NCBI RefSeq assembly: GCF_004331915.1
Contig: NZ_CP036528.1
Location: forward strand, 2,586,273 to 2,650,272
Reading direction: 5' to 3'
Source: Ureibacillus thermophilus
GTDB lineage: Bacteria > Bacillota > Bacilli > Bacillales_A > Planococcaceae
Length of the DNA stretch: 64,000 nucleotides
Below are positions 1-64,000 of this stretch, one piece after another; positions within the stretch are counted from its first letter, which is position 1, and every line of letters begins with the position of its first letter. The notes under the pieces were generated by a model. It made no database searches and was not told where the DNA came from. It saw nothing but the letters and a program-made list of their open reading frames with translations. The position numbers and the translations under genes are program-made.

Positions 1-1
1 A

Positions 2-1507
2 ACGAAAATTGTTTTAGGCGGCCCTGAAGTTTCTTACGATGTCCCTTATTGGCTTCGCCGATTAGAAGGGCTTGTGGATTTCATCATTATGGGGGAAGGA
101 GAATATTCCTTTAAACAATTGCTTAAATTTTTACATGAAGAAATCCCATTGGAAGAAGTGCCAGGCATTGCATACTTGAAGGACGGCAAGATGAACATCC
201 ATCCACAACCGAAAAAAATCGACTTGCGGGAAATGCCGAGCCCTTTCCGTTTTGAGGAAGACCGGGATTCCATTTCAAACCGGATCCAATATATTGAAAC
301 GAGCCGCGGATGCCCATTCAGCTGCCAATTTTGCTTATCATCTATTGAAGTGGGTGTTCGTTATTTTGACAGAGAAAAAATTAAAGACGACATTCGTTAT
401 TTAATGGCCAATGGTGCAAAAACCATCAAGTTCGTTGACCGCACGTTTAACATCAGCCGCCGCTATGCAATGGATATGTTCCAATTTTTGATTGATGAAC
501 ATGTACCCGGCGTGGTGTTCCAGTTTGAGATTACGGCAGACATCATGCGTCCGGAAGTCATTCAATTTTTAAATGAAAATGCACCAGGTGGACTCTTCCG
601 TTTTGAAATCGGCGTTCAATCCACAAATGATTTAACAAATGAACTAGTCAAACGGAAACAAAACTTCGAAAAATTAAAAAGAACGGTCACAATGGTGAAA
701 GAAGGAGGAAAAATAGACCAGCATTTGGATTTGATCGCCGGGCTTCCGGAAGAAGATTACGCAAGCTTCCGCAAAACGTTCAACGATGTGTTCGAGATGC
801 GCCCGGAAGAGCTGCAACTTGGTTTCCTGAAATTGTTGAGAGGTACCGGTTTACGAATCGAAGCGGAAAAGTTCGGGTATACATACGTGGATATTGCACC
901 TTATGAAATCTTATCGAATAACGTGTTGAGCTTCGATGATATCATCCGCATTAAGCAGGCGGAAGATGTGCTTGAAAAATATTGGAACACCCATCGGATG
1001 GACGACACGGTTGAATATTTGGTGACGGAAGTTTTTGAAACGCCATTCGATTTCTTCCAAAACTTCGGTGCGTTCTGGGAAGAAAAAGGCTGGTCCAGAA
1101 TCGGGCATCAACTGGAGGACTTGTTTACAAGATTGGATGAATTTTTGCGGACTTTGCCTAATGTAAACTTGGGAATTGTCCATAGTTTAATGAAACTCGA
1201 TTTCTTATCAAAACAGCAATTCCATCCTCGAAAACTATGGTGGGAAGAACGGATTCAAAAGGAAGAATTGAAAGCGATCAACAAACGGTTGAGCGAAAAG
1301 CCGGAAATCGCCGGAGAAGAATTTGCCCAAATGCAAGTGAATGAGAAGGAACTAGTAAAACACTCCCTCATCGTCCCTTTCAACATCGACTACGAGGAAT
1401 ACAAAAAAGGAAACATTGTGGAAAAGGACACGTATTTATTCGTCTTCTTTAGACAAGGAAATTCCCCATACTTGGCAACCTTTCCAAAAAGCGTGATAAA
1501 AGAATAA
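2..1507 (+). CDS. B12-binding domain radical SAM protein (5' truncated by window edge)
   Basis: The reading frame is open from base 2, so the start lies outside the window; an internal GTG at 74 is not the true start. The first visible residues (VLGGPEVSY) look like the end of a cobalamin-binding Rossmann domain. A radical SAM cluster motif follows in RGCPFSCQFC (CxxxCxxC), which would bind a 4Fe-4S cluster and S-adenosylmethionine. The rest matches the general plan of B12-dependent radical SAM enzymes with a long C-terminal accessory domain (DUF4080-like). The substrate is unknown; such proteins are often methyltransferases or ring-modifying enzymes. An intrinsic terminator follows directly. 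Confidence 0.85.
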   Translation, partial: TKIVLGGPEVSYDVPYWLRRLEGLVDFIIMGEGEYSFKQLLKFLHEEIPLEEVPGIAYLKDGKMNIHPQPKKIDLREMPSPFRFEEDRDSISNRIQYIETSRGCPFSCQFCLSSIEVGVRYFDREKIKDDIRYLMANGAKTIKFVDRTFNISRRYAMDMFQFLIDEHVPGVVFQFEITADIMRPEVIQFLNENAPGGLFRFEIGVQSTNDLTNELVKRKQNFEKLKRTVTMVKEGGKIDQHLDLIAGLPEEDYASFRKTFNDVFEMRPEELQLGFLKLLRGTGLRIEAEKFGYTYVDIAPYEILSNNVLSFDDIIRIKQAEDVLEKYWNTHRMDDTVEYLVTEVFETPFDFFQNFGAFWEEKGWSRIGHQLEDLFTRLDEFLRTLPNVNLGIVHSLMKLDFLSKQQFHPRKLWWEERIQKEELKAINKRLSEKPEIAGEEFAQMQVNEKELVKHSLIVPFNIDYEEYKKGNIVEKDTYLFVFFRQGNSPYLATFPKSVIKE

Positions 1508-1514
1508 ATATTTT

Positions 1515-1551
1515 GCAGCACAAACAACCAATAAAGTTTGTGCTGCTTTTT
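1515..1551 (+). terminator. Intrinsic terminator after the radical SAM gene
   Basis: GCAGCACAAAC (1515-1525) and GTTTGTGCTGC (1536-1546) form a perfect 11-bp stem followed by a T-run. It ends the radical SAM transcript and separates it from the convergent DUF554 gene. Confidence 0.85.
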
Positions 1552-1580
1552 ATTTAGAGAGCATTTCCCCCATGGCCTCT

Positions 1581-2261
1581 TTACTTAATGAAAGCTAAAA
1601 TAATAAACCAAAGGACTGGCACAAAGAGAGCCGGCAACATATTTAATGATTTATTGTCTTTGATGCCTAAAATCGACAAACCTGAACTTAAAATTAATAT
1701 ACCTCCCACAATCGAAACTTCCGTCATAAGCTCATTTGTTAAAAACGGCTCAATATATTTGGCGCATAAAAAAATCGAACCTTGCCAGCAAAACAATACA
1801 ACCGCCGCAAACGCAATGCCGATTCCGTAAGTAGCCGCGAGCGCCATCGAAGTTACTAAATCGAGAGTAGCATTAGTAAATAAATATGTATGATTATGAT
1901 GCAATGCGCTTTCCACAGGTCCTAAAATTGATAAAGTGCCTATACAAAACAGCAAGATTGCTGTAGACAAACCTTTGCTTAAATCCGTTTTTGAAAAACG
2001 ATCAACAACCTTTTTAAACCTTCCATCAAAATCAATAATCGTTCCAATTAATCCACCGATGGATAAACTGGCGATAAATAATACCGGGTATTTACTGTTG
2101 GGCATATTTTGGACCACCGCATTAATGCCCAAAGCTGTTGCAGCAAAACCCATTGCCGTAAACAATGCGGACTGGTATTCCTCTTTGATTCCCTTTTTCA
2201 ATACGCTTCCCACAATACTTCCAACCAGAATACAAATGGTATTGACGATTGTACCGATCAT
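1581..2261 (-). CDS. DUF554 family membrane protein
   Basis: A 226-residue, strongly hydrophobic protein with about six to seven predicted membrane spans. The start MIGTIVNTICILVGSIVGSV is typical of the DUF554 (YdfK/YqgA-like) family, a group of putative transporters with no firmly established substrate. The gene is monocistronic and convergent with the upstream radical SAM gene. No clear operator is visible. Family membership is solid; the function is unknown. Confidence 0.85.
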   Translation of the reverse strand: MIGTIVNTICILVGSIVGSVLKKGIKEEYQSALFTAMGFAATALGINAVVQNMPNSKYPVLFIASLSIGGLIGTIIDFDGRFKKVVDRFSKTDLSKGLSTAILLFCIGTLSILGPVESALHHNHTYLFTNATLDLVTSMALAATYGIGIAFAAVVLFCWQGSIFLCAKYIEPFLTNELMTEVSIVGGILILSSGLSILGIKDNKSLNMLPALFVPVLWFIILAFIK

Positions 2262-2482
2262 CTTTTTACACTCCTATCAACATCCGAAAACTTCTATCAA
2301 ACCATTCTTCAAATATACAAATTTTGTCATAATAAAAAATTTTAACATACCTATAGATCAAAATCATATTTTATTTTTATTCCAAAAGAATTACCCAAAA
2401 GGCATTCAATAGTCTCACTCTCCCCCTCGAATATACTGAATTCAACCAAAAATCTAAAAATATGGTTTACGGAAAAAATAAA

Positions 2483-2517
2483 TTGTGTTAACTTATATAT
2501 TAAATTAGTTGACACAA
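2483..2517 (+). promoter_or_regulatory. BirA operator of the biotin operon
   Basis: TTGTGTTAAC (2483-2492) and GTTGACACAA (2508-2517) form a near-perfect inverted repeat with a 15-nt AT-rich spacer. This fits the Firmicute BirA (biotin repressor/ligase) operator pattern of TTGTnAAC-type half sites about 15 nt apart. It lies about 20 nt before bioD, so biotinyl-AMP-bound BirA would shut off the whole bio operon. Confidence 0.85.
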
Positions 2518-2536
2518 AAGATAAGAAGGTGATAAG

Positions 2537-3238
2537 TTGAACCATTTTTGGGTCGTCGGAACAGACACAGATGTCGGAAAAACCTTTATTACAACATTAA
2601 TGATGCGTTATTTGCAAAGAACAGGATATAAAGTCGTTCCTTATAAGCCGGTTCAGACGGGTGAGGTCAAAATTGGGGATAAAACCTACTATTACGATAC
2701 AACTACTTACTTAAATTATAGTTTGCAACCATTGTCACCTGAATCGATCAATTCTTATTCTTTCCCTGTCCCCGCCTCTCCCCATTACGCAGCAGAACTT
2801 GAGGGAGAATGGATCAGTGGAGCAACGATACTCAATAAAATCAATCAATTGATGAAAGAATATGATGCTGTTATTTGCGAAGGTGCCGGAGGGCTTTATG
2901 TGCCTCTGCAGCCCCATACTACTTTGACCCTGCTGGACATCATACAGCGCTCGAAACTGCCGGTCGTATTAGTAACACACCCAAAACTCGGCACGATCAA
3001 TCACACATTATTATCCCTCGGAGCTCTAAACTCAAGAGGAATTGAAGTGCTTGGAATCGTCATCAACCGATTCGGACATAGTCCAATCGAAGAAAATAAT
3101 ATTCAAACTTTGCAACGTTTTATTCCTGATAAACCCTTTGTCGTTGTTGAAGAAAATAGAACAATTGATAGTTTTGATGAAGAAATGATTTTTGAAAGGC
3201 TGATTAAGCGTGATTTACTCAGAACTTCAGAATCTTGA
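2537..3238 (+). CDS. bioD: Dethiobiotin synthetase BioD
   Basis: ATP-dependent carboxylation of 7,8-diaminopelargonate to dethiobiotin, the penultimate biotin step, in the cytosol. The 233-residue protein has the P-loop [10 protein letters not shown] near residues 8-17 and the [10 protein letters not shown] motif that lines the active site; both are hallmarks of BioD. The start is a TTG 8 nt after AAGAAGGTG. It is the first gene of bioD-bioA-bioY-bioB, immediately downstream of a BirA operator, and overlaps bioA by 29 nt, implying translational coupling. Length is normal for the family. Confidence 0.95.
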
Positions 3239-4580
3239 TCTAAAACATATTTGGCATCCTTGCTCCCAAATGAAAGACTATGAAACTTTCCCTCCTATCG
3301 TCATAGAGCGCGGCGAAGGAGTGTGGCTATACGATAAGCAAGGAAACCGTTATTTGGATGCGGTTTCTTCCTGGTGGGTCAACTTGTTTGGACATGCCAA
3401 TCCGCGCATCAGCAAGGCAATCGCTGATCAGGCAAAAAAATTGGAACATGTCATTTTTGCAAACTTTACCCATGAGCCGGCCATTCATGTAGCAAAAAAG
3501 CTTGTGGATAAAACACCCGATGGATTGGAAAAAGTATTTTTCGCCGATAACGGTTCATCCGCCATCGAAGTCGCGCTAAAAATGAGTTTCCAATATAGAG
3601 CCCAAACAGGACAACCGAATAAACAACGATTCTTGACTTTTACCAATGCCTATCACGGAGAAACTCTTGGAGCATTATCCGTCGGAGCAGTCGACTTGTA
3701 CAACAAAGTATTTGCACCCCTTCTTTTGAATGCAGTTCGTGCAGAAGGACCGAATTGTTACCGCTGTCCTTTTAAAGAAGATCCAAGTACTTGTGATGCT
3801 CCCTGTGCACTGTTTGTTGAAGAACAATTCGAAAAACATGCGGACACCCTTTCCGCCGCCATCATCGAACCGTTGATTCAAATTGCAGGAGGCATGAATA
3901 TGTATCCTCCAATTTTCCTGAAAAAATTGAGATCCTTATGCGACAAGTATGATGTGCATCTCATTGCAGACGAAATCGCAGTCGGCTTCGGAAGAACAGG
4001 TACATTGTTTGCATGTGAACAGGCGGATATTACTCCGGACTTCCTCTGTTTATCAAAAGGCATTACTGGAGGTTACTTGCCCCTTTCAGCAGTGTTGACG
4101 ACGAACAAAATTTATTACGCCTTTTATGACGATTACGGCACGATGAAAGCTTTCCTGCATTCCCATAGCTACTCCGGGAATCCGCTTGCATTGCGCGCCG
4201 CCCAGGAAGTGCTTTCCATCTTTGAAGAAGAGCAAGTGTTAGAGAAAATATCTGTCAAAGCGAATCTATTAAACAAACTAGCCCACGAAGCCTTCGATTC
4301 GCTTCCATACGTCGGTGAATACCGGCAAACCGGATTTGTCGGAGCAATTGAACTGGTTGCCGATAAAAATTCGAAAACGCCTTTCCCCAGCGAAGAGCGA
4401 ATCGGCTATCAAATATATAAAAGAGCATTAAAGAAGGGGATTTTGCTCAGACCCCTTGGCAATATCCTATATTTCATGCCGCCATATGTCATTTCCGAAG
4501 AAGAAATAGAATGGATGGTTGAAACGGCAAAACAAGAAATCGTGGAATTTTTCAAAGAGAAGAGGGTGGGAATTCGATGA
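3210..4580 (+). CDS. bioA: Adenosylmethionine-8-amino-7-oxononanoate aminotransferase BioA
   Basis: PLP-dependent class III aminotransferase that converts KAPA to 7,8-diaminopelargonate. The 456-residue protein has the BioA-type N-terminus with HIWHPCSQM and [10 protein letters not shown], the PLP aspartate in [14 protein letters not shown] and the Schiff-base lysine in [10 protein letters not shown] cysteine-rich insert (CYRCPF...CDAPC) is a common Bacillales variation. The GTG start at 3210 lies within bioD and has a weak AAAGG upstream. It overlaps bioY by 4 nt (ATGA). The KAPA-forming genes (bioF, bioW or bioC/bioH) are not in this operon. Confidence 0.95.
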
Positions 4581-5155
4581 GAAATTCGAAAGTTTTTTCA
4601 CTTGTATTAGTGTCAATTTTTGCTGCACTGACAGCGATCGGGGCTTTTATCAAAATACCGCTGCCGGTTGTGCCCTTTACATTGCAAATTGTCATCGTCT
4701 ATTTGGCCGGGTCCATTTTGGGCAGCAAAAGAGCCTTGCAGAGCCAATTGGTTTATATCCTCGTAGGTTTGGCAGGACTTCCGGTCTTTACGCAAGGTGG
4801 AGGCTTTACCTATGTATTGCAGCCCACTTTCGGATATTTGGTCGGTTTTGCTGTGGGCGCTTTTGTGATTGGCTACATTATCGAACGTGGAGGGGAAGAG
4901 CCTTCCCGCCTGCGGTTCGTCGTTGCGAATTTGGCCGGCACTTTCGTCATTTACGCCATTGGTGCACCATACGTTTACTTCGCTTTGAATTTCTGGCTTG
5001 ATATGCCGACAAGCGCATCGAAAGTATTCATGATGGCCTTTGCCAGCACGGTGGGGGTTGACATTGTATTGGCTATATTGACGGGACTTTTTGCAAAAAG
5101 AATTTACTTTATTTTGAACAAAAAAATGATGAATGTATTGGAGGTAACGAAATGA
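4577..5155 (+). CDS. bioY: Biotin transporter substrate-binding membrane component BioY
   Basis: An S component of the ECF-type biotin importer: 192 residues with six hydrophobic segments and the BioY-typical [11 protein letters not shown] and [12 protein letters not shown] stretches. It works alone or with a shared energy-coupling module encoded elsewhere. The ATG at 4577 overlaps the bioA stop, and its own end overlaps bioB by 4 nt. Its presence inside a synthesis operon under BirA control means uptake and synthesis are induced together when biotin is scarce. Confidence 0.93.
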
Positions 5156-6150
5156 AATGGCAAACTTTGGCCCAGGAAGTCATTGACGGAAAAGAACTTT
5201 CAAATGAAGAAGCGATGTCGATTTTAAACGCGGACGATGATGAACTTCTTCCATTATTGCATGGAGCTTTTACTATTCGTAAACATTATTTTGGTAAGAA
5301 AGTAAAGCTAAACATGATTATGAATGCAAAAAGCGGGTATTGCCCAGAAGACTGCGGCTACTGTGCCCAATCTTCAAAATCAACTGCTCCTATTGAAAAA
5401 TATCCTTTTATTACAAAAGAAGAAATTTTAGAGGGTGCTAGAATTGCTTTCGAAAATAAAATTGGCACGTATTGCATTGTTGCAAGTGGCCGCGGTCCAA
5501 CGCGGAAAGATGTCAATGTCGTAAGCGAAGCAGTGAAAGAAATCAAGGAAAAATACGGCTTAAAAGTATGTGCTTGTTTAGGGATATTAAAAGAAGAACA
5601 AGCAGAACAGTTAAAAGAAGCAGGAGTGGACCGTTACAACCACAATATCAATACAAGCGAACGACATCATGAATTCATTACAACAACCCATACGTATCAA
5701 GATCGCGTGAATACAATTGAAATCGTGAAAAAGCACGGTCTTTCACCATGCTCAGGTGCCATTATTGGCATGAAAGAAACGAAACAAGACGTGATTGATA
5801 TTGCCCGTGCTTTGCGGGAACTAGATGCCGACTCGATTCCAGTAAACTTTTTGCATGCTATTGAAGGAACGAAACTGGAAGGTACAAACGAATTAAATCC
5901 ACGTTATTGCTTAAAAGTCCTTGCCTTGTTCCGCTACATGAATCCAACGAAAGAAATTCGAATTTCCGGAGGACGCGAAGTGAATCTCCGCTCTTTGCAG
6001 CCGCTCGGATTATATGCGGCAAACAGCATTTTCGTCGGCGACTATTTGACAACGGAAGGGCAAGAAACAAATCAAGACTATAAAATGCTGGAAGACTTGG
6101 GATTTGAAATCGAGTTCACTGAAAAACAGCAAGAGCTTTTGAATATATAA
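5152..6150 (+). CDS. bioB: Biotin synthase BioB
   Basis: Radical SAM enzyme that inserts sulfur into dethiobiotin to make biotin. The 332-residue protein has the cluster motif YCPEDCGYC (Cys64, Cys68, Cys71), and a conserved arginine-containing SGGREVNLR stretch near residue 270 that ligates the auxiliary 2Fe-2S cluster. Last gene of the bio operon, preceded by GGAGGTAACGA and overlapping bioY by 4 nt. A strong terminator follows at 6232-6272. Confidence 0.97.
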   Translation: MKWQTLAQEVIDGKELSNEEAMSILNADDDELLPLLHGAFTIRKHYFGKKVKLNMIMNAKSGYCPEDCGYCAQSSKSTAPIEKYPFITKEEILEGARIAFENKIGTYCIVASGRGPTRKDVNVVSEAVKEIKEKYGLKVCACLGILKEEQAEQLKEAGVDRYNHNINTSERHHEFITTTHTYQDRVNTIEIVKKHGLSPCSGAIIGMKETKQDVIDIARALRELDADSIPVNFLHAIEGTKLEGTNELNPRYCLKVLALFRYMNPTKEIRISGGREVNLRSLQPLGLYAANSIFVGDYLTTEGQETNQDYKMLEDLGFEIEFTEKQQELLNI

Positions 6151-6231
6151 ACTCAGAATCATCTCCCTCCTATTACACCCCTTCTTTCATGGTCGGAGAT
6201 TTTTATATACAGTGAAAGAAAAACGCTTTTC

Positions 6232-6272
6232 AGCGGTCAAGAATTCAGGTGGATGCTTGACCGCTTTTTTTA
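6232..6272 (+). terminator. Terminator of the biotin operon
   Basis: AGCGGTCAAG (6232-6241) pairs perfectly with CTTGACCGCT (6256-6265), followed by seven T residues. The 6273-6448 stretch holds only an AT-rich promoter region for the next small gene. Confidence 0.85.
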
Positions 6273-6448
6273 TTGCTTCTAAAGCCGGCACAACCCTTTT
6301 ATAGCGGTAATTAATAAGCCCCCTCAAATTATAAAACAACTTGAAGTTGCAATCTTCATCATGTGCATTTCTTCTATTTTACTTACAGTTACTTTTTTAA
6401 AATTAAAACATATAATACAAGAGATAATTGGAGCAGGGGGAGCGGAAG

Positions 6449-6742
6449 ATGAACAATGAATTTTACCCTATTTTTCGACCGAATCCAGAAAATCAGACGC
6501 CACCAAACAAAACTGGCAATAATTCATTCGAAATCAGACGTATAAAATTATCTTTATTTGGAAATATTATACAAATCGTAGGAGCAATAATCTCAACTTA
6601 TGCACAAATCATGGCACTTGAAGATCTTCAATCCCACCAACCATCCAATGACCCATACGATGAAAGAATCAAGAAACTTGAAAGTCAAATTCAATATTTG
6701 ACAAAGGAAATTGAAAAACAGAAAGATAAAAAGTCTTATTAA
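6449..6742 (+). CDS. Small membrane-anchored coiled-coil protein, unknown function
   Basis: A 97-residue protein. The ATG at 6449 is chosen because it follows AGGGGGAGCGG; a TTG 21 nt upstream has no comparable site. One hydrophobic segment (GNIIQIVGAIISTYAQIMAL, about residues 33-52) is followed by a charged region with heptad-like spacing (LESQIQYLTKEIEKQK), suggesting a membrane anchor plus short coiled coil. I do not recognise a named family. It is monocistronic and convergent with the nitroreductase gene. Confidence 0.6.
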   Translation: MNNEFYPIFRPNPENQTPPNKTGNNSFEIRRIKLSLFGNIIQIVGAIISTYAQIMALEDLQSHQPSNDPYDERIKKLESQIQYLTKEIEKQKDKKSY

Positions 6743-6743
6743 T

Positions 6744-6785
6744 GAAAAAAGCTTGCAAAATAAGTCCAGTCGACTTTCGCAAGCT
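6744..6785 (-). terminator. Leftward terminator of the nitroreductase gene
   Basis: AGCTTGC at 6750-6756 and GCAAGCT at 6779-6785 form the stem. Read on the minus strand it is followed by a TTTTTTC run, so it serves the leftward nitroreductase transcript. Confidence 0.7.
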
Positions 6786-6863
6786 GATCATTTCCATCAT
6801 AAAAGATTCCGATATTTATACTTCTCAACTCCAGATACTTCCCCTGAATCAAGGCTCTCAACT

Positions 6864-7442
6864 TTATTTAATCACAATGAGTTTCTTTTCTGCCGGAACA
6901 ATTTCTTTTTCTTTTAATGGCTGCGCCTGTTTGCCAAAAGGCATTTGAGCTATGAGCTTCCAACTTTTTGGTACATTCCATTCAGGTCTAATATTCACTT
7001 CCATATGTTGAAGGGATGCAGCATAGCCTACCGATTCCAAACCTGTCCAAATTATATATTGCAGCATGCCTTGGTTTTGTTGAGACCATTCCTCAAATGC
7101 ATCATGGAGATGAGGCATTTTTTCCTGGAACCCTTCAATCACTTCCCTGTCTTGGAAAAATAGAATCGTCCCATGCCCGTTGCGGAACCAATTAATTCTT
7201 TGTTCTGTACGGGAAAAATCCCCCTTGTTTTTCTCGCGGGCTATTTTTTCTGCATCGTTCCAAAGTTCTTTATGATGTTCTCCAAATAAAATGACCACAC
7301 GTGTTTCTTGCCCGTTGAATGCAGTTGGTGCATGATTTAATGCCGACTCTGCAATTTCAATTACTTTTTCATCCGGCACTACAGCTACATCTTCCAATGC
7401 ATGAATGGACCGTCGATTTTTTACTGCTTCAAAAAATTCCAT
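6864..7442 (-). CDS. Nitroreductase family protein, FRM2/HBN1 type
   Basis: Predicted FMN-dependent NAD(P)H oxidoreductase of about 192 residues. The ATG at 7442 is preferred over an ATG 30 nt upstream because AGGAGGTAA lies just before it. Family signatures include FFEAVKNRRSI, APTAFNGQETR (FMN contact), the GHGTILFF strand, WSQQNQGMLQYIIWTGLE and the C-terminal KLIAQMPFGKQ motif. This pattern belongs to the short FRM2-like group, linked in yeast and bacteria to lipid or oxidative signalling, rather than to the classical NfsB group. Divergent from the peroxidase-like gene, with which it may share control. The substrate is unknown. Confidence 0.85.
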   Translation of the reverse strand: MEFFEAVKNRRSIHALEDVAVVPDEKVIEIAESALNHAPTAFNGQETRVVILFGEHHKELWNDAEKIAREKNKGDFSRTEQRINWFRNGHGTILFFQDREVIEGFQEKMPHLHDAFEEWSQQNQGMLQYIIWTGLESVGYAASLQHMEVNIRPEWNVPKSWKLIAQMPFGKQAQPLKEKEIVPAEKKLIVIK

Positions 7443-7508
7443 AAAAGTTACCTCCTGCTCCCTTTTGCCCATATTGAACCGGGGCGTGTTTGTCGAACTT
7501 TTATATTT

Positions 7509-7524
7509 ATTATTATATAATAAT
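7509..7524. promoter_or_regulatory. 16-bp palindrome between divergent redox genes
   Basis: ATTATTAT/ATAATAAT is a perfect palindrome in the 117-bp gap between the nitroreductase and peroxidase-like genes. The AT-rich form resembles a Fur-family (PerR-like) box, but the match is not exact and AT-rich palindromes can arise by chance. The assignment is tentative. Confidence 0.3.
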
Positions 7525-7559
7525 CAATGAATAGAAATAATTGAGAAGGTGATTTCATC

Positions 7560-8123
7560 ATGTCAATTTATGATTTTCTTGTAAAAAAACCAAATGGCGA
7601 AATTTTATCGATGTTAACATATCAAAATAAAACAATTTTAATTGTCAATACCGCAAACCACTGCCGCTTTACCTATCAATTTGAAGATTTGCAAAGACTC
7701 TATGAAAAGTTTAAAGACCAAGGTTTTGTTATTTTAGGTTTCCCAAGCAATCAATTTGCAGAGCAAAACCCTGAAGACGGAACGGAAACAGAAAAAATGT
7801 GCAAAATGAACTTCGGTGTAACATTCCCGATTTTTGAAGTAATTGATGTGAATGGAGAAGATGCACATCCGCTTTTCCAATACTTGAAGGAACAAGCAAA
7901 TTGCCGGGAATTTGGCATCGACTTTGAAGAAAAAATGCTGAAATCCAAAATTCAGGAAATCCATCCACATTTTCTGGATGGCAAAAACATTCGTTGGAAT
8001 TTTACCAAATTCTTGGTAGATGCAGATGGACAAGTACTGAAACGCTTTGAACCTACTGATTCCATCATCGATTTGGAAAATGCGGTGGAAGAAGCGTTAA
8101 AAACGGCTTCAAATATCCAATAG
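7560..8123 (+). CDS. Glutathione peroxidase-family thiol peroxidase (divergent active site)
   Basis: A 187-residue thioredoxin-fold protein of the GPx/BsaA family, which in Firmicutes usually reduces hydroperoxides using thioredoxin or bacillithiol. The peroxidatic Cys lies in NTANHCRFTYQFEDLQ, where most relatives have KCGFTxQ. The Gln of FPSNQF and the Trp/Asn of RWNFTKFLVD are present, completing the catalytic tetrad. The usual resolving Cys (FPCNQF) is Ser here, although other cysteines exist (KMCKMNF, ANCREF). GGTGATTTC precedes the ATG. A terminator follows. Confidence 0.85.
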   Translation: MSIYDFLVKKPNGEILSMLTYQNKTILIVNTANHCRFTYQFEDLQRLYEKFKDQGFVILGFPSNQFAEQNPEDGTETEKMCKMNFGVTFPIFEVIDVNGEDAHPLFQYLKEQANCREFGIDFEEKMLKSKIQEIHPHFLDGKNIRWNFTKFLVDADGQVLKRFEPTDSIIDLENAVEEALKTASNIQ

Positions 8124-8132
8124 ATGAAAAAT

Positions 8133-8176
8133 AAGCGAACAAAGAAAGCTATTAGGTTTTCTTGTTCGCTTTTTTA
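8133..8176 (+). terminator. Terminator after the GPx-like gene
   Basis: AAGCGAACAA (8133-8142) pairs with TTGTTCGCTT (8162-8171), extended by AGAAA/TTTCT, then TTTTT. Clear intrinsic terminator. Confidence 0.85.
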
Positions 8177-8183
8177 TTTAGTT

Positions 8184-8310
8184 AGGCATTTAATCGGGCT
8201 TTCATTTTCTTGATATCCGCCAATTCGATTCACGTATCAGCCGCTTTTAAGAAGATATCCGCCATACTCTCAGACTTATCCGCCAACCCTAAGAAACGCA
8301 CAATCAGCAA
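8184..8310 (-). pseudogene. Possible decayed gene tail
   Basis: On the minus strand, a frame with one internal TGA reads like protein: ADKSESMADIFLKAADT, stop, IELADIKKMKARLNA, stop. It has no start, and its upstream part merges with the terminator of the siderophore operon. It may be the remnant of a small gene; I do not recognise the family. Confidence 0.2.
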
Positions 8311-8311
8311 T

Positions 8312-8356
8312 TCAAAAAAATGAACCGCCAGAAAGACGAAATCTTTCCAGGCGGCT
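8312..8356 (-). terminator. Terminator of the siderophore uptake operon
   Basis: On the minus strand, CCGCCTGGAAAGA and TCTTTCTGGCGG form a 12-13 bp stem with a TTTCG loop (8325-8355), followed by TTCATTTTTTT. It lies 14 nt after the ATPase stop codon. Confidence 0.85.
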
Positions 8357-8369
8357 GCAAAAACTCCTC

Positions 8370-9182
8370 TTAACAATTCACCAGATGATTATGATATCTT
8401 CCAATAGGCACAATGGATGGGGAATGGGAAACCGGATCTTCAATGACCGTGCAGTCGAGTCCAAAAATGTCTTTGATCAATCGGCTGTTGATCACTTCTG
8501 ACGGAGTCCCTTCCGCCACCAGCTTCCCTTGCTGAAAGGCAAAAATATGATCCGCATAACGGGCTGACAAATTAATATCATGGAGCACCAATACGATCGT
8601 TGTGCCCCGTTTTCGATTCAATTCTGTCAACATATCGAGTATTTCCACTTGATACGTAATATCCAAATAAGTTGTCGGCTCATCCAAAAACAGTATATCC
8701 GTCTGTTGAGCAAGGGCCATTGCAATCCATACCCGCTGTCTTTGGCCACCGGAAAGCTCATCGATATATCGATCCGCCAACTCTGTGATGTTCATGATTT
8801 CCATCGCTTCGCTGACCGCTTCATCATCTTTTTTCGTCCATCCTTTTAAAAACGAATGGTGCGGGAATCTTCCCCGACCGACCAAGTCAACAACGGTAAT
8901 TCCCTCCGGAACAATGGGTGATTGCGGCAAATATCCTAACACACGAGCCAATTGTTTCGTTGGAATTTGATGAATCGGTTTCCCATCCAGCATCACTTGG
9001 CCGCCAGTCGGTTTGATTAATCTTGCCATCGTCTTTAACAATGTCGATTTGCCGCATCCATTCCCGCCGATGATTACGCTGATTTTATTGCTGGGAATGG
9101 AAATGGTCACATCTTGCAAAACGGTCTTTTTATCGTAACCTGCATAAAGATTTTCCGCTGTCAGCACGTGTGTAGGAAACAT
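8370..9182 (-). CDS. Iron-siderophore ABC transporter ATP-binding protein (FecE/FhuC/YusV-like)
   Basis: Cytoplasmic ATPase of a siderophore importer, 270 residues. Visible motifs are Walker A GGNGCGKSTLL, signature LSGGQRQRVW, Walker B DILFLDEPT and the switch histidine in LVLHDINLSARY. It is the last gene of a four-gene leftward operon (binding protein, two permeases, ATPase). Its start overlaps the preceding permease end by one base. The order and sequence resemble the B. subtilis Feu/Yfi systems that use YusV as ATPase. The siderophore cannot be read from sequence. Confidence 0.93.
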   Translation of the reverse strand: MFPTHVLTAENLYAGYDKKTVLQDVTISIPSNKISVIIGGNGCGKSTLLKTMARLIKPTGGQVMLDGKPIHQIPTKQLARVLGYLPQSPIVPEGITVVDLVGRGRFPHHSFLKGWTKKDDEAVSEAMEIMNITELADRYIDELSGGQRQRVWIAMALAQQTDILFLDEPTTYLDITYQVEILDMLTELNRKRGTTIVLVLHDINLSARYADHIFAFQQGKLVAEGTPSEVINSRLIKDIFGLDCTVIEDPVSHSPSIVPIGRYHNHLVNC

Positions 9183-10213
9183 TACAAACCACCCTTTCGA
9201 TTCAAACGGACTAATAAATAAAGCAGATAAGGTGCTCCAAGCACTCCTGTAATCACCCCTGCAGGATATCTCGCTTCAAAGGCATGTTGACCGATTAAAT
9301 CCCCAGCCAACACCAGAATGACGCCGACGAGCCCTGCCGGAACAATATTGGAATAGCCGGAACCCATGATGCGATTGGCGATAGGCCCCGATAGAAAGGC
9401 AACGAATGCGATCGGCCCTGTAGTGGCTGTAGCTATCGCAATCATCATCACAGAACTGATAATCAACACAATTCTGGTTAAATTTACGTTCACACCAAGA
9501 GATGTGGCGGTTTGATCTCCCAGCTCCAACATTTCCAATCGCCTTCCGTAAAACATTAAAATCGGACTAAAAATACTTACGGTAATAATCATTGGATAAA
9601 GAGTTTCCATTTTTAATCCGTTTAAACTGCCGCTCAGCCAGCGTAATGCTGTCGGCAAATCGTGCTGACTTCCAATCAGCAACAGATAGGAGATGACGGA
9701 ATTGAGCATCGCCTGTATTCCAATACCAATCAGAATCAATCGTCCAATGGAAAAAGAATTTCCCTTAGCCAGTACATAAATGACTAAAACCGTATACAAA
9801 CCGCCAATTACCGCAGCAATTGAAGTCATTGTCAGACTTGCATGAAGGATGACGATGCAAAAAACTGCTGCAGCGCTTGCCCCTGTTGTAATGCCAATGA
9901 CATTCGGATTGGCCAATGGATTCCTGAGCATCGTTTGGAACACATAGCCCCCCGCTCCAAAGGCGAAACCTGCAAACAGTCCAGCCACCATCCGAGGCAA
10001 CCGAATCGTTCCAACCGCAAAGGATGCGCCCTTCACTTCTTCGCCGAGAAGCACCCGTATGACATCTTTTACAGGATAAATGGTATTGCCGAGCATAAGC
10101 ATCAAACAACACAGGGCAAATGAAATCAAACAAAGCAATGATGTCATAAGCACAAAGCGGCGAAATCTTCTTGATCGGGCTGTACGAATTAACTGCAATG
10201 TTTCGTTCATCAT
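9182..10213 (-). CDS. Siderophore ABC transporter permease, FecCD family (second)
   Basis: A 343-residue integral membrane protein with eight to ten hydrophobic spans. FecCD-family motifs include AGFAFGAGGYVFQTMLRNPLANPNVIGITTG-type sequence near residues 75-105 and the cytoplasmic coupling region around LGDQTATSLGVNV. It forms the channel as a heterodimer with the adjacent permease. Its ATG lies within the last codons of the upstream permease (4-nt overlap), indicating coupled translation. Iron-responsive through the Fur box ahead of the operon. Confidence 0.93.
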   Translation of the reverse strand: MMNETLQLIRTARSRRFRRFVLMTSLLCLISFALCCLMLMLGNTIYPVKDVIRVLLGEEVKGASFAVGTIRLPRMVAGLFAGFAFGAGGYVFQTMLRNPLANPNVIGITTGASAAAVFCIVILHASLTMTSIAAVIGGLYTVLVIYVLAKGNSFSIGRLILIGIGIQAMLNSVISYLLLIGSQHDLPTALRWLSGSLNGLKMETLYPMIITVSIFSPILMFYGRRLEMLELGDQTATSLGVNVNLTRIVLIISSVMMIAIATATTGPIAFVAFLSGPIANRIMGSGYSNIVPAGLVGVILVLAGDLIGQHAFEARYPAGVITGVLGAPYLLYLLVRLNRKGGL

Positions 10214-11247
10214 ATTTCACGAACTTTCGCTTTCATTGTAATGAATATTAAAATCGGGGCTCCGATAAAGGCTGTCACAACGCCAACCTCCAATTCCCCA
10301 GGACTTCCCAATATCCTGCCGCATACATCGGAAAATGTTAAGATGATGGCTCCTGTAAGGGCAGACATGGGGATAACATATCGCATATCAGGTCCGATGA
10401 TCAATCGAATGACATGTGTTGCGAGCAGACCGACAAATCCAATCGGCCCTGCGAGAGCTGTTGCAGCACCACACAATAATACTCCGCCAAATGCGGCAAG
10501 GAGCCGAATGAACCCAATCCGTACACCTAAACTTGTCGCAACCTCATCCCCCAATAGCAACGCATTCAACGCAGGAGCAGTAACGAGGGCAATGATTAGT
10601 CCAGCCAACAAAAATGGAAGAAAAATCGCAATGGAATCCCAAGTGCCGGAACCGACGCTGCCCACTTGCCAAAAGCGGAACTGATCCATGACATTGTTGC
10701 GTGGAATCATAATGGCCGATACAAGCGAAGACAGTATGGCGCTTGTCGCGGCCCCAGCCAATACGAGCTTCAATGGTGTTGCACCACCGCTTCCCATTGA
10801 ACCGACCGAATAGACGAATATCGCAGTGATCATCGCTCCAACAATGGCAAACCAAATATATTGGCTTGCAGAGGTGATATGGAAAAATGCAATTCCACTC
10901 ACGACAAAAAGGGCTGCTCCCGTATTCACTCCCAAAATGCTCGGATCCGCAATCGGATTACGGGTAACCGATTGCATTAAAGCTCCCGATACTCCCAGAG
11001 CGACCCCGCACATGATGCCGAAAATGGTGCGAACAACCCTTTGCCTTACAACATTCGCTTCATGGGAATCCACATTCGAATGGAATAATCCATCCATTAT
11101 ATCCGTCCATCCGATAATGCGGGAGCCGAAAAGCAAGGAAGCAATGATGCAAACACCAAGCAATATGATCAAAACAATAAACAAGGTAACAATTTTTTTC
11201 GGGATGAGGATTTGACGTTTTTCTTTCAAAACGGATTCTTTCATCAT
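10210..11247 (-). CDS. Siderophore ABC transporter permease, FecCD family (first)
   Basis: A 345-residue multi-span permease. It has the typical GVALGVSGALMQSVTRNPIA segment, the LLLGDEVATSLGVRIG coupling loop and a GLLATHVIRLIIG motif. It pairs with the next gene to make the transmembrane channel. The start follows the stop of the binding-protein gene by a single base, so all four genes are probably translated from one message. Confidence 0.93.
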   Translation of the reverse strand: MMKESVLKEKRQILIPKKIVTLFIVLIILLGVCIIASLLFGSRIIGWTDIMDGLFHSNVDSHEANVVRQRVVRTIFGIMCGVALGVSGALMQSVTRNPIADPSILGVNTGAALFVVSGIAFFHITSASQYIWFAIVGAMITAIFVYSVGSMGSGGATPLKLVLAGAATSAILSSLVSAIMIPRNNVMDQFRFWQVGSVGSGTWDSIAIFLPFLLAGLIIALVTAPALNALLLGDEVATSLGVRIGFIRLLAAFGGVLLCGAATALAGPIGFVGLLATHVIRLIIGPDMRYVIPMSALTGAIILTFSDVCGRILGSPGELEVGVVTAFIGAPILIFITMKAKVREI

Positions 11248-11248
11248 A

Positions 11249-12298
11249 TCAATTTAGCTTTTTAGCCGCTTCCGCCAATAAACTTAGGTATTCATCAATG
11301 GTGTACGCAATGGAAAGAGGATTCGGATTGCCGGCTGCCGCCAATGGTGTATTATCCCCGATGACTACAACCGCACCTTTTTGAATCGCAGGCACTTTTC
11401 CTAAAATCGGATCATTTTGAAGAGCTTTTAATGTGTTTTCATCTCCGTATGTTACGATGATATCCAAATCATTCAGCGCGTCTGCATTTTCCGCACTCAT
11501 TTCAATATAGAAACTGTCCTGATCGCCAAATAATTCTTTTAGACCTTCCGGATATTGCATACCCAACTCCTCAAGGAATTCCCCGCGAGGATCTTGGGTT
11601 GTATAGATGTAGAATTTTGATAAGTCCGCTGCACTGATGGAAGCGAAAGCAGCTTTTTTGCCTTTGATTTCAGGATATTGGCCTACTTTTTCTTGGATCA
11701 AGTTTTCAGTGTCTTTGATTAATTGCTTACCTTCTTCCTCCATGCCCATTCCTTTGGCGTTATATAAAATTTGATCTCTCCAAGAAATCACCCATGGAGT
11801 TTCCGGATAAGCGACAACCGGAGCAATTTGGCTTAAAAGATCATATTCTTCTTGTGTAATACCGGAATAAGCTGCAAGGATTACATCCGGTTCAGCATCT
11901 GCAATGGCTTCGAAATCAAGACCATCTGTATCTTGGAAAATATTTGGACTTTCAACGCCAAGTTCTTTTAATTTTTCTTTTGTCCAAGGAAGCATACCGC
12001 TGTCATCTTGAACTCCGTAGTTAGCAGCTGAGAAACCTACTGGGACAACCCCTAAAGCAAGAGCAACATCATGGTTCGCCCAAGAAATCGTTACAACACG
12101 TTCTGGCTTTTCTTCAATTACCGTTTCACCAAAAGCATGTTTAATGACGATTGGATATTCAGTACTTGATTCACTATTTTCTGTGCTAGATTTTGATTCT
12201 TCTGATTTGTTGTCATCGGATTGTTCTGAACAACCGACAAGGACTAATAATAAAATCAATGCAAAGGATAAAACGGATAAATATCGCTTAAAATTCAT
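11249..12298 (-). CDS. Siderophore-binding lipoprotein
   Basis: First gene of the iron-uptake operon and the receptor that hands the siderophore to the permease pair. A 349-residue precursor with a signal peptide and lipobox LVLVGC (lipid-anchored Cys23), a low-complexity Ser/Glu linker (about residues 24-46), then a class III (FecB/BtuF-like) binding fold with PERVVTISWANHDVALALG. AGAGGTGT precedes the ATG. A Fur box lies 26 nt upstream. The ligand is not defined by sequence. Confidence 0.92.
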   Translation of the reverse strand: MNFKRYLSVLSFALILLLVLVGCSEQSDDNKSEESKSSTENSESSTEYPIVIKHAFGETVIEEKPERVVTISWANHDVALALGVVPVGFSAANYGVQDDSGMLPWTKEKLKELGVESPNIFQDTDGLDFEAIADAEPDVILAAYSGITQEEYDLLSQIAPVVAYPETPWVISWRDQILYNAKGMGMEEEGKQLIKDTENLIQEKVGQYPEIKGKKAAFASISAADLSKFYIYTTQDPRGEFLEELGMQYPEGLKELFGDQDSFYIEMSAENADALNDLDIIVTYGDENTLKALQNDPILGKVPAIQKGAVVVIGDNTPLAAAGNPNPLSIAYTIDEYLSLLAEAAKKLN

Positions 12299-12323
12299 TG
12301 TCTTACACCTCTTAGTTTGTTAT

Positions 12324-12338
12324 TGATAATAATTCTCA
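12324..12338 (-). promoter_or_regulatory. Fur box of the siderophore operon
   Basis: TGATAATAATTCTCA matches the 7-1-7 Fur consensus TGATAATnATTATCA at all but one position. It lies just upstream of the binding-protein start, so iron-loaded Fur would repress the operon. Confidence 0.85.
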
Positions 12339-12455
12339 TTCGCAATATAAAATATATATTTAATATAATTGTTTGTCAATCTCTTGTTTAATCTTCTATA
12401 ATAAAAAATTTATTTCGTTTTCCTTTAGATAAAAACCATCATTAAATTATACTAC

Positions 12456-12486
12456 AAATAAAAAACACCATGCTGAAACATGGTGC
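12456..12486 (-). terminator. Terminator of the downstream leftward gene
   Basis: CACCATG (12466-12472) and CATGGTG (12479-12485) form a short GC-containing stem. On the minus strand it is followed by a T-run, ending the 12512-13171 gene. Confidence 0.75.
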
Positions 12487-12511
12487 CTAAAAGTATGTAT
12501 TAACAAGTCCA

Positions 12512-13171
12512 TCAAATATGGCCAATATCCAATACAATCACTGGTTGCTCATCTTTTAAATAGAAAACGTCAAAAACTAGCTTATTTTGGAAAAAAGCTA
12601 ATTTTACTGATTGTTTATTATGTTGACTTTGTTCAAAATATTTCTTTTCCAATAATGGAAAATCCTTTAGTAATACATAATCAATATCTAAGATACGGCA
12701 CAAGTTGATTAACTCAATTAATGTTTTCAATTCAATTCCTTTGTGTTGATATTCCTCATTCAGAGAAATTTCATTAACTAAGATAAATTTTAAATAATAT
12801 TCATCCAACTCATTATGGAAATGTCCGGAAAAAGTATAAATCATACGATATTCTTCTTCAGAAAAACCACTTGCTACAGATAATAATTCAGGAGGTTTAA
12901 GAAAATAACAGTTATATATTTTAAAATAAAGATATCCGATTGTTTGTGCTCCTTCATTCATTGAAATGATACTTGCCCATCCGTTGATGATTGGAAATTG
13001 GGGATTCGTTTCCATCGAAGTATCAATTCGAATAAAACTATTTTTATATTTTTCAAATCCGATATTTGTCTGCTCCCCCCATAAATACGGGTTGATGAAG
13101 GAACTGTCCTTCTGATTTTGATCTTTTTGTTTCTTCTCAAAATTGTTAAAATCCTCATCCCAAAATCCCAT
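12512..13171 (-). CDS. Hypothetical protein, possible GNAT-like fold
   Basis: A soluble 219-residue protein, start supported by GGAGGGG 9 nt before the ATG. The first 25 residues are charged and Gln-rich. The C-terminal half contains LNEEYQHKGIELKTLIELINLCR, which resembles the acetyl-CoA loop plus helix of an acetyltransferase but lacks a clear Q/RxxGxG/A motif. I do not recognise a named family. Monocistronic with its own terminator; divergent from brnQ. Confidence 0.65.
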   Translation of the reverse strand: MGFWDEDFNNFEKKQKDQNQKDSSFINPYLWGEQTNIGFEKYKNSFIRIDTSMETNPQFPIINGWASIISMNEGAQTIGYLYFKIYNCYFLKPPELLSVASGFSEEEYRMIYTFSGHFHNELDEYYLKFILVNEISLNEEYQHKGIELKTLIELINLCRILDIDYVLLKDFPLLEKKYFEQSQHNKQSVKLAFFQNKLVFDVFYLKDEQPVIVLDIGHI

Positions 13172-13251
13172 ACAACCAACCCCTCCGCATATTATACTAA
13201 CACAATATCACGAACAAAAGTTCTTGTAAAGTTAAATTTTATACAATTCTC

Positions 13252-13266
13252 AATTTTCTGATTTTT
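13252..13266 (+). promoter_or_regulatory. Possible CodY box upstream of brnQ
   Basis: AATTTTCTGATTTTT differs from the CodY consensus AATTTTCWGAAAATT at three positions. Branched-chain amino acid carriers are common CodY targets, which gives context support. It lies about 170 nt before the start. Confidence 0.35.
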
Positions 13267-13439
13267 AAACATTCAGGGTTACTTAAATTAATTTGTTCGA
13301 ATTTCCCAAATAATAAAAATATTAATAATTTCAAACCAAAAGTAAAAATTTCATATTTTTCTACTTTTCCAATTTGCATAGATTCCTTTTATAAAAGTTG
13401 ATACAATGGGGCATATTCACCAAAGAAGGAGCATGATAT

Positions 13440-14771
13440 ATGAAGAAATCCAGTTCATTTTCTACCTATGCGGTTATTGGTACGATGCTGTTTGGGATGT
13501 TTTTTGGAGCGGGGAATTTAATTTTTCCAATCCAAATGGGGCAGCTTGCCGGTACAAATTTTTGGCCAGCTTTAATTGGATTCCTAATTACCGCCATTGG
13601 ACTTCCATTCTTAGGAATTGTCGCATTTGGCCTATCCGGCAGCAATAGTTTGAGGGAACTTGCTGGACGAATTTCTCCAATTTTTGGCGTTACTTTTGCT
13701 ATTGCCCTCTATTTAACAATCGGCCCATTCTTTGCCATTCCAAGAACCGCAACCGTGCCTTTTGTTGTTGGATTTGAACCATATATCCATCCTGGATACA
13801 GCACTTTATATTTAGGCATTTTCAGTTTTGTGTTTTTTGCTATTGTCTATTATTTTTCATTAAATCCAGCAAAAATTGTGGACTATATAGGAAAATATTT
13901 AACTCCTGCCTTTTTATTATTCCTTTTCGTTTTAATCGTGATTGCCATTATCAAGCCGATGGGCACATTCCAGGAACCAACAGGTGATTACAGCAATCTT
14001 GCGTTTATTACCGGATTTAAAGAAGGCTATAATACAATGGATCTTCTCGCATCATTGGCATTTGGAATTGTTGTTATTAATGCGATTAAAGGTCGGGGAA
14101 TCACGAATAAAACAGAAATTGCCAAATCGACTCTGAAAGCTGGCGTTTTTGCCATGGCGCTAATGGCTCTTATTTATGGACTTATTACATATATGGGTGC
14201 TTCCAGCGTTTCCGCCATCGGAACATTCGAAAATGGAGGCCAAATCTTTGCAGCTGTTGCGCAGCACTATTTTGGTGACTATGGAGCCATCCTACTTGCC
14301 ATTATTATTGTTCTTGCTTGTTTAAAGACAAGCATTGGGCTCATTACATCATGCAGTGAATTTTTTAATCAAGTGTTTCCGAAAATCAGCTACAAATGGT
14401 TCGTATTGATTTTGTGTCTCGTATCATTTACGATTGCGAACTTTGGTTTGAACAACATTATTCAATTTGCCATACCTGTTTTAATGCTTTTGTATCCTTT
14501 AGCTATTGTGCTTATTCTATTAACTTTATTTGCTCCTTTATATGGTAGCAAGAGAAGTGTCTATGCTTCCGCCATGATTTTCACATTCTTTGTAAGCTTC
14601 TTTGACGGTTACAGCACGCTTGTTGCAAGCCTGCCAGGTGCAAGTGTATCCATATTTGATTCCATCAAAACTTTCTATTCCAATTATTTGCCTCTTTACG
14701 ACCTCGGCCTCGGATGGATGCTTCCAGCCGTGATTGGAATGGTTATCGGGCTCATTTGGCCTAAAAAATGA
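13440..14771 (+). CDS. brnQ: Branched-chain amino acid transport system II carrier protein BrnQ
   Basis: Sodium- or proton-coupled uptake of leucine, isoleucine and valine. The 443-residue protein has about twelve membrane spans and the family N-terminus MLFGMFFGAGNLIFPIQMG, with the unwound ligand-binding segment FFGAGNLIFP. AAGGAG lies 10 nt before the ATG. The gene stands alone. Its stop codon overlaps the first bases of a chromosomal repeat element whose internal hairpin probably serves as terminator. Confidence 0.93.
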   Translation: MKKSSSFSTYAVIGTMLFGMFFGAGNLIFPIQMGQLAGTNFWPALIGFLITAIGLPFLGIVAFGLSGSNSLRELAGRISPIFGVTFAIALYLTIGPFFAIPRTATVPFVVGFEPYIHPGYSTLYLGIFSFVFFAIVYYFSLNPAKIVDYIGKYLTPAFLLFLFVLIVIAIIKPMGTFQEPTGDYSNLAFITGFKEGYNTMDLLASLAFGIVVINAIKGRGITNKTEIAKSTLKAGVFAMALMALIYGLITYMGASSVSAIGTFENGGQIFAAVAQHYFGDYGAILLAIIIVLACLKTSIGLITSCSEFFNQVFPKISYKWFVLILCLVSFTIANFGLNNIIQFAIPVLMLLYPLAIVLILLTLFAPLYGSKRSVYASAMIFTFFVSFFDGYSTLVASLPGASVSIFDSIKTFYSNYLPLYDLGLGWMLPAVIGMVIGLIWPKK

Positions 14772-15045
14772 GGCTGGGACATAAACAAAAAATTAAAGGG
14801 GCAGTTGAAAGAGTTTTGATAAAAAATTGATATAACTAAAAATTGATTGGAGTGACGGGGCGACTCCTGCGGGAACAGCCCGTGTCTCGAGACACCGCAG
14901 GAGCGAAGTAATGAGCTCCGAGGAGGCTCGAGCCGGGCCCGCGGAAAGCGTCCCCGGAACGGAAATCAATTTTAATAACATATCAAAAAAACATCATTTT
15001 CTCCTTGGAGAAAATGATGTTTTTTTAGATTTGTCCCAGCCTCAT
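14769..15045. repeat. Dispersed palindromic repeat element, copy 1
   Basis: A ~277-bp element bounded by inverted ends GAGGCTGGGACATAA and TTTGTCCCAGCCTCA. It includes CGGAAAGCGTCCCCGGAACG and the hairpin CATCATTTTCTCC/GGAGAAAATGATG flanked by A and T runs, which acts as a bidirectional terminator. A second copy in opposite orientation lies at 23261-23592. No coding capacity. The brnQ stop is inside its left end. Similar elements occur scattered in Bacillales genomes. Confidence 0.85.
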
Positions 15046-15445
15046 TTTTTCTAATAAAATCCAAATTTCAAATTGAAATATAGTCGAGTATAATTCTTTG
15101 TTACAATAATTAACCTTTACAGTTTATTTCAGCATTCTAATTATAGGACAATTCATTGGAAAAAAACTTAAAAGAAATGACTAAAAACAAAAATCAAAAA
15201 GCTACTCCATTTCCCGATTTCCACCTGCAAAACGGGAGATGGAGTAGCTATATATTTGACAATCCCCTTCACCCAATTACATATTCAATAATTTAAAATT
15301 TCTATATAATGGCATTTGACACATTTTCGCATAAACGGTGTCTCAAAAAATTTCGCTGGCAATTTTTTGAATAGGGGCAATTTGCTGTTCCATTTTAAGA
15401 ATTTTCTCCTTCAGTTCGGTAATTTCCTTTTGTAACTCTTAAACA
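15046..15445. other. Intergenic gap after repeat: hairpin and coiled-coil remnant
   Basis: Two things are visible. A long inverted repeat, AGCTACTCCAT.. at about 15200 with ..ATGGAGTAGCT ending near 15250, has a T-run on its minus-strand side and so looks like a leftward terminator. At 15343-15438 on the minus strand a startless frame reads as a coiled coil (ELQKEITELKEKILKMEQQ then IAPIQKIASEIF), probably a fragment of a lost gene. Nothing else is recognisable. Confidence 0.4.
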
Positions 15446-17194
<1,749 letters not shown>

Positions 17195-17247
17195 TTAGGA
17201 TCTGAAGTTACACCAAAACGCGGGGCGGAGATAGGAGAATATATGCG

Positions 17248-17281
17248 GAAATAAAAATCGGGTTCTCTAAGAGAACCCGAT
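17248..17281 (-). terminator. Riboswitch-controlled terminator of thiC
   Basis: On the minus strand, ATCGGGTTCTC and GAGAACCCGAT (17257-17281) form an 11-bp stem followed by TTTTTATTT. It lies between the TPP aptamer and thiC and is the expected expression platform: TPP binding should favour this terminator. Confidence 0.85.
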
Positions 17282-17329
17282 GGAACGCAAATAGCGAAAC
17301 GTACGCAACAAACACATACACTCCCGCTA

Positions 17330-17430
17330 TCTACTTCCCTACGCTGGTATAACCCAGATCAGGTTCAAAGGGTCAAAGAACTTAAGCGCGTTCTTTTCTC
17401 AGTCCAAGCTATTGGACTCCCCTAGTAGAT
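17330..17430 (-). promoter_or_regulatory. TPP riboswitch (THI element)
   Basis: Read on the minus strand, it contains the conserved TPP aptamer blocks: CTAGGGGAGTCC, CTGAGA, GACCCTTTGAACCTGATCTG and ACCAGCGTAGGGAAGTAG. These are the P3/P5 core and closing P1 sequences. It precedes the thiC terminator hairpin and start codon, so thiC transcription would fall when thiamine pyrophosphate is plentiful. Confidence 0.96.
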
Positions 17431-17496
17431 AAGCGACAAACTTATTTAATTTTTCTTAATATTAACATACTTATGATGCAATGTAAATACGCTTCC

Positions 17497-17583
17497 TTAT
17501 ACGGTAAACCGGTTTAACATTGTTTGCATATTTTCTGCCATTTTGCTTAACGATGATGCCGATGAAGCAATTTCCTCCATCAT
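17497..17583 (-). pseudogene. C-terminal remnant of a methyl-accepting chemotaxis protein gene
   Basis: The frame reads MMEEIASSASSLSKMAENM then QTMLNRFTV and stop. This matches the very C-terminal helix of MCP signalling domains (compare EEIASSAxSLxxMA). It has no start region of its own and abuts the truncated cheA end at 17580-17583 in a different frame. The best reading is a deletion that removed the cheA 3' half and nearly all of an adjacent receptor gene. Confidence 0.6.
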
Positions 17584-18515
17584 CTTGTTTGGTCAATCAC
17601 CAATTCCCCTACAAGATTCATTAAATATTCCAACCTCTCTACATCCACTCGAACCGTCGAAGAAATTTTCTTTTTTTGCTGGTTGGCCTTTTCTTTTTTA
17701 TTAAATTTAGTTTCCTCTGTTTCACGCGGTTCTTTTTGGCTTGTCGATTCATCAAATATAGCTGTTTTTGAAATTTCTTTTAAGCTGCTTTGCTCAATCT
17801 CAGAAAGCTGGCTAATACATTCCAGCAGTTCTTCCTTCGTTCTCATAGTTAAAACTATGAAACACATATTTCCTTGAAAGATATCTTCATTTTCCATTAC
17901 TTCAACACTTGGGAAAGTAGCAATGATTTCCCCTATTTCACTGATGGCATTTTGTATCAATAATGCCCTTACACTTTTCATTAAGGAATCTTTACATATC
18001 TGAATCTTAATTTCATAAGCGTTATGTCCAAGGATTAAACCATTGCGCAAAACATCTTTTTGATATTCATCTAATTCATACTCTTCCGTCAGTTGCACCT
18101 GCTCTAGTTTTGAATGATGTATCGCTTGATTTGTATGTAATGCCCCCAACTGTTTGATGAAAGGCTGTATATCCATATCATCCAAAGTTCCGTCAATGAT
18201 TGATTCTTTCATGCGTCGAATTAAATCGATACAGTCGAATATAATGTTGATGATCGCAGGAGTGACTTGAATCTTCTTTTGCCGGATTTGATCAAAGATG
18301 TTTTCCAAATGATGGGTGCACTCTTTCATTTTTTCAAATCCCATGGATGCGGAAGAACCCTTTAATGTGTGAGCAGCTCTAAAAATATTTTCAATCGTCT
18401 TCACATTGTTTGGATCTTTTTCTAAATGAAGTATTTCTGCATCTAAAATTTGCAGCTGTTTGTCAACTTCATCTAAAAAAACACCTAAATAGTTCGATAC
18501 ATCAAATTCAGCCAT
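17580..18515 (-). pseudogene. cheA: Truncated chemotaxis histidine kinase CheA
   Basis: A 311-residue N-terminal portion of a protein normally about 650-700 residues. The phosphotransfer (Hpt) domain carries the phospho-acceptor His in IFRAAHTLKGSSASMGF (about residue 49), followed by a P2-like region and a Lys-rich linker. The dimerisation helix begins at VRVDVERLEYLMNLVGELV and stops after DQTR. The catalytic ATP-binding and CheW-like domains are missing, so autophosphorylation is impossible; at most it could act as an Hpt protein. AGAAGGTG precedes the ATG. It lies directly downstream of cheW. Confidence 0.85.
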
Positions 18516-18526
18516 AATTGCACCTT

Positions 18527-18979
18527 CTAACTAACATGATGGTTGTCATATAAAACTTTTTCCAGATTTAACACTCCGATGACTTGTTCCTTATGTTTTG
18601 CATAATAGATGACGATGTCTTCTTCTATTGTTTGATTATTCGAAACAGGCTCCACATGCTCTTCATCAAATTTTGTTACCATGTTGATTTTATCTACGAG
18701 CAGCCCAATATTTTCGTTTTTCCCTTGTACAATAACGATTCGGTTTTTCTTGTTTTTTTCAGGGGTAGGCAATTGAAAACGTTTATGTAAATTTACAATC
18801 GGAATGATATTTCCTCTTAGATTTATCACTCCCTCAATATATGGGTTGATGCCTGGTATGCTCGTAATGGACGGAACCCGCAAAATTTCAACGACCTCTT
18901 CAATAAAAAACGCGTATAATTGTTCGTTCAGTGAAAAAACGACAAACTGATTCCCATCAACTTGATCAAAACCTTTCAT
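18527..18979 (-). CDS. cheW: Chemotaxis coupling protein CheW
   Basis: Scaffold that links receptors to CheA. About 150 residues with the CheW SH3-like double barrel: QFVVFSLNEQLYAFFIEEVVEI, IPGINPYIEGVINLRGNIIPIVNL and a C-terminal GVLNLEKVL. The ATG at 18979 is preferred because it follows GAAAGGATG, 30 nt inside the longest frame. Only 11 nt separate it from the truncated cheA, which it would normally partner; with that kinase broken it must serve another CheA or be a relic. Confidence 0.9.
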   Translation of the reverse strand: MKGFDQVDGNQFVVFSLNEQLYAFFIEEVVEILRVPSITSIPGINPYIEGVINLRGNIIPIVNLHKRFQLPTPEKNKKNRIVIVQGKNENIGLLVDKINMVTKFDEEHVEPVSNNQTIEEDIVIYYAKHKEQVIGVLNLEKVLYDNHHVS

Positions 18980-19490
18980 TTCAGTGCATCCTTTCTGGAG
19001 AAAATACATTATTATTTTGGGCCTATTTATTACTTTTGAGAATCAGAATTTATTCCTATCACCCTTATAATATGTATAGTAATAATTAACCAAAATACAA
19101 TAAATATATATTCTAAAGACCTATAAAGAATTAACTAAAAAGAGGTTTTAGACTTTATATCAGATTCAGGACATAGTATCCATCATGAAAAAGAAAAAGA
19201 ACAACTGGTTGTGACAATAACATAATTTGCATAAATATTGATGATACTTACTTTAAAGGGAGAAATTTCTTTTCTGTAATTAGTAATGTATTCCTGGTTT
19301 ATAGGAAAGGAGGACTTGTTATGAGGAGAATGAGTATTTATCCAGTTCCTATTTCTTTGCGATCGAACATCCAGCAGAACATTGTGATTTGCTTCTGATT
19401 CATGTTAAGATAGAAAATATATCATCAAAAAATTGGAATATTACTATTATTTGAGGTAACATAGGTTGTGATTGAAAGGAGGAAAGAACA
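18980..19490. other. AT-rich intergenic region with a possible short ORF
   Basis: No conserved gene is seen. One candidate is a 25-codon frame at 19321-19398 (+), MRRMSIYPVPISLRSNIQQN then IVICF, preceded by the strong ribosome site AAAGGAGGACTTGTT. Its coding status is unproven. The remainder is AT-rich sequence that probably holds the promoters of cheW (leftward) and the 35-residue protein (rightward). Confidence 0.3.
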
Positions 19491-19598
19491 GTGTTTGATC
19501 AAATTGGTATTGGCATTCTTGAAGCATTAACGGTTTTCGCAGTTTTATTTATTGTACTTATTTTACCGATTGGAGATTACTTACTGAGAAAAAAATAA
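19491..19598 (+). CDS. 35-residue single-span membrane peptide
   Basis: A GTG start follows AAAGGAGGAAAGAACA, an excellent ribosome site. The peptide MFDQIGIGILEALTVFAVLF then IVLILPIGDYLLRKK has one membrane helix and a positive C-terminus. A strong terminator follows 13 nt after the stop. The clear start and stop signals support a real small gene. The function is unknown; a type I toxin-like or regulatory membrane peptide is conceivable, but no antisense RNA is evident. Confidence 0.55.
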   Translation: MFDQIGIGILEALTVFAVLFIVLILPIGDYLLRKK

Positions 19599-19611
19599 TG
19601 GTTGATTCCTC

Positions 19612-19646
19612 AAAGAAGGGAGCCATTGCACTACTCCCTTCTTTTT
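19612..19646 (+). terminator. Terminator after the small membrane peptide
   Basis: AAAGAAGGGAG (19612-19622) pairs with CTCCCTTCTTT (19634-19644), followed by T residues. Confidence 0.8.
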
Positions 19647-20001
19647 CATCAACATTTTTCATAACCTTCTGACAAGTAAAGGGCGAATGGAATTTGCATT
19701 TTCCTGCCGCTCTTTTTTTACGTATAAAAATGTTTTTATAATACATTAATCTTTTAGTTGTAGCCAGTAACTTGAGAAAACACCACAAATTATTGTTTTG
19801 TGGTGTTTTGACATCTCTCTATTGTAATATTCGTCAACAAATTGACACATTCTAAGGTTGAAGAGATTGGAAATTCTTAAGAAAATAAATAGTGATAGGT
19901 GTTATTTAAATAACTAGTAATAAAATCATAGTTTATATAGATCATTGATATTACTATTATCAGCTATTATAGTTTATTTTTACTATAGAGGAGATGGTAA
20001 T
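19647..20001. other. Intergenic region with bidirectional hairpin
   Basis: ACACCACAAA and TTTGTGGTGT (about 19780-19810) form a 10-bp hairpin followed by TTTT; it could terminate in either direction. The rest is AT-rich and leads into the thioesterase gene. No coding sequence seen. Confidence 0.4.
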
Positions 20002-20415
20002 ATGAAAAATTCTAAGTTAGTTATAGAAATGGAATTGCCAATTCAGGTCTATGATATTGATGCGATGGGAATCGTCAGTAACCTTGTTTATGTGAGATGG
20101 TTCGAAGATTTACGAATGGAATTTTTAAATGTAACTTATTCGCTAAAAGAAATGATTAAAATGAATATAATTCCCATCTTAATTCACACGGAAATCGATT
20201 ACCGACTTCCCCTCACCATTTACGATAAACCGATAGGACGCTGTTGGCTCATTGATTCGGGTAATTCAAGCTGGGAAATGGCTTTTGAAATTTTCAACGA
20301 AGACAAAGTGTATTGCGAAGGAAAACAAAAAGGGTGTTTCTATGATTTACAAAAGAAAAAAATAACACGTATCCCGGAACAATTGTGTGCTGCAATCAAT
20401 AGTATGCTTGCATAA
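20002..20415 (+). CDS. Acyl-CoA thioesterase, hotdog fold (YbgC/4HBT-like)
   Basis: A 137-residue single-domain hotdog protein predicted to hydrolyse acyl-CoA thioesters. The active-site signature is VYDIDAMGIVSNLVYVRWFEDLR, where the Asp of the usual DxDxxGHVNNxxY pattern is present (residue about 17). The His and Asn of that pattern are replaced (GIVSN), a common variant. ATG chosen at 20002 because AGAGGAGATGG precedes it; an upstream in-frame start lacks a site. No operon partners. The substrate is unknown. Confidence 0.8.
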   Translation: MKNSKLVIEMELPIQVYDIDAMGIVSNLVYVRWFEDLRMEFLNVTYSLKEMIKMNIIPILIHTEIDYRLPLTIYDKPIGRCWLIDSGNSSWEMAFEIFNEDKVYCEGKQKGCFYDLQKKKITRIPEQLCAAINSMLA

Positions 20416-20483
20416 TAATAGTTAATTCTGGGGCGCATCCAAGAATAATGTGAGCTTCCCAGATATGCCCCAGCATACTTGAT

Positions 20484-20977
20484 TTAATAAATGGAATAGA
20501 TTGTTTTCACCACACCATCAATCACCTGAATTTTTGATTGTTTTTGATTTTCCGTCAAGAAAGCATACCATTTTCCCCTTTTTGCTTTTTAAGACTTTCG
20601 CAAAAGTTTGAAAATCATTTTTGCCAAAGGTCGAATCCTCTGTGCCATAAATATAAATATTTCCATTTAATGTTTTATTTTTGATTTCTCCATCAATATA
20701 AAAATATGTATGAAAACGATAATCACTTCCTAAAACATCGAGGGCTGCTGATGCCGTCAGCAGCTTCAGCGTGGAAGCAGGTTTAATCGGAGTATCTCCA
20801 TTTTTTTGATAAATAATTTCTCCATTATCAACGGATCTTACGGATACACTGACATTGGAGCTTCCAAGTTTTTGCTGTATCGTTGAATCTAAGGAAGCCG
20901 CATATGTATGCGAGAACGCAAAACAACAACTAAATGAAATAAAAAACAAGAAAAGCAAAATATTTCTGAATTTTCAT
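20484..20977 (-). pseudogene. Degraded D-Ala-D-Ala carboxypeptidase/endopeptidase (S13/PBP4 family)
   Basis: The longest frame (146 codons) contains a signal-peptide-like start and the S13 N-terminal catalytic region with PIKPASTLKLLTASAALDVLG (SxxK Ser-Lys pair) and GNIYIYGTEDSTF. Most of the central and C-terminal protein is missing. The frame then shifts, and the true C-terminus appears in another frame as VIDGVVKTIYSIY. A likely native ATG at 20977 (after CAGGAG) is one base out of frame, apparently through an extra A in a run of four. Hence one large internal deletion and two frameshifts. Confidence 0.75.
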
Positions 20978-21099
20978 TTCGTACTCCTGTCAAAAAAATT
21001 ACAATATTTCTGAAATATTATCATCCAATTGCCATTATAACATCCATAAATGGTAAATTCTATATAATTTTGAGTAATATAATAGGTTTTGTTTATAAA

Positions 21100-21143
21100 C
21101 AAAAATAGGCGATCTAGAAAGGAATGCTCTCTAAATCGCCTAT
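21100..21143 (-). terminator. Terminator of the chemoreceptor gene
   Basis: ATAGGCGAT (from 21105) and ATCGCCTAT (to 21143) anchor a long imperfect stem. On the minus strand a TTTTTG run follows. Confidence 0.7.
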
Positions 21144-21222
21144 CTTCATGCAACAGGTTCAGTTTTTCTCTAAAGCCACTATCAATGAAAATTATTTAAC
21201 AATGGAAACAGTCTAAAAAATA

Positions 21223-22941
21223 TTAATCTATTTTAAACTTCTCCACCAGTTGATCTAATTGTTCAGACATTTCATTGAGTTGGACAATGGATGCTTGAAC
21301 TTCTTCCACCATCGCCAATTGGCTTTCCATAATTTCCGCAAATTCATCTATTTCATCTGATGTTTGGTTGGCAATGGATTGAACTTCATCAATGACTTGA
21401 ACCACTTCATTGCCGTGCTCCGATAGTTGAGTAATCTCCTTATTGATTTCTGAAATTTGCTCTGACACGACTTGGATGGAATCATTAATATCATTGAATG
21501 TTTGACCTGTTTCAACAATGACTGTTGTGCCTTTTTCCACTTCCTCATTGCTAAATTCCATCGTTTTCATGGCATCGAACGTTTTATTTTGAATTTCTTT
21601 AATGAGCTCAGAAATCCGCTTGGCTGCTGCAGCAGACTGCTCGGCCAGTTTTCGCACTTCTTCGGAAACGATGGCAAAGCCTTTTCCATGTTCACCTGCC
21701 CTTGCTGCTTCAATCGCCGCATTTAAAGCAAGTAAATTCGTTTTATCCGCTATTTCTGTAATAACTACAACAATTTCATCAATCTCTTTCGACTTCGAAC
21801 CTAATTCACTTATTACTTTAGAAGATTCTTTCTGCACATTTTTTATTTGTTCCATTTGTTGAATTGCTTTACGCACTTTCTCTTTTCCATTATCGGAAAC
21901 GTGATTTGCATTTCTCGAGGATGCAGAAACTTCCAGTAAAGTGGATGAAATTTTTTTGAGTTGTTCAGACATATGTCGAATCGATTTCACCGCATCTGAT
22001 ACGATGGATTGTTGGCGGTCTGCCCCATCAGAAATTACCCGTACAGATTCCGTTACAGATTCCGCTGAACTTGCCGTTTGCTCTGCCGTGCTGGATAATT
22101 CTTCGGATGAAACCGCTAATTGATGCGAACTGTTTTTTATTGTTGAAATCATGGACTTGATTTCTTTTACCATTTCATTGAATGCATGAGTTAGTAGCCC
22201 TACTTCATCTTTCCGGTTCGACTTTAACTGTACCGTAAAGTCCCCTTCCCGTACTTTTGCCATTTCTTTTGCTAAATTTCTTAATGGGTTAATCAAAATT
22301 TTTGTAGCAAAGTAAATAATAAAGACAACGACAATGAGGGAAACAATTGTAAACAAAATAATTGTTCGTTTTCGGGAATCCAACATATTCTTAATATATT
22401 CTGCATCAAAGTCAGCGCCGAGAATTCCAATGAACTCCCCTTTGTCATTCTTCAACGGTACATAGGCGCTCACTGCAACCCCATATTCATCAACCGTAAA
22501 TTCACCGACTTGAAGTTCTTGGGTTTCAAAAGCTAAAGCCATGGCTTCATAATAATTTTTTTCCACTTCTCCAAAGGCGGATGCCTCCTCATCATCCAAC
22601 GGCGCACCATCAACCACATAATAATATTCATACTCGCCGTCTGAATTTTTTCTTTGATTCATCGTAAATAAATATAAAAGCCCATTCATTTCTTTTATTT
22701 CATTTAATTTTTCACGCAATTCATAATAATAATCCGTTTCTTCATTTTCAAGGAGAAGTTGTTCATATTTTTCCATATCGAGATATTCCACGGATTTTTC
22801 TGCAATGTTTTTTGCCTGCGTGCCGATTGTCGTAACAACCAATTTCTTGAATGAAAAGTAAATGTTACAACTGATTATCACCGTGCAAATGATAAATAAA
22901 ATTGAGAATAAAATGATAATTTTTGTCTGAATGCTTTTCAT
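21223..22941 (-). CDS. Methyl-accepting chemotaxis protein
   Basis: A 572-residue membrane receptor. The ATG at 22941 follows AAAGGAGGAAAA; a longer start 21 nt upstream is less likely. Domains in order: transmembrane helix near residues 5-28, extracellular Cache-like sensor (about 30-185) with a [12 protein letters not shown]-type end, second helix near 190-212, HAMP linker, then the cytoplasmic hairpin with the tip [20 protein letters not shown] and [20 protein letters not shown]. The protein appears intact, unlike the receptor remnant at 17497. The ligand is unknown. Confidence 0.93.
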
Positions 22942-23260
22942 TTTTTCCTCCTTTAGCAACAATTCATTGGTTACTTTATTCTAAATCACCTTTCTATATT
23001 ACTATTGTTAATTTCCAACAATTAATATTGAATAATTAAATTATACTAAATTTTTATATATTTTAGAAGATAAGGAATTATAATACATCTACAAAAGTAC
23101 TATAAGAATCTAAAATAAAACCTTATCAAAAGTTATCTAGTACTTTTAAAATCTTAATTTTGGAGTTTTTAAAGTAAAGAGTAACATATAAAGTCGCTAC
23201 GCAGCAAAGATAAAAATGATGCATCTGAAATGGAGGAAACTTGAATTGAGAGGTTTTTTG
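22942..23260. other. AT-rich upstream region of the chemoreceptor
   Basis: About 320 bp, very AT-rich, with no coding sequence or clear structure. It presumably contains the leftward promoter of the chemoreceptor gene. Nothing further can be supported. Confidence 0.4.
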
Positions 23261-23592
23261 ATGAGGTTGGGACAAATCTAAAAAAACATCATTTTCTCCA
23301 AAGAGAAAATGATGTTTTTTTGATATGTTATTAAAATTGATTTCCGTTCCGGGGACGCTTTCCGCGGGCCCAGCTAGACTCTCCTCTGAGTCATTCCTTC
23401 GCTCCTCGTTGTCTCGAGAGGGCTTGTCGCAGGAAAGCTTTGAATTTACTTCCTTGAGCTTGCTCCGCTTTGCGACTAAGCGTGCGCGACAGGAACTCGC
23501 CCCGTCACTTCAATCAATTTTTAGTTATTTCAATTTTTTATCAAAACTCTTTCAACTGCCCCTTTCATTTTTTGTTTATGTCCCAGCCTCAT
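23261..23592. repeat. Dispersed palindromic repeat element, copy 2 (inverted, longer)
   Basis: Reverse-orientation copy of the 14769-15045 element. It shares TGAGG(T/C)TGGGACA ends, the CATCATTTTCTCC hairpin, GATTTCCGTTCCGGGGACGC, and the CAACTGCCCCTTT and GTCCCAGCCTCA blocks. It is about 55 bp longer through extra sequence in the GC-rich middle (around 23400-23490), so the core has diverged or expanded. Confidence 0.85.
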
Positions 23593-23603
23593 CTTTTTCC
23601 CCT

Positions 23604-23768
23604 TTATTGGGCTGACTTCAATCTTGTAAAAAAATGAATAATATACAAGACAGCTGTACTAATAAACATCCATAGACTTATAACGCCAATCCCCATACCT
23701 AGCCATCCTCCAATTAAAAAAATGGAGATGAAAAATACAGGAATAGCGAACACCTTTTTTGAAATCAT
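23604..23768 (-). CDS. Small two-span membrane protein
   Basis: A 54-codon frame: MISKKVFAIPVFFISIFLIG, then GWLGMGIGVISLWMFISTAV and LYIIHFFTRLKSAQ. Two hydrophobic spans with a Gly-rich turn and positive ends give a plausible small membrane protein. There is no strong ribosome site upstream, which lowers confidence. It is divergent from the decayed DUF2975 gene. Function unknown. Confidence 0.4.
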   Translation of the reverse strand: MISKKVFAIPVFFISIFLIGGWLGMGIGVISLWMFISTAVLYIIHFFTRLKSAQ

Positions 23769-23810
23769 TGTTTAGAAAGATGTTTGAAATGAAGCGTAAT
23801 GGGGTGATGT

Positions 23811-24448
23811 TTGGAAAGCGCGATGAAAGCAAAACAGTTTCTATCTTTTATAAAAGGTTTAAATATTGTATTTACAATAATACTCTTCCTAACAATCTTA
23901 GGTACCGTGTTTCTACTTATATTAATAGGCGGAGCTATTTTGACATCAGAACAATTTGTCTTGAATCTCATGAGAAAAGGGGATATCAGCGCTTCTCTAG
24001 ATTTGAATGGGCTAAAAATCATCTTCGGAGAACCAGATATGAATTTATTTCATTATGATAAATCATTGGTAATTCTTTTTCTTTTCACTTTCCTTTTTTA
24101 TGATTCAATCGTTTTGGCAATTATTTTTCTTGTAACAAGATTTTTAAAATCTATTTTAGATGGTGATATTTTTACATTAACAAACAGTCGAAGAATTGAA
24201 TGGATCGGCTACTGTATTATCTTTCTGAGCGTTACCTTTAAAAGCAACGGGGCATTTTTTTATATTGTATGAATGAAATATTCAATTTCGCGGCTTTCAT
24301 TCAAAACACGGAATTAGTTCAATCAGTTTCCATACAATTTTTCGGCATTCATTGGGGTATGCTGTTATGCGGATTAATCATTTGGAACATTGGGCATATT
24401 TTTCGATACGGCTCATTTTTACAACAAGAATTTGATGCAACGGTTTAG
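23811..24448 (+). pseudogene. Frameshifted DUF2975 membrane protein
   Basis: The first frame (TTG at 23811 after GGGGTGATG) encodes 153 residues with three hydrophobic spans. It ends just after a run of seven Ts (about 24251). The other frame continues at once with CMNEIFNFAAFIQN and ends with the DUF2975 hallmark HIFRYGSFLQQEFDATV at 24448. A missing T would restore a single ~212-residue protein. The next gene is the helix-turn-helix partner that usually follows DUF2975 and is also damaged. Confidence 0.75.
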
Positions 24449-24459
24449 GATGTGAAAAC

Positions 24460-24664
24460 ATGATTATTGTAAGATTAGATTGGGTACTTGCAGATCGGAA
24501 AATGCAATTAAACGAATTACATTGTAAATTTATCCAATTTAAAAACTGGAAAAGTAAAGGCCATTCGCCTCTCCACATTAAACGCCATTTGCAAAGCATT
24601 AAATTGCTAACCCGGCGATATTTTGGAATATGTGGAGGATGAGGAAGAGTTGGAAGAGAAGTAA
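24460..24664 (+). pseudogene. Degraded XRE-type regulator paired with DUF2975
   Basis: It starts MIIVRLDWVLADRKMQLNEL, the normal N-terminus of the short YozG-like regulators found beside DUF2975 genes. After NEL the sequence jumps frame to VNLSNLKTGKVKAIRLSTLN then AICKALNC, a TAA stop, PGDILEYVEDEEELEEK. About 10 residues of the recognition helix region are missing, and a glutamine codon seems to have become TAA. It cannot make a functional repressor. Confidence 0.75.
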
Positions 24665-24681
24665 ATTCTAATGGAAAATAC

Positions 24682-24730
24682 AACCAAACAGTTTAGCTTG
24701 TCTCTAGGCCGTTTGGTTTTCATTTTTAAT
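24682..24730 (+). terminator. Terminator after the decayed regulator
   Basis: AACCAAAC (24682-24689) pairs with GTTTGGTT (24711-24718), followed by TTCATTTTT. Confidence 0.6.
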
Positions 24731-25074
24731 CGGTAACAGGGAACTTTTTCCGTTATTTACAATTTCAACAACCCGGAGTACACTCTTTTTAAACTCCCTT
24801 AATCCTCTTCCCATCTCCTACATATTAAATTTCATCAATAGATTACATCAAAAAAAACTATTTATATAAAATTTTTTTAGCTTTCTATATTTAACTAATT
24901 ATCTCCCTATCCAAATCAAAAGAGAAATCCCACTGAATGTTATGTCATATCAAACTATCAAACTTTAATAGTTGAAAATAATTTTTAAAAAAATAGATAT
25001 TTTCAAATCTTCCAGAGAATTAAAAAAGTATTTATTTTAACAAAAAAGTTTGATATTATGATTATCGAGCATGC

Positions 25075-25116
25075 AAATTTCAGAAAAATGGCACGTCCAT
25101 ATTTTTTCTGAAAATT
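25075..25116 (+). promoter_or_regulatory. Two CodY-like boxes upstream of oppA
   Basis: AAATTTCAGAAAAAT (25075-25089) and TTTTTTCTGAAAATT (25102-25116) each differ from the CodY consensus AATTTTCWGAAAATT at two positions. They are 12 bp apart and end 27 nt before the oppA ATG. The rest of the 24731-25074 gap is AT-rich and featureless. Peptide importers are classic CodY targets, repressed in amino-acid-rich conditions. Confidence 0.6.
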
Positions 25117-25143
25117 TTTAAAATGATTAATGGAGGGGAAAAA

Positions 25144-26775
25144 ATGAAAAAGAAGTTTTGGCTCTTATTAGCAGCACTATTCACACTTACTTTAGTGCTA
25201 AGTGCCTGCAGCGGCAGCAAAGAAGAAAACAAAAACGAAGGTGAAGGAAAAGAAACTTCTCGTTCAAAAGAACTTAATTTAGTCATCACTTCTGAGCCGC
25301 CTTCCTTACATCCAGGACTTGCGACAGATTCTACTTCTTCCGCAATTCTAAATAACGTATTTGAAGGCTTAACAACTCGTCAAGGTGACGAAATTGTGAA
25401 TGCAGCAGCAGAAGACATTTCCATCAGCGATGACCAAATAACTTACACAATCAAATTACGCGATGCAAAATGGTCAAACGGAGATCCTGTAACAGCATAT
25501 GACTTTGAATATGCTTGGAAGTGGGTATTAAATCCTGAAAACGCTTCCGAATATGCTTCTATGCTTTACCCAATCAAAAACGCAGAAGCTTACAACAAAG
25601 GTAAAGCGAAAGTTGAAGATGTTGGTATTAAAGTAGAAGACGATAAAACTTTAGTTGTTACATTGGAACAACCAACACCTTATTTCTTAGAAATGTTAGC
25701 ATTTAAAACATACTTCCCAGTTAATAAAAATGTAGCTGAGAAAAATCCAAAATGGTACACAGAAGCTGGAGAAGATTATGTAACAAACGGTCCATTCTTG
25801 CTTGATTCTTGGAATCATAACAAAGATATCACATTGAAGAAAAACCCAGATTACTGGGATGCTGCAAATGTAGCACTTGAAAAAGTAAATATTACAATGG
25901 TTGAATCTGAACAAACAGCAGCAACTATGTTTGATAATGGGGAAATTGACTTCTTAGGTTCTCCATTCCAAACAGTAGCTTTAGATGCAATTGACCAATA
26001 CAAATCAGAAGGTATTTTAAAAATCAAAGACTATGCAGCCATCTATGTATACAAATTTAATACAACAGATGAAATTCTTAAAAACAAAAATATCCGTCGT
26101 GCATTAGCACTTGCAATTGACCGTCAATCATTGATTGACAACATTACAAAAGGTGAACAAAAACCTGCATTAGGTATGGTTCCTGTAGCGATTAAAGGCT
26201 TTGAAGAAGATCGCGGCTACTTCAAAGACAATGATGTAGAAGAAGCGAAAAAAGCTCTTGAACAAGGTATGAAAGAGCTAGGAATCAGCAAACCTGAAGA
26301 TATCAATATCACAATTTCATTTAACACGAGTGAAGCTCACGCAGCAATCGCTCAGTTCATTCAAGAAAATTGGCGTAAAAACTTAGGCATCAATGCAACG
26401 CTTGACAACTCTGAATGGCAAGTTTACTTAGACAAATTGTCAAATTTAGATTACCAAGTTGGACGTTTAGGTTGGATTGCAGACTACAACGATGCTTATA
26501 CATTCCTAGAACAATATGATTCTGCTCAAAACGGTAACAACGATACAGGTTGGGAAAACCCAGAATATACAAGACTATTAAGAGAATCTAACAAAGAAAC
26601 TGATCCAGAAAAACGTTTAGAATTATTAAAACAAGCAGAAGCGATTATTATTGAAGAAATGCCGGTTGCACCAATTTACTACTACACTAACCTAAGTGTT
26701 GCTAAAGACTATGTGAAAAACATGGAGACAGATATTTTAGGTAATATTTACTTAAAATATGTAGATGTTGAATAA
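25144..26775 (+). CDS. oppA: Oligopeptide ABC transporter substrate-binding lipoprotein OppA
   Basis: Extracellular lipid-anchored peptide receptor of 543 residues. The ATG at 25144 follows GGAGGGG; an upstream in-frame start lies within the ribosome site region. Lipobox LVLSAC (Cys22), then a class C (SBP_bac_5) fold: SEPPSLHPGLATDST, KLRDAKWSNGDPVTAYDFEYAWKW-type signature around residues 110-135, and YVTNGPFLLDSW. First gene of oppABCDF, behind CodY-like boxes. A hairpin separates it from oppB, which should make the receptor more abundant than the membrane parts. Confidence 0.95.
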   Translation: MKKKFWLLLAALFTLTLVLSACSGSKEENKNEGEGKETSRSKELNLVITSEPPSLHPGLATDSTSSAILNNVFEGLTTRQGDEIVNAAAEDISISDDQITYTIKLRDAKWSNGDPVTAYDFEYAWKWVLNPENASEYASMLYPIKNAEAYNKGKAKVEDVGIKVEDDKTLVVTLEQPTPYFLEMLAFKTYFPVNKNVAEKNPKWYTEAGEDYVTNGPFLLDSWNHNKDITLKKNPDYWDAANVALEKVNITMVESEQTAATMFDNGEIDFLGSPFQTVALDAIDQYKSEGILKIKDYAAIYVYKFNTTDEILKNKNIRRALALAIDRQSLIDNITKGEQKPALGMVPVAIKGFEEDRGYFKDNDVEEAKKALEQGMKELGISKPEDINITISFNTSEAHAAIAQFIQENWRKNLGINATLDNSEWQVYLDKLSNLDYQVGRLGWIADYNDAYTFLEQYDSAQNGNNDTGWENPEYTRLLRESNKETDPEKRLELLKQAEAIIIEEMPVAPIYYYTNLSVAKDYVKNMETDILGNIYLKYVDVE

Positions 26776-26811
26776 TAAATTGGTGTAATTAAATTCTAGG
26801 TTCATAGTTGT

Positions 26812-26853
26812 AAAGGCTGCTGAAATCGATTGTATTGATTCATAGCAGCCTTT
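26812..26853 (+). terminator. Attenuating hairpin between oppA and oppB
   Basis: AAAGGCTGCT (26812-26821) pairs with AGCAGCCTTT (26844-26853); a weak T-rich stretch follows. It probably causes partial termination after oppA. Confidence 0.65.
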
Positions 26854-26902
26854 CACTATTTTTTAGGACTATACAGAATTTTTAGATAAAGGAGGGAGCG
26901 CT

Positions 26903-27835
26903 TTGCTGAAGTACATTCTCAAAAGAATTGTTCTTATGTTCATTGCGTTATTAATTATCATCACGGCAACCTTTTTCTTAATGAAGGCTGCACCTGGTAA
27001 TCCTTTTGCAAGTGAAAAGGATTTTCCACCTGAAATTGAAGCAAATTTAAGAGCGAAATATGGATTAGATAATCCTTGGTATATTCAATATAAGGATTAT
27101 TTACTCAATACGTTGACGTTTGACTTTGGCGAGTCCATGAAATATAAAAACCGCTCCACGAACGATATTATTGCCGATGGGTTCCCGGTTTCGTTATCTC
27201 TTGGACTTGAAGCCATGTTTTTAGCGGTTGGAATCGGTGTATTACTTGGCATTATTGCGGCCCTTTACCATAACCGCGTGATTGATTATTTTGCAACGAC
27301 CATCGCGGTTTTGGGCATTTCAATCCCCTCATTCGTTATGGCCGGATTAATGCAATACTTCATCTCTTTAAAATTGGGCCTATTCCCTGTTGCCGGGTGG
27401 AACGGCTTTAAATACTCAGTTCTGCCAGCGTTGGCAATCGCTTTGACACATGCGGGGTATATCGCAAAATTGGTCCGTTCCAGCATGTTGGAACAAAACA
27501 ACAGTGAATATGTGAAATTAGCCCGTGCCAAAGGGCTTGGCAAATGGACAATCACTTTTAAGCATACTTTGCGTAATGCATTAATGCCGGTTATTACTTA
27601 TTTAGGGCCTTTAACAGCCGGTGTTGTAACAGGAAGTTTTGTTATAGAGCAAATTTTTGCCATTCCTGGATTAGGTAGACATTTCGTTCAAAGTATCACA
27701 AACCGTGATTATACAGTCATTATGGGAACAACCGTATTCTATGCAATTATTTTAATGCTCGCTGTATTAATCGTAGACATCTTATATACTATCATTGACC
27801 CGCGCATTAAATTGAAAGGAGGAGCAAAGAAATAA
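26903..27835 (+). CDS. oppB: Oligopeptide ABC transporter permease OppB
   Basis: A 310-residue inner-membrane permease with six spans. The N-terminal MLKYILKRIVLMFIALLIII is typical of OppB/DppB, and the coupling EAA loop is seen in VKLARAKGLGKWTITFKHTL. TTG start after AAAGGAGGGAGC. Its stop overlaps the oppC ATG (TAATG). It pairs with OppC to form the pore. Confidence 0.94.
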   Translation: MLKYILKRIVLMFIALLIIITATFFLMKAAPGNPFASEKDFPPEIEANLRAKYGLDNPWYIQYKDYLLNTLTFDFGESMKYKNRSTNDIIADGFPVSLSLGLEAMFLAVGIGVLLGIIAALYHNRVIDYFATTIAVLGISIPSFVMAGLMQYFISLKLGLFPVAGWNGFKYSVLPALAIALTHAGYIAKLVRSSMLEQNNSEYVKLARAKGLGKWTITFKHTLRNALMPVITYLGPLTAGVVTGSFVIEQIFAIPGLGRHFVQSITNRDYTVIMGTTVFYAIILMLAVLIVDILYTIIDPRIKLKGGAKK

Positions 27836-28770
27836 TGGTAAAACAGCATGAAACGACCAACAATTTAACTCCTGAAATGTTTACAGTAGTCGGAACGCGG
27901 TTGGAAGAAGGCGATAAATTGGCAAAAAAGCCTGTATCGTTCTGGAAAGAAGTATTCCTCCGCTTTAACCAAAATAAATTGGCGGTTACAGGTGTTATCA
28001 TTTTATTCCTCATTACACTGTTTGCGATATTTGTTCCTGAACTGTCGCAATACAGTTATCGCGATCAATTAGGTGTTTATAATGCAGCTCCTTCAAAGGA
28101 ACATTGGTTTGGAACAGATGATTTAGGGCGGGATATTTTTGTTCGTGTATGGTTTGGTGCCCGCATTTCATTATTTATCGGTATCACAGCTGCCATTATT
28201 GATTTAATCATTGGCGTTTTATGGGGAAGCATTTCTGGACTTATTGGCGGACGTGTAGATGATATTATGATGCGGATTGTCGATATTTTATCTGCTATTC
28301 CTTATCTTTTAGTGGTAATCATTTTATTGGTAGTAATGGAACAAGGTCTTTTACCGATGATTATCGCTTTATCGATTACCGGTTGGATCAACATGGCACG
28401 GATTGTCCGCGGTGAAGTGTTATCCATTAAAAACCGTGAATTCGTACTAGCATCGAGAACTCTTGGCGCAAGAAATTGGCATTTAATTATCCGCCACATT
28501 ATCCCAAATGCTTTAGGTGCAATTCTTGTAACGATGACATTAACAATTCCAAGCGCCATCTTCACAGAATCGTTCTTAAGCTTTTTAGGTTTAGGAGTAA
28601 ACCAACCAATTGCCAGCTGGGGAACAATGGCATCAGAAGGTATGGGCGGTTTACGTGTAGCCCCTTGGCGTTTATTCTTCCCTGCTTTCTTAATTTCTTT
28701 AACGATCTTTGCTTTTAATGCCGTTGGTGATGGTTTGCGCGATGCACTTGATCCAAAATTACGCAAATAG
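27835..28770 (+). CDS. oppC: Oligopeptide ABC transporter permease OppC
   Basis: A 311-residue permease. A cytoplasmic N-terminal extension precedes the first span at about residue 48, as usual for OppC. GTDDLGRDIFVRVWFGARIS is the family signature, and the EAA loop is VLASRTLGARNWHLIIRHII. ATG overlaps the oppB stop; AAAGGAGGAGC precedes. Partner of OppB. Confidence 0.94.
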   Translation: MVKQHETTNNLTPEMFTVVGTRLEEGDKLAKKPVSFWKEVFLRFNQNKLAVTGVIILFLITLFAIFVPELSQYSYRDQLGVYNAAPSKEHWFGTDDLGRDIFVRVWFGARISLFIGITAAIIDLIIGVLWGSISGLIGGRVDDIMMRIVDILSAIPYLLVVIILLVVMEQGLLPMIIALSITGWINMARIVRGEVLSIKNREFVLASRTLGARNWHLIIRHIIPNALGAILVTMTLTIPSAIFTESFLSFLGLGVNQPIASWGTMASEGMGGLRVAPWRLFFPAFLISLTIFAFNAVGDGLRDALDPKLRK

Positions 28771-28784
28771 AAAGGGGTGGAAGC

Positions 28785-29837
28785 ATGAATAAACCATTAC
28801 TCGAAGTAAAGAATTTAAAAATCAACTTCAAAACATACGCAGGGCTTGTTCAAGCAGTACGTGGCGTTGATTTTACATTATATGAAGGGGAAACTTTGGC
28901 AATTGTTGGCGAATCCGGTTCGGGTAAAAGTGTGACAACCAATGCCATTATGAAATTGATTCCGCAGCCACCAGGAATATATGCGGATGGTCAAATCTTA
29001 TTCGAAGGAAAAGATTTAATTCCCCTTTCCGATAAAGAAATGTCCAAAATTCGTGGCAATGAGATTGCGATGATTTTCCAAGATCCAATGACTGCTTTAA
29101 ACCCAACTATCCGTGTTGGAAAACAAATTATGGAAGTAATTTTAAAACATAAAAAAGTTTCAAAGCAAGAAGCAAAAGAAAGAGCAATTGAATTGCTTCG
29201 CCAAGTCGGCATTCCAATGCCAGAAAAACGGTTCAGCCAATATCCACATGAATTTAGCGGCGGTATGAGACAGCGTGTTGTTATCGCCATTGCGCTTGCG
29301 GCTGATCCGAAATTATTGATTGCCGATGAACCGACAACAGCCCTTGACGTGACGATTCAAGCGCAAATATTGGAATTATTAAAGGAACTTCAAAAAAAAC
29401 ATAAAACATCTATTATTTTTATTACCCATGATTTAGGGGTTGTAGCAAATGTCGCCGATCGGGTGGCGGTTATGTATGCAGGACAAATTGTGGAATACGG
29501 AACGGTCAACGATATTTTCTACAATCCAAAACATCCATACACTTGGGGACTTCTTGGCTCCATGCCTGATCTAAATAACAAAAGTGATGAAAGATTGTAT
29601 GCGATTCCAGGTTCTCCACCTGATTTGACTAATCCGCCAAAAGGTGATGCCTTTGCACCTCGGAACAAATATGCATTGGCCATCGATTTTGAAAAAGAAC
29701 CTCCAATGTTTAAAGTATCCGATACACATTATGCTAAAACATGGCTATTGCATGAATATGCACCGAAAATCAACATTCCTGAGCCAATCGTAAGAAGAAT
29801 GGAAAGATATAAGAAGGAGGCTGGATTAGGTGAATAA
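28785..29837 (+). CDS. oppD: Oligopeptide ABC transporter ATP-binding protein OppD
   Basis: A 350-residue ATPase with Walker A GESGSGKSVT, Q-loop MIFQDPMTALNP, signature FSGGMRQRVVIA, Walker B LLIADEPTTALD and the C-terminal oligopeptide domain (PYTWGLLGSMPDL). AAAGGGGTGG precedes the ATG. It overlaps oppF by 8 nt. It forms a heterodimer with OppF to drive peptide import. Confidence 0.95.
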   Translation: MNKPLLEVKNLKINFKTYAGLVQAVRGVDFTLYEGETLAIVGESGSGKSVTTNAIMKLIPQPPGIYADGQILFEGKDLIPLSDKEMSKIRGNEIAMIFQDPMTALNPTIRVGKQIMEVILKHKKVSKQEAKERAIELLRQVGIPMPEKRFSQYPHEFSGGMRQRVVIAIALAADPKLLIADEPTTALDVTIQAQILELLKELQKKHKTSIIFITHDLGVVANVADRVAVMYAGQIVEYGTVNDIFYNPKHPYTWGLLGSMPDLNNKSDERLYAIPGSPPDLTNPPKGDAFAPRNKYALAIDFEKEPPMFKVSDTHYAKTWLLHEYAPKINIPEPIVRRMERYKKEAGLGE

Positions 29838-30756
29838 AGAGAATAAAATTTTGGAAGTAAAAAACTTAACTCAATATTTCGGCTCTCCTTCCAATCCAAT
29901 AAAAGCTGTTGACGGCATTAGTTTTCATATTTTTGAAGGTGAAACATTAGGCCTCGTTGGTGAATCTGGCTGCGGGAAATCCACTACAGGCCGCTCCATT
30001 ATCGGACTCTATAACATTACTGGCGGCGAAGTGATTTTCAAAGGAAAAAATGTTCATCAAATCAAATCAAAAAAAGAACAAAAGCAATTAAAACGGGAAA
30101 TACAAATGATTTTCCAAGACCCATATGCTTCACTGAACCCGCGGATGACAGCTGGTGAAATCATCAGCGAAGGATTTGATATCCACGGCCTATATAAAAA
30201 CAAAGCAGAACGTCAAGAAAAGATTATTTCTTTATTGGAAGCAGTTGGCTTAAATCGTGAACATATGACACGATATCCACATGAATTTTCCGGTGGCCAA
30301 AGACAACGAATCGGAATTGCTAGAGCGTTAAGTTTAGATCCAAGCTTCATTATCGCCGATGAGCCGATTTCCGCTCTCGACGTTTCCATTCAAGCGCAAG
30401 TAGTCAATTTGCTAAAAGATCTGCAAAAGGAACGAAATTTGACTTATTTATTTATTGCCCATGATTTATCGATGGTCAAATATATCAGCGATCGAATTGC
30501 GGTTATGTATCGGGGAAAAATTATGGAATTGGGCGATGCAGACGAAATTTACAACAACCCAATTCATCCATATACAAAATCTTTATTATCCGCTGTTCCT
30601 CTTCCAGATCCGATTTTGGAAAGAAAACGGAAACGAATTCCTTATGTCCATGAAGAAACACCGGATACAGCTAAAATGCATGAGCCATTGCCAAATCATT
30701 TTGTTTACGGTACGGATGAACAAGTCAATAAATGGGTAAAACAAGCAAAGCTGTAG
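29830..30756 (+). CDS. oppF: Oligopeptide ABC transporter ATP-binding protein OppF
   Basis: A 308-residue ATPase with Walker A GESGCGKSTTGR, MIFQDPYASLNPRM, signature FSGGQRQRIGIA, Walker B FIIADEPISALD and the OppF C-terminus HPYTKSLLSAVPLPDP. GTG start inside the end of oppD after AAGGAGG. Last gene of the operon, followed by a strong terminator. Confidence 0.95.
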   Translation: MNKENKILEVKNLTQYFGSPSNPIKAVDGISFHIFEGETLGLVGESGCGKSTTGRSIIGLYNITGGEVIFKGKNVHQIKSKKEQKQLKREIQMIFQDPYASLNPRMTAGEIISEGFDIHGLYKNKAERQEKIISLLEAVGLNREHMTRYPHEFSGGQRQRIGIARALSLDPSFIIADEPISALDVSIQAQVVNLLKDLQKERNLTYLFIAHDLSMVKYISDRIAVMYRGKIMELGDADEIYNNPIHPYTKSLLSAVPLPDPILERKRKRIPYVHEETPDTAKMHEPLPNHFVYGTDEQVNKWVKQAKL

Positions 30757-30763
30757 GGCTTAG

Positions 30764-30810
30764 AGGAAAAAAGGCTTAAGGGGACCTAAATCCCCTTAGG
30801 CCTTTTTTGT
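30764..30810 (+). terminator. Terminator of the opp operon
   Basis: AAAAAAGGC..AAGGGG and CCCCTT.GGCCTTTTTT form a long GC-rich stem with a short ACCTAAAT loop, ending in a T-run. Confidence 0.9.
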
Positions 30811-30982
30811 TTTTTGGGGAGTACTTGACGGAAAGAAGAGGCTATGAAAATCTTTTATTTATTTTCCGCTCTAAGAGGCTTGGCATTCGGCATCCGACTG
30901 ATTAAATAAGAAGGAATATTAGTAAAAATGTTGAAAGTAATATAAAATGTCGTTTATTTCAAGCTAATAAAGGGAGAGTCAT

Positions 30983-31498
30983 ATGAGGAATAAAATCATT
31001 ATGTTGATTTCTGTACTATTGTTAATGACTCTTGTCGGCTGTAAAAATCTTGATGAAAACAAAAAGTTAGAGGAAAGCCCTACTTTTACATTACCCGTGA
31101 CTTTTCATGACGGGACAAAGGGTGAGTATGTATTGATTGGGAAAGAAGGTAAGGTGGGAATTTTGGTTGGATCGGGTAACGAAGGTGAAGCAGTCGCAAC
31201 AAGGTTTATTGCAAATCAACCGAATAAATATATGTGGCATTTTTGGGGAGAGGAAGATAAAATCAGCGGTGATTTTAAAGTAGTTGGCATTGATAAAGAC
31301 GGAAAAGAACATCCCGTGCTGCTATCTGGCAATAATACAGTTTGGCAATACTCTAATGTTTCCATTAGCCCGAATAACGGCGCAGATTCTCATATTCCAT
31401 CATCTATGATGTTCCCTACAAGTGGATTATGGAAATTAAAAATATATTTTAATGATCAATTATTTGAGGAACTCGTTATAAACGTTGAAGAAAGTTGA
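30983..31498 (+). CDS. DUF4871 family lipoprotein
   Basis: A 171-residue precursor with signal peptide and lipobox LVGC (Cys20). The body contains MWHFWGEE, FKVVGIDKDGKEHPVL, GADSHIPSSMMFPTSGLWKL and IYFNDQLFEELVI, a beta-rich pattern I associate with DUF4871 lipoproteins of Bacillales. AAAGGGAGAGTC precedes the ATG. Monocistronic with its own terminator. Location outer face of the membrane; function unknown. Confidence 0.75.
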   Translation: MRNKIIMLISVLLLMTLVGCKNLDENKKLEESPTFTLPVTFHDGTKGEYVLIGKEGKVGILVGSGNEGEAVATRFIANQPNKYMWHFWGEEDKISGDFKVVGIDKDGKEHPVLLSGNNTVWQYSNVSISPNNGADSHIPSSMMFPTSGLWKLKIYFNDQLFEELVINVEES

Positions 31499-31518
31499 TC
31501 TTCAACTAATTGATAAAG

Positions 31519-31562
31519 AGGCAGAGTTAACCGTTCGAAGATTAACTTTGCCTGTTGTTTTA
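31519..31562 (+). terminator. Terminator after the DUF4871 gene
   Basis: AGGCAGAGTTAA (31519-31530) pairs with TTAACTTTGCCT (one mismatch), followed by GTTGTTTT. Confidence 0.65.
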
Positions 31563-31607
31563 ACATAAATGGAATAATCCCCTAGGTGATTCTTCTGCAC
31601 CAATAAA

Positions 31608-31638
31608 ACAAGCCTCTCGCGAAATGAGAGGCTTTTCA
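31608..31638 (-). terminator. Bidirectional hairpin at the end of the NCS2 permease gene
   Basis: AAGCCTCTC and GAGAGGCTT flank a GCGAAAT loop; T-rich sequence lies on both sides, so it can end the leftward permease transcript and back up the rightward one. Confidence 0.65.
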
Positions 31639-31641
31639 TTT

Positions 31642-32943
31642 TTAGTGAGACATAATCACTAACAGGATAATGAATAAAATCGCAAAGAGGTAAAGTAATG
31701 GATGAACCTCTTTACCCTTACCTTTCAGTAACTTAAATAATGGGTAAGAAATAAACCCGAATGCAATACCATCTGAGATACTAGACGTTAATGGCATGAT
31801 TAAAATAACTAAAAATGCTGGAAATGCTTCTTCTACTTTATCCCATTCGATATGGCGAACAACACCAATCATTAAACTACCTACAATAATTAAGGCAGGA
31901 GAAGTAATAGCAGGTACACTTGCTAATGTAGCTGCTAATGGCGAGAAGAATAAGGTAATGACAAATAGCCCTGCAACTACTAACGACGTTAATCCAGTAC
32001 GTCCACCTACTGCTACACCAGAAGAAGATTCGATATAGGCTGTTGATGGACTTGTACCAAACATTGAACCGATGATCGTTGTCATCGAATCACCAAGGAA
32101 AGCTTGACGTGCTCGTGGCAATTTATCATCTTTTAAAATACCCGCTTGTTTCGCAACGCCAATCATCGTACCTGTCGTGTCAAACAATGTAACTAAAATG
32201 AATGAAAATACTGTCCCATATAAACCATATTTAATGACATCGCCAAAAGCTTCAATTGGATTCCATACTAAAATCCCTTCTGGTAATGATGGCATTGAAA
32301 TAACACCATTGAATGTTACATTGCCAGTTAATGCTGCAAGGATTGCTGTCACAATCATACCCCAGAAAATTGCACCGAATACACGGTACATCATGAAGAT
32401 AGCCGTAACAAGAACCCCTACAATTGTTAACCAAACCATAGGGCTTGATAAATCTCCTAATCGGATTAATGTCGCTTCGTCATCTGTCACGACGCCTGCT
32501 GATCGCATGCCAATGAAAGCGATGAATAAACCGATACCAGCAGTAATAGCTAATTTTAAATTATTCGGTATGGCTTTCACGAGCATTTGTCGTAAAGGCG
32601 TTAAGCTAATAATAAAGAAAATAATACCCGCTACAAATACAGCAGAAAATGCTGTCATATAGTCAATTTCGCCTTTAGACGCTTGGACAACCGAGAATGT
32701 AAAGAATGCATTTAACCCCATGCCCGGAGCCATTGCAATTGGATAATTGGCAAATAGCGCCAACCATAATGTACCAAATACTGCCGCAATAATTGTCGCT
32801 GTGAATACTTGTTCACTAGGTACACCCGAAATCGCTAGAATCGAAGGGTTAACGATGACAATATATACCATTGTTAAGTAAGTGGTTAATCCTGCAAAAA
32901 TTTCAGTTTTTACAGTTGTCTTATTTTCTTGTAGTCGAAACAA
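31642..32943 (-). CDS. NCS2 family purine permease (PbuG/PbuO-like)
   Basis: Proton-coupled nucleobase uptake, probably hypoxanthine/guanine or adenine. About 433 residues and twelve or more spans, with the AzgA-like motifs TYLTMVYIVIVNPSIL, MAPGMGLNAFFTF, FDTTGTMIGVAKQAG and GTSPSTAYIESSSGVAVGGR. I prefer the TTG at 32943, which follows AGGGGGCTGAAC, over the ATG at 32970, because the latter overlaps a PurBox-like site and would place the ribosome site inside the protein. Substrate specificity is inferred from family only. Confidence 0.88.
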   Translation of the reverse strand: MFRLQENKTTVKTEIFAGLTTYLTMVYIVIVNPSILAISGVPSEQVFTATIIAAVFGTLWLALFANYPIAMAPGMGLNAFFTFSVVQASKGEIDYMTAFSAVFVAGIIFFIISLTPLRQMLVKAIPNNLKLAITAGIGLFIAFIGMRSAGVVTDDEATLIRLGDLSSPMVWLTIVGVLVTAIFMMYRVFGAIFWGMIVTAILAALTGNVTFNGVISMPSLPEGILVWNPIEAFGDVIKYGLYGTVFSFILVTLFDTTGTMIGVAKQAGILKDDKLPRARQAFLGDSMTTIIGSMFGTSPSTAYIESSSGVAVGGRTGLTSLVVAGLFVITLFFSPLAATLASVPAITSPALIIVGSLMIGVVRHIEWDKVEEAFPAFLVILIMPLTSSISDGIAFGFISYPLFKLLKGKGKEVHPLLYLFAILFIILLVIMSH

Positions 32944-32958
32944 AAAGTTCAGCCCCCT

Positions 32959-33002
32959 AAATACGAACATTTAAAACAACAGAATTAATAATATTCGGTC
33001 TT
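32959..33002 (-). promoter_or_regulatory. Paired PurBox-like sites (PurR operator)
   Basis: On the minus strand, AAGACCGAATATT and AATGTTCGTATTT are inverted matches to AWWWCCGAACWWT (11/13 and 12/13), 18 nt apart. B. subtilis PurR binds such pairs at 16-17 nt spacing upstream of purine genes and permeases. The remainder of the gap to 33324 shows nothing recognisable. Confidence 0.5.
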
Positions 33003-33324
33003 TAGCTTAAATGCAAGTGTTTTTTACGGGAATTTTCTCTGTGTATCAAAATTTTAAAAATAGAGAAAATTAAGAATAAAGAATTCTTTCCTCTTACAAA
33101 AAGACTTAGTGGCAACAACTATTTTCTCCTTATAATGATGAAATATTAGTCGGTTTGAAGCTTCTGGTGTTAAATGGGGGATTTCATTAATACGGAACAT
33201 TTTTTCGAGTTAGAGGTTAATATGTTCTTCTTTTACAAGGCACTTAGAAAAAAACTTTAATTAAAATTAGATTATCTCTCAAAAAATCTTCTATTAATAA
33301 GTCCTTAAACATACAAAAAGACCG

Positions 33325-33522
33325 TCAAAATGACGATCTCATAGTATTATTTAGAACGGACGCTAGATAACACCAACCATCACGAAGCGTATGGATATAT
33401 GTAATATCAGCTACCCATTTTTCGTTGATTGTTGTTGTAGTGAAATCTTGATTTAATACATTTACCGAAAAAATTGAATTAAAAGAAGGAATAAAAAATT
33501 GGTGCTGGTTTATCGCCAACAC
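33325..33522 (-). pseudogene. IS3-family transposase fragment
   Basis: The 65-codon frame contains VLNQDFTTTTINEKWVADIT and YIHTLRDGWCYLASVL, which match the start of the DDE core of IS3-type OrfB (IS150 group), including the first catalytic Asp in WVADITYI. Both the N-terminal and the C-terminal parts are missing, and the end (NNTMRSSF) is out of frame. A dead remnant; no inverted repeats were found. Confidence 0.75.
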
Positions 33523-33639
33523 CCATTTTCTTCTTTCTATTTATTTATTACTAAAATCTATCTCATAATACCTTTGAGAAGTCTAAAATTTTTTTGATTG
33601 ATTTCATAAGATTTTTCCCATTGTTCATGTAACTTGCTT

Positions 33640-34416
33640 TTATAGTATATCCATCCATACTTTAATAGCTGTACCGATAATGAGAATCGCTAGAATCCAC
33701 TTCAAAGTAGAAGGGTTCATTTTTTTACCAACCTTCACTCCTAAAGGTGAAGCAATCATACTTGCGACAATCATAATAATGGCTGGCAAGTAATCTACTT
33801 GCCCTGTTGATAGTTTCCCTACTGCACTTCCTATCGATGAAATAAACGTAACAGCTAAACTTGTTGCAATGGTCATGCGAGTTGGTATTTTTAATACGAC
33901 AAGCATTATCGGTACAAGGAGGAAACCACCGGCTGCTCCAACAATCCCTGAACCAATTCCCACTATGAGAGATAAAATCGTTGCAAGTAGTTTATTGAAA
34001 GTGACTTGTTCTAACGGGATATCATCAATTTGCTTCTTTGGAATAAACATCATAATTCCGGCGATTAACGCCAAGATTCCGTATACAATGTTAACACCTT
34101 GTTCCGAAAAATAGGATGAACCAAAACTTCCGATGATACTTCCTATTAAAATTCCACTTCCCATATAGAAAATAAGGGATTTATTTAAATAGTTACCTTT
34201 TCGATATGCCCAAACACCAGCAAGAGAAGCAAAGAATACTTGTACAGCACTTATCCCAGATACCTCATGAGCTGTAAATGCGGTAAAGCCTAATAAAGAA
34301 GGGATATACAAAAGCATTGGATATTTAATAATCGATCCACCAATTCCAACCATCCCTGAGATAAATGACCCAACAAATCCTATTGCAAATATGGTTAGAA
34401 TCCAAGCAATGTCCAT
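33640..34416 (-). CDS. TauE/SafE family sulfite/sulfur-anion exporter
   Basis: A 258-residue membrane protein with eight or so spans and the duplicated TauE motifs [19 protein letters not shown] and [18 protein letters not shown]. The ATG at 34416 follows AGAAGG; the longer frame start has none. It is the last gene of a leftward sulfur operon with TusA, rhodanese and persulfide dioxygenase-like genes, so it probably exports sulfite or thiosulfate made from persulfide oxidation. This role is inferred from context. Confidence 0.88.
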
Positions 34417-34484
34417 GTTGATACCTTCTTTCCAGAAGAGGTGACACCCTCTCCCGAATGTCACCTCTCCTTTTTATCGATTCG

Positions 34485-34712
34485 TTATCCCTTTTTAATA
34501 ATGAATTTGATTACATCCGCTTCAATCGATTGATCTAATATTTCATGTCCACTTGATTTAGCCCAAGCAGGAAAGTCAGATAGTGCGCCTTTGTCTGTCA
34601 CATGCACTTCTAACACTTGACCTGTCGCTAACGTATCCATTGCTTTTTTTGCCCGTACAATCGGGAGTGGACAAGATAATCCTTTTGCATCTAACACTTG
34701 ATTGACTTCCAT
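34485..34712 (-). CDS. TusA-like sulfurtransferase
   Basis: A 75-residue SirA/TusA fold protein. The sulfur-carrying Cys14 is in GLSCPLPIVRAKKAM, followed by LEVHVTDKGALSDFPAWAKSSGHE. AAAGGAGCG precedes the ATG. It probably accepts persulfide sulfur from the rhodanese-containing partners in this operon. Confidence 0.93.
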   Translation of the reverse strand: MEVNQVLDAKGLSCPLPIVRAKKAMDTLATGQVLEVHVTDKGALSDFPAWAKSSGHEILDQSIEADVIKFIIKKG

Positions 34713-34779
34713 TTCAAACGCTCCTTTTTAATTCTCATTAAAAAGGGGGAGTTTATCATTCTCCCCACCTGTTTCATAC

Positions 34780-35907
34780 TTAACGTACCGCACAACGGTT
34801 TGGACCGATTTCCATTTCCATTTGTTCTTCTTCGTCTGGTGTCAATTTCCCCATATTTACTTGACGAATTTCTTGGTATGCATTTGGTTGTGGTGGCAAG
34901 TTTTCTGTTACTGTCTTACGGAATTCTTCTTCACTTTCAATATTTAAACCATGGTTTTCCGCAAATAGATCCCCTAAACGTTTTGCAACTGTTCCATCTT
35001 CATTCAACTCATCAATAATCATGAAGTGTGCAGGCAATACAATTAAATCTTCCGCTAACTCACGATAACGGCGATAAAGCGTTTCGCGAAGATCTCCTAC
35101 CCAATCCTCAGCACGTCCTGCTAAGTCAGGTCGACCGATGGAATCAATGAATAAAATATCTCCTGTTAATAAATACTTGTTATCTACGATGAAGGAAGTT
35201 GAACCAATTGTATGACCTGGTGAATACAGAGCGCCTACTTCAATTTCGGAATTCCCAACCTTCACTGTTAAACCATCTTCCAATGGATTATATTCATAAA
35301 CCACCTCATCTGCATCTTTTGGTGGTAAATAATATTTCGCCCCTGTTTCCTTTGCAATATGGCGTCCTCCGGAGATGTGGTCCGCATGTAAGTGTGTATC
35401 AAATACGTGGGTAATTTCCACATTTTTCTCTTTCGCAAACTTGATGAACACATCTTTAAAACGAACTGCGTCAATAATGGCAGCTTCACCATCAGAAATG
35501 ACCATATAAGATAAGCAGCCTTTCCCTAGACGAACAAATTGATACAGTTCACCTCCATTAGTCAAATCACCTACTTTAATTGGCTCGAGGTAAGAGCTCC
35601 AAGCTTTCATACCCCCCTCAAGGTAGTACACATCGTATCCTGCATCTGAAAGCATTTCCGCAACCATGACAGAAGAGCCCTCTTTCGCACAAACAACTAA
35701 AATATCTTGATCGGACGGTAATTTTGGAAGAATTTCTTCCACACCTTCTAATAATTCAAAGTAAGGCACATTTAAATATTCAAATCGGTGTCCTTCAATT
35801 TTCCAATCTTCAAAATCTTCTCTGTTTCGTACATCTAAAATAAATAATGGTTGATTTTCGATTACTTTACGAGCTACTTGTGCTGATGTCATTTTTTGAA
35901 CTGCCAT
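34780..35907 (-). CDS. Rhodanese-MBL fold fusion protein (CstB-like persulfide dioxygenase/sulfurtransferase)
   Basis: About 375 residues. An N-terminal rhodanese domain with active Cys73 in VVCAKEGSS is followed by a metallo-beta-lactamase domain with the iron ligands of [10 protein letters not shown] and later GHTIGS and LTGDILF. Such proteins oxidise protein- or low-molecular-weight persulfides to thiosulfate or sulfite. ATG at 35907 after AGGGGGTAAG is preferred over a start 60 nt upstream. S. aureus CstB has an additional C-terminal rhodanese; here the order is rhodanese then MBL, so CstB-like rather than orthologous. Confidence 0.88.
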
Positions 35908-35991
35908 TCCACTTACCCCCTGCAGGTATATTCTTGTGATATGAAGTGGAAGGGTAATCCCTTCCACTAAAGAATGGAATAAAACAAATGA

Positions 35992-36387
35992 TTAAAACGT
36001 TAATGTTGGTGCAGCATCTTTTGCAAACTCAAGGAATGTAACTGCGCCACCTACATCAATTCCATCAATAAAGTCTTCCTTCGTTAAATTCATAACATCC
36101 ATTGTCATTTGACAAGCGATTAATTTTACTCCCATCTCTTTTGCCATTTCTACTAATTCCGGAATACTTGGAACATTTGCTTTCGCAAATCCTTCTGCAT
36201 AATGTTCTTTTCCTTCTGGAAGTGGCAATTGTTTCATCGCTTCTTTATGAATCAAGTTCAGACCCTCAAATGTAAAGAAGATTGCTACTTCTTTCTCTGT
36301 AGCAGCTGCTGCCGTTGCGATATTAAATACCTTATATGCATCAAATAATCCACCATTACTTGCAATAATTGCAACTTTATTAGACAT
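35992..36387 (-). CDS. DsrE/DsrF-like sulfur relay protein (DsrE2 type)
   Basis: A 131-residue soluble protein. It has the DsrE2 features KVAIIASNGGLFDAYKVFNI, FFTFEGLNLIHK and the Cys in KLIACQMTMDVM, which carries persulfide sulfur. GGAGGGG precedes the ATG. Second gene of the CstR-type operon, between TusA-rhodanese and the dioxygenase, consistent with a sulfur carrier. Confidence 0.9.
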   Translation of the reverse strand: MSNKVAIIASNGGLFDAYKVFNIATAAAATEKEVAIFFTFEGLNLIHKEAMKQLPLPEGKEHYAEGFAKANVPSIPELVEMAKEMGVKLIACQMTMDVMNLTKEDFIDGIDVGGAVTFLEFAKDAAPTLTF

Positions 36388-36406
36388 TTTTCAAACCCCT
36401 CCGAAT

Positions 36407-36967
36407 TTATAATTTTTTTATTAAATCGCCTTTCCAAGCACTCATTCCTGGTAAGACGTTATAAACTTTTGTAAAACCTTTTTCTACTAATTTTTGAGCA
36501 GCTAAATCACTGCGTGTACCTGTTCGACAAATGACATAGATTTCCTTGTCTTTGTCTAATTCATCTAAACGGTCTTCTAATTCCCCCATTGGAATGGATA
36601 TGGAGCCTTCAATATGACCAAAAGCGTATTCCACTTCTTCTCGAACATCTAGAAGAATTCCGCCATTTTTCACTCGACTCAGAACTTCATCATTCGAGAT
36701 TGTATGTTCAAATTTCTTTTCAACAACTTGCTCATTACATTTACGAATGTAATGAAACAGCACGCCATTTTCTTCAAACATACCGATATATTGATGTCCA
36801 ACACTGTCACACCATGCTTTTAAGTCGGCAATTGAACCTTTATCGGTCGCTTTCACTTCTAATACTTGGCCTTCCTCGATACCTTCCATTGCCTTTTTCG
36901 TCTTCACAATCGGCATTGGACATGAAAGCCCCGTACAATCTAACTGTACATGTGCCTTTATCGACAT
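36407..36967 (-). CDS. TusA-rhodanese fusion sulfurtransferase (CstA-like)
   Basis: A 186-residue two-domain protein. The TusA part (1-75) has Cys16 in GLSCPMPIVKTKKAM; the rhodanese part (85-186) has Cys147 in YVICRTGTRSD. The domain order resembles S. aureus CstA, a persulfide-transfer protein, without its third domain. GGAGG lies 9 nt before the ATG. First gene of the operon, with a CstR-type operator 15 nt upstream. Confidence 0.9.
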   Translation of the reverse strand: MSIKAHVQLDCTGLSCPMPIVKTKKAMEGIEEGQVLEVKATDKGSIADLKAWCDSVGHQYIGMFEENGVLFHYIRKCNEQVVEKKFEHTISNDEVLSRVKNGGILLDVREEVEYAFGHIEGSISIPMGELEDRLDELDKDKEIYVICRTGTRSDLAAQKLVEKGFTKVYNVLPGMSAWKGDLIKKL

Positions 36968-36981
36968 CTCAAAACCTCCAA

Positions 36982-36997
36982 ATACCTAATAGGGTAT
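36982..36997 (-). promoter_or_regulatory. CstR-type operator, proximal
   Basis: ATACCTAATAGGGTAT is a near-perfect inverted repeat of ATACC(C)/GGGTAT, the form recognised by the persulfide sensor CstR. It lies just ahead of the ribosome site of the TusA-rhodanese gene. Confidence 0.7.
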
Positions 36998-37222
36998 TTT
37001 ATTTTAGAAAAATTTTTTGTTGAATATAAAATCAAAAATTTGCCGTCATGGAATCTTTTTCTTCATGTATGAATAAATATTTTATTACAGAAATTGTTTT
37101 TTCTTCTAATGTTGAATAGAACTCCAACACAAATTAGAGAAAAACTTGAATTGACAACAATACATTATCTTAAGATTGATGATTCGAAACCTCCTTTTCC
37201 CTTTCTTTGTTACTCTAACGAT

Positions 37223-37251
37223 ATCATATACCCATAAGGGTATAATGTCAA
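37223..37251 (-). promoter_or_regulatory. Promoter with embedded CstR-type operator, distal
   Basis: On the minus strand TTGACA (37251-37246) and TATGAT (37228-37223) are 17 bp apart, an ideal sigma-A promoter. The operator ATACCCATAAGGGTAT (37228-37243 on the plus strand), a near-perfect palindrome, fills the spacer. A ribosome site AAAGGAGG follows at about 37185-37193, but no start codon or gene follows it; the 37000-37180 stretch is noncoding. Confidence 0.75.
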
Positions 37252-37428
37252 CACTTAAATATTATTTTTACTGTTTTTAAAAGATTAACTTAAATTTCCA
37301 ATACTTCTGCACAATTCCGTAAAGGAAATGTAGCCCTTAAAAGAAGGGAATTCTCTATTCAAGTCGTAAAATTGTTGATGGTAATTAATTTTTGTAGTGT
37401 TTGGCATTATGCATAAATTTTTGCATAT

Positions 37429-37541
37429 TTGACGCTTTACATGGTGGCGGGCATGATAGGCTACTTTGCCTTGCAAAGACCAAATATAATTATGGCTTGC
37501 CCCCTTTGCAAGAAATCATGCCCGCAAAGGCTCCATGTCAA
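37429..37541. repeat. 113-bp imperfect palindrome (MITE-like)
   Basis: Nested inverted segments: TTGAC/GTCAA and CATGG/CCATG at the ends, GCGGGCATGAT (37447-37457) with ATCATGCCCGC (37515-37525), and CTTGCAAAG (37470-37478) with CTTTGCAAG (37504-37512). It could fold into one long cruciform. It is noncoding and adjoins an IS21-like end. Confidence 0.6.
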
Positions 37542-37602
37542 GTTGCAACACTATGCATTTGCAATTGCACAACTGTGTACTTTTTCATTGCAAAACACAT
37601 AA
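37541..37602. mobile_element. IS21-family terminal remnant
   Basis: The sequence TGCATTTGCAATTGC...ACTTTTTCATTGCAAAACACA parallels the right end of the IS21 element at 42793-42852 (TGCATTTTTAATTGC...ACTTTTCTATTGCAAAATACA). Only the end remains; no transposase is next to it. Confidence 0.5.
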
Positions 37603-37708
37603 GTTTATTGTCTATTGTGAAGGTTAAATAAATAATATATGTTTATGCGGTTTTGAAGCAATATTTGAACATAAAATAAATGGAATACACCTTTTGGTAA
37701 CAGAAAAA

Positions 37709-37752
37709 CCTAGCCCTATTGTTGTTTAATTACCAATACAGGCTAGGTTTAA
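37709..37752 (-). terminator. Leftward terminator after the toxin remnant
   Basis: AACCTAGCC and GGCTAGGTT form a 9-bp stem with a 25-nt loop; on the minus strand it is followed by TTTTTC. Confidence 0.6.
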
Positions 37753-37787
37753 TATTATTATGCAATTATATTAGTTTCGCACTGTAA

Positions 37788-38156
37788 CTAGTAGTATCTA
37801 ACAGCATCATCGAAACCTTGAGTAATAGCTTGTCTATCTTTTTCATCTTCTGGTTGTCCAACACCAATTCCTACACCTGTACCACCAATAAGTAATACAG
37901 TTTTAGAAAATAGTGTTTCACCTACGTAACCATAGTTATAATTACCGATATATTCCGTATTTATTACTCTTGTTCCTGAATAAGTATAGGCTGTCCATTC
38001 TTTATACCAGTATCTATATCCTGGTTGAACCTTGTAGTCCCATGCTCCACCTTCTCTTACCTTACCTACGAAGTAACCTACTGCAGATGCATAAGCACTT
38101 TGCGGAGAGATTTTTAGAACAGCACTTAAGTAGTCTTCTAACTCCTTTTTGTTACG
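37788..38156 (-). pseudogene. Startless C-terminal toxin module (polymorphic toxin type 44-like)
   Basis: A frame of 122 codons without any Met/Val/Leu start that has a ribosome site. It reads KELEDYLSAVLKISPQSAYA, then GYFVGKVREGGAWDYKVQPG and later YIGNYNYGYVGETLFSKTVL. The GGxWDYK and GNxNYGYxG motifs resemble the polymorphic toxin type 44 C-terminal domain. An in-frame stop lies directly upstream, so no N-terminal secretion domain is attached. It overlaps the end of the membrane-protein gene upstream by 19 nt. It looks like an orphan toxin tip. Confidence 0.65.
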
Positions 38157-38563
38157 CTATCATAAGTGGATATGCGAACTACCGTTAATAAATAAAATGG
38201 ATATAGTATTAAACTCGCTGTAAAAACTAATCCTATAATAGGGATTGGTCTATCCCCTTCGTTGTACATAGGAAATATATTTGTAAAAGAGGAAATAAAT
38301 AAGAAAATGATCGGTAAACAAATAAATGGCCCCAAGTAATTCCACTTGTTTTGTTTTAAAAATTTTTTATTGAGCATATAGAATATAAAAGTGCTGGATA
38401 TTATTAAAATTAAAATTAGCAATCCAATTAAAATGGATACTGTCCCTACCTCTAAATTAATAAATCTACTAATACGATAGATATTCAGCATAAGTTCTGC
38501 CTCTATCACATAAAAGAGGGCATAAATACTACTAACACATATCAATTTAAAAAAGTAATTCAA
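38138..38563 (-). CDS. Four- to five-span membrane protein, candidate immunity protein
   Basis: A 141-residue hydrophobic protein with spans near residues 5-25, 42-65, 75-95 and 110-130. TTG start 4 nt after GAGGTGG. I recognise no named family. Its position directly before an orphan type-44-like toxin tip fits the tandem toxin/immunity cassettes of polymorphic toxin loci, where small membrane proteins often give immunity. It might protect against a toxin module that has been lost to the ISL3 insertion or to deletion. The function is inferred from context only. Confidence 0.55.
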   Translation of the reverse strand: MNYFFKLICVSSIYALFYVIEAELMLNIYRISRFINLEVGTVSILIGLLILILIISSTFIFYMLNKKFLKQNKWNYLGPFICLPIIFLFISSFTNIFPMYNEGDRPIPIIGLVFTASLILYPFYLLTVVRISTYDSVTKRS

Positions 38564-38594
38564 ATAACCACCTCAAACTTTAAAAATTCATTTC

Positions 38595-40088
38595 GGCTCT
38601 ATAATATTTGGTGTTGGTGAGTAAAAACCAGCACCAATTTTTTTGAACAAAAAAATGAGACAGTGACAAAACTCTGGTAAAATGTAATCGACCAAAACCA
38701 CATTTACAAGGAGTGATGTCACATGTCTCATCATTATTCTATACGTAATTTATTAAATATTAAAGATAAAAATATCACATTTGATGAAAATTTTTGTGCA
38801 GAAGAACTCATTAAAGGGGTCCAATCAAAAGTCTTTTATGTCCAATTAACTTACCAACCAAAAGCGTGCTATGCTTGTGGACATGTCTTCGATGATCAAA
38901 TCATTAAACACGGTTTTAAAACGTCTCTCATTAAAATGCCTAGTGTTTCAGGTTTTCATACCTATTTAAAATTGCGTAAACAGTGTTATTTCTGTAAACA
39001 TTGTCATTCCACGTTTACTTTAAAAACGAGCGTCGTGGCTAAAAACTGTTGCATTTCCAACAATACCAAAGTATCGATTGCTTTAAACGCCAAAGATAAA
39101 ATCTCCGAAAAAGATATTGCCATCAAACACAATGTATCTCATGCCACTGTCAGTAGAGTCATTGACAGCTTTTATAGTTACTATCAGCCGAATGTTCACT
39201 ATCTTCCTAAGCACCTGTGTTTTGACGAGTTTAAATCCGTGAAATCCGCAACTGGAGCGATGTCCTTTATTTTCTGCGACTCTGAAACAGGGGAGATTGT
39301 GGATATCGTGGAGGACCGAAGATTACATGTCCTCAAAGAATATTTCTTACGGTATTCCAAGAAGGCGAGAGATGCGGTAAAAACGATTGTCATCGATATG
39401 TACAGCCCTTATATTTCCTTAATCCAAGAAGTTTTCCCTAAAGCGGAAATCGTACTCGACAAATTCCATATCCTCCAACTATTTAGCAGAGCTTTAAACA
39501 AAACGCGCATCAACGTCATGAATCGGGATAAAAAGAATTACAATAAATTAAAAAAATACTGGAAGCTCCTTCTGAAAGATCAAACAAAACTTGATTATAA
39601 GAACTATACATATCATCGTTGCTTTAAAAAGCATATGTGTGAGGTGGAGATTCTCCACTATCTCATTGATTTAGATTCTGAATTAAAAGCGTCCTATGAG
39701 TTATACCAATACGTTCGCCATTGCATCAAAACCAAAGACTTTGAGCTCCTAAAGAAAACATTAGAGAATAAACAAAATATCGTTTCCAGCTATATGAAAA
39801 CCGCCATCAAGACAATCAACAAATACATCAATTACGTCGAGAATACGCTAAAGTACGATTATAATAACGGCATTTTAGAGGGGAGTAATAACAAAATCAA
39901 GGTGATTAAACACATTTCTTTCGGTTATCGATCCTTCTATCACTTTAGAAACCGAATATTCATTACCCAAAACTTAGCGAAAATAAAAACCGCTTAGGGG
40001 AACCTCGAATTTCCCCTAAGCTATCCGAATACATATTACCAAATAATGTCACTAGAATTTATTCACCAACACCATTTGACAAAGAACC
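38595..40088 (+). mobile_element. ISL3-family insertion sequence
   Basis: An apparently complete element. Left inverted repeat GGCTCTATAATATTTGGTGT (38595 on) and right end, read inward, GGTTCTTTGTCAAATGGTGT share GG.TCT at the tip and the TGGTGTTGGTGA block. One transposase gene lies between. No clear 8-bp target duplication is visible, so it may be old or have rearranged flanks. Confidence 0.8.
38723..39997 (+). CDS. ISL3-family transposase
   Basis: A 424-residue transposase. The N-terminal zinc-binding region (CYACGH and CYFCKHCHSTF) is followed by an HTH (KDIAIKHNVSHATVSRVID) and a DDE core with the Asp in CFDEFKS, the Asp in VIDMYSPY and the Glu in GILEGSNNKIKVIKH. AAGGAGTGATG precedes the ATG. 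Full-length and intact by eye. Confidence 0.93.
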   Translation: MSHHYSIRNLLNIKDKNITFDENFCAEELIKGVQSKVFYVQLTYQPKACYACGHVFDDQIIKHGFKTSLIKMPSVSGFHTYLKLRKQCYFCKHCHSTFTLKTSVVAKNCCISNNTKVSIALNAKDKISEKDIAIKHNVSHATVSRVIDSFYSYYQPNVHYLPKHLCFDEFKSVKSATGAMSFIFCDSETGEIVDIVEDRRLHVLKEYFLRYSKKARDAVKTIVIDMYSPYISLIQEVFPKAEIVLDKFHILQLFSRALNKTRINVMNRDKKNYNKLKKYWKLLLKDQTKLDYKNYTYHRCFKKHMCEVEILHYLIDLDSELKASYELYQYVRHCIKTKDFELLKKTLENKQNIVSSYMKTAIKTINKYINYVENTLKYDYNNGILEGSNNKIKVIKHISFGYRSFYHFRNRIFITQNLAKIKTA

Positions 40089-40413
40089 CTTCGATATATT
40101 ACCCATGAGCAACTCCCCATTTACATTTACTTTTATAATTCTTCTTTTATTCTACCATTAGATTTAATTTCTTTAAAATTAAGATTTACTCAGCATGTTC
40201 TATATAAAATAGAGAAGTTAATTTTCACTTCATCATCCTTAAATCGTTTTTTCTAATCTCAAAACTCCTTTTAAATTACGTTAAACTTTAAATTAAATTT
40301 AGTTGTGAACCATAAAATTTCCTAAAATAAAAGGAACCATAAAGTTTCCAAACGGAAATTTTATGGTTCCTGTCACAGATTTTGACGTTTATTGAAATTT
40401 TATAAAATTCATC
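39998..40413. other. IS right end and non-coding chromosomal flank
   Basis: Holds the ISL3 right end to 40088, then AT-rich sequence without coding potential, then the tandem/inverted GAACCATAAA repeats that form the leftward terminator described separately. Confidence 0.5.
40324..40370 (-). terminator. Terminator downstream of the ssrA 3' end
   Basis: On the minus strand GGAACCATAAAATTTCC (40370-40354) pairs with GGAAACTTTATGGTTCC (40349-40333), then TTTTATTTT. A second copy of the arm at 40307-40322 can pair with the same strand. Position and strand fit the native terminator of ssrA. Confidence 0.7.
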
Positions 40414-40438
40414 TATGGAGACGGCGGGAGTCGAACCG
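40414..40438 (-). other. ssrA (tmRNA) 3'-end fragment, prophage attachment site
   Basis: On the minus strand CGGTTCGACTCCCGCC then GTCTCCATA is the T-arm plus acceptor 3' strand of tmRNA. No other part of ssrA is present. This is the pattern left when an element integrates in the 3' end of ssrA and displaces the original end. The integrase gene lies to the right, separated only by insertion sequences. Confidence 0.75.
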
Positions 40439-40706
40439 TTTTTTAACACAAACGCTGATAAATCAATGTTTCCAAGTATTTTTCACATACTTTTTAATTG
40501 TACTAAATGCCAATTTAAATGACATATCATAAAACTTTGTTGGGGGCAAGTTTTAAATAACATGAGCATTTTGCAAAATTAGATTTTTTGGATAAAAGTA
40601 TAAAAAATAAAGCACTCGACAAATAGCTACCAGCATGTTATTTTACAAAATATTACAATAATCTTGTTTTCGGGCATACCTACAGAATTTTTCACATTGA
40701 ATTTTT

Positions 40707-41795
40707 TTAAGCGGCTTTCTTCCCTTTATTTTCCTTTGCCATCGCTAGCGCTGAAACAAGTAATACAATAGCGTTCAGGTAAATATGGCTCTTTACTTTC
40801 TCAATTCCCCATACATGTAGGGAGTTCGCCGTAAGGTAGCTTTTCATTCTTGAATTACAGCGTTCTACACTTGTCCTCTCGTTGTAAAGCTCTTTCCAAC
40901 GTTTTGTATCACGGTGCGGATTGGAATATCGGCGCACATCCTTTTTGATGTCGACTTTTACCACCATTCCATAGTTGGAAGATGAACAGGCTGCCATTCC
41001 TAATGGGCAATCCACTTTGCCGGTTGCGTGAGGACATCTGAACTTGAGCTGGTCCTTATCAGCTCCCCAATAAGTCATTTCATAACCCATGGAACAACGC
41101 GGAGTTCCATTGGAAGAAATCCCTTCAGGAGGCTCTTTTTCGTTGCGCAAATTGAGCGGGATAATGGCTTGCGCTCCAATGTTTTTGGCTGATTCATAGT
41201 TTTTTAGTTGGTCATATCCGCCATCCATGATCAGAAATTCAATTTTGGATTTGGTACGCTCTGCCACTTGCTCGATTAATTCTGGTGCGACTTCTCCATC
41301 GTTCACATGGGCAGGGGTTACTTTTATGGCCATTGGCAGTTCGCTTGCGGTATCGACTGAAAGATGCATCTTATAGCCAAACCAGGTAATTTTATTGCCG
41401 AAGGAATCATATTTTGCGCCCCAATTGGCATTACCCGTTTGTTCACTACGCTTTTTGGGCTGTTTCTTTTCATAGGCATCAATGGCGGCACTGTCGATGG
41501 CCTGGTGGCTGCCGTCAATTATTCCTTCCTCCTGAGCTAACTGTACCAAGTCAAGGAAGATCTTTTCAGCCAGCTTTTTTTTGGTAAGTGCTGCAAAAAC
41601 CCGGCTGAGAGTGGAGATAGACGGTGCGGGGCGATCAATCGATAAACCGCATTGATAACGGAAACGAAGGTCTTTATCCAATCGATGATGAAGGGCGGTA
41701 AAGGTGTCGATGCCTTCGAGTGGGGCAGCGATGAGAGCCCTTAGAATCCCTTCTCTGGAATGACCGTCAGCCCCTCGGGGTGAAGAACTTCTCAA
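40707..41795 (-). pseudogene. 5'-truncated IS4/IS5-superfamily transposase
   Basis: 362 codons from a TTG that lacks a ribosome site. The frame stays open upstream to about 41865 into sequence belonging to another IS, so the true N-terminus is missing. It contains a DUF772-like N-terminal part (RYQCGLSIDRPAPSISTLSR), the DDE Asp in IDSAAIDAYE, MDGGYDQLKNYE and the C-terminal YNERTSVERCNSRMKSYL with the catalytic Glu. Family assignment beyond DDE superfamily is uncertain. Probably inactive. Confidence 0.7.
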
Positions 41796-41830
41796 CTGTT
41801 TAGCATAAGGGCGTAAATCAAGCGAGCTAA

Positions 41831-42070
41831 AAAAGATATAAGTATTTACCGGGAAGAATTAAAGAATTTTTGTTGGTAGATAATTTAATTATTCGACGAA
41901 AACGATTAGAAGCTCTAGCTAGTTTATTAGTTTCTCATGACATGAAGAAGATTAATGAAGAGTTCTATGAATTAATTGCACAGGATAAGCTACCTAGTGA
42001 TAATAATCCTTATGAAGTGGACTGGAGTAAATACGATTCATTAGCTCCTAGAGAGGAGGCTGTCAATTGA
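41831..42070 (+). pseudogene. IS21 IstA transposase C-terminal fragment
   Basis: The frame reads KRYKYLPGRIKEFLLVDNLI and continues to APREEAVN, the tail of an IstA protein just upstream of istB. An in-frame stop at 41828 and the junction with another IS show that the catalytic part is gone. It overlaps istB by 4 nt, as in intact IS21 elements. Confidence 0.7.
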
Positions 42071-42792
42071 AACAGGACATTAAAGAATTGTGTAAGTCAT
42101 TGAGGTTAGCTTATGTTGCGGATGTATACGAGCAAATACCGTTTGAAACTCCGAAACAATTCTTATATGGGCTACTTAAGGAGGAAATAAGATTAAGAGA
42201 AAAAGCGAGAGCAATCCGCTTGATAAAAAAGGCGAAGTTCTTAGATAAAAAGAGTTTACATGATTACGAGTGGACCGAACAACTTCGGTTCCCTCCTCAC
42301 TTAACCAAAGAGGATTTGTGTAGCCTACAATTTATTGAGAATCGAGAAAATGTAGTTTTAGTTGGTTCACCCGGGACAGGGAAGACTCATTTAGCCACAG
42401 GACTAGGGAGAAAAGCTTGTGAACTAGGTTATGAGGTTCGTTTTTACCGTGTTGCCCACCTAGTTGAGGAATTAGAACAAGCTTTACGTAACAACCGTTT
42501 ATCAGCATTTAGAAAACGGATGGAGAAGGTTGATTTGGTCATTTTAGATGAAATGGGATACTTACCATTTAGTAAAGAAGGAGCTGAATTATTATTCCAA
42601 ATTATATCGGAGTTTTATGAACAGAAAAGCGTAATTATTACATCTAACTTAGAATTTAGTCAATGGAACCGGATCTTTACAGATTCTCGTTTAACAGCAG
42701 CGTTAGTGGACAGGCTAATTCATCACGCCCATATCATCTCTTTTCATGGCGAGAGCTATAGACTGTCCCACGCATTGTCGAAAAGGAATTAA
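42067..42792 (+). CDS. istB: IS21 transposition helper ATPase IstB
   Basis: A 241-residue AAA+ ATPase with Walker A GSPGTGKTHLA, Walker B VDLVILDEMGY, sensor SVIITSNLEFSQW and arginine RLTAALVDRLIHH. It looks complete, but its partner IstA is truncated, so it can act only if another IS21 copy supplies IstA. GAGGAGG precedes the start. Confidence 0.9.
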   Translation: MKQDIKELCKSLRLAYVADVYEQIPFETPKQFLYGLLKEEIRLREKARAIRLIKKAKFLDKKSLHDYEWTEQLRFPPHLTKEDLCSLQFIENRENVVLVGSPGTGKTHLATGLGRKACELGYEVRFYRVAHLVEELEQALRNNRLSAFRKRMEKVDLVILDEMGYLPFSKEGAELLFQIISEFYEQKSVIITSNLEFSQWNRIFTDSRLTAALVDRLIHHAHIISFHGESYRLSHALSKRN

Positions 42793-42862
42793 ATGGGTGG
42801 CAAACCTCTGCATTTTTAATTGCATTTCTCTGCACTTTTCTATTGCAAAATACACCAAAACA

Positions 42863-44053
42863 CTATTTTTCAGCTGTTTTCAAGGCAGAAATAAACTGAT
42901 CGACTGTTCGACTTTTACTTTCTTTAATAACATGAGCATATGTTTCCCAAATAACATTTGGGGTGTTTCCAAGTCGGTCTGCTACTACTGCTACGTCGAT
43001 ACCTTTTGAAAGTAATATCGAAGCATGCGTGTGTCTAAGAGTATGTGGTTTAACGGTAAAACCGACGATTTTGGATAATCTTTTAAATGCATAGTGTAAA
43101 CTGTTGTCCATATATGGTTCTGCTGTTTGATATGATATAAAAACAAACTGTTCTTCAAATTCTTCCGGTGTAAATCTTTTGCCGAAAGAAAAGAATAACT
43201 CTTTGCACCATTTACGATACTTATCAAACATCGAAGCCAAATTTTCGTCGATATCGATTGTCCGATAACTATTTAATGTCTTTGGAGTACGATAACCTTT
43301 ACGATCTCTTGTAGCTTCAATTGTGATTGTAAATTTTTCTGTATCAATATTTTTCCATTTCAAACCAAGCGCTTCGCCGCGACGCATACCAGTGAAAGCT
43401 AGTGTATAAACAATAAGTTTCGAAGTGAATGGTTCGGTTTCAGCAGCTTCTAAAAACTTATTTAATTCGTGAATGCTTAAAACATTTGGTTCCTCACGAC
43501 GTTCTTCGTCTACAATTTTAATTTTTGTGAAACGATTACGAGGAAGAATTTCAGCATCCACAGCAGCATTAATTGCCACTTTAAACACCCGATGGAACAG
43601 TCTTACTGTTGATGGTTTATATTCCTCTAAAAGCGGATTAATAAATTTCCGTTTGTATGTTTCTCTGTCTAACGTTGAAAGTTTCATTTTTCCGATTAAC
43701 GGCTCAATTTGGTATCGAATAATATTTTTTCTTTGTAATCGAGTAGTAATCTCCCACTCGTTTTTATGTGTTTCATACCAAATGTTGACCCATTGTCCCA
43801 CAGTCATTTTGTCGTGTTCAACTTCAATGTTATTGCCTGCTGCCAATTTTGCGCGTACTTCGCATAACGCTCTGTATGCTGCGGCTTCACTAGTAAATCC
43901 TCTTTCTGTTTTTTCTCGGCGTCTGCCAAATAAATCATAATAACGATGGCGAAAGCACCAACGTTTTTCACCTTTAGAGTTTAAATACCAATACAATTCG
44001 TTATCTTTTTTACATTTATGCAATTTATTTTTTTTTCGATTAGTTTTTGCCAT
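42863..44053 (-). CDS. int: Phage tyrosine integrase
   Basis: A 396-residue site-specific recombinase. The ATG at 44053 follows GAGGGGGAAG and is preferred over an ATG 15 nt upstream. It has an N-terminal AP2-like arm-binding domain (YWYLNSKGEKRWCFRHRYYD), a SAM-like core-binding domain, and a catalytic domain with Arg in FTGMRRGEALGLKW, HTLRHTHASI and the Tyr in VIWETYAHV. Transcribed towards the ssrA fragment at 40414, its likely attachment site. Confidence 0.95.
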   Translation of the reverse strand: MAKTNRKKNKLHKCKKDNELYWYLNSKGEKRWCFRHRYYDLFGRRREKTERGFTSEAAAYRALCEVRAKLAAGNNIEVEHDKMTVGQWVNIWYETHKNEWEITTRLQRKNIIRYQIEPLIGKMKLSTLDRETYKRKFINPLLEEYKPSTVRLFHRVFKVAINAAVDAEILPRNRFTKIKIVDEERREEPNVLSIHELNKFLEAAETEPFTSKLIVYTLAFTGMRRGEALGLKWKNIDTEKFTITIEATRDRKGYRTPKTLNSYRTIDIDENLASMFDKYRKWCKELFFSFGKRFTPEEFEEQFVFISYQTAEPYMDNSLHYAFKRLSKIVGFTVKPHTLRHTHASILLSKGIDVAVVADRLGNTPNVIWETYAHVIKESKSRTVDQFISALKTAEK

Positions 44054-44072
44054 ATTCTTCCCCCTCATTTGT

Positions 44073-44089
44073 GGGCAGATGTACGGGCA
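44073..44089. repeat. 17-bp repeat near int (copy 1)
   Basis: GGGCAGATGTACGGGCA lies 20 bp upstream of the integrase start and recurs exactly at 49436-49452. It contains a GGGCA direct duplication. Confidence 0.6.
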
Positions 44090-44210
44090 TGGAGGGTAAG
44101 TTACATCACCTCCTTAAAAGAATATATGTTCGGTTTGGTTTTTGCTAAAAAAACAGCCTGTTCAGTATTGAATATTAGGCCGTTCATATTGATTAGAAAT
44201 GGCGTTTATA

Positions 44211-44290
44211 ATATAATGAAGGTGGAACTGAAACCGGGCTAGACTCGGGAGTAGGTTCCTACCGGCCCCCTTTTTGGGGGCCTTTCCTAT
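44211..44290 (+). ncRNA. Candidate short rightward RNA with strong terminator
   Basis: A TATAAT at about 44211 precedes a ~70-nt stretch with no useful ORF. It contains the small hairpin GTAGGTTCCTAC and ends in GGCCCCC-TTTTT-GGGGGCC followed by TTTCC (44264-44287). The terminator faces a convergent gene and serves no visible CDS. A short RNA is the simplest reading; the -35 box is weak. Confidence 0.4.
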
Positions 44291-45057
44291 TTAACCATTA
44301 ATATTCCATTTTTCTCTTTTGATATATGTGTGCATCTGATATTTTCTAATCGTTTAATGAAGTTGTGCGCTTTTTTTCTTTTCATATAAGCTGTTGGATC
44401 TAAACTCTGTTTCATAAAATAAGCATTCACATCGACTAATTGATGAATATATGAATTCATCGAATCTTTAGTATATGGATCTTCAACGATTAATGTTAAA
44501 GGGAGATTTAAATAACCATTACCAAATCGACTCGGAATCGGATTGTATCTTCTAAGTTTTCTTACTAATTGAGTTAGTTTTTTATCATCGGTTTTATCTG
44601 GAATTAATATAAAATTATCGTTATTTTCATCTTTTGATGAATTGTTTATGACTCTAAAATTATTATTATCCAATGTATTATGAATTCTTTGTATAAGATA
44701 TTTCCAAGCGGTTTCAAAAACATCTCCCGTAAAAGTAGCTTTGTCTATAACAATAAACATAACTTGTATATAATCTAATGATTTTTGAAAATCTAGTGTT
44801 TTTTTACATATTTGTAATTTTATATGTTTATCTATATGATCATACTTTTTAGATGATTGAAAGAACTCGGCAGCGTGTATTTCCTCTCTCATTTTAAATT
44901 TATAACGGTCTCTTAAATTTCTTCTAAAATCGACTAAGTCATCGATGAATCTATTCCAATTATTTTCATGAATAATCAGTGCACTTAAAATGAAGTATCT
45001 AGTTGGGCTATTAGTTACCCCTGTATCTCCACTTTCATCAACGTACACTAAATACAT
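44287..45057 (-). CDS. DUF3800 family protein
   Basis: A 256-residue soluble protein starting MYLVYVDESGDTGVTNSPTR, the acidic N-terminal signature of DUF3800 proteins, whose fold is thought to be RNase H-like. A second acidic motif is LTLIVEDPYTKDS. GGAGGG lies a rather long 14 nt before the ATG. It sits between int and immA, a usual place for accessory prophage (moron) genes. DUF3800 proteins have been discussed in relation to mobile elements and defence, but no biochemical role can be assigned. Confidence 0.85.
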   Translation of the reverse strand: MYLVYVDESGDTGVTNSPTRYFILSALIIHENNWNRFIDDLVDFRRNLRDRYKFKMREEIHAAEFFQSSKKYDHIDKHIKLQICKKTLDFQKSLDYIQVMFIVIDKATFTGDVFETAWKYLIQRIHNTLDNNNFRVINNSSKDENNDNFILIPDKTDDKKLTQLVRKLRRYNPIPSRFGNGYLNLPLTLIVEDPYTKDSMNSYIHQLVDVNAYFMKQSLDPTAYMKRKKAHNFIKRLENIRCTHISKEKNGILMVK

Positions 45058-45106
45058 ATATTACAATCATTCCCTCCGTTATCGAATGTTGATAGACTAC
45101 AATGAT

Positions 45107-45541
45107 TTAATTTTTATGATGGACTTCACATTTTAATCTGACTAATTCAACTGGCACTTGATATGCAGAAGCGATGTCAAAGATGTTATTGTATTCTAGT
45201 AAACTATCATCAGGGATTAAGAGTTCGGCTGCAAAGCGATTGGCTTCGCGTTCTATTTTGTTTATAGAGAAAAATGTATTCTTCGTCATGAATGGTGTAT
45301 TAACTCTAGTGTGTAGTATTGCGTGCCCAAGTTCATGGGCACATACTACACGTTGAAACTCGTCGTCTAAGTTGCAATTAATTACTATGTATCGATTTCG
45401 ACGATCGTATTTATAATAACCGTTGATTTGTTCGTGTAAATCCCATTTGATGACATGGATGTTTTTCTGTGATGCTATTTCAAATGGGTTGAAAGTTTTG
45501 TGTTCATTTACTAATTCTTGTACTTTAGCTTTCAACCACAT
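45107..45541 (-). CDS. ImmA/IrrE family metallopeptidase
   Basis: A 144-residue zinc peptidase with AHELGHAILH (HExxH) and the third ligand region IEREANRFAAELL. In ICEBs1 and many prophages, ImmA cleaves the CI-like repressor after DNA damage to allow induction. The repressor here is at 46795-47253, separated by a DUF6414 gene. GAAGTGATTTT precedes the ATG. Confidence 0.93.
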   Translation of the reverse strand: MWLKAKVQELVNEHKTFNPFEIASQKNIHVIKWDLHEQINGYYKYDRRNRYIVINCNLDDEFQRVVCAHELGHAILHTRVNTPFMTKNTFFSINKIEREANRFAAELLIPDDSLLEYNNIFDIASAYQVPVELVRLKCEVHHKN

Positions 45542-45636
45542 AAAATCACTTCGCTTTGTAGATAATGCCTATTCTAAAAACTGAAAAGTTGTATATAATA
45601 CATAATAAGAATTACTTTTTTGAAGGGTGTGAGATA

Positions 45637-45810
45637 ATGAAAATGTTGTTTAATGAACATAAAAAGCTAATAAGAAAAATAGCGGATCAAGTTATTGAAG
45701 AACAAATGTATGCATCTCAACACTCTAAAAAGGTTCGTCAAGAAATTTCAGAACATAAAAAACGTATGGAGGAAAGAAGGAAAAGATTTTCGCTTATTCG
45801 AAATAAATAG
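45637..45810 (+). CDS. Small charged protein, unknown
   Basis: 57 residues: MKMLFNEHKKLIRKIADQVI, then EEQMYASQHSKKVRQEISEH and KKRMEERRKRFSLIRNK. Highly charged and probably all-helical. ATG at 45637 follows GAAGGGTGTGAG. It is the only rightward gene in this part of the lysogeny module, divergent from immA, and its last 17 nt overlap the end of the convergent DUF6414 gene. No family recognised. Confidence 0.6.
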   Translation: MKMLFNEHKKLIRKIADQVIEEQMYASQHSKKVRQEISEHKKRMEERRKRFSLIRNK

Positions 45811-46777
45811 CAACAGGAGAGACTATGTGGTCTCCTTTTTTTGTTAACTTTAATGATTCTAATATAAAATAAATCATTTGATGCAACTGTAATACAATAT
45901 CAATATCGTTTAATTGAGGTAATTCACTGCTATTTATTTTCCCAGTTACTTTCCCCAGAAGTGTAATTTCTAAATTTGAAGAATTGCCATATTTAAAGCT
46001 TAATTCCTTTCCTTGTTCTCTTAGAAATTCCTCTTTTAACGGTGCTATTATTCCATCACCGATTAAAAATGTTGAGTTAGGTAGAATTTCCTTCAAATAC
46101 TTCAACATCTTTTCAACTTTTTCTAATTCAGAAATAGTTTGTTTTTTCGTATTTTCTATTTCTACTTTTCTATCTTTAAAAAATGAATTCATTTGTTGAT
46201 ATTCTTTAGTATTCTTTTGTGCTTTTGGTATATTTTTAAGTTGCTGATTTATCTCGTCTAATTTTTTATCTAGTTCATCAAACATAAACATTTTAATTAT
46301 ATCTGCTTGCATTATTTTGATTAAATAATCAAAATCAATAATATTAAAAGTACTTTTTTTAGTAACATATTTACCAATACAATTCTTATCTTCAGTTAAC
46401 TCTGTAACATAAATATCTTCTGTATTTTCATTTAAATAAATAATGAATTCCTCTAGGGCGTTATCATGCATTTGAGTTGAAATAATTTGTTTTGCAGCTT
46501 CAGTTTGAGAAGCTATAGCTTTTTCTTCTGAATAAGTACCAGGTCTCCAAACTCCTTTAATTTCACCAGAAGGCCCCTTAAATACAAGTGGAATCTCAAA
46601 ATCACCAGTTTTAAAAATAGCTTCAATACTTGATCCGCTTTTATGCCCATCAGAAGACTCTAATGCATCTTTGATTTCCTCTGCTCTTTCATGACTTTTT
46701 AACGTAGGGAGTCCGTCGTTTTTTTGAGCTAAAAAAGAATTTAGAAATTGAGTGTCTAAATAAATAATTTCTTTCAT
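45794..46777 (-). CDS. DUF6414-like protein
   Basis: A soluble protein of about 327 residues beginning MKEIIYLDTQFLNSFLAQ, similar to the DUF6414 opening (a YLDxxxLNSxxAQ pattern). A central segment of about 90 residues (170-240) is Lys/Glu-rich and probably coiled coil. The C-terminal part contains FLIGDGIIAPLKEEFLREQG and LGKVTGKI. ATG at 46777 is 6 nt after TAGGAGGA; an ATG two codons earlier overlaps that site. Located between immA and the repressor, so likely an accessory gene. Function unknown; a role against other phages is possible but unproved. Confidence 0.65.
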   Translation of the reverse strand: MKEIIYLDTQFLNSFLAQKNDGLPTLKSHERAEEIKDALESSDGHKSGSSIEAIFKTGDFEIPLVFKGPSGEIKGVWRPGTYSEEKAIASQTEAAKQIISTQMHDNALEEFIIYLNENTEDIYVTELTEDKNCIGKYVTKKSTFNIIDFDYLIKIMQADIIKMFMFDELDKKLDEINQQLKNIPKAQKNTKEYQQMNSFFKDRKVEIENTKKQTISELEKVEKMLKYLKEILPNSTFLIGDGIIAPLKEEFLREQGKELSFKYGNSSNLEITLLGKVTGKINSSELPQLNDIDIVLQLHQMIYFILESLKLTKKGDHIVSPVAIYFE

Positions 46778-46794
46778 TTGCATCCTCCTAACTC

Positions 46795-47253
46795 TTACTC
46801 CTCATCCCTAAACTTCTTAGGAACATACTTCTTATTGATCTTCTGCGTCTGCCGAAAAATATACTCCATCGATTCAATCAGTGATTCTTTCGCTTCCTCT
46901 GATAATGGTTCTCCATTGAATGCTAATCCATCCGAATTTTCAATTTCTTCTCTGAATTTTTGTATTCGTTTGGCTATGTCTTTTTCGGCTTTGTTAGCTA
47001 ATGGGGTAGAGTTATCATCCGGAATTTCTTCAATATAACCAGCGCGCGCCATTAAATCTTCATAAGATACATGGTAACCATCTGCAATAAGTTTTAAAGT
47101 TTCTGGTGTAGGTTTTACCGGTTTACCAGAACGTTTATCATAACCTTTTTCGATTGTATCTAAATAAGTATGACTTATACCAATACGTTTACTGGCTTCG
47201 CGCAAAGACTCTTTCCCTCTAAGTTTTTTTAAATACTCACCTAAAGTTTCCAA
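46795..47253 (-). CDS. CI-like XRE family phage repressor
   Basis: About 152 residues from a TTG at 47253 that follows AGGGGGTGAG; longer frames upstream run through the operator region and are unlikely. The N-terminal HTH reads LREASKRIGISHTYLDTIEK and continues ...VKPTPETLKLIADGYHVSYEDL. The C-terminal part is helical, without a LexA-type peptidase, as expected for an ImmA-controlled repressor. Divergent from the Cro-like gene. Confidence 0.88.
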   Translation of the reverse strand: METLGEYLKKLRGKESLREASKRIGISHTYLDTIEKGYDKRSGKPVKPTPETLKLIADGYHVSYEDLMARAGYIEEIPDDNSTPLANKAEKDIAKRIQKFREEIENSDGLAFNGEPLSEEAKESLIESMEYIFRQTQKINKKYVPKKFRDEE

Positions 47254-47265
47254 AATACTCACCCC

Positions 47266-47362
47266 CTGTAATACATACTTTACACAATGGAATGAAAAAA
47301 ATATAGAAAAATGTTGTAAATCATTATTGACATACGTGTAATTCATGTAATACAATACAGTC
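47266..47362 (+). promoter_or_regulatory. Lysogeny switch: divergent operator/promoter region
   Basis: TTGACA (47327-47332) and TACAAT (47351-47356), 18 bp apart, form the rightward early promoter. TGTAATACA-like half sites occur near 47266 and overlapping the -10 at about 47346-47354, with a related GTGTAATTCATG in the spacer. These are the likely binding sites for the CI-like and Cro-like proteins. Confidence 0.65.
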
Positions 47363-47377
47363 AAGGAGGTGTTATAC

Positions 47378-47614
47378 ATGACTTACAATAATAAGTTGCG
47401 TGAAATTCGGAAAGAAGTAGGAATGCCTGTAGCAGAATTAGCAAGACGTTGTAAAACGACTAGACAAACGATTACTAATATTGAATTGCATGGTCAAGAA
47501 CCTTCTGTAACGTTGGCTTTAAAAATCGCTAAAGCTTTAAAACGGGATCCATACGATATTTTTTTTACGAATGATGTTATACAAGGTTTACAAGAAAGTG
47601 ATAAAACCGCATAG
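47378..47614 (+). CDS. Cro-like XRE family regulator
   Basis: A 78-residue single-domain HTH protein: LREIRKEVGMPVAELARRCK and TTRQTITNIE form the helix-turn-helix. ATG at 47378 after AAGGAGG. First gene of the rightward early operon, opposite the CI-like repressor, hence the natural Cro counterpart. It also resembles small stand-alone regulators of the YgzD type. Confidence 0.88.
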   Translation: MTYNNKLREIRKEVGMPVAELARRCKTTRQTITNIELHGQEPSVTLALKIAKALKRDPYDIFFTNDVIQGLQESDKTA

Positions 47615-47625
47615 GAGATGAAACA

Positions 47626-47880
47626 ATGGAAAACTTAACTCAACATCAAGCTGAAAATGTTTTGTCCAAAGTGAACGATTTATTAAATTATCTTGTTAAA
47701 GAAAATATCTTGTATGAATTCGATCCATCTTTAACAAGTCGTTTAGTTGGTTGTCAAGAGAGGTTAAAGATTCTAATTAGCAAGAAAACGAATGAACAAC
47801 CAACTAAACATATTCCTAGGTTAGAAAGATACATTAAATCTGAATTAGAAGCTATTTTATCTGATTTGAAAGGTTGTTAA
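47626..47880 (+). CDS. Hypothetical early phage protein
   Basis: 84 residues, helical and mixed charge (ENLTQHQAENVLSKVNDLLN...). TAGGAGATGAAACA precedes the ATG, 11 nt after the Cro-like gene. Its last 4 nt overlap the end of the convergent 47877-48254 gene. No family recognised. Confidence 0.65.
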   Translation: MENLTQHQAENVLSKVNDLLNYLVKENILYEFDPSLTSRLVGCQERLKILISKKTNEQPTKHIPRLERYIKSELEAILSDLKGC

Positions 47881-48254
47881 AAATCGAAGAATTTTTTCTC
47901 TTTAAATTGTTTGGATTTAGCTTCATCAATCTGAATTGTCACATCTTTTAAAGAATCGTTATTAACTGTGATACCTAGATGGTCTGAATGATTTAATTGC
48001 AACGATTGGATGCCTCTGCTATGAATGTATATTTCGGTTAATCCTATATCTTCTTTATCGATTTGTATATCACCGATGTAATCAAATACATCATCTTCAT
48101 CACGAGCAAAGACAAGGATACCTGAACTGTATTTCGAACAGCTGATGATTATATCTTCTTTTAGAGCAAAGTAAGTGCGTTCGGTGTCATGATAACGAGA
48201 TTTAAATTGTTTACCATCTACGGTTTCTAAAAGAGTTATACGTTTTTCAGTCAC
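47877..48254 (-). CDS. Hypothetical protein, leftward in the early region
   Basis: About 125 residues, beta-rich and acidic: TEKRITLLETVDGKQFKSRY, ILVFARDEDDVFDYIGDIQI. GTG at 48254 is best spaced from AAGGAGGTG; a GTG at 48263 overlaps the site. It lies opposite to its neighbours, suggesting independent expression, possibly in the lysogen. No family recognised. Confidence 0.55.
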   Translation of the reverse strand: MTEKRITLLETVDGKQFKSRYHDTERTYFALKEDIIISCSKYSSGILVFARDEDDVFDYIGDIQIDKEDIGLTEIYIHSRGIQSLQLNHSDHLGITVNNDSLKDVTIQIDEAKSKQFKEKKFFDF

Positions 48255-48327
48255 AACCAACACCTCCTTCCGCTGTCAATATTCGACAGGAAAGAGAGGA
48301 ATCCTGCAAAAACTAGGAGGTATGTAA

Positions 48328-49062
48328 ATGAATCAATTGCAAGTGATTGAACATAAAGGACAACGTGTTTTAACTACATCACAGCTTGCTGAAAGCTATG
48401 GGACAAGCAGTGATCGCATTTCAAAAAATTTCAGCGAAAACAAAGAACGCTACAAAGAAGGCAAACATTACATTTTACTTCAAGGAGAAGACTTAAAACG
48501 ATTTAAGAACGACTTCCGAAATTCGGAACTGGTTGGAAAAAATGCATCAGCATTGTACTTATGGACAGAAAAAGGCGCATGGCTTCATGCGAAATCACTA
48601 AATACAGACGAAGCTTGGGAAGCTTATGAAATGTTAGTAGATGAATATTATCGTGTTACACAAGAGAAGCAACTTCCACAAGATCCTATCGAACTCGCTT
48701 TAGAAACATCACTAAAAAACTATCAAGAAATTAAATCTCTAAAAAGCGATGTTGCTTATTTAAAAGAATACATGCGCATTGATGGAGCGCAAGAATATGC
48801 TTTAAATTCACAGGGTAAAGCGAAAGTTTTAGAGATACTTGGTGGTTATGAATCGCCTGCATATAACGCAGTAGCACGTAAAGCTTTTGCAGAATTGTGG
48901 CGTGACTTTAAACGTCATTTCAAATTACCACGTTATAGTGAATTACCGAAATCAAAATTCGATGAAGCGGTTTACTTCATTAGCAAATGGCGCCCAAGCA
49001 CTTCATTAGAAATTGAAATTGAAAGCTACAATAAACAAACTCAATTGAAATTAGTTAAATAA
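48328..49062 (+). CDS. Phage antirepressor with ORF6N and ORF6C domains
   Basis: A 244-residue protein. The N-terminal ORF6N domain has GQRVLTTSQLAESYGTSSDR and NFSENKERYKEGKHYILLQG, followed by ALYLWTEKGAWLHAKSLNTD. The C-terminal ORF6C-like domain has GKAKVLEILGGYESPAYNAV and FAELWRDFKRHFKLPRYSEL. Such proteins antagonise phage repressors or bind DNA. AGGAGG precedes the ATG. A hairpin AAAGGCTGT/ACAGCCTTT directly after the stop may attenuate the next gene. Confidence 0.88.
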   Translation: MNQLQVIEHKGQRVLTTSQLAESYGTSSDRISKNFSENKERYKEGKHYILLQGEDLKRFKNDFRNSELVGKNASALYLWTEKGAWLHAKSLNTDEAWEAYEMLVDEYYRVTQEKQLPQDPIELALETSLKNYQEIKSLKSDVAYLKEYMRIDGAQEYALNSQGKAKVLEILGGYESPAYNAVARKAFAELWRDFKRHFKLPRYSELPKSKFDEAVYFISKWRPSTSLEIEIESYNKQTQLKLVK

Positions 49063-49104
49063 AAAGGCTGTCGGGCAAACAGCCTTTGCAAAGGAGGACT
49101 TTTG

Positions 49105-49422
49105 ATGGTTAGAAAAATTCAGGAACAACCATCTGAAAGTGTTCTGATAAAAACTATTTTAGAAATGTCTGGAATTACTACAGAAAAAATTGAAAAACAA
49201 ATTGAAAGTTTAATCAATGATGTAATGCGACCTAAGTTACTGTACTGGGACATTAAGAAAATGTCCGAACTTACCTGCATGGAACCTTCGTATTTAGAAA
49301 AATACGTTCTACATGATCCACGAATGAAAGTGTACGAACGTAGAAACGGTAAGGGCAAACGATTCTGGGAATACGAAGGCAGCGTTAAAGCTTTAAAAGA
49401 AATTGTTGATGAATGGTACTGA
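49105..49422 (+). CDS. Phage HTH/excisionase-like protein (DUF771-like)
   Basis: 105 residues. The C-terminal part WDIKKMSELTCMEPSYLEKY..RRNGKGKRFWEYEG resembles winged-helix DNA-binding phage proteins of the DUF771/excisionase kind. AAAGGAGGACTTTTG precedes the ATG. Could be a directionality factor or an early regulator; it cannot be decided from sequence. Confidence 0.6.
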   Translation: MVRKIQEQPSESVLIKTILEMSGITTEKIEKQIESLINDVMRPKLLYWDIKKMSELTCMEPSYLEKYVLHDPRMKVYERRNGKGKRFWEYEGSVKALKEIVDEWY

Positions 49423-49435
49423 TAAAAAATACATC

Positions 49436-49452
49436 GGGCAGATGTACGGGCA
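49436..49452. repeat. 17-bp repeat (copy 2)
   Basis: Exact copy of GGGCAGATGTACGGGCA found at 44073-44089; further GGGCA/GGGCAG units follow (49470s). It lies in the noncoding gap after the DUF771-like gene. Confidence 0.6.
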
Positions 49453-49581
49453 AATAGTAATTCTTCGTATTGTTAGAGGCCGGGCAGAACCTCTACTAAT
49501 ATCTTAATCTCAAACGAATTAACTTGGTATTCCGAGACGGAATATATTCCATTTTGGAATATTTGAAGGGGGGTGAAAGCC

Positions 49582-49866
49582 GTGCAAGTAACCCAGGAGT
49601 ATCATAAGTTGCTGAAACAATTCAGAAAGAAAGCAAAAATGACCCAAGAACAAATTGCTTACGAACTCAATATAACTCAATCGACAGTAAGCAAAATCGA
49701 AAGCGGTCGATACTTTGTTGATATTAAAACATTCATGAACTGGGTGAGGGTTACGAATTGTGAAGCGCAGGCAGCAGTAATGATGTTCGGCGCAGATGTG
49801 CTAAACAACGCTTTGACTTTATTACAAATGATTCCAGCGTTTATAGGAGGGGTGTTATGGATTTAA
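49582..49866 (+). CDS. XRE family HTH phage regulator
   Basis: 94 residues with the HTH FRKKAKMTQEQIAYELNITQ and STVSKIESGRY. GTG at 49582 is 8-9 nt after AAGGGGGG; the GTG at 49573 is too close. The C-terminal part is hydrophobic (MMFGADVLNNALTLLQMIPA) and could contact the membrane or dimerise. Overlaps the next gene by 10 nt. Confidence 0.8.
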   Translation: MQVTQEYHKLLKQFRKKAKMTQEQIAYELNITQSTVSKIESGRYFVDIKTFMNWVRVTNCEAQAAVMMFGADVLNNALTLLQMIPAFIGGVLWI

Positions 49867-50117
49867 AATCTATCAATTTTGAGATAGCAAAAGAGAAAGC
49901 GTGCATTGATGATCTCTTAAACATGATTAGAATGCACACTCAAGACGGACGAATTGATTTAGCTATCGCTAGAAACAGAGATATGCTTCGCTCTCTTGAA
50001 CGAGTACAAAAGCTCGAAAACCAACGAAGATTTTACTTAACAATACATGATTTATCAAAACGAGGAATTTTATGTGAGGTGGTCAAAAGGTGCGAAAGTT
50101 TAAATGGCGCAAGTTGA
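49857..50117 (+). CDS. Hypothetical early phage protein
   Basis: 86 residues, helical (EIAKEKACIDDLLNMIRMHT, NRDMLRSLERVQKLENQRRF). ATG after AGGAGGGGTGTT, overlapping the HTH gene. No family recognised. Confidence 0.65.
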   Translation: MDLKSINFEIAKEKACIDDLLNMIRMHTQDGRIDLAIARNRDMLRSLERVQKLENQRRFYLTIHDLSKRGILCEVVKRCESLNGAS

Positions 50118-50157
50118 CATTAATTCAAAAGTTGTTGCTATCAGGCAAGGTGATCAG

Positions 50158-50280
50158 ATGAAGTGGCTCAACGATTACTTTTTCGAAGGACAAGGTACCA
50201 TATCAGATTTCATTTGGTTCTTTGGACCATTATTATTCGGAATTATCTTAACAGTTTTCTTATATATTCACATCAATTAA
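50158..50280 (+). CDS. Small membrane protein, 40 residues
   Basis: MKWLNDYFFEGQGTISDFIW then FFGPLLFGIILTVFLYIHIN. One C-terminal membrane span. AAGGTGATC precedes the ATG at 50158; an in-frame ATG at 50104 would add 18 residues but has no site. A hairpin CCGCTAACCA/TGGTTAACGG follows the stop. Confidence 0.5.
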   Translation: MKWLNDYFFEGQGTISDFIWFFGPLLFGIILTVFLYIHIN

Positions 50281-50354
50281 AAAACCGCTAACCAAAATGG
50301 TTAACGGCAGACTAATATACACTAATTCAATTATAACACAAATGATGATGGGTT

Positions 50355-50561
50355 GCGAGTCTAACTCGCTCCTATCCAGCAGTTCATAATCGACTCCTCG
50401 AATCATTTGGTTGGTTAGCCACGGGGATTATGAGCTGCCGGATGGGATTAGCAATCTATCTACAACCGAGCCCAGCTTCGCCAAGACTCCATTCGGACGA
50501 GCGGCGGCCGCAAAGGCTCCAGTGGCGACGACGTTGTGGATAGATTGGTGATTCTATCACC
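50355..50561 (+). ncRNA. Candidate structured RNA in the prophage early region
   Basis: A GC-rich, noncoding island in AT-rich surroundings with four helices: GCGAGT/ACTCGC (50355-50360/50364-50369); an 18-bp helix of 50374-50391 with 50426-50443 in which both non-Watson-Crick positions are G-U compatible; a 15-bp helix of 50452-50466 with 50533-50547, again with one G-U; and GGTGAT/ATCACC (50547-50552/50556-50561). Inside the third helix GAGCC (50468-50472) can pair with GGCTC (50515-50519). It sits 3 nt before the ribosome site of the next gene. No known RNA family is recognised. Confidence 0.55.
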
Positions 50562-50579
50562 AAGAAGGAGGGATGCGTG

Positions 50580-50762
50580 ATGATTACATGGGTTAATGGC
50601 AATACAGCTGTAATCAATGGCGGCCGTAAATACAAATTTACAGGCATTATTCGAGGGCAAGGATATGTCCCAATAACTTATTATGCAGATTCCATTGAGG
50701 AAATCACTGATGGGTTAATCCTCGATGAATGGATTTACTACATCAAGGAGGTGAAATCATGA
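50580..50762 (+). CDS. Hypothetical early phage protein
   Basis: 60 residues, beta-rich: MITWVNGNTAVINGGRKYKF. AAGGAGGG precedes; an alternative GTG lies one codon earlier. It directly follows the structured RNA element, so its translation might be affected by that fold. Overlaps the next gene by 4 nt. Confidence 0.6.
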   Translation: MITWVNGNTAVINGGRKYKFTGIIRGQGYVPITYYADSIEEITDGLILDEWIYYIKEVKS

Positions 50763-50962
50763 GACCAATCGATATCGAAAATCCAATGGTCCTCGGCGGA
50801 GTTTATCCGGAAGATGCGGTAGGACCAATAGGAAAATGTAAAACATGCGATGCACCAATTTATGGAGGGGATGGCGCCGCAACATTCGATGATGAACTGT
50901 TTTGCAGTCCAAGCTGCCTTTGGGAGTATCTCATGGATGATGGGTCTCTCGAAGAAATATAA
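50759..50962 (+). CDS. Small zinc-ribbon phage protein
   Basis: 67 residues with a likely four-cysteine zinc site: KCKTCDAPIYGGDGA..LFCSPSCLWEYL. ATG at 50759 follows AAGGAGGTG and overlaps the previous stop. Function unknown; perhaps nucleic-acid or protein binding. Confidence 0.65.
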   Translation: MRPIDIENPMVLGGVYPEDAVGPIGKCKTCDAPIYGGDGAATFDDELFCSPSCLWEYLMDDGSLEEI

Positions 50963-51036
50963 AAGACCACTTTTTTAAGTGGCCTACAAATAAAAAATAT
51001 TTCAATTACTGAAATTATAGCATAGGAGGTCTGAAA

Positions 51037-51981
51037 ATGGTATCAGCAATTTCAACGCTCGAAATGGACCGCCAAGAGTGGTTGGAAGCAAGAACAAAAG
51101 GGCTTGGCGGTTCTGATGCAGCGATTGTTCTTGGTCTAAATAAATGGAAAACACCTTTTGAATTATGGTTGGAAAAGACAGGTCAAGTAACAACTCAAGA
51201 ATCACAAAGCGAGGCAGCTTACTGGGGAACAATGCTTGAAGATATGGTTGCAAAAGAATTTGAAATCCGAAGCGGGAAAAAGGTACGTCGCAGAAATGCA
51301 ATGTTCCAACATCCAGAATATCCGTTCATTATCGCAAATGTAGACAGAATGGTGGTTGGCGAAAAAGCCATCCTTGAATGCAAAACCACGTCTGCATACA
51401 ACGCTGATGAGTGGAAAAATGATGAAATCCCGGAAACGTATATTGTGCAAGTTCAGCATTATTTAGGAGTATTAGGTCCCGAATATGAGCGGGCATATAT
51501 TGCAGTACTAATTGGCGGACAAAAGTTTCTTTGGAAAGAAATTGAGCGCGACGATGAACTTATCAACATGATTTTTGAAACTGAAAAGCATTTTTGGCAC
51601 GAACACGTTGAAAAAAATATACCACCAAAACTTGATGGATCCAGTGCTGCTGAAGAATATTTGAAAAAACGTTACGCCGACGCAGAACGAGGAAAAACCG
51701 TTGATTTGAAACATGAATATAAAAGTAAAATCGAAGAATTACTTTCCCTCAAAGAGACAATTAAACAATTAGAAGAACAAGAAAAAGCGTTGGAAAACGA
51801 GATTAAAAACGAGCTAAAAGACGCTGAATACGGAATGGTAGGAAATTATCAAATCAGTTGGAAGCCTATCGTATCCAACAAGGTTGATTCTAAGAAATTG
51901 AAAGAGAAGTTCCCTCATGTATATGAACAAGTCATTAAACAATCAAGTTACCGGAAATTTGGAATTAAACAAATTAGCTGA
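51037..51981 (+). CDS. YqaJ-family phage recombination exonuclease
   Basis: A 314-residue lambda-exonuclease-like nuclease. Motifs: RTKGLGGSDAAIVLGLNKW, the Glu in WGTMLEDMVAKEF, and the PD-(D/E)XK core IANVDRMVVGEKAILECKTT with QVQHYLGVLG. The C-terminal region is coiled coil. AGGAGG precedes the ATG. Works with the downstream RecT annealase in 5'-3' resection and single-strand annealing. Confidence 0.93.
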   Translation: MVSAISTLEMDRQEWLEARTKGLGGSDAAIVLGLNKWKTPFELWLEKTGQVTTQESQSEAAYWGTMLEDMVAKEFEIRSGKKVRRRNAMFQHPEYPFIIANVDRMVVGEKAILECKTTSAYNADEWKNDEIPETYIVQVQHYLGVLGPEYERAYIAVLIGGQKFLWKEIERDDELINMIFETEKHFWHEHVEKNIPPKLDGSSAAEEYLKKRYADAERGKTVDLKHEYKSKIEELLSLKETIKQLEEQEKALENEIKNELKDAEYGMVGNYQISWKPIVSNKVDSKKLKEKFPHVYEQVIKQSSYRKFGIKQIS

Positions 51982-51995
51982 AAGGGTGAAAAGTT

Positions 51996-52820
51996 ATGGC
52001 TACAACACAATCATTGAAAAACAAACTTGCTTCTAAAAGTCAAAATAGCCCTGTACACGGATACACAATCAAGCAGCTGATGAACAGTGAAAGCGTGAAA
52101 AAACGCTTTGAAGAAGTGCTTGGAAAAAGGGCTCCGCAGTTTATGACTAGCGTAATCAATTTGGTCAACAGCGATACAAACTTGCAAAAATGCGACCAGA
52201 TGAGTGTAATAGGCAGCGCTATGGTCGCTGCCACACTGGATCTTCCAGTCGATAAAAACTTAGGTTATGCGTGGATTGTACCATATGGAAACCGGGCAAC
52301 TTTTCAATTGGGTTACAAAGGTTATATCCAATTAGCTTTACGTACCGGACAGTATAAATCAATAAATGTTATCGAAGTTTACGAAGGCGAACTTCAAAAG
52401 TGGAACCGACTCACTGAAGAATTTGAAATCGATTTTGATAAAAAACAATCGGATGCAATCGTTGGATATGCAGCTTATTTTGAGTTGATTAACGGTTTTA
52501 AGAAAACAGTCTACTGGACCAAAGAAGAAGTCGAACGGCACCGTAAACGCTTTTCTAAGTCTGACTTCGGATGGAAAAACGATTATGACGCGATGGCCAA
52601 GAAAACAGTTCTCAAAAATATGCTGAGCAAATGGGGCATTCTTTCAATCGAAATGCAACAAGCGTTCATTGAAGACAGCGAGGAGCGAGAATTTAAGGAC
52701 ATTACGAAAGATGTAGCAGAAAGCAACATTATTGAAATAGAAGTTGAAGCAGAAGATACGGAGCCAGTACAAGAAGAACAGCAACAAGAGCAAGTCGCAG
52801 AGCAACAAACATTAATCTAA
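51996..52820 (+). CDS. recT: RecT family single-strand annealing protein
   Basis: A 274-residue recombinase that coats single-stranded DNA and anneals complementary strands. The RecT pattern is visible in FEEVLGKRAPQFMTSVINLV, AATLDLPVDKNLGYAWIVPY and QLGYKGYIQLALRTGQYKSI. The C-terminus is a Glu/Gln-rich tail. 14 nt after the exonuclease gene; forms the phage homologous recombination pair. Confidence 0.95.
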   Translation: MATTQSLKNKLASKSQNSPVHGYTIKQLMNSESVKKRFEEVLGKRAPQFMTSVINLVNSDTNLQKCDQMSVIGSAMVAATLDLPVDKNLGYAWIVPYGNRATFQLGYKGYIQLALRTGQYKSINVIEVYEGELQKWNRLTEEFEIDFDKKQSDAIVGYAAYFELINGFKKTVYWTKEEVERHRKRFSKSDFGWKNDYDAMAKKTVLKNMLSKWGILSIEMQQAFIEDSEEREFKDITKDVAESNIIEIEVEAEDTEPVQEEQQQEQVAEQQTLI

Positions 52821-52864
52821 CGCGAGGGGAGAAATCCCCTCAATCATAAAGGAGGGCGAGGGCA

Positions 52865-53632
52865 ATGGGCATTGTAAGGGTCGCTAAGAACAGCAATTAT
52901 GTAGTGATGAACAGGACAGCGTTAAACGATAAACGGCTATCCTGGAAAGCTAAGGGCATAATGGCATATCTGTTATCTATGCCGGATGACTGGGTGTTTT
53001 ATATGGACGAATTAGTAACGCATGCATCTGATGGAAAAGCATCATTTAGATCGGGTTTTAACGAACTGAAAGAACATGGTTATGTTGAACGTGTTCCTAT
53101 ACGAGAAGGGCAAAGGATTGTAAGGTGGGAAACTATTGTTCATGAAGTTCCTAAAAAGTCTCTACTTACCGATTTTCAAGAAGTAGAAAATCAAGAAGTA
53201 GATTTTCAAGAAGTAGAAAATCCGACACTACTAAATACTGATAATAACCAAGTATTGAATATACCAAGTACTGATAATAATTCTACTACTACTAATACTG
53301 CTGATCGCAGCCAAGAAATATTCCAAGCAGTCCAAGAAAACATTCGCTATAACCTGTCACCAATCGAAATAGAAACAATTGAATACTGGATTAAAGATTA
53401 TCCTCACGACTTAATCTTAGAAGCTATTAGACGGGCAGTTCTATCAAATCGGGCAACTCTAAGATATATCGAAACTATCTTAAAAGACTGGCAGCATAAA
53501 AGAATTAGTAATTTAGCCGAAGTCGAACGCGACGACGCGGAATTTAAACGAAAACGAGGTGGACGAAGTGAACGCGATTCAAACGGTAATGGACAATCTG
53601 ATCGAGCGTCAGAAGATGACTTCTCACTCTGA
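52865..53632 (+). CDS. DnaD-domain replication initiator/replisome organizer
   Basis: A 255-residue protein. The N-terminal winged-helix domain (RLSWKAKGIMAYLLSMPDDW) is the phage initiator type. A linker with a duplicated DFQEVEN unit and Asn/Thr-rich stretch follows, then a DnaD-like domain (YNLSPIEIETIEYWIKDYPH, AIRRAVLSNRATLRYIETIL). AAAGGAGGGCGAGGGC precedes the ATG. It should bind the phage origin and recruit the downstream helicase loader. The linker DNA carries direct repeats that may be the origin itself. Confidence 0.9.
   Translation: MGIVRVAKNSNYVVMNRTALNDKRLSWKAKGIMAYLLSMPDDWVFYMDELVTHASDGKASFRSGFNELKEHGYVERVPIREGQRIVRWETIVHEVPKKSLLTDFQEVENQEVDFQEVENPTLLNTDNNQVLNIPSTDNNSTTTNTADRSQEIFQAVQENIRYNLSPIEIETIEYWIKDYPHDLILEAIRRAVLSNRATLRYIETILKDWQHKRISNLAEVERDDAEFKRKRGGRSERDSNGNGQSDRASEDDFSL
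53171..53280 (+). repeat. Direct repeats inside the initiator gene, possible phage origin
   Basis: A 22-bp unit starting GATTTTCAAGAAG occurs exactly at 53171-53192 and 53201-53222 (30-bp period). A second unit, TACTGATAATAA, occurs at 53236-53247 and 53269-53280. AT-rich iterons within the initiator linker are a common location for siphophage origins. Confidence 0.5.
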
Positions 53633-54398
53633 TGTGCACATCTGCCCACACTGTGGCCAAGAGGTACCTCCGATGGAAATCGAAGTGCTCGGCCGTAAAA
53701 GATGGGTGCAACCGATTTGCGAATGCGAGAAACAAGCAAAAATGGAAGAAATAAATCGACTGGTACGAGCCAAAGAAGAAAATGAAGTTCGTGAGTTATT
53801 CTCGATTAGCAACATCGGGGATAAATACTTAAATGCTAGTTTCGAAAACTTTGAGGTTCGGCCAGGCAGCGAAAATGCTTATAAAATCGCGAAACATTAT
53901 GCCGAACACTTTGAAGAATACGGCCCCGAATCCATCATGATATGGGGTGAACCAGGAAACGGGAAAACGCATTTAGCGGCAGCGGTTCATAATCATTTGA
54001 CGAAACACGGGAAAGTCGTTGTATTCATTTCAATGCCAGAGCTGCTGAACAAAATTAAAGCGACATTTAACTATAACAACAAAGAAACCGAACAGCAGAT
54101 TTTAAAAGCATTAAACATTTGTGACTTGTTAATTATCGATGATCTAGGAGCAGAAAAAACATCGGATTGGGTGCAAGAAACGGTATTCACGATTATTGAC
54201 GGACGTTACAGACGTCAGAAACCAATTCTAGCAACTTCAAATATTCGGCCTGCTGATTTAATCGACAAAATTGGAAATCGTGCATACGACAGAATCCTCG
54301 AAATGTCACAGCCTATTGAAAACAAAGCGACTAGCTACAGACGGGAGATTGCGAAGCAAAGACTATCAAAATTTGATGAGATTTTAAGGGGTGAATGA
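53568..54398 (+). CDS. DnaC-like helicase loader ATPase
   Basis: A 276-residue AAA+ protein. An N-terminal zinc-binding segment (HICPHCGQE..CECEK) precedes Walker A WGEPGNGKTHLAA, Walker B CDLLIIDDLGAE and sensor ILATSNIRP. The GTG at 53568 follows CGAGGTGGAC, overlapping the initiator gene by 65 nt. Loads the host replicative helicase at the phage origin. Confidence 0.92.
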   Translation: MNAIQTVMDNLIERQKMTSHSDVHICPHCGQEVPPMEIEVLGRKRWVQPICECEKQAKMEEINRLVRAKEENEVRELFSISNIGDKYLNASFENFEVRPGSENAYKIAKHYAEHFEEYGPESIMIWGEPGNGKTHLAAAVHNHLTKHGKVVVFISMPELLNKIKATFNYNNKETEQQILKALNICDLLIIDDLGAEKTSDWVQETVFTIIDGRYRRQKPILATSNIRPADLIDKIGNRAYDRILEMSQPIENKATSYRREIAKQRLSKFDEILRGE

Positions 54399-54399
54399 A

Positions 54400-54699
54400 A
54401 TGGCAAAAGTGTATGTCGTAACTGTATTTGATGCAGGCGAATATAAAACAGAGCCGTGGGAAGTTATTGAAAATGAATTTGAAGCATATGACTACGCGGC
54501 TCGATTGAACAGAGAATGGGCAGCGAAAGGCGATCATTCGGAAGCAACAGTTTCCGAACATGAATTCGAAAGTAAATTTGAAAAGGCGCTCAAAGAAATC
54601 GAAGCCATTACTCGCGGGCTAGGCGACTTCAACCCAACATATGACAAGATTCATAAAATCGCGAGTGAGGCGTTGGGGGTGAATGAAAATGAGCGATAA
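54400..54699 (+). CDS. Hypothetical phage protein
   Basis: 99 residues: AKVYVVTVFDAGEYKTEPWE, then a helical C-terminus with EKALKEIEAITRGLGDFNPT. ATG at 54400 after AAGGGGTGAATGA, one base after the loader stop. No family recognised. Confidence 0.65.
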   Translation: MAKVYVVTVFDAGEYKTEPWEVIENEFEAYDYAARLNREWAAKGDHSEATVSEHEFESKFEKALKEIEAITRGLGDFNPTYDKIHKIASEALGVNENER

Positions 54700-54925
54700 G
54701 GAACGGTTGGAAAATTTAAATCCAACAATTGTTGATAATCAAGGGAATGTCACATTAAAAGGCGATGATTACCATTGGTTGATGGAACTAGCTGAAAAAG
54801 CGGAAAAGTTTCGTAAAGCGCTTGAGTTTTATGCGGATGAAAGTATCTATTCTGCAAAGAACAAAGAACGGGCAGAAATCACTTTGGATTATGGTGAAAA
54901 AGCACGAAAAGCATTGGAGGGATAA
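54689..54925 (+). CDS. Hypothetical phage protein
   Basis: 78 residues, helical and charged, with DDYHWLMELAEKAEKFRKAL. The ATG at 54689 follows GGGGGTGAATGAA; an ATG two codons earlier is possible. Overlaps the previous gene by 11 nt. No family recognised. Confidence 0.6.
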   Translation: MSDKERLENLNPTIVDNQGNVTLKGDDYHWLMELAEKAEKFRKALEFYADESIYSAKNKERAEITLDYGEKARKALEG

Positions 54926-54927
54926 AA

Positions 54928-55311
54928 ATGGTAAATTCACGGTTTAAGTTTCGTGCGTGGTTTAATTTAAAAAACAAAATGGTTGAATCTGAAAATTTAG
55001 CATTTCAATACGAAGGCGATGAAGAAAATCCTTTAACATTCGCTTTTGATAAAGCTGATATTGATGAGAACGGTAATGAAAAAGGAACGATGTGTTTTAT
55101 TTTAATGCAATTTACAGGCTTATACGACAAAAACGGCAAGGAGATTTATGAGGGGGATATTGTATCTTATTTTGGTTTAAAATACGAAGTTTTATTTAAA
55201 AATGGTGCTTTTGGTTGGATGGAGGATGGAGAATTTTATTCTTTCAATGAAATGGCTCGTTCAGAGTTTAATAAATTCGAAATCATTGGCAATGTTCCGG
55301 TTAGCTGTTAA
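54928..55311 (+). CDS. YopX family protein (altered C-terminus)
   Basis: 127 residues with the YopX pattern: [40 protein letters not shown] and [10 protein letters not shown]. Relatives usually end ..GNI(Y/H)ENPEL; here the last residues are PVSC because the gene runs into ssb coding DNA. GGAGGGATAAAA precedes the ATG. Function of YopX proteins is unknown. Confidence 0.8.
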
Positions 55312-55684
55312 TCGACCGTTTGCAAACCAAAATGGCGAAAGAGAAGCAGATTTTATCAACTGTGTAGCATGGAGAAAACAAGCTGAAAACCTCGCAAATT
55401 ACATGCGGAAAGGAAGCCTCGTCGGCATCGATGGCCGCATCCAAACCGGCAGCTATGAGGACCAAGACGGCAAGAAGGTGTTTTACACCGAAGTAGTTGC
55501 GGAATCAATCCAATTCCTTGAATCAAAAAACACGCCTAATTCAGCGCAGAATCAATTTTCTAGTCAAGGTAATACAAATTATCAATCTAGTAATCAAAAC
55601 GCCTACAGCGGTCAAAATCAACCGAATAATGACCCGTTTAATACTTCGTTTCCAGATGCAATCGATGATAACTTACCGTTTTAG
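55292..55684 (+). pseudogene. ssb: 5'-truncated single-stranded DNA-binding protein gene
   Basis: The frame reads [60 protein letters not shown] and ends with the acidic tip DNLPF, clearly SSB. The first ~33 residues (MLNRVVLVGRL... and strand 1-2 of the OB fold) are missing. The remaining DNA is fused to the end of yopX, and no ribosome site precedes the ATG at 55292. A deletion is the simplest cause. The shortened OB fold is unlikely to bind DNA normally. Confidence 0.75.
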
Positions 55685-55697
55685 CGAGGTGATGTAA

Positions 55698-55910
55698 ATG
55701 GAGACGTTAAGCATCTATCATAAACGAAAAATTCTTAAAGGTCGAACAAAATGCGAATTAGAAAAGGAGATCGAACGTCACAAGCAATATGGCTATGTAG
55801 AGGTAAGTGAAACGAAATATTTCGAATCTGATTCAAAACCATATCAAATTCTAGTCGAAAAACGCTGGTTAGCAAAGGAGAATCGAAATGAATCTACAAA
55901 AGTTGTTTGA
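55698..55910 (+). CDS. Hypothetical phage protein
   Basis: 70 residues: METLSIYHKRKILKGRTKCE..YVEVSETKYFESDSKPYQILVEK. GCGAGGTGATGTAA precedes the ATG. Beta-alpha mix and basic. Overlaps the dUTPase gene by 23 nt. No family recognised. Confidence 0.65.
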   Translation: METLSIYHKRKILKGRTKCELEKEIERHKQYGYVEVSETKYFESDSKPYQILVEKRWLAKENRNESTKVV

Positions 55911-56490
55911 AGTACAAGCAAAATTAGATAAAAAAATCGTTGAGGAGAAAGGATTACAGGGGCAAGATTTGCTAGATAAAAAGATTCTAGCCTTGCAAGT
56001 TGAACTCGGCGAACTCGCAAATTGCTGGCGTGGTTTCAAGTTTTGGAGCCATGACCAAGAGCCGAGAATTGAAAAAAGAACATATAAGACATGCCCATCA
56101 TGTGATGGTGAATATGTCGATTCATGTTGGGAGTGCGGTCATAGCGGTCAGGTAGTGGATAAAATTATCAATCCACTACTTGAAGAGTTCGTCGATTGTT
56201 TGCATTTCATCTTGTCTATCGCAATCGAATTGGGCTATACCGTAGATGATTTATATGTTTGGGATGATGAATTGGTAGGAAAAACAGAAGACATTTTCTT
56301 GGAATTGATGTACTGGGTTGTTCTTATCAAATCTAAAGATGAACGCAAAAGAAAAGATGCATTTAGAACTGTATGCTATATCTTTTTCAATATGGCTGAA
56401 CAAAGACTCGGTTTTACATGGGAACAAATCGAAGAAGCGTATCTAGAGAAAAATCGAATCAATCATCAGCGACAGCTAAATCACTATTGA
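55888..56490 (+). CDS. Dimeric dUTPase (dUTPase_2/MazG-like)
   Basis: A 200-residue all-alpha NTP pyrophosphatase that removes dUTP. ALQVELGELANCWRGFKFWS supplies the ExxE metal ligands, and LEEFVDCLHFILSIAIELG the ExxD pair. A zinc-finger-like insertion, CPSCDGEYVDSCWECGHSG, sits between them, as in several phage members. AAAGGAGAATCGAA precedes the ATG. Confidence 0.9.
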   Translation: MNLQKLFEVQAKLDKKIVEEKGLQGQDLLDKKILALQVELGELANCWRGFKFWSHDQEPRIEKRTYKTCPSCDGEYVDSCWECGHSGQVVDKIINPLLEEFVDCLHFILSIAIELGYTVDDLYVWDDELVGKTEDIFLELMYWVVLIKSKDERKRKDAFRTVCYIFFNMAEQRLGFTWEQIEEAYLEKNRINHQRQLNHY

Positions 56491-56501
56491 GGGGTGGTTG
56501 T

Positions 56502-57290
56502 ATGAAGAAAAGACATTGGACTCAAGAGGAAATCGATTATTTAGAAGTTAGTTGGGGCACTGTATCGCTACCCGGGATATGCAAAAAGTTAAATCGTACA
56601 GAAAACAGCGTAAAGGTGAAAGCGTATAAGTTAGGGCTTGGCGATCCAATTAAAGCCTTCGACGGAATTACAATCTGTGAATTAGCAAAAACAATAAAAG
56701 TTAACTACAGCATTATGAAAAATTGGGAAGAAAAATATGGTCTACCTGTTATGTATAAACGTTTTACTAAAGTAAAAAAAGTCAAAGTCATCAAATACAA
56801 AGATTGGTGGAAATGGGCAGAGAAAAACAAACAAATGATTGATTTTAGTCGATTTGAGAAGGGGGATTTAGGTCCCGAACCAGATTGGGCGGAAGAAAAA
56901 CGCAGAGCAGACCATCGTAAAAAGATGTACGTGCCAAAACCACATAATACGCCATGGAGTAGCAGGGATGATAATCTGTTAAAACACATGGTCGAAAAAG
57001 GTTATACGTATCCAGAGATATGCGACCAGCTGCAACGAACACATGGAGCGGTTAAACGTAGATTGCAAGACTTGGGAATTAAATACCGTCCAGCTTATCT
57101 TGATAATCACAGGCCTTACACGCAAAAAGAAATTGACTACATCCTCGAAAGTATGAAAAAAGGAATCAGTATACAAGAGATATCCCGTCACTTAAAACGC
57201 AGCGAAGCTGGAGTAAGAGGGAAGTTGGAACGGATGGGGTATAAGTTTAGAAATGGCGTTCCGCATTTGGATGAAAAACAAATTAGTTAA
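56502..57290 (+). CDS. Multi-HTH (Myb/SANT-like) phage DNA-binding protein
   Basis: 262 residues with three similar helix-rich units: HWTQEEIDYLEVSWGTVSLP..KLNRTENSVKVKAYKLG at the N-terminus, PWSSRDDNLLKHMVEKGYTY..LQRTHGAVKRRLQDLG in the middle, and PYTQKEIDYILESMKKGISI..LKRSEAGVRGKLERMG at the end. The repeated W/Y-x-E-x-I ... R-x-x-x-x-V-x-x-(K/R) pattern is of SANT/GcrA-like type. GGGGTGGTTGT precedes the ATG at 56502. A regulator or replication accessory protein is likely; the target is unknown. Confidence 0.75.
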   Translation: MKKRHWTQEEIDYLEVSWGTVSLPGICKKLNRTENSVKVKAYKLGLGDPIKAFDGITICELAKTIKVNYSIMKNWEEKYGLPVMYKRFTKVKKVKVIKYKDWWKWAEKNKQMIDFSRFEKGDLGPEPDWAEEKRRADHRKKMYVPKPHNTPWSSRDDNLLKHMVEKGYTYPEICDQLQRTHGAVKRRLQDLGIKYRPAYLDNHRPYTQKEIDYILESMKKGISIQEISRHLKRSEAGVRGKLERMGYKFRNGVPHLDEKQIS

Positions 57291-57364
57291 ATGTAAGTTT
57301 GCTGATGAGAGTTTTATCAACTCTTTATCAGCACTCTAATCAAGCGAGTGCCAAGGAGGGCGAC

Positions 57365-57784
57365 ATGGCAAAAACAAAATACAAAAACAAGAAAGTAGTA
57401 GTGGATGGAATCGAGTTTGATTCTGCACTGGAAGCAAGATATTACAAACATTTAAAACTATTAAAAGCGCAAGGTATCGTAATAGATTTCGAGTTGCAAC
57501 CAAAATACACATTGTTAGATAGTTTCAAGAAAAATGGTAAGACATTTAGAGCTATCACTTATAATGCAGATTTTGAAGTTTACTATACCGATGGACACGT
57601 TGAAGTGGTGGATGTAAAAGGAATGGTCACACAGCAATTCGAGTTGAGGAGAAAGCTTTTTGAGTACCGTTATCCGTATGAGCTAAAAGTCATAACGTAT
57701 TCAAAAATTGACGGCGGATGGATAACCCATGACGAGTTGAAAAAAGCCAGAAAAGCCCGTAAAAAGGCCAAAAAGGTGATTTGA
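57365..57784 (+). CDS. DUF1064 family protein (predicted nuclease fold)
   Basis: 139 residues: DGIEFDSALEARYYKHLKLL, DFELQPKYTLLDSFKKNGKT, ITYNADFEVYYTDGHVEVVD, VKG. The E..(A)DF..(E)VVDVKG arrangement is a PD-(D/E)XK-type core, so a structure-specific endonuclease or resolvase function is plausible. AAGGAGGGCGAC precedes the ATG. Basic C-terminal tail. Confidence 0.85.
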   Translation: MAKTKYKNKKVVVDGIEFDSALEARYYKHLKLLKAQGIVIDFELQPKYTLLDSFKKNGKTFRAITYNADFEVYYTDGHVEVVDVKGMVTQQFELRRKLFEYRYPYELKVITYSKIDGGWITHDELKKARKARKKAKKVI

Positions 57785-57985
57785 ATGGCGGTTATCAACA
57801 AAGAAGTACGATTAACAGCATTGGAAAGACAGAAAATGCTTTACGATTTGCATTGTAAACATTGCATCAACTGGAATGAGCGAAATAATGTGAAATATTG
57901 TCCGGGTTGCGCCATTTGGGATGAGTTTTTGAAGATTGGCGAAGTGTTAGATAACACAATCAGCGATAGAGAAGAAAGTGCTTAG
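57785..57985 (+). CDS. Zinc-finger phage protein
   Basis: 66 residues with HCKHCINWNERNNVKYCPGCAIW, a four-Cys zinc-finger pattern seen in small Firmicute phage proteins. AAAAAGGTGATTTGA precedes the ATG, which follows the DUF1064 stop directly. Function unknown. Confidence 0.75.
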   Translation: MAVINKEVRLTALERQKMLYDLHCKHCINWNERNNVKYCPGCAIWDEFLKIGEVLDNTISDREESA

Positions 57986-58029
57986 TGAACAATTGACACA
58001 TAGTGCGACAAAGGAAAGGAGAATAACAA

Positions 58030-58323
58030 ATGAGCAATATAACAGCTTTGAAGTTCTTTGAATTTATCGAGCCATACTACGCTTTGATTAAAGCAAAAGA
58101 TTACGAAGAAGCTGTAAAAAAGTACATCGAAGTGGTTGCTGGCGAAGAAGATGAATTTGATGAGCTATTAAAAGAATGTAAATTAGTACCGGAACTTTAT
58201 GCAATTGTGAAATTTTCGCAAGCTGTTGGTGAGGATGGAAAATTAAGTGATGTAGAAGAAATTGTAGAAGTTTTAGAAAGTGACGAACCAGAAGTATTGT
58301 TAATTGATGGTTGTTTATTGTAA
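58030..58323 (+). CDS. Acidic hypothetical phage protein
   Basis: 97 residues, helical and strongly acidic (VVAGEEDEFDELLKECKLVP, DVEEIVEVLESDEPEVLLID). AAAGGAGAATAACAA precedes the ATG. First of several genes separated by short related spacers. No family recognised; acidity could suit DNA mimicry but this is speculation. Confidence 0.6.
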   Translation: MSNITALKFFEFIEPYYALIKAKDYEEAVKKYIEVVAGEEDEFDELLKECKLVPELYAIVKFSQAVGEDGKLSDVEEIVEVLESDEPEVLLIDGCLL

Positions 58324-58365
58324 GTAGCATTTTGACACATTGAACGACAGAAAGGAAGTAGAAAA

Positions 58366-58635
58366 ATGAATATTGTACCAAAGAAATTTAAATGTATTGA
58401 ATGTGGAAAAGAAACTTATGGTTATTATTCAATCTGTAGTTGTGGTGCTGAATTTTCATATAAACCAATTAATCGTGAGCATTACAAATGTTATTTAAAC
58501 GGAAAATTTTACGGTAGTGGCGACTTAAATTACATGAGAGAACTTTTTATTGATTATGTTATTGCTCATAAAATGTACAACAAAAATGAGGTTGATTTTA
58601 AGATAGTCAAAGTGCAAGAAGAATTAACGGTTTAA
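58366..58635 (+). CDS. Hypothetical phage protein with zinc ribbon
   Basis: 89 residues. An N-terminal CIECGKETYGYYSICSCG suggests a zinc ribbon; the rest is aromatic-rich (YKCYLNGKFYGSGDLNYMRE). AAAGGAAGTAGAAAA precedes the ATG. No family recognised. Confidence 0.6.
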   Translation: MNIVPKKFKCIECGKETYGYYSICSCGAEFSYKPINREHYKCYLNGKFYGSGDLNYMRELFIDYVIAHKMYNKNEVDFKIVKVQEELTV

Positions 58636-58721
58636 TGCACATTCCGAAGAATTTGTGACCATATCGAAGATTATTCAATTAACGATTTTGAGAATAAATT
58701 AACAAAAATTAATGCGTAGTA

Positions 58722-59008
58722 CGAAGATTAAGTGACAAATGAATCAAAGTTCGAAATAAAGGAGAGATAATAATGAATTGTAAGTTGCTTTATTATGTTA
58801 GTCCGAAAGACAATTTTGAAGCGGATGGCAGGATTTTTCTAAAGGGTGAAAAATATCCAGTTTACGATGTAGACGGAGATTCTTTATTAATAGCAGAAAA
58901 TGGAGATTTCCGTTTCACTAATCAGTTAATGAAGCAAGTTATTGAAGAATGGGAATTAGAAGTGACGGAAATTTAATGTCACACTTCGAAGATTAAGTGA
59001 CAAATGAA
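58722..59008 (+). repeat. Repeated intergenic spacer motif
   Basis: A 22-bp sequence beginning CGAAGATTAAGTGAC occurs exactly at 58722-58743 and 58987-59008, each just before a ribosome site. Related AT-rich spacers with GACACAT/GTGAC and CGAA blocks occur after 57985, 58323, 58635 and 59676. Confidence 0.55.
58773..58976 (+). CDS. Hypothetical phage protein
   Basis: 67 residues, beta-rich: NCKLLYYVSPKDNFEADGRI, FLKGEKYPVYDVDGDSLLIA, reminiscent of a small SH3-like barrel. AAAGGAGAGATAATA precedes the ATG. No family recognised. Confidence 0.6.
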   Translation: MNCKLLYYVSPKDNFEADGRIFLKGEKYPVYDVDGDSLLIAENGDFRFTNQLMKQVIEEWELEVTEI

Positions 59009-59037
59009 CGAAATTGTGTAATGAGTGGTAGATTGAT

Positions 59038-59676
59038 ATGGAAAAGTTTTATTTACCAACAAAAGACGTTTTTGATAGATATGAGCCAAGAGTTGCTTTT
59101 AATTTAATACACAGATATCACGAACGGATGACAGAAAAACACGATTGGTTTGTAAGAGAATTTGAAGGGGATTCGTATTATGTAGATGGGGAATTGCCTA
59201 TTGTACCTTGGGCAGAAATAATTAATTGCAATTGGACACAAGATAAATGGTACAAAGAACCGTTTAGTTATTATTATAATCCGAATGAAAATGTAATTTA
59301 TAAAGAATTTAGAAACATGACAGCTCTTCTTTTTCCGAACGATGCTTATGGGGAGAACAAACATGTTGTGAAGAAAATGAGAGGTAATGATATATATTTT
59401 ATGTATTACAAAGAAGGGTGGGGCGGATGTAGTGCATTGTGGGATATAGATAATAATTGGATTCAATTTATAACTAAAGATGATATTTGGATGGATTACT
59501 ATCAAGGTAAATTAAAACGTGGAAGATTTATGTTTCAAGAATCAGTAAAATCATTTGATCAATATGAGTTAATTCCAATCTTAAGAAAGATGAACGCTAA
59601 GAAATTTAATGGATTTTATGATGAATTTGTTAATTATGTTGTTGAACTATTTGATGTGAATCGGACACAAATATAG
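59038..59676 (+). CDS. Hypothetical phage protein, aromatic-rich
   Basis: 212 residues, unusually rich in Tyr, Trp and Phe (EIINCNWTQDKWYKEPFSYY, MYYKEGWGGCSALWDIDNNW). No signal peptide or membrane span. No good ribosome site (ATGAGTGGTAG only). No family recognised. Confidence 0.55.
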   Translation: MEKFYLPTKDVFDRYEPRVAFNLIHRYHERMTEKHDWFVREFEGDSYYVDGELPIVPWAEIINCNWTQDKWYKEPFSYYYNPNENVIYKEFRNMTALLFPNDAYGENKHVVKKMRGNDIYFMYYKEGWGGCSALWDIDNNWIQFITKDDIWMDYYQGKLKRGRFMFQESVKSFDQYELIPILRKMNAKKFNGFYDEFVNYVVELFDVNRTQI

Positions 59677-59721
59677 TCACACTTCGATGAAAATGCGAAA
59701 TAAAAAAGGGGGCATCGATTA

Positions 59722-59898
59722 ATGTTTCTTGCGCTTATGTTTATTGTTGCGGAGCAAAACGGTATACCGCAGTTAATCGACAATAAATTCTATACATCCG
59801 AAGTATGGGCGAGAAAGCGATTAGAACGTTTGAAAAAGTCTAACCCAGACTTTAACTACTTTATCGCATACGCAGATTCGTTTAAACGGTTAAGTTGA
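59722..59898 (+). CDS. Small hypothetical phage protein
   Basis: 58 residues: MFLALMFIVAEQNGIPQLID, NKFYTSEVWARKRLERLKKS, NPDFNYFIAYADSFKRLS. AAGGGGGCATCGATTA precedes the ATG. Mixed hydrophobic N-terminus and basic middle. No family recognised. Confidence 0.6.
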   Translation: MFLALMFIVAEQNGIPQLIDNKFYTSEVWARKRLERLKKSNPDFNYFIAYADSFKRLS

Positions 59899-59911
59899 TG
59901 TCGTAAACAAA

Positions 59912-59947
59912 AAGCTGCGGCCACACATTAACAACCAGCCGCAGCTT
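59912..59947 (-). terminator. Hairpin with leftward T-run inside the rightward operon
   Basis: AAGCTGCGGC (59912-59921) pairs perfectly with GCCGCAGCTT (59938-59947). The T-run lies on the minus-strand exit side (TTTTTG); there is none rightwards. Confidence 0.55.
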
Positions 59948-59997
59948 GCCCTCATAGCTAACAACTCAACTCTATTATAGCATGGGAGGGCAAACAG

Positions 59998-60405
59998 ATG
60001 GGCAAAGGGCAGATTACGAAAGAAAAGTTAGAACAATGGATTAAAGACTATCGTTGGATGATTAATACAGTCGAAGAATTACAAAGCGAATTAGACTTCA
60101 AAGGGGCAAAAATAGCGCAGTACGGTGTTGAAGCCAGTTTGCCGAAAGCGGCTGGAAGTACAGGTGATGTGGTGTTCTCGGAAGTGTTGCGCCGGAACAA
60201 ACACTTAAAACGAATCAATGAATATATTTTTAAAATTCAAGAAGTGCAAAAACGAGTTGATAAAGTAACAGAACCAAGAGAAGCAGAAGTATTGTATTGG
60301 CTCTTAGAAGGTAAATCAATGCGTTGGATTGGGCAGCACATGGCTTTAAGTCATGTATCTATTAAAAACATCAAAGAATCGATTATCGAAAGTATGTTGA
60401 AATAG
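59998..60405 (+). CDS. ArpU/RinA-like late transcription regulator
   Basis: 135 residues. The C-terminal part has a sigma-70 region 4-like HTH: EPREAEVLYWLLEGKSMRWI and GQHMALSHVSIKNIKESIIE. This combination, directly upstream of the packaging genes, is typical of the ArpU/DUF722 late activators of Gram-positive phages. TGGGAGGGCAAACAG precedes the ATG. It probably switches on the late operon that begins after the structured noncoding region. Confidence 0.82.
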   Translation: MGKGQITKEKLEQWIKDYRWMINTVEELQSELDFKGAKIAQYGVEASLPKAAGSTGDVVFSEVLRRNKHLKRINEYIFKIQEVQKRVDKVTEPREAEVLYWLLEGKSMRWIGQHMALSHVSIKNIKESIIESMLK

Positions 60406-60486
60406 TGTATTTCCAAACTTACCAAATTTAACACTTTTAACAAAGGTGACAGCTATTATTTTCCAACTGTAAAATATGAGGTAGGT

Positions 60487-60587
60487 CCGGGGCGGCGTGG
60501 AAAACCGCTTCGGCATTTCAAAAATACACGAATAACACAATTCGTAAAGTTGGTCAATGAAGCAGTCGGCGTGGAAAACCGGCTGCT
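60487..60587 (+). ncRNA. Twin hairpins with identical loops
   Basis: Hairpin 1 pairs 60487-60495 with 60505-60513; hairpin 2 pairs 60561-60569 with 60579-60587. Each has nine continuous pairs (with G-U) and the same nine-nt loop, CGTGGAAAA (60496-60504 and 60570-60578). The stems differ below the CGG/CCG closing pairs, so structure and loop are conserved while outer sequence is not. The loops are 74 nt apart. Confidence 0.65.
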
Positions 60588-60597
60588 GAATACATAT

Positions 60598-60773
60598 GAG
60601 ACAGTGGCGGAAAGGGAAGACGCTTAGACGTAAGACGAGCTACGCTTCGGTGCCAAAGGCATGGCGTAATGGGAGGCTCGACTCTAATAAGAACCAGAGC
60701 GGAACGCAGTTTGACCGCGTACCCGTCGATAAATGCTCGTCATGCAAGGTTCGAATCCTTGCCTGTCTCGCCA
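60598..60773 (+). ncRNA. tRNA-like RNA with replaced anticodon arm
   Basis: GAGACAG (60598-60604) pairs perfectly with CTGTCTC (60763-60769), followed by discriminator G and encoded CCA. T605-G606 fit positions 8-9; a D-arm GCG-GAAAGGGAAGA-CGC (60607-60623) has the GG pair. The T-arm CAAGG-TTCGAAT-CCTTG (60745-60761) is canonical and extended by G744-C762. Instead of an anticodon arm, 120 nt intervene, closed by GACGAGC/GCTCGTC (60634-60640/60735-60741) with inner helices TACGC/GCGTA, TGCC/GGCA, ATGGG/CCCGT, GCTC/GAGC and ACGC/GCGT. No anticodon stem-loop is recognisable. Confidence 0.65.
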
Positions 60774-60889
60774 TTTTGCGGTTGGGACTACGAATTCGTG
60801 GGCCTAACCTATCGCTCATCCACCTAGTTGTGGAAGGAGAATGCTGGTTGCTCATAGAGTAAACGGCCTTTTGAAAGGCGATTTAAATC

Positions 60890-60955
60890 ACAACGCCGTT
60901 GACCGTCGGACGATCAATATCGACTGACAAATGGTCTCGGCGTTGTATTTTTATA
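60890..60955 (+). terminator. Terminator of the leader RNA
   Basis: ACAACGCCG (60890-60898) pairs perfectly with CGGCGTTGT (60938-60946), followed by ATTTTTATA. Inner pairs GACC/GGTC and GTCG/CGAC extend the fold. It lies upstream of the terminase genes and must be read through or bypassed for late expression. Confidence 0.65.
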
Positions 60956-61083
60956 CTTTGAAACCTGCACCAAACATCCGCATTCACCGATTGGCATGTG
61001 TAAATCCTCCTCTTATTTCGTTTTTTTGTTTGGTGCGGATTTGAGAGTGTAAACGGACTATCGCAAAAAAAGAAGGTGAGAAC

Positions 61084-61251
61084 ATGCAATTACATGAGCG
61101 ATTAAATGAACAGACAAAACAAAAGTTGAATGAATTGAAAAAACAAAATAAGCATAAAACCGAACAGTATTCGAAGCGTGAAATACTTGAATTGATGGGC
61201 GTAAATAGACCAACATACAAGCGTGTGCGCGGGGCGATTCGGAGGAAATAA
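61084..61251 (+). CDS. Small basic protein preceding terminase
   Basis: 55 residues: MQLHERLNEQTKQKLNELKK, QNKHKTEQYSKREILELMGV, NRPTYKRVRGAIRRK. The C-terminal half reads like a short HTH (SKREILELMGVNRPTYKRVR). AGAAGGTGAGAAC precedes the ATG. Small basic proteins in this position occur in related siphophages. Perhaps DNA- or RNA-binding. Confidence 0.7.
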   Translation: MQLHERLNEQTKQKLNELKKQNKHKTEQYSKREILELMGVNRPTYKRVRGAIRRK

Positions 61252-61314
61252 ATTTAGCATCCTTCGGGGTGTTTTTTAATTTTACCGAGCAATTAGCGTA
61301 ATGGGGTGATGCCA

Positions 61315-61758
61315 TTGAATGTAAGGAAATTAACGCCGAAACAACAAGCATTTGCTGACTATTACATCGAATTAGGTAATGCTACACAAGCAGCGATCAA
61401 AGCAGGATATAGTAAACGTTCGGCAAGACAGATAGGTGAACAAAACTTGTCAAAACATGACATTAAAGCTTATATCGATGCTCGAATGAAAGAATTAAAG
61501 TCACAACGTATAGCAGATCAGCAAGAAATATTGGAAACATTGACATCTGTTTTGCGTGGCGAAGCAAGAGCTGCAACATTAGTCGGAGTTGGTGGGGGTG
61601 AAGAAGAAATTAATACAGAAATGCCGCCAACTATGAGCGAACGAATTAAAGCGGCTGAACTACTTGGTAAACGTTACGCCATGTGGACAGATAAACAAGA
61701 CGTTAATGTGCAAGGTGCTGTAACATTCGTGGATGATATAAGCGGTGATGGCGAATGA
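61315..61758 (+). CDS. terS: Phage terminase small subunit
   Basis: 147 residues. The N-terminal HTH is typical of Terminase_2 proteins: KLTPKQQAFADYYIELGNAT, QAAIKAGYSKRSARQIGEQN. TTG at 61315 is 6 nt after GGGGTG; a GTG at 61306 overlaps that site. It recognises the packaging site and overlaps the large subunit by 4 nt. Confidence 0.93.
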   Translation: MNVRKLTPKQQAFADYYIELGNATQAAIKAGYSKRSARQIGEQNLSKHDIKAYIDARMKELKSQRIADQQEILETLTSVLRGEARAATLVGVGGGEEEINTEMPPTMSERIKAAELLGKRYAMWTDKQDVNVQGAVTFVDDISGDGE

Positions 61759-63026
61759 CTGTCATAAGACTATCAGAATTATTGCCAAAAGCATTTCATT
61801 CGGTGTGGAAAGCTACTATTAACCCAAATATATTAAACGTGGTATGCAAAGGTGGACGTGGTTCTGGTAAATCCTCAGGTATTGCTCATATAATTGTCCA
61901 ACTACTCATGCGTTACCCCGTTAATGCGGTGGGTATAAGAAAAGTTGACAATACTATCGAACTATCAATCTTTGAACAAATGAAATGGGCCATAAACGAA
62001 CAAGGTGTGGCACATTTATTCAAGATTAATAAATCTCCAATGCGAATCACATACATTCCTAGAGGGAATTATATGGTATTCCGTGGAGCGTTAGAGCCAG
62101 AGCGTATTAAATCATTAAAAAGTGCTAATTTTCCATTTGCCATTGCTTGGATTGAGGAATTAGCTGAGTTCAAAACAGAAGATGAAGTTACAACCATTAC
62201 AAACTCTTTATTGCGTGGAGAGTTGAGTAATGGTCTTTTTTATAAGTTCTTCTATTCATACAACCCTCCAAAGCGAAAACAATCATGGGTTAATAAAAAA
62301 TACGAATCGGCATTTGTTCCTGAAAATACATTTGTTCATCACTCAACTTACTTAGATAACCCATTCATTTCAAAACAGTTTATTGAAGAAGCAAATGCAG
62401 CTAAAGAACGAAATGAATTACGTTACAGATGGGAGTACTTAGGCGAGGCAATCGGTTCTGGTGTCGTACCATTTGATAACTTGCACATCGAAAAAGGATG
62501 CATAACTGATGAAATGGTGAAGAACTTTGATAACATACGAAATGGTGTTGACTTTGGTTATGCAACGGATCCATTAGCTTATGTTCGTATTCACTACGAC
62601 AAAAAGAGGAATGGTATCTATATCTTTGACGAAATATACGGTGTGAAAATGAGTAATAGAGAGTTTGCTAAGAAACTACACGATAAAGGGTATCAATCAG
62701 ATGAAATATTCGCTGATTCAGCAGAACCCAAATCAATCGATGAACTAAAGCATGAGCATGGAATCAAACGAATCAAAGGTGTTAAAAAAGGTCCTGACAG
62801 TGTTGAATACGGTGAACAATGGTTAGATGATTTAGATTTTATTTGCATTGATCCGTTACGTACACCAAACACAGCTAGAGAGTTTGAAAATATCGATTAT
62901 CAAACGGATAAAGATGGCAATCCTAAACCGCGTTTAGAAGATAAAGATAACCACAGTATCGACGCAACACGTTATGCAATGAGCGAGGATATGCGTTCTA
63001 AGAAACGCATGCAAGTTTTGCGTTAA
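61755..63026 (+). CDS. terL: Phage terminase large subunit (PBSX/Terminase_3 type)
   Basis: A 423-residue packaging motor. ATPase domain with Walker A CKGGRGSGKSSGIAHI and Walker B FAIAWIEELAEF; C-terminal RNase H-like nuclease with acidic motifs VDFGYATDPLAYV, IFADSAEP and the final DNHSIDATRYAM. The ATG overlaps terS. Cuts and pumps the concatemeric phage DNA. Confidence 0.95.
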   Translation: MTVIRLSELLPKAFHSVWKATINPNILNVVCKGGRGSGKSSGIAHIIVQLLMRYPVNAVGIRKVDNTIELSIFEQMKWAINEQGVAHLFKINKSPMRITYIPRGNYMVFRGALEPERIKSLKSANFPFAIAWIEELAEFKTEDEVTTITNSLLRGELSNGLFYKFFYSYNPPKRKQSWVNKKYESAFVPENTFVHHSTYLDNPFISKQFIEEANAAKERNELRYRWEYLGEAIGSGVVPFDNLHIEKGCITDEMVKNFDNIRNGVDFGYATDPLAYVRIHYDKKRNGIYIFDEIYGVKMSNREFAKKLHDKGYQSDEIFADSAEPKSIDELKHEHGIKRIKGVKKGPDSVEYGEQWLDDLDFICIDPLRTPNTAREFENIDYQTDKDGNPKPRLEDKDNHSIDATRYAMSEDMRSKKRMQVLR

Positions 63027-63038
63027 AGGAGGTTAAAG

Positions 63039-64000
63039 ATGTTTGAAAAAACACATACCGACGAATTAATTCGATATATAGAACAAAATGCACCGACACC
63101 ATCCGAGATTATTAAAGAGCTCTTCGATTCGTTCGACCCATCACACATGCACGAAGGCGTTCGATACTATAAAGGTGAATCAGACATCTTAAACAGAAAA
63201 ATATACTCTTACGAAGATGGCGTAAAAGTGATTGATACGGAAGCTACTAACGAAAAAGTGGTTTCGGGATTTCATAAAATCTTGGTAGACCAAAAGACAG
63301 CTTACTTAGTCGGTGAACCAATGGTCTTTGGTAGTCGAAGTGATAACCAAGAACACCTAGATTTACTGCAAGAACTCATTGGCGAACGGTGGGAAGATAC
63401 AATACCTGAATTAATCAAGGGTGCAAGCAACAAAGGTTTAGAATGGCTACATCCTTTCGTGAATGAAGAAGGCGAATTTGATTACATGATAATTCCAGCG
63501 GAACAATTAATTCCGATTTACGACTATTCGAAACGTAAAAAGTTGGTTGCTGCTATTCGATTCTATCAACTTGATGATAATATAACAAAATTAGAGTTAT
63601 GGACTTCTGATGATGTGACCTACTACGAAATGATTAACGGACAGATTTATTTAGATGCAACTGTTGAAGTGAATCCAGCACCGCATTTCACAGACGTAGA
63701 AGGCGTGGAATGGAAGTCATGGGGACGCGTACCGTTCATCAAATTTGCCAACAACGAAGAAGAATTAAGCGATTTACATTTTTACAAATCTATCATCGAT
63801 GCTTATGATCTATTAGTTTCTGATGCACAGAACACATTGTCGGATATGCAGTCACTTGTATGGGCGCTCGTTGGCTATGAAGGCGAAAAGCTCGATGAAT
63901 TCATGGCCAATCTGAAACGCTATAAAGCAATCAAACTAGATACCGATGGCGATGTAAAAACAATCAGAGCAGAAGTACCAGTGGATTCATACAAAACACA
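63039..64000 (+). CDS. Phage portal protein, SPP1 gp6-like (3' end beyond window)
   Basis: The visible 320 codons start MFEKTHTDELIRYIEQNAPT after AAAGGAGGTTAAAG. It includes GVRYYKGESDILNRKIYSYE, KILVDQKTAYLVGEPMVFGS and FIKFANNEEELSDLHFYKSI, the portal pattern of SPP1-like siphophages. It forms the ring at the capsid vertex to which the terminase docks. The frame is open to the window edge. Confidence 0.93.
   Translation, partial: MFEKTHTDELIRYIEQNAPTPSEIIKELFDSFDPSHMHEGVRYYKGESDILNRKIYSYEDGVKVIDTEATNEKVVSGFHKILVDQKTAYLVGEPMVFGSRSDNQEHLDLLQELIGERWEDTIPELIKGASNKGLEWLHPFVNEEGEFDYMIIPAEQLIPIYDYSKRKKLVAAIRFYQLDDNITKLELWTSDDVTYYEMINGQIYLDATVEVNPAPHFTDVEGVEWKSWGRVPFIKFANNEEELSDLHFYKSIIDAYDLLVSDAQNTLSDMQSLVWALVGYEGEKLDEFMANLKRYKAIKLDTDGDVKTIRAEVPVDSYKT

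Follow-up and report, generated by a model that had tools for sequence, protein, structure and literature searches.

Between a late regulator gene and the terminase genes of a prophage in a 64,000-nt stretch of the Ureibacillus thermophilus genome (contig NZ_CP036528.1, positions 2,586,273 to 2,650,272; hereafter the window) lies a sequence that begins and ends as a tRNA. The question it raises is what kind of RNA keeps these ends around something that is not an anticodon arm.

A tRNA-Leu shell around a different core

Read directly, the sequence at 60598 to 60773 separates its D-arm from its T-arm by 120 nt, in which no anticodon arm with a 7-nt loop was found, and it has the 7-bp acceptor stem, the D-arm, and the T-arm with its T-loop of the tRNA family (RF00005) (Table 1). 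A reading made from the letters of this DNA alone (the sequence-only reading) had proposed a tRNA-like RNA close to the terminase, with its anticodon arm replaced and with a 7+6 stack of acceptor and T-stem; direct reading bears out both proposals, the acceptor having 7 bp and the T-stem 6 bp. The window RNA is a tRNA-Leu acceptor stem, D-arm, and T-arm (together, the shell) around a different folded core. Its D-stem pairs GCG (60607 to 60609) with CGC (60621 to 60623) across an 11-nt loop that contains GG (loop letters GAAAGGGAAGA). This D-arm (TGGCGGAA..GG..AGACGC) reads like that of a tRNA-Leu, a reading backed by the ordinary tRNA-Leu genes with similar D-arms that came up in our pattern searches. 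Within the core, helices are predicted at 60641-60645/60664-60668 and 60651-60654/60658-60661, along with weaker ones; these inner helices are predictions only, without covariation proof.

TABLE 1 Features of the locus in window coordinates
Feature	Position	Strand	Basis or remark
Late transcription regulator-like protein	59998-60405	+	phrog_1058 (unknown function), phrog_36 (transcriptional regulator)
Promoter-like site, GTGACA-18-TAAAAT	60446-60475	+	10/12 matches
Acceptor stem, 5' strand GAGACAG	60598-60604	+	7/7 paired with CTGTCTC, 60763-60769
T8 (60605), G9, tRNA-Leu-like D-arm	60605-60623	+	Direct reading
Core-closing helix, 5' strand GACGAGC	60634-60640	+	7 bp with 60735-60741
Core ("payload")	60641-60734	+	Predicted fold; near-identical in phages D6E and PK3.5
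Core-closing helix, 3' strand GCTCGTC	60735-60741	+	2 nt 5' of the T-arm
T-arm, 6-bp stem GCAAGG/CCTTGC, loop TTCGAAT	60744-60762	+	Stem strands 60744-60749 and 60757-60762; T-arm of relatives the same or similar
Acceptor 3' strand CTGTCTC, discriminator G60770, encoded CCA (60771-60773)	60763-60773	+	Direct reading
Terminator-like stem ACAACGCCG/CGGCGTTGT, then U-rich run	60890-60954	+	Direct reading and predicted fold
Terminase small subunit	61306-61758	+	PF03592
Terminase large subunit	61755-63026	+	PF04466

Free folding of the isolated 176 nt recovers the acceptor, the T-stem, and the closing helix. This segment is modestly stabler than shuffled sequences (z = −2.11; 6 of 200 shuffles equally good), and the longer stretch from the promoter-like site to the stem and U-run (60484 to 60956) is clearly stabler (z = −4.53; 0 of 100), as are long stretches around the RNA in phages D6E (z = −3.67; 0 of 100 shuffles as stable) and PK3.5 (z = −3.95; 0 of 20). 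It is comparison with relatives, not folding energy, that excludes a chance origin of the window RNA. Judged by its letters, the promoter-like site is the probable start of the RNA transcript, though weak on its own, because two such sites were found against 1.7 expected in shuffles. The terminator-like stem, which an automatic terminator scan with a loop limit of 8 did not list, is likely the 3' end of a transcript of ∼470 nt.

A widespread family of phage RNAs

A BLAST search of a phage collection with the window RNA returned three records (thermophilic phage D6E twice and Geobacillus phage PK3.5) at 97.5 to 98.8% identity over 60604 to 60763, and nothing aligns between the window and these phages outside that interval; T4-type phages are absent from these matches, and the plasmid search gave none. 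With D6E and PK3.5 the only phages and no plasmid among the matches, these searches offer no hint of a target. The near-unchanged core is accompanied by a different but paired acceptor (GAGACAG/CTGTCTC in the window, CCTGCGG/CCGCAGG in D6E and PK3.5), and hence the acceptor of the shell has been replaced as a pair. In all three genomes the RNA follows a RinA-like or similar late regulator. In the window the terminase comes next; the records of D6E and PK3.5 begin with it and have the RNA at their end, which puts the two 1.1 kb (D6E) and about 4 kb (PK3.5) apart if the record ends are joined.

Copies in host genomes are few: one in the genome of origin, one among 25 genomes of the genus (again its own), and matches in 2 of 261 genomes of the family, the second being a 39-bp match (E = 0.003) that we take as chance. 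A Leu-type pattern whose D-loop lacks one base relative to that of the window occurs in 49 of 261 genomes of the order, where the letters shown are those of ordinary tRNA-Leu, and 16 genome-contig loci from a pattern search proved by their letters to be ordinary tRNA genes in 16 of 16 cases (ARAGORN was run on 9). Because the pattern was fixed to one D-loop form and one range of core lengths, other prophage copies may exist.

Viral sequences hold many more relatives, which we designate by locus numbers (L). A Leu-type D-arm and T-arm at long distance occur in at least 120 IMG/VR stretches. Among 90 hits with a long interior, the acceptor, which was not part of the pattern, pairs at 7/7 in 56 (42 distinct), though chance pairing is inflated here because each acceptor was scored at the best of five offsets; the count of 100 RNAs given below is free of that bias. 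A scanner that called acceptor, T8, D-arm, long gap, and T-arm together gave 98 hits in 3.07 Mb of loci versus 0 in the same sequences reversed (both strands and duplicates counted, the loci being mostly preselected by pattern), and with relaxed criteria the control yielded 1 hit in 3.2 Mb. Of the 80 distinct, nonnested hits, at least 4 are runs of ordinary tRNAs; we dropped 16 (4 overlapping ordinary tRNAs and 12 with an off-pattern D-arm, several of them apparently real) and kept 64, or 55 representatives after clustering at 90%. Before these 16 were dropped, CCA was encoded in 6 of the 80 and the discriminator was A in 61, G in 12, C in 4, and T in 3; a discriminator so little conserved indicates that a charged amino acid is not a family feature.

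Further members, including L164 and L167, came from a pattern with the window's D-loop, a longer-core pattern, and two more patterns. Named phages carry relatives of L164, L167, and L189: Listeria phage B025 (84.3% identity to the L189 RNA over 94%), Enterococcus phages EG-TP1, VEsP-1, and EH-TP1, and Schiekvirus vB_Edu_21C1. In B025, VEsP-1, and 21C1 the T-arm reads GCAAGG or GTAAGG, then TGCAAAT, then CCTTGC, and the resulting 20-nt T-arm signature TGCARGGTGCAAATCCYTGC matches at least 120 viral stretches. A D-arm was found, independently of the acceptor, in 100 of the 120 matches listed, the 20 without a recognizable one being set aside; in those 100 the acceptor pairs at 7/7 in 90, at 6/7 in 9, and at 2/7 in 1, versus 11% at 7/7 when partners were re-dealt, and their 53 distinct acceptor pairs divide into 43, 9, and 1 in the same classes. 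At position 55 the RNAs of this group have a G where U is usual, and their elbow is therefore not fully canonical. Pooling the RNAs whose acceptor pairs at 6/7 or better with the 55 representatives and 6 copies from named phages gives a set of 145 distinct RNAs. On these sequence comparisons, the window RNA belongs to a widespread family of phage RNAs, one that is apparently undescribed so far.

Covariation of the shell

In an alignment of the RNAs of the window, D6E, PK3.5, and L164, standard pairs occupy all 92 cells of the acceptor, D-stem, closing helix, and T-stem, and 9 of the 23 pairs have changed on both sides, 5 of 7 in the acceptor and 4 of 7 in the closing helix; slid controls of this alignment pair at 34.8 to 47.6%. 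With L334 replacing PK3.5, 98.9% of the 92 cells are paired and 10 of 23 pairs have changed on both sides (5 in the acceptor, 5 in the closing helix), versus 33.8 to 46.4% paired in slid controls. The sequence-only reading had named the acceptor and the 60634/60741 helix as the places where homologues ought to show compensation, and both helices show it, whether PK3.5 or L334 is in the alignment. The minimum-energy fold of the L164 RNA omits the closing helix that covariation supports. Across the family, a closing-helix score of at least 5 (GU counted half) is reached in 52 of 103 core families versus 18.7 in shuffles, and a score of at least 6 in 34 of 103 core-family representatives versus 6.5, which means that about half of the core families lack a clear closing helix.

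Exchange of cores under a constant shell

The cores differ far more than the shells that hold them. Single-linkage clustering sorts the 145 distinct RNAs into 103 core families, 81 of them with a single member; a few members of the largest family may be chance links. Core and acceptor also vary separately: the core family of B025, L188, L326, and L167 has four acceptors in its four members, and that of the window has three in the count of 145. We then compared cores and flanks in the 84 loci that have 7/7 acceptors and 150 nt on both sides, counting core identity over the longer core (median for shuffled cores, 50%; 95th percentile, 60%). Among 113 pairs of loci with one 150-nt flank more than 80% identical, 76 have cores below 60% identity, and so do 10 of the 23 pairs in which both flanks exceed 80%; these pairs are not independent events, many of the loci being close relatives. 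The clearest case is L271 and L282, with flanks 92% and 87% identical, a shell at 88%, and a core at 31% (36 versus 98 nt long). Such comparisons of sequence show that cores are swapped between phages while shell and flanks stay, and unrelated cores under near-identical flanks and shells imply that the ends of the shell mark the exchange borders. The size of the family and this exchange were out of reach for the sequence-only reading. Ordinary mosaicism of phage genomes, with no arms race behind it, could also account for the swapping.

Words of 6 and 7 letters yielded no shared core motif: CGTAAA occurs in 10 cores versus 2.3 expected and GGAAAGT in 6 versus 0.6 (55 representatives), and none exceeds the shuffled maximum. 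By eye, the cores of L109, L086, L224, L236, L246, and L274 seem to hold a further T-arm-like or tRNA-like piece.

A proposed carrier RNA made by host tRNA enzymes

We favor, as the probable explanation, a natural phage "tRNA scaffold" RNA: a tRNA-Leu shell that is processed by the host and presents an exchangeable core to a target. RNase P, RNase Z, the CCA enzyme, and RNA-protecting factors recognize features that are kept in such a tRNA shell. The shell is constant, and the acceptor letters, the discriminator, and the core are free to change, which fits a carrier and not an adaptor. Transcription of the RNA would start at a promoter of its own, sited in the window between the late regulator gene and the terminase; other phages would make it beside tRNA genes, and in both cases this would happen in the late stage of infection. 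RNase P would cut at G60598, and the 3' end would be CCA, which is encoded in the window and would be added by a host enzyme in most relatives. The tRNA elbow would protect the product, and the mature RNA of ∼176 nt would present its core to the target, which is probably something that phages meet in conflict, namely, host defense or competing phages. The swapping of cores under the same shell and flanks is the sole basis on which we infer that the target probably belongs to such a conflict.

A broader form of this proposal, possible and put forward tentatively, is an RNA cassette system, in which a constant tRNA-Leu-like shell made by host tRNA enzymes would carry payloads acting in trans as anti-defense RNAs, decoys, or weapons against rivals, the regulator-terminase locus then being the RNA counterpart of protein-coding anti-defense hot spots. 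If the cores are indeed payloads against defense systems, they would represent an RNA-based side of phage-host conflict that is testable core by core.

Genomic position and the late operon

The surroundings of the relatives bear on another reading, in which the RNA is a cis-acting leader of the late operon, its tRNA-like fold serving as an RNase P/RNase Z processing or antitermination element and the freed RNA having no target. Searches with 23 query proteins, taken from the window and relatives, placed a late regulator no more than 2.5 kb upstream of the RNA in 24 of 72 testable loci, compared with 1 of 79 on the downstream side. For HNH or terminase genes, sought up to 5 kb away, the bias is the opposite: 24 of 60 loci have one downstream and 0 of 53 have one upstream. 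Since the queries cover few protein types, these counts are lower bounds, with the position confirmed in a minority of loci. A place between the regulator and the HNH or terminase gene is where such a leader would be expected, a terminator-like stem follows the window RNA, and rli62, classed by Rfam as cis-regulatory, ends 51 nt before the tRNA-like RNA in the Listeria-type prophage locus L271. Other relatives, however, stand beside ordinary tRNAs: in group 2, whose acceptor is AGTCAGG in 37 of 56 hits, an ordinary tRNA lies within 3 kb of 16 of 42 RNAs, and the 3 kb around the RNA of Enterococcus phage 21C1 holds tRNAs, a tmRNA, and no annotated terminase. Copies also occur two or three in a row (L192, with three, L104, and L121), and a leader leaves the exchange of cores under constant shell and flanks unexplained. 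We therefore consider this reading unlikely.

In group 1, the open reading frame lists of L169, L170, L194, L196, L197, L199, and L204 hold no obvious terminase when read by eye. Two members of group 2, searched by BLAST in the phage records, brought up tRNA pieces and short matches only, among the best 60 of 147 and 317 records. The three tandem RNAs of L192 (11338 to 11977) have different cores. In L216 (Enterococcus phage vB_Edu_21C1; 1066 to 1413), a phage tmRNA with the tag AKNEELLAVA stands directly before the tRNA-like RNA, and L041 has a tmRNA about 1.5 kb from it.

Small RNAs known from Listeria adjoin some members. In eight T-arm loci that we picked by hand for an Rfam scan, mcrA RNA (RF03010) lies 62 to 143 nt downstream in five, and rliG (RF02415) or rli62 (RF01486) lies upstream or overlaps in three; these neighbors occur in L281, L247, L271, L245, L282, and L265. 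The matches, which lie beside the tRNA-like unit in Listeria-type prophages, spare it except for a partial rliG overlap in L247. In L281, 4 nt separate the end of the rliG match (1096) from the start of the tRNA-like RNA (1101); the Rfam model of rliG may combine an invariant 5' domain and an exchangeable 3' part. Prophage A118 of EGD-e is reported to have rliG and rli62 among its small RNAs (PMC3556495), which points to transcription of such loci. In phage A118 itself, inspection of the surroundings of the late-regulator gene gp66 revealed no tRNA-like RNA. On the minus strand of L321 (234 to 413), a match to rli28 (RF01492) lies about 235 nt downstream of the tRNA-like RNA.

Ordinary tRNA, tmRNA, decay, and packaging

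At its default cutoff ARAGORN found no tRNA or tmRNA anywhere in the 64-kb window, and on the local stretch the tmRNA and intron options at that cutoff gave 0 genes. With introns disallowed, its calls include not one of the 145 distinct RNAs, nor do any overlap the 120 T-arms of the matches listed. An Rfam scan of the window had no match besides a far-off TPP riboswitch (RF00059, 85.6 bits; 17319 to 17433, minus strand), which is unrelated to the tRNA-like RNA, and a scan of 60400 to 61100 with E values up to 10 matched no family, the tRNA model RF00005 included. A clean match to a known Rfam family, which would have spoken against the sequence-only reading, thus did not occur. Rejection of its members by tRNA finders, and the lack of a model in Rfam 15 that fits the window RNA, seem to explain why the family went unnoticed. 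Above its cutoff, the Rfam tRNA model does score two shorter relatives as tRNAs with inserts, L121 8371-8494 (37.3 bits) and L192 11338-11457 (36.4 bits), both of them also scanner hits, which supports descent of the family from tRNA. Long Rfam tRNA matches without a scanner call at L126 2914-3029 (116 nt) and L104 1337-1442 (106 nt) are perhaps tRNA-like RNAs with small cores.

With introns allowed, results differ, and they bear on the reading that the locus is a tRNA gene whose anticodon-loop intron is spliced out to leave a normal tRNA-Leu, as the tRNA-Leu-like D-arm might suggest. At a cutoff of 50%, ARAGORN gives three candidates, one of which is a tRNA-Leu(aag) with an 88-nt intron spanning exactly 60598 to 60773, and D6E and PK3.5 likewise come out as Leu(aag) with an 88-nt intron. 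Across the 145 RNAs it draws full-span tRNAs on 37 at the default cutoff and on 104 at half of it. The window, however, has none at the default cutoff, and the 37 solutions there are of 14 kinds, including Stop and SeC, with Leu the commonest (8 of 37). At half the cutoff, kinds disagree even within core families (L164 Ala versus Leu in the window; L326 Arg versus Asp in B025 and L167). Halves of a tRNA-Leu anticodon arm are not consistent across the relatives, the would-be anticodon-stem parts varying by eye among members with the same shell, and no Rfam intron family matches the window RNA. Because the proposed anticodons disagree among RNAs, the phage tRNA with a small intron that the sequence-only reading had offered finds little support, and we hold it to be very improbable. 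In L189 (9686 to 9836) there is a borderline match to a group II intron, its score exactly equal to the gathering score.

The tmRNA mimic that the sequence-only reading had also named is not supported. tmRNA (SsrA) lacks a D-stem and has a tag frame and an alanine determinant, the G3-U70 pair. The layouts are alike, with tRNA-like ends and other RNA in place of the anticodon arm, and an RNA of this kind might tag stalled proteins with leucine or another amino acid. The window RNA differs in having no tmRNA call, no G3-U70 (pair 3 is G-C), and a much shorter core. ARAGORN, by which alone a tag frame was sought, finds no tmRNA in the window or the scanned relatives apart from the true phage tmRNA adjoining the RNA of L216, and the cores of most members are unrelated to each other. 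We give a tmRNA-like role very little credence.

Functionless decay of phage tRNA genes by random insertion would fit the many tRNA genes that phages carry and the mostly unique cores (81 of 103 core families single). Yet the acceptors stay paired through complete change of sequence (7/7 in 90 of 100), core families are common to different acceptors, and the closing helices exceed shuffles, all of which makes decay hard to credit. A packaging RNA like the pRNA of phi29-type phages, which the neighboring terminase in the window and several relatives could suggest, is just as doubtful: no Rfam family matches at E values up to 10, the small terminase subunits measure 150 (window), 299 (D6E), and 164 (PK3.5) aa (from annotation or open reading frames, sizes only being compared), and other relatives stand beside tRNAs. 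The regulatory or packaging RNA that the sequence-only reading had also named is possible, but with some relatives in tRNA arrays and no annotated terminase in the 3 kb around the RNA of 21C1, packaging is unlikely as the general role of the family.

Relation to known RNAs

The nearest design is man-made. The artificial "tRNA scaffold" consists of an acceptor stem, T- and D-arms, and an insertion region that replaces the anticodon stem-loop, in an RNA recognized by cellular factors of E. coli (PMC3753655). The phage RNA has this architecture: the shell is kept and a foreign fold takes the place of the anticodon arm. It differs in being natural, in its Leu-type shell, and in the exchange of its cores during evolution, and its processing to a stable RNA is a prediction. 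From tRNA-Leu (RF00005), whose sequence and structure the shell shares and whose model scores the two shorter relatives, the window RNA departs in having no anticodon arm, no default ARAGORN call, and no Rfam match.

None of the known families tested has all the features of the window RNA. No natural RNA class that combines a constant tRNA shell with interchanged cores is known to us; the nearest kinds are tmRNA and T4 RNA C. We recognized no description of such a class in titles, abstracts, and passages of the open-licence literature; an earlier account elsewhere is possible. The 20-nt T-arm signature together with acceptor pairing provides a simple handle for listing the family, which offers natural modules for stable RNA expression, and an old puzzle, T4 RNA C, now stands with small-RNA loci from Listeria prophages beside one architecture.

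T4 RNA C (species 1 stable RNA, rnaC) is, like the window RNA, tRNA-like in its T-arm and its 7-nt acceptor strands, and is a stable phage RNA by a tRNA cluster; it has no T8, no D-arm, and two U-U mismatches in its acceptor, whereas the window RNA has a D-arm. A relative of RNA C in Yersinia phage fHe-Yen9-01 has a fully paired acceptor with one G-U. RNA C (L133 1409-1547; T4, NC_000866) and its relatives (L207 to L211) end in a tRNA-like T-arm and acceptor, and in the copy of Salmonella phage Melville (L209) the 3' half alone matches, as if the core had been exchanged.
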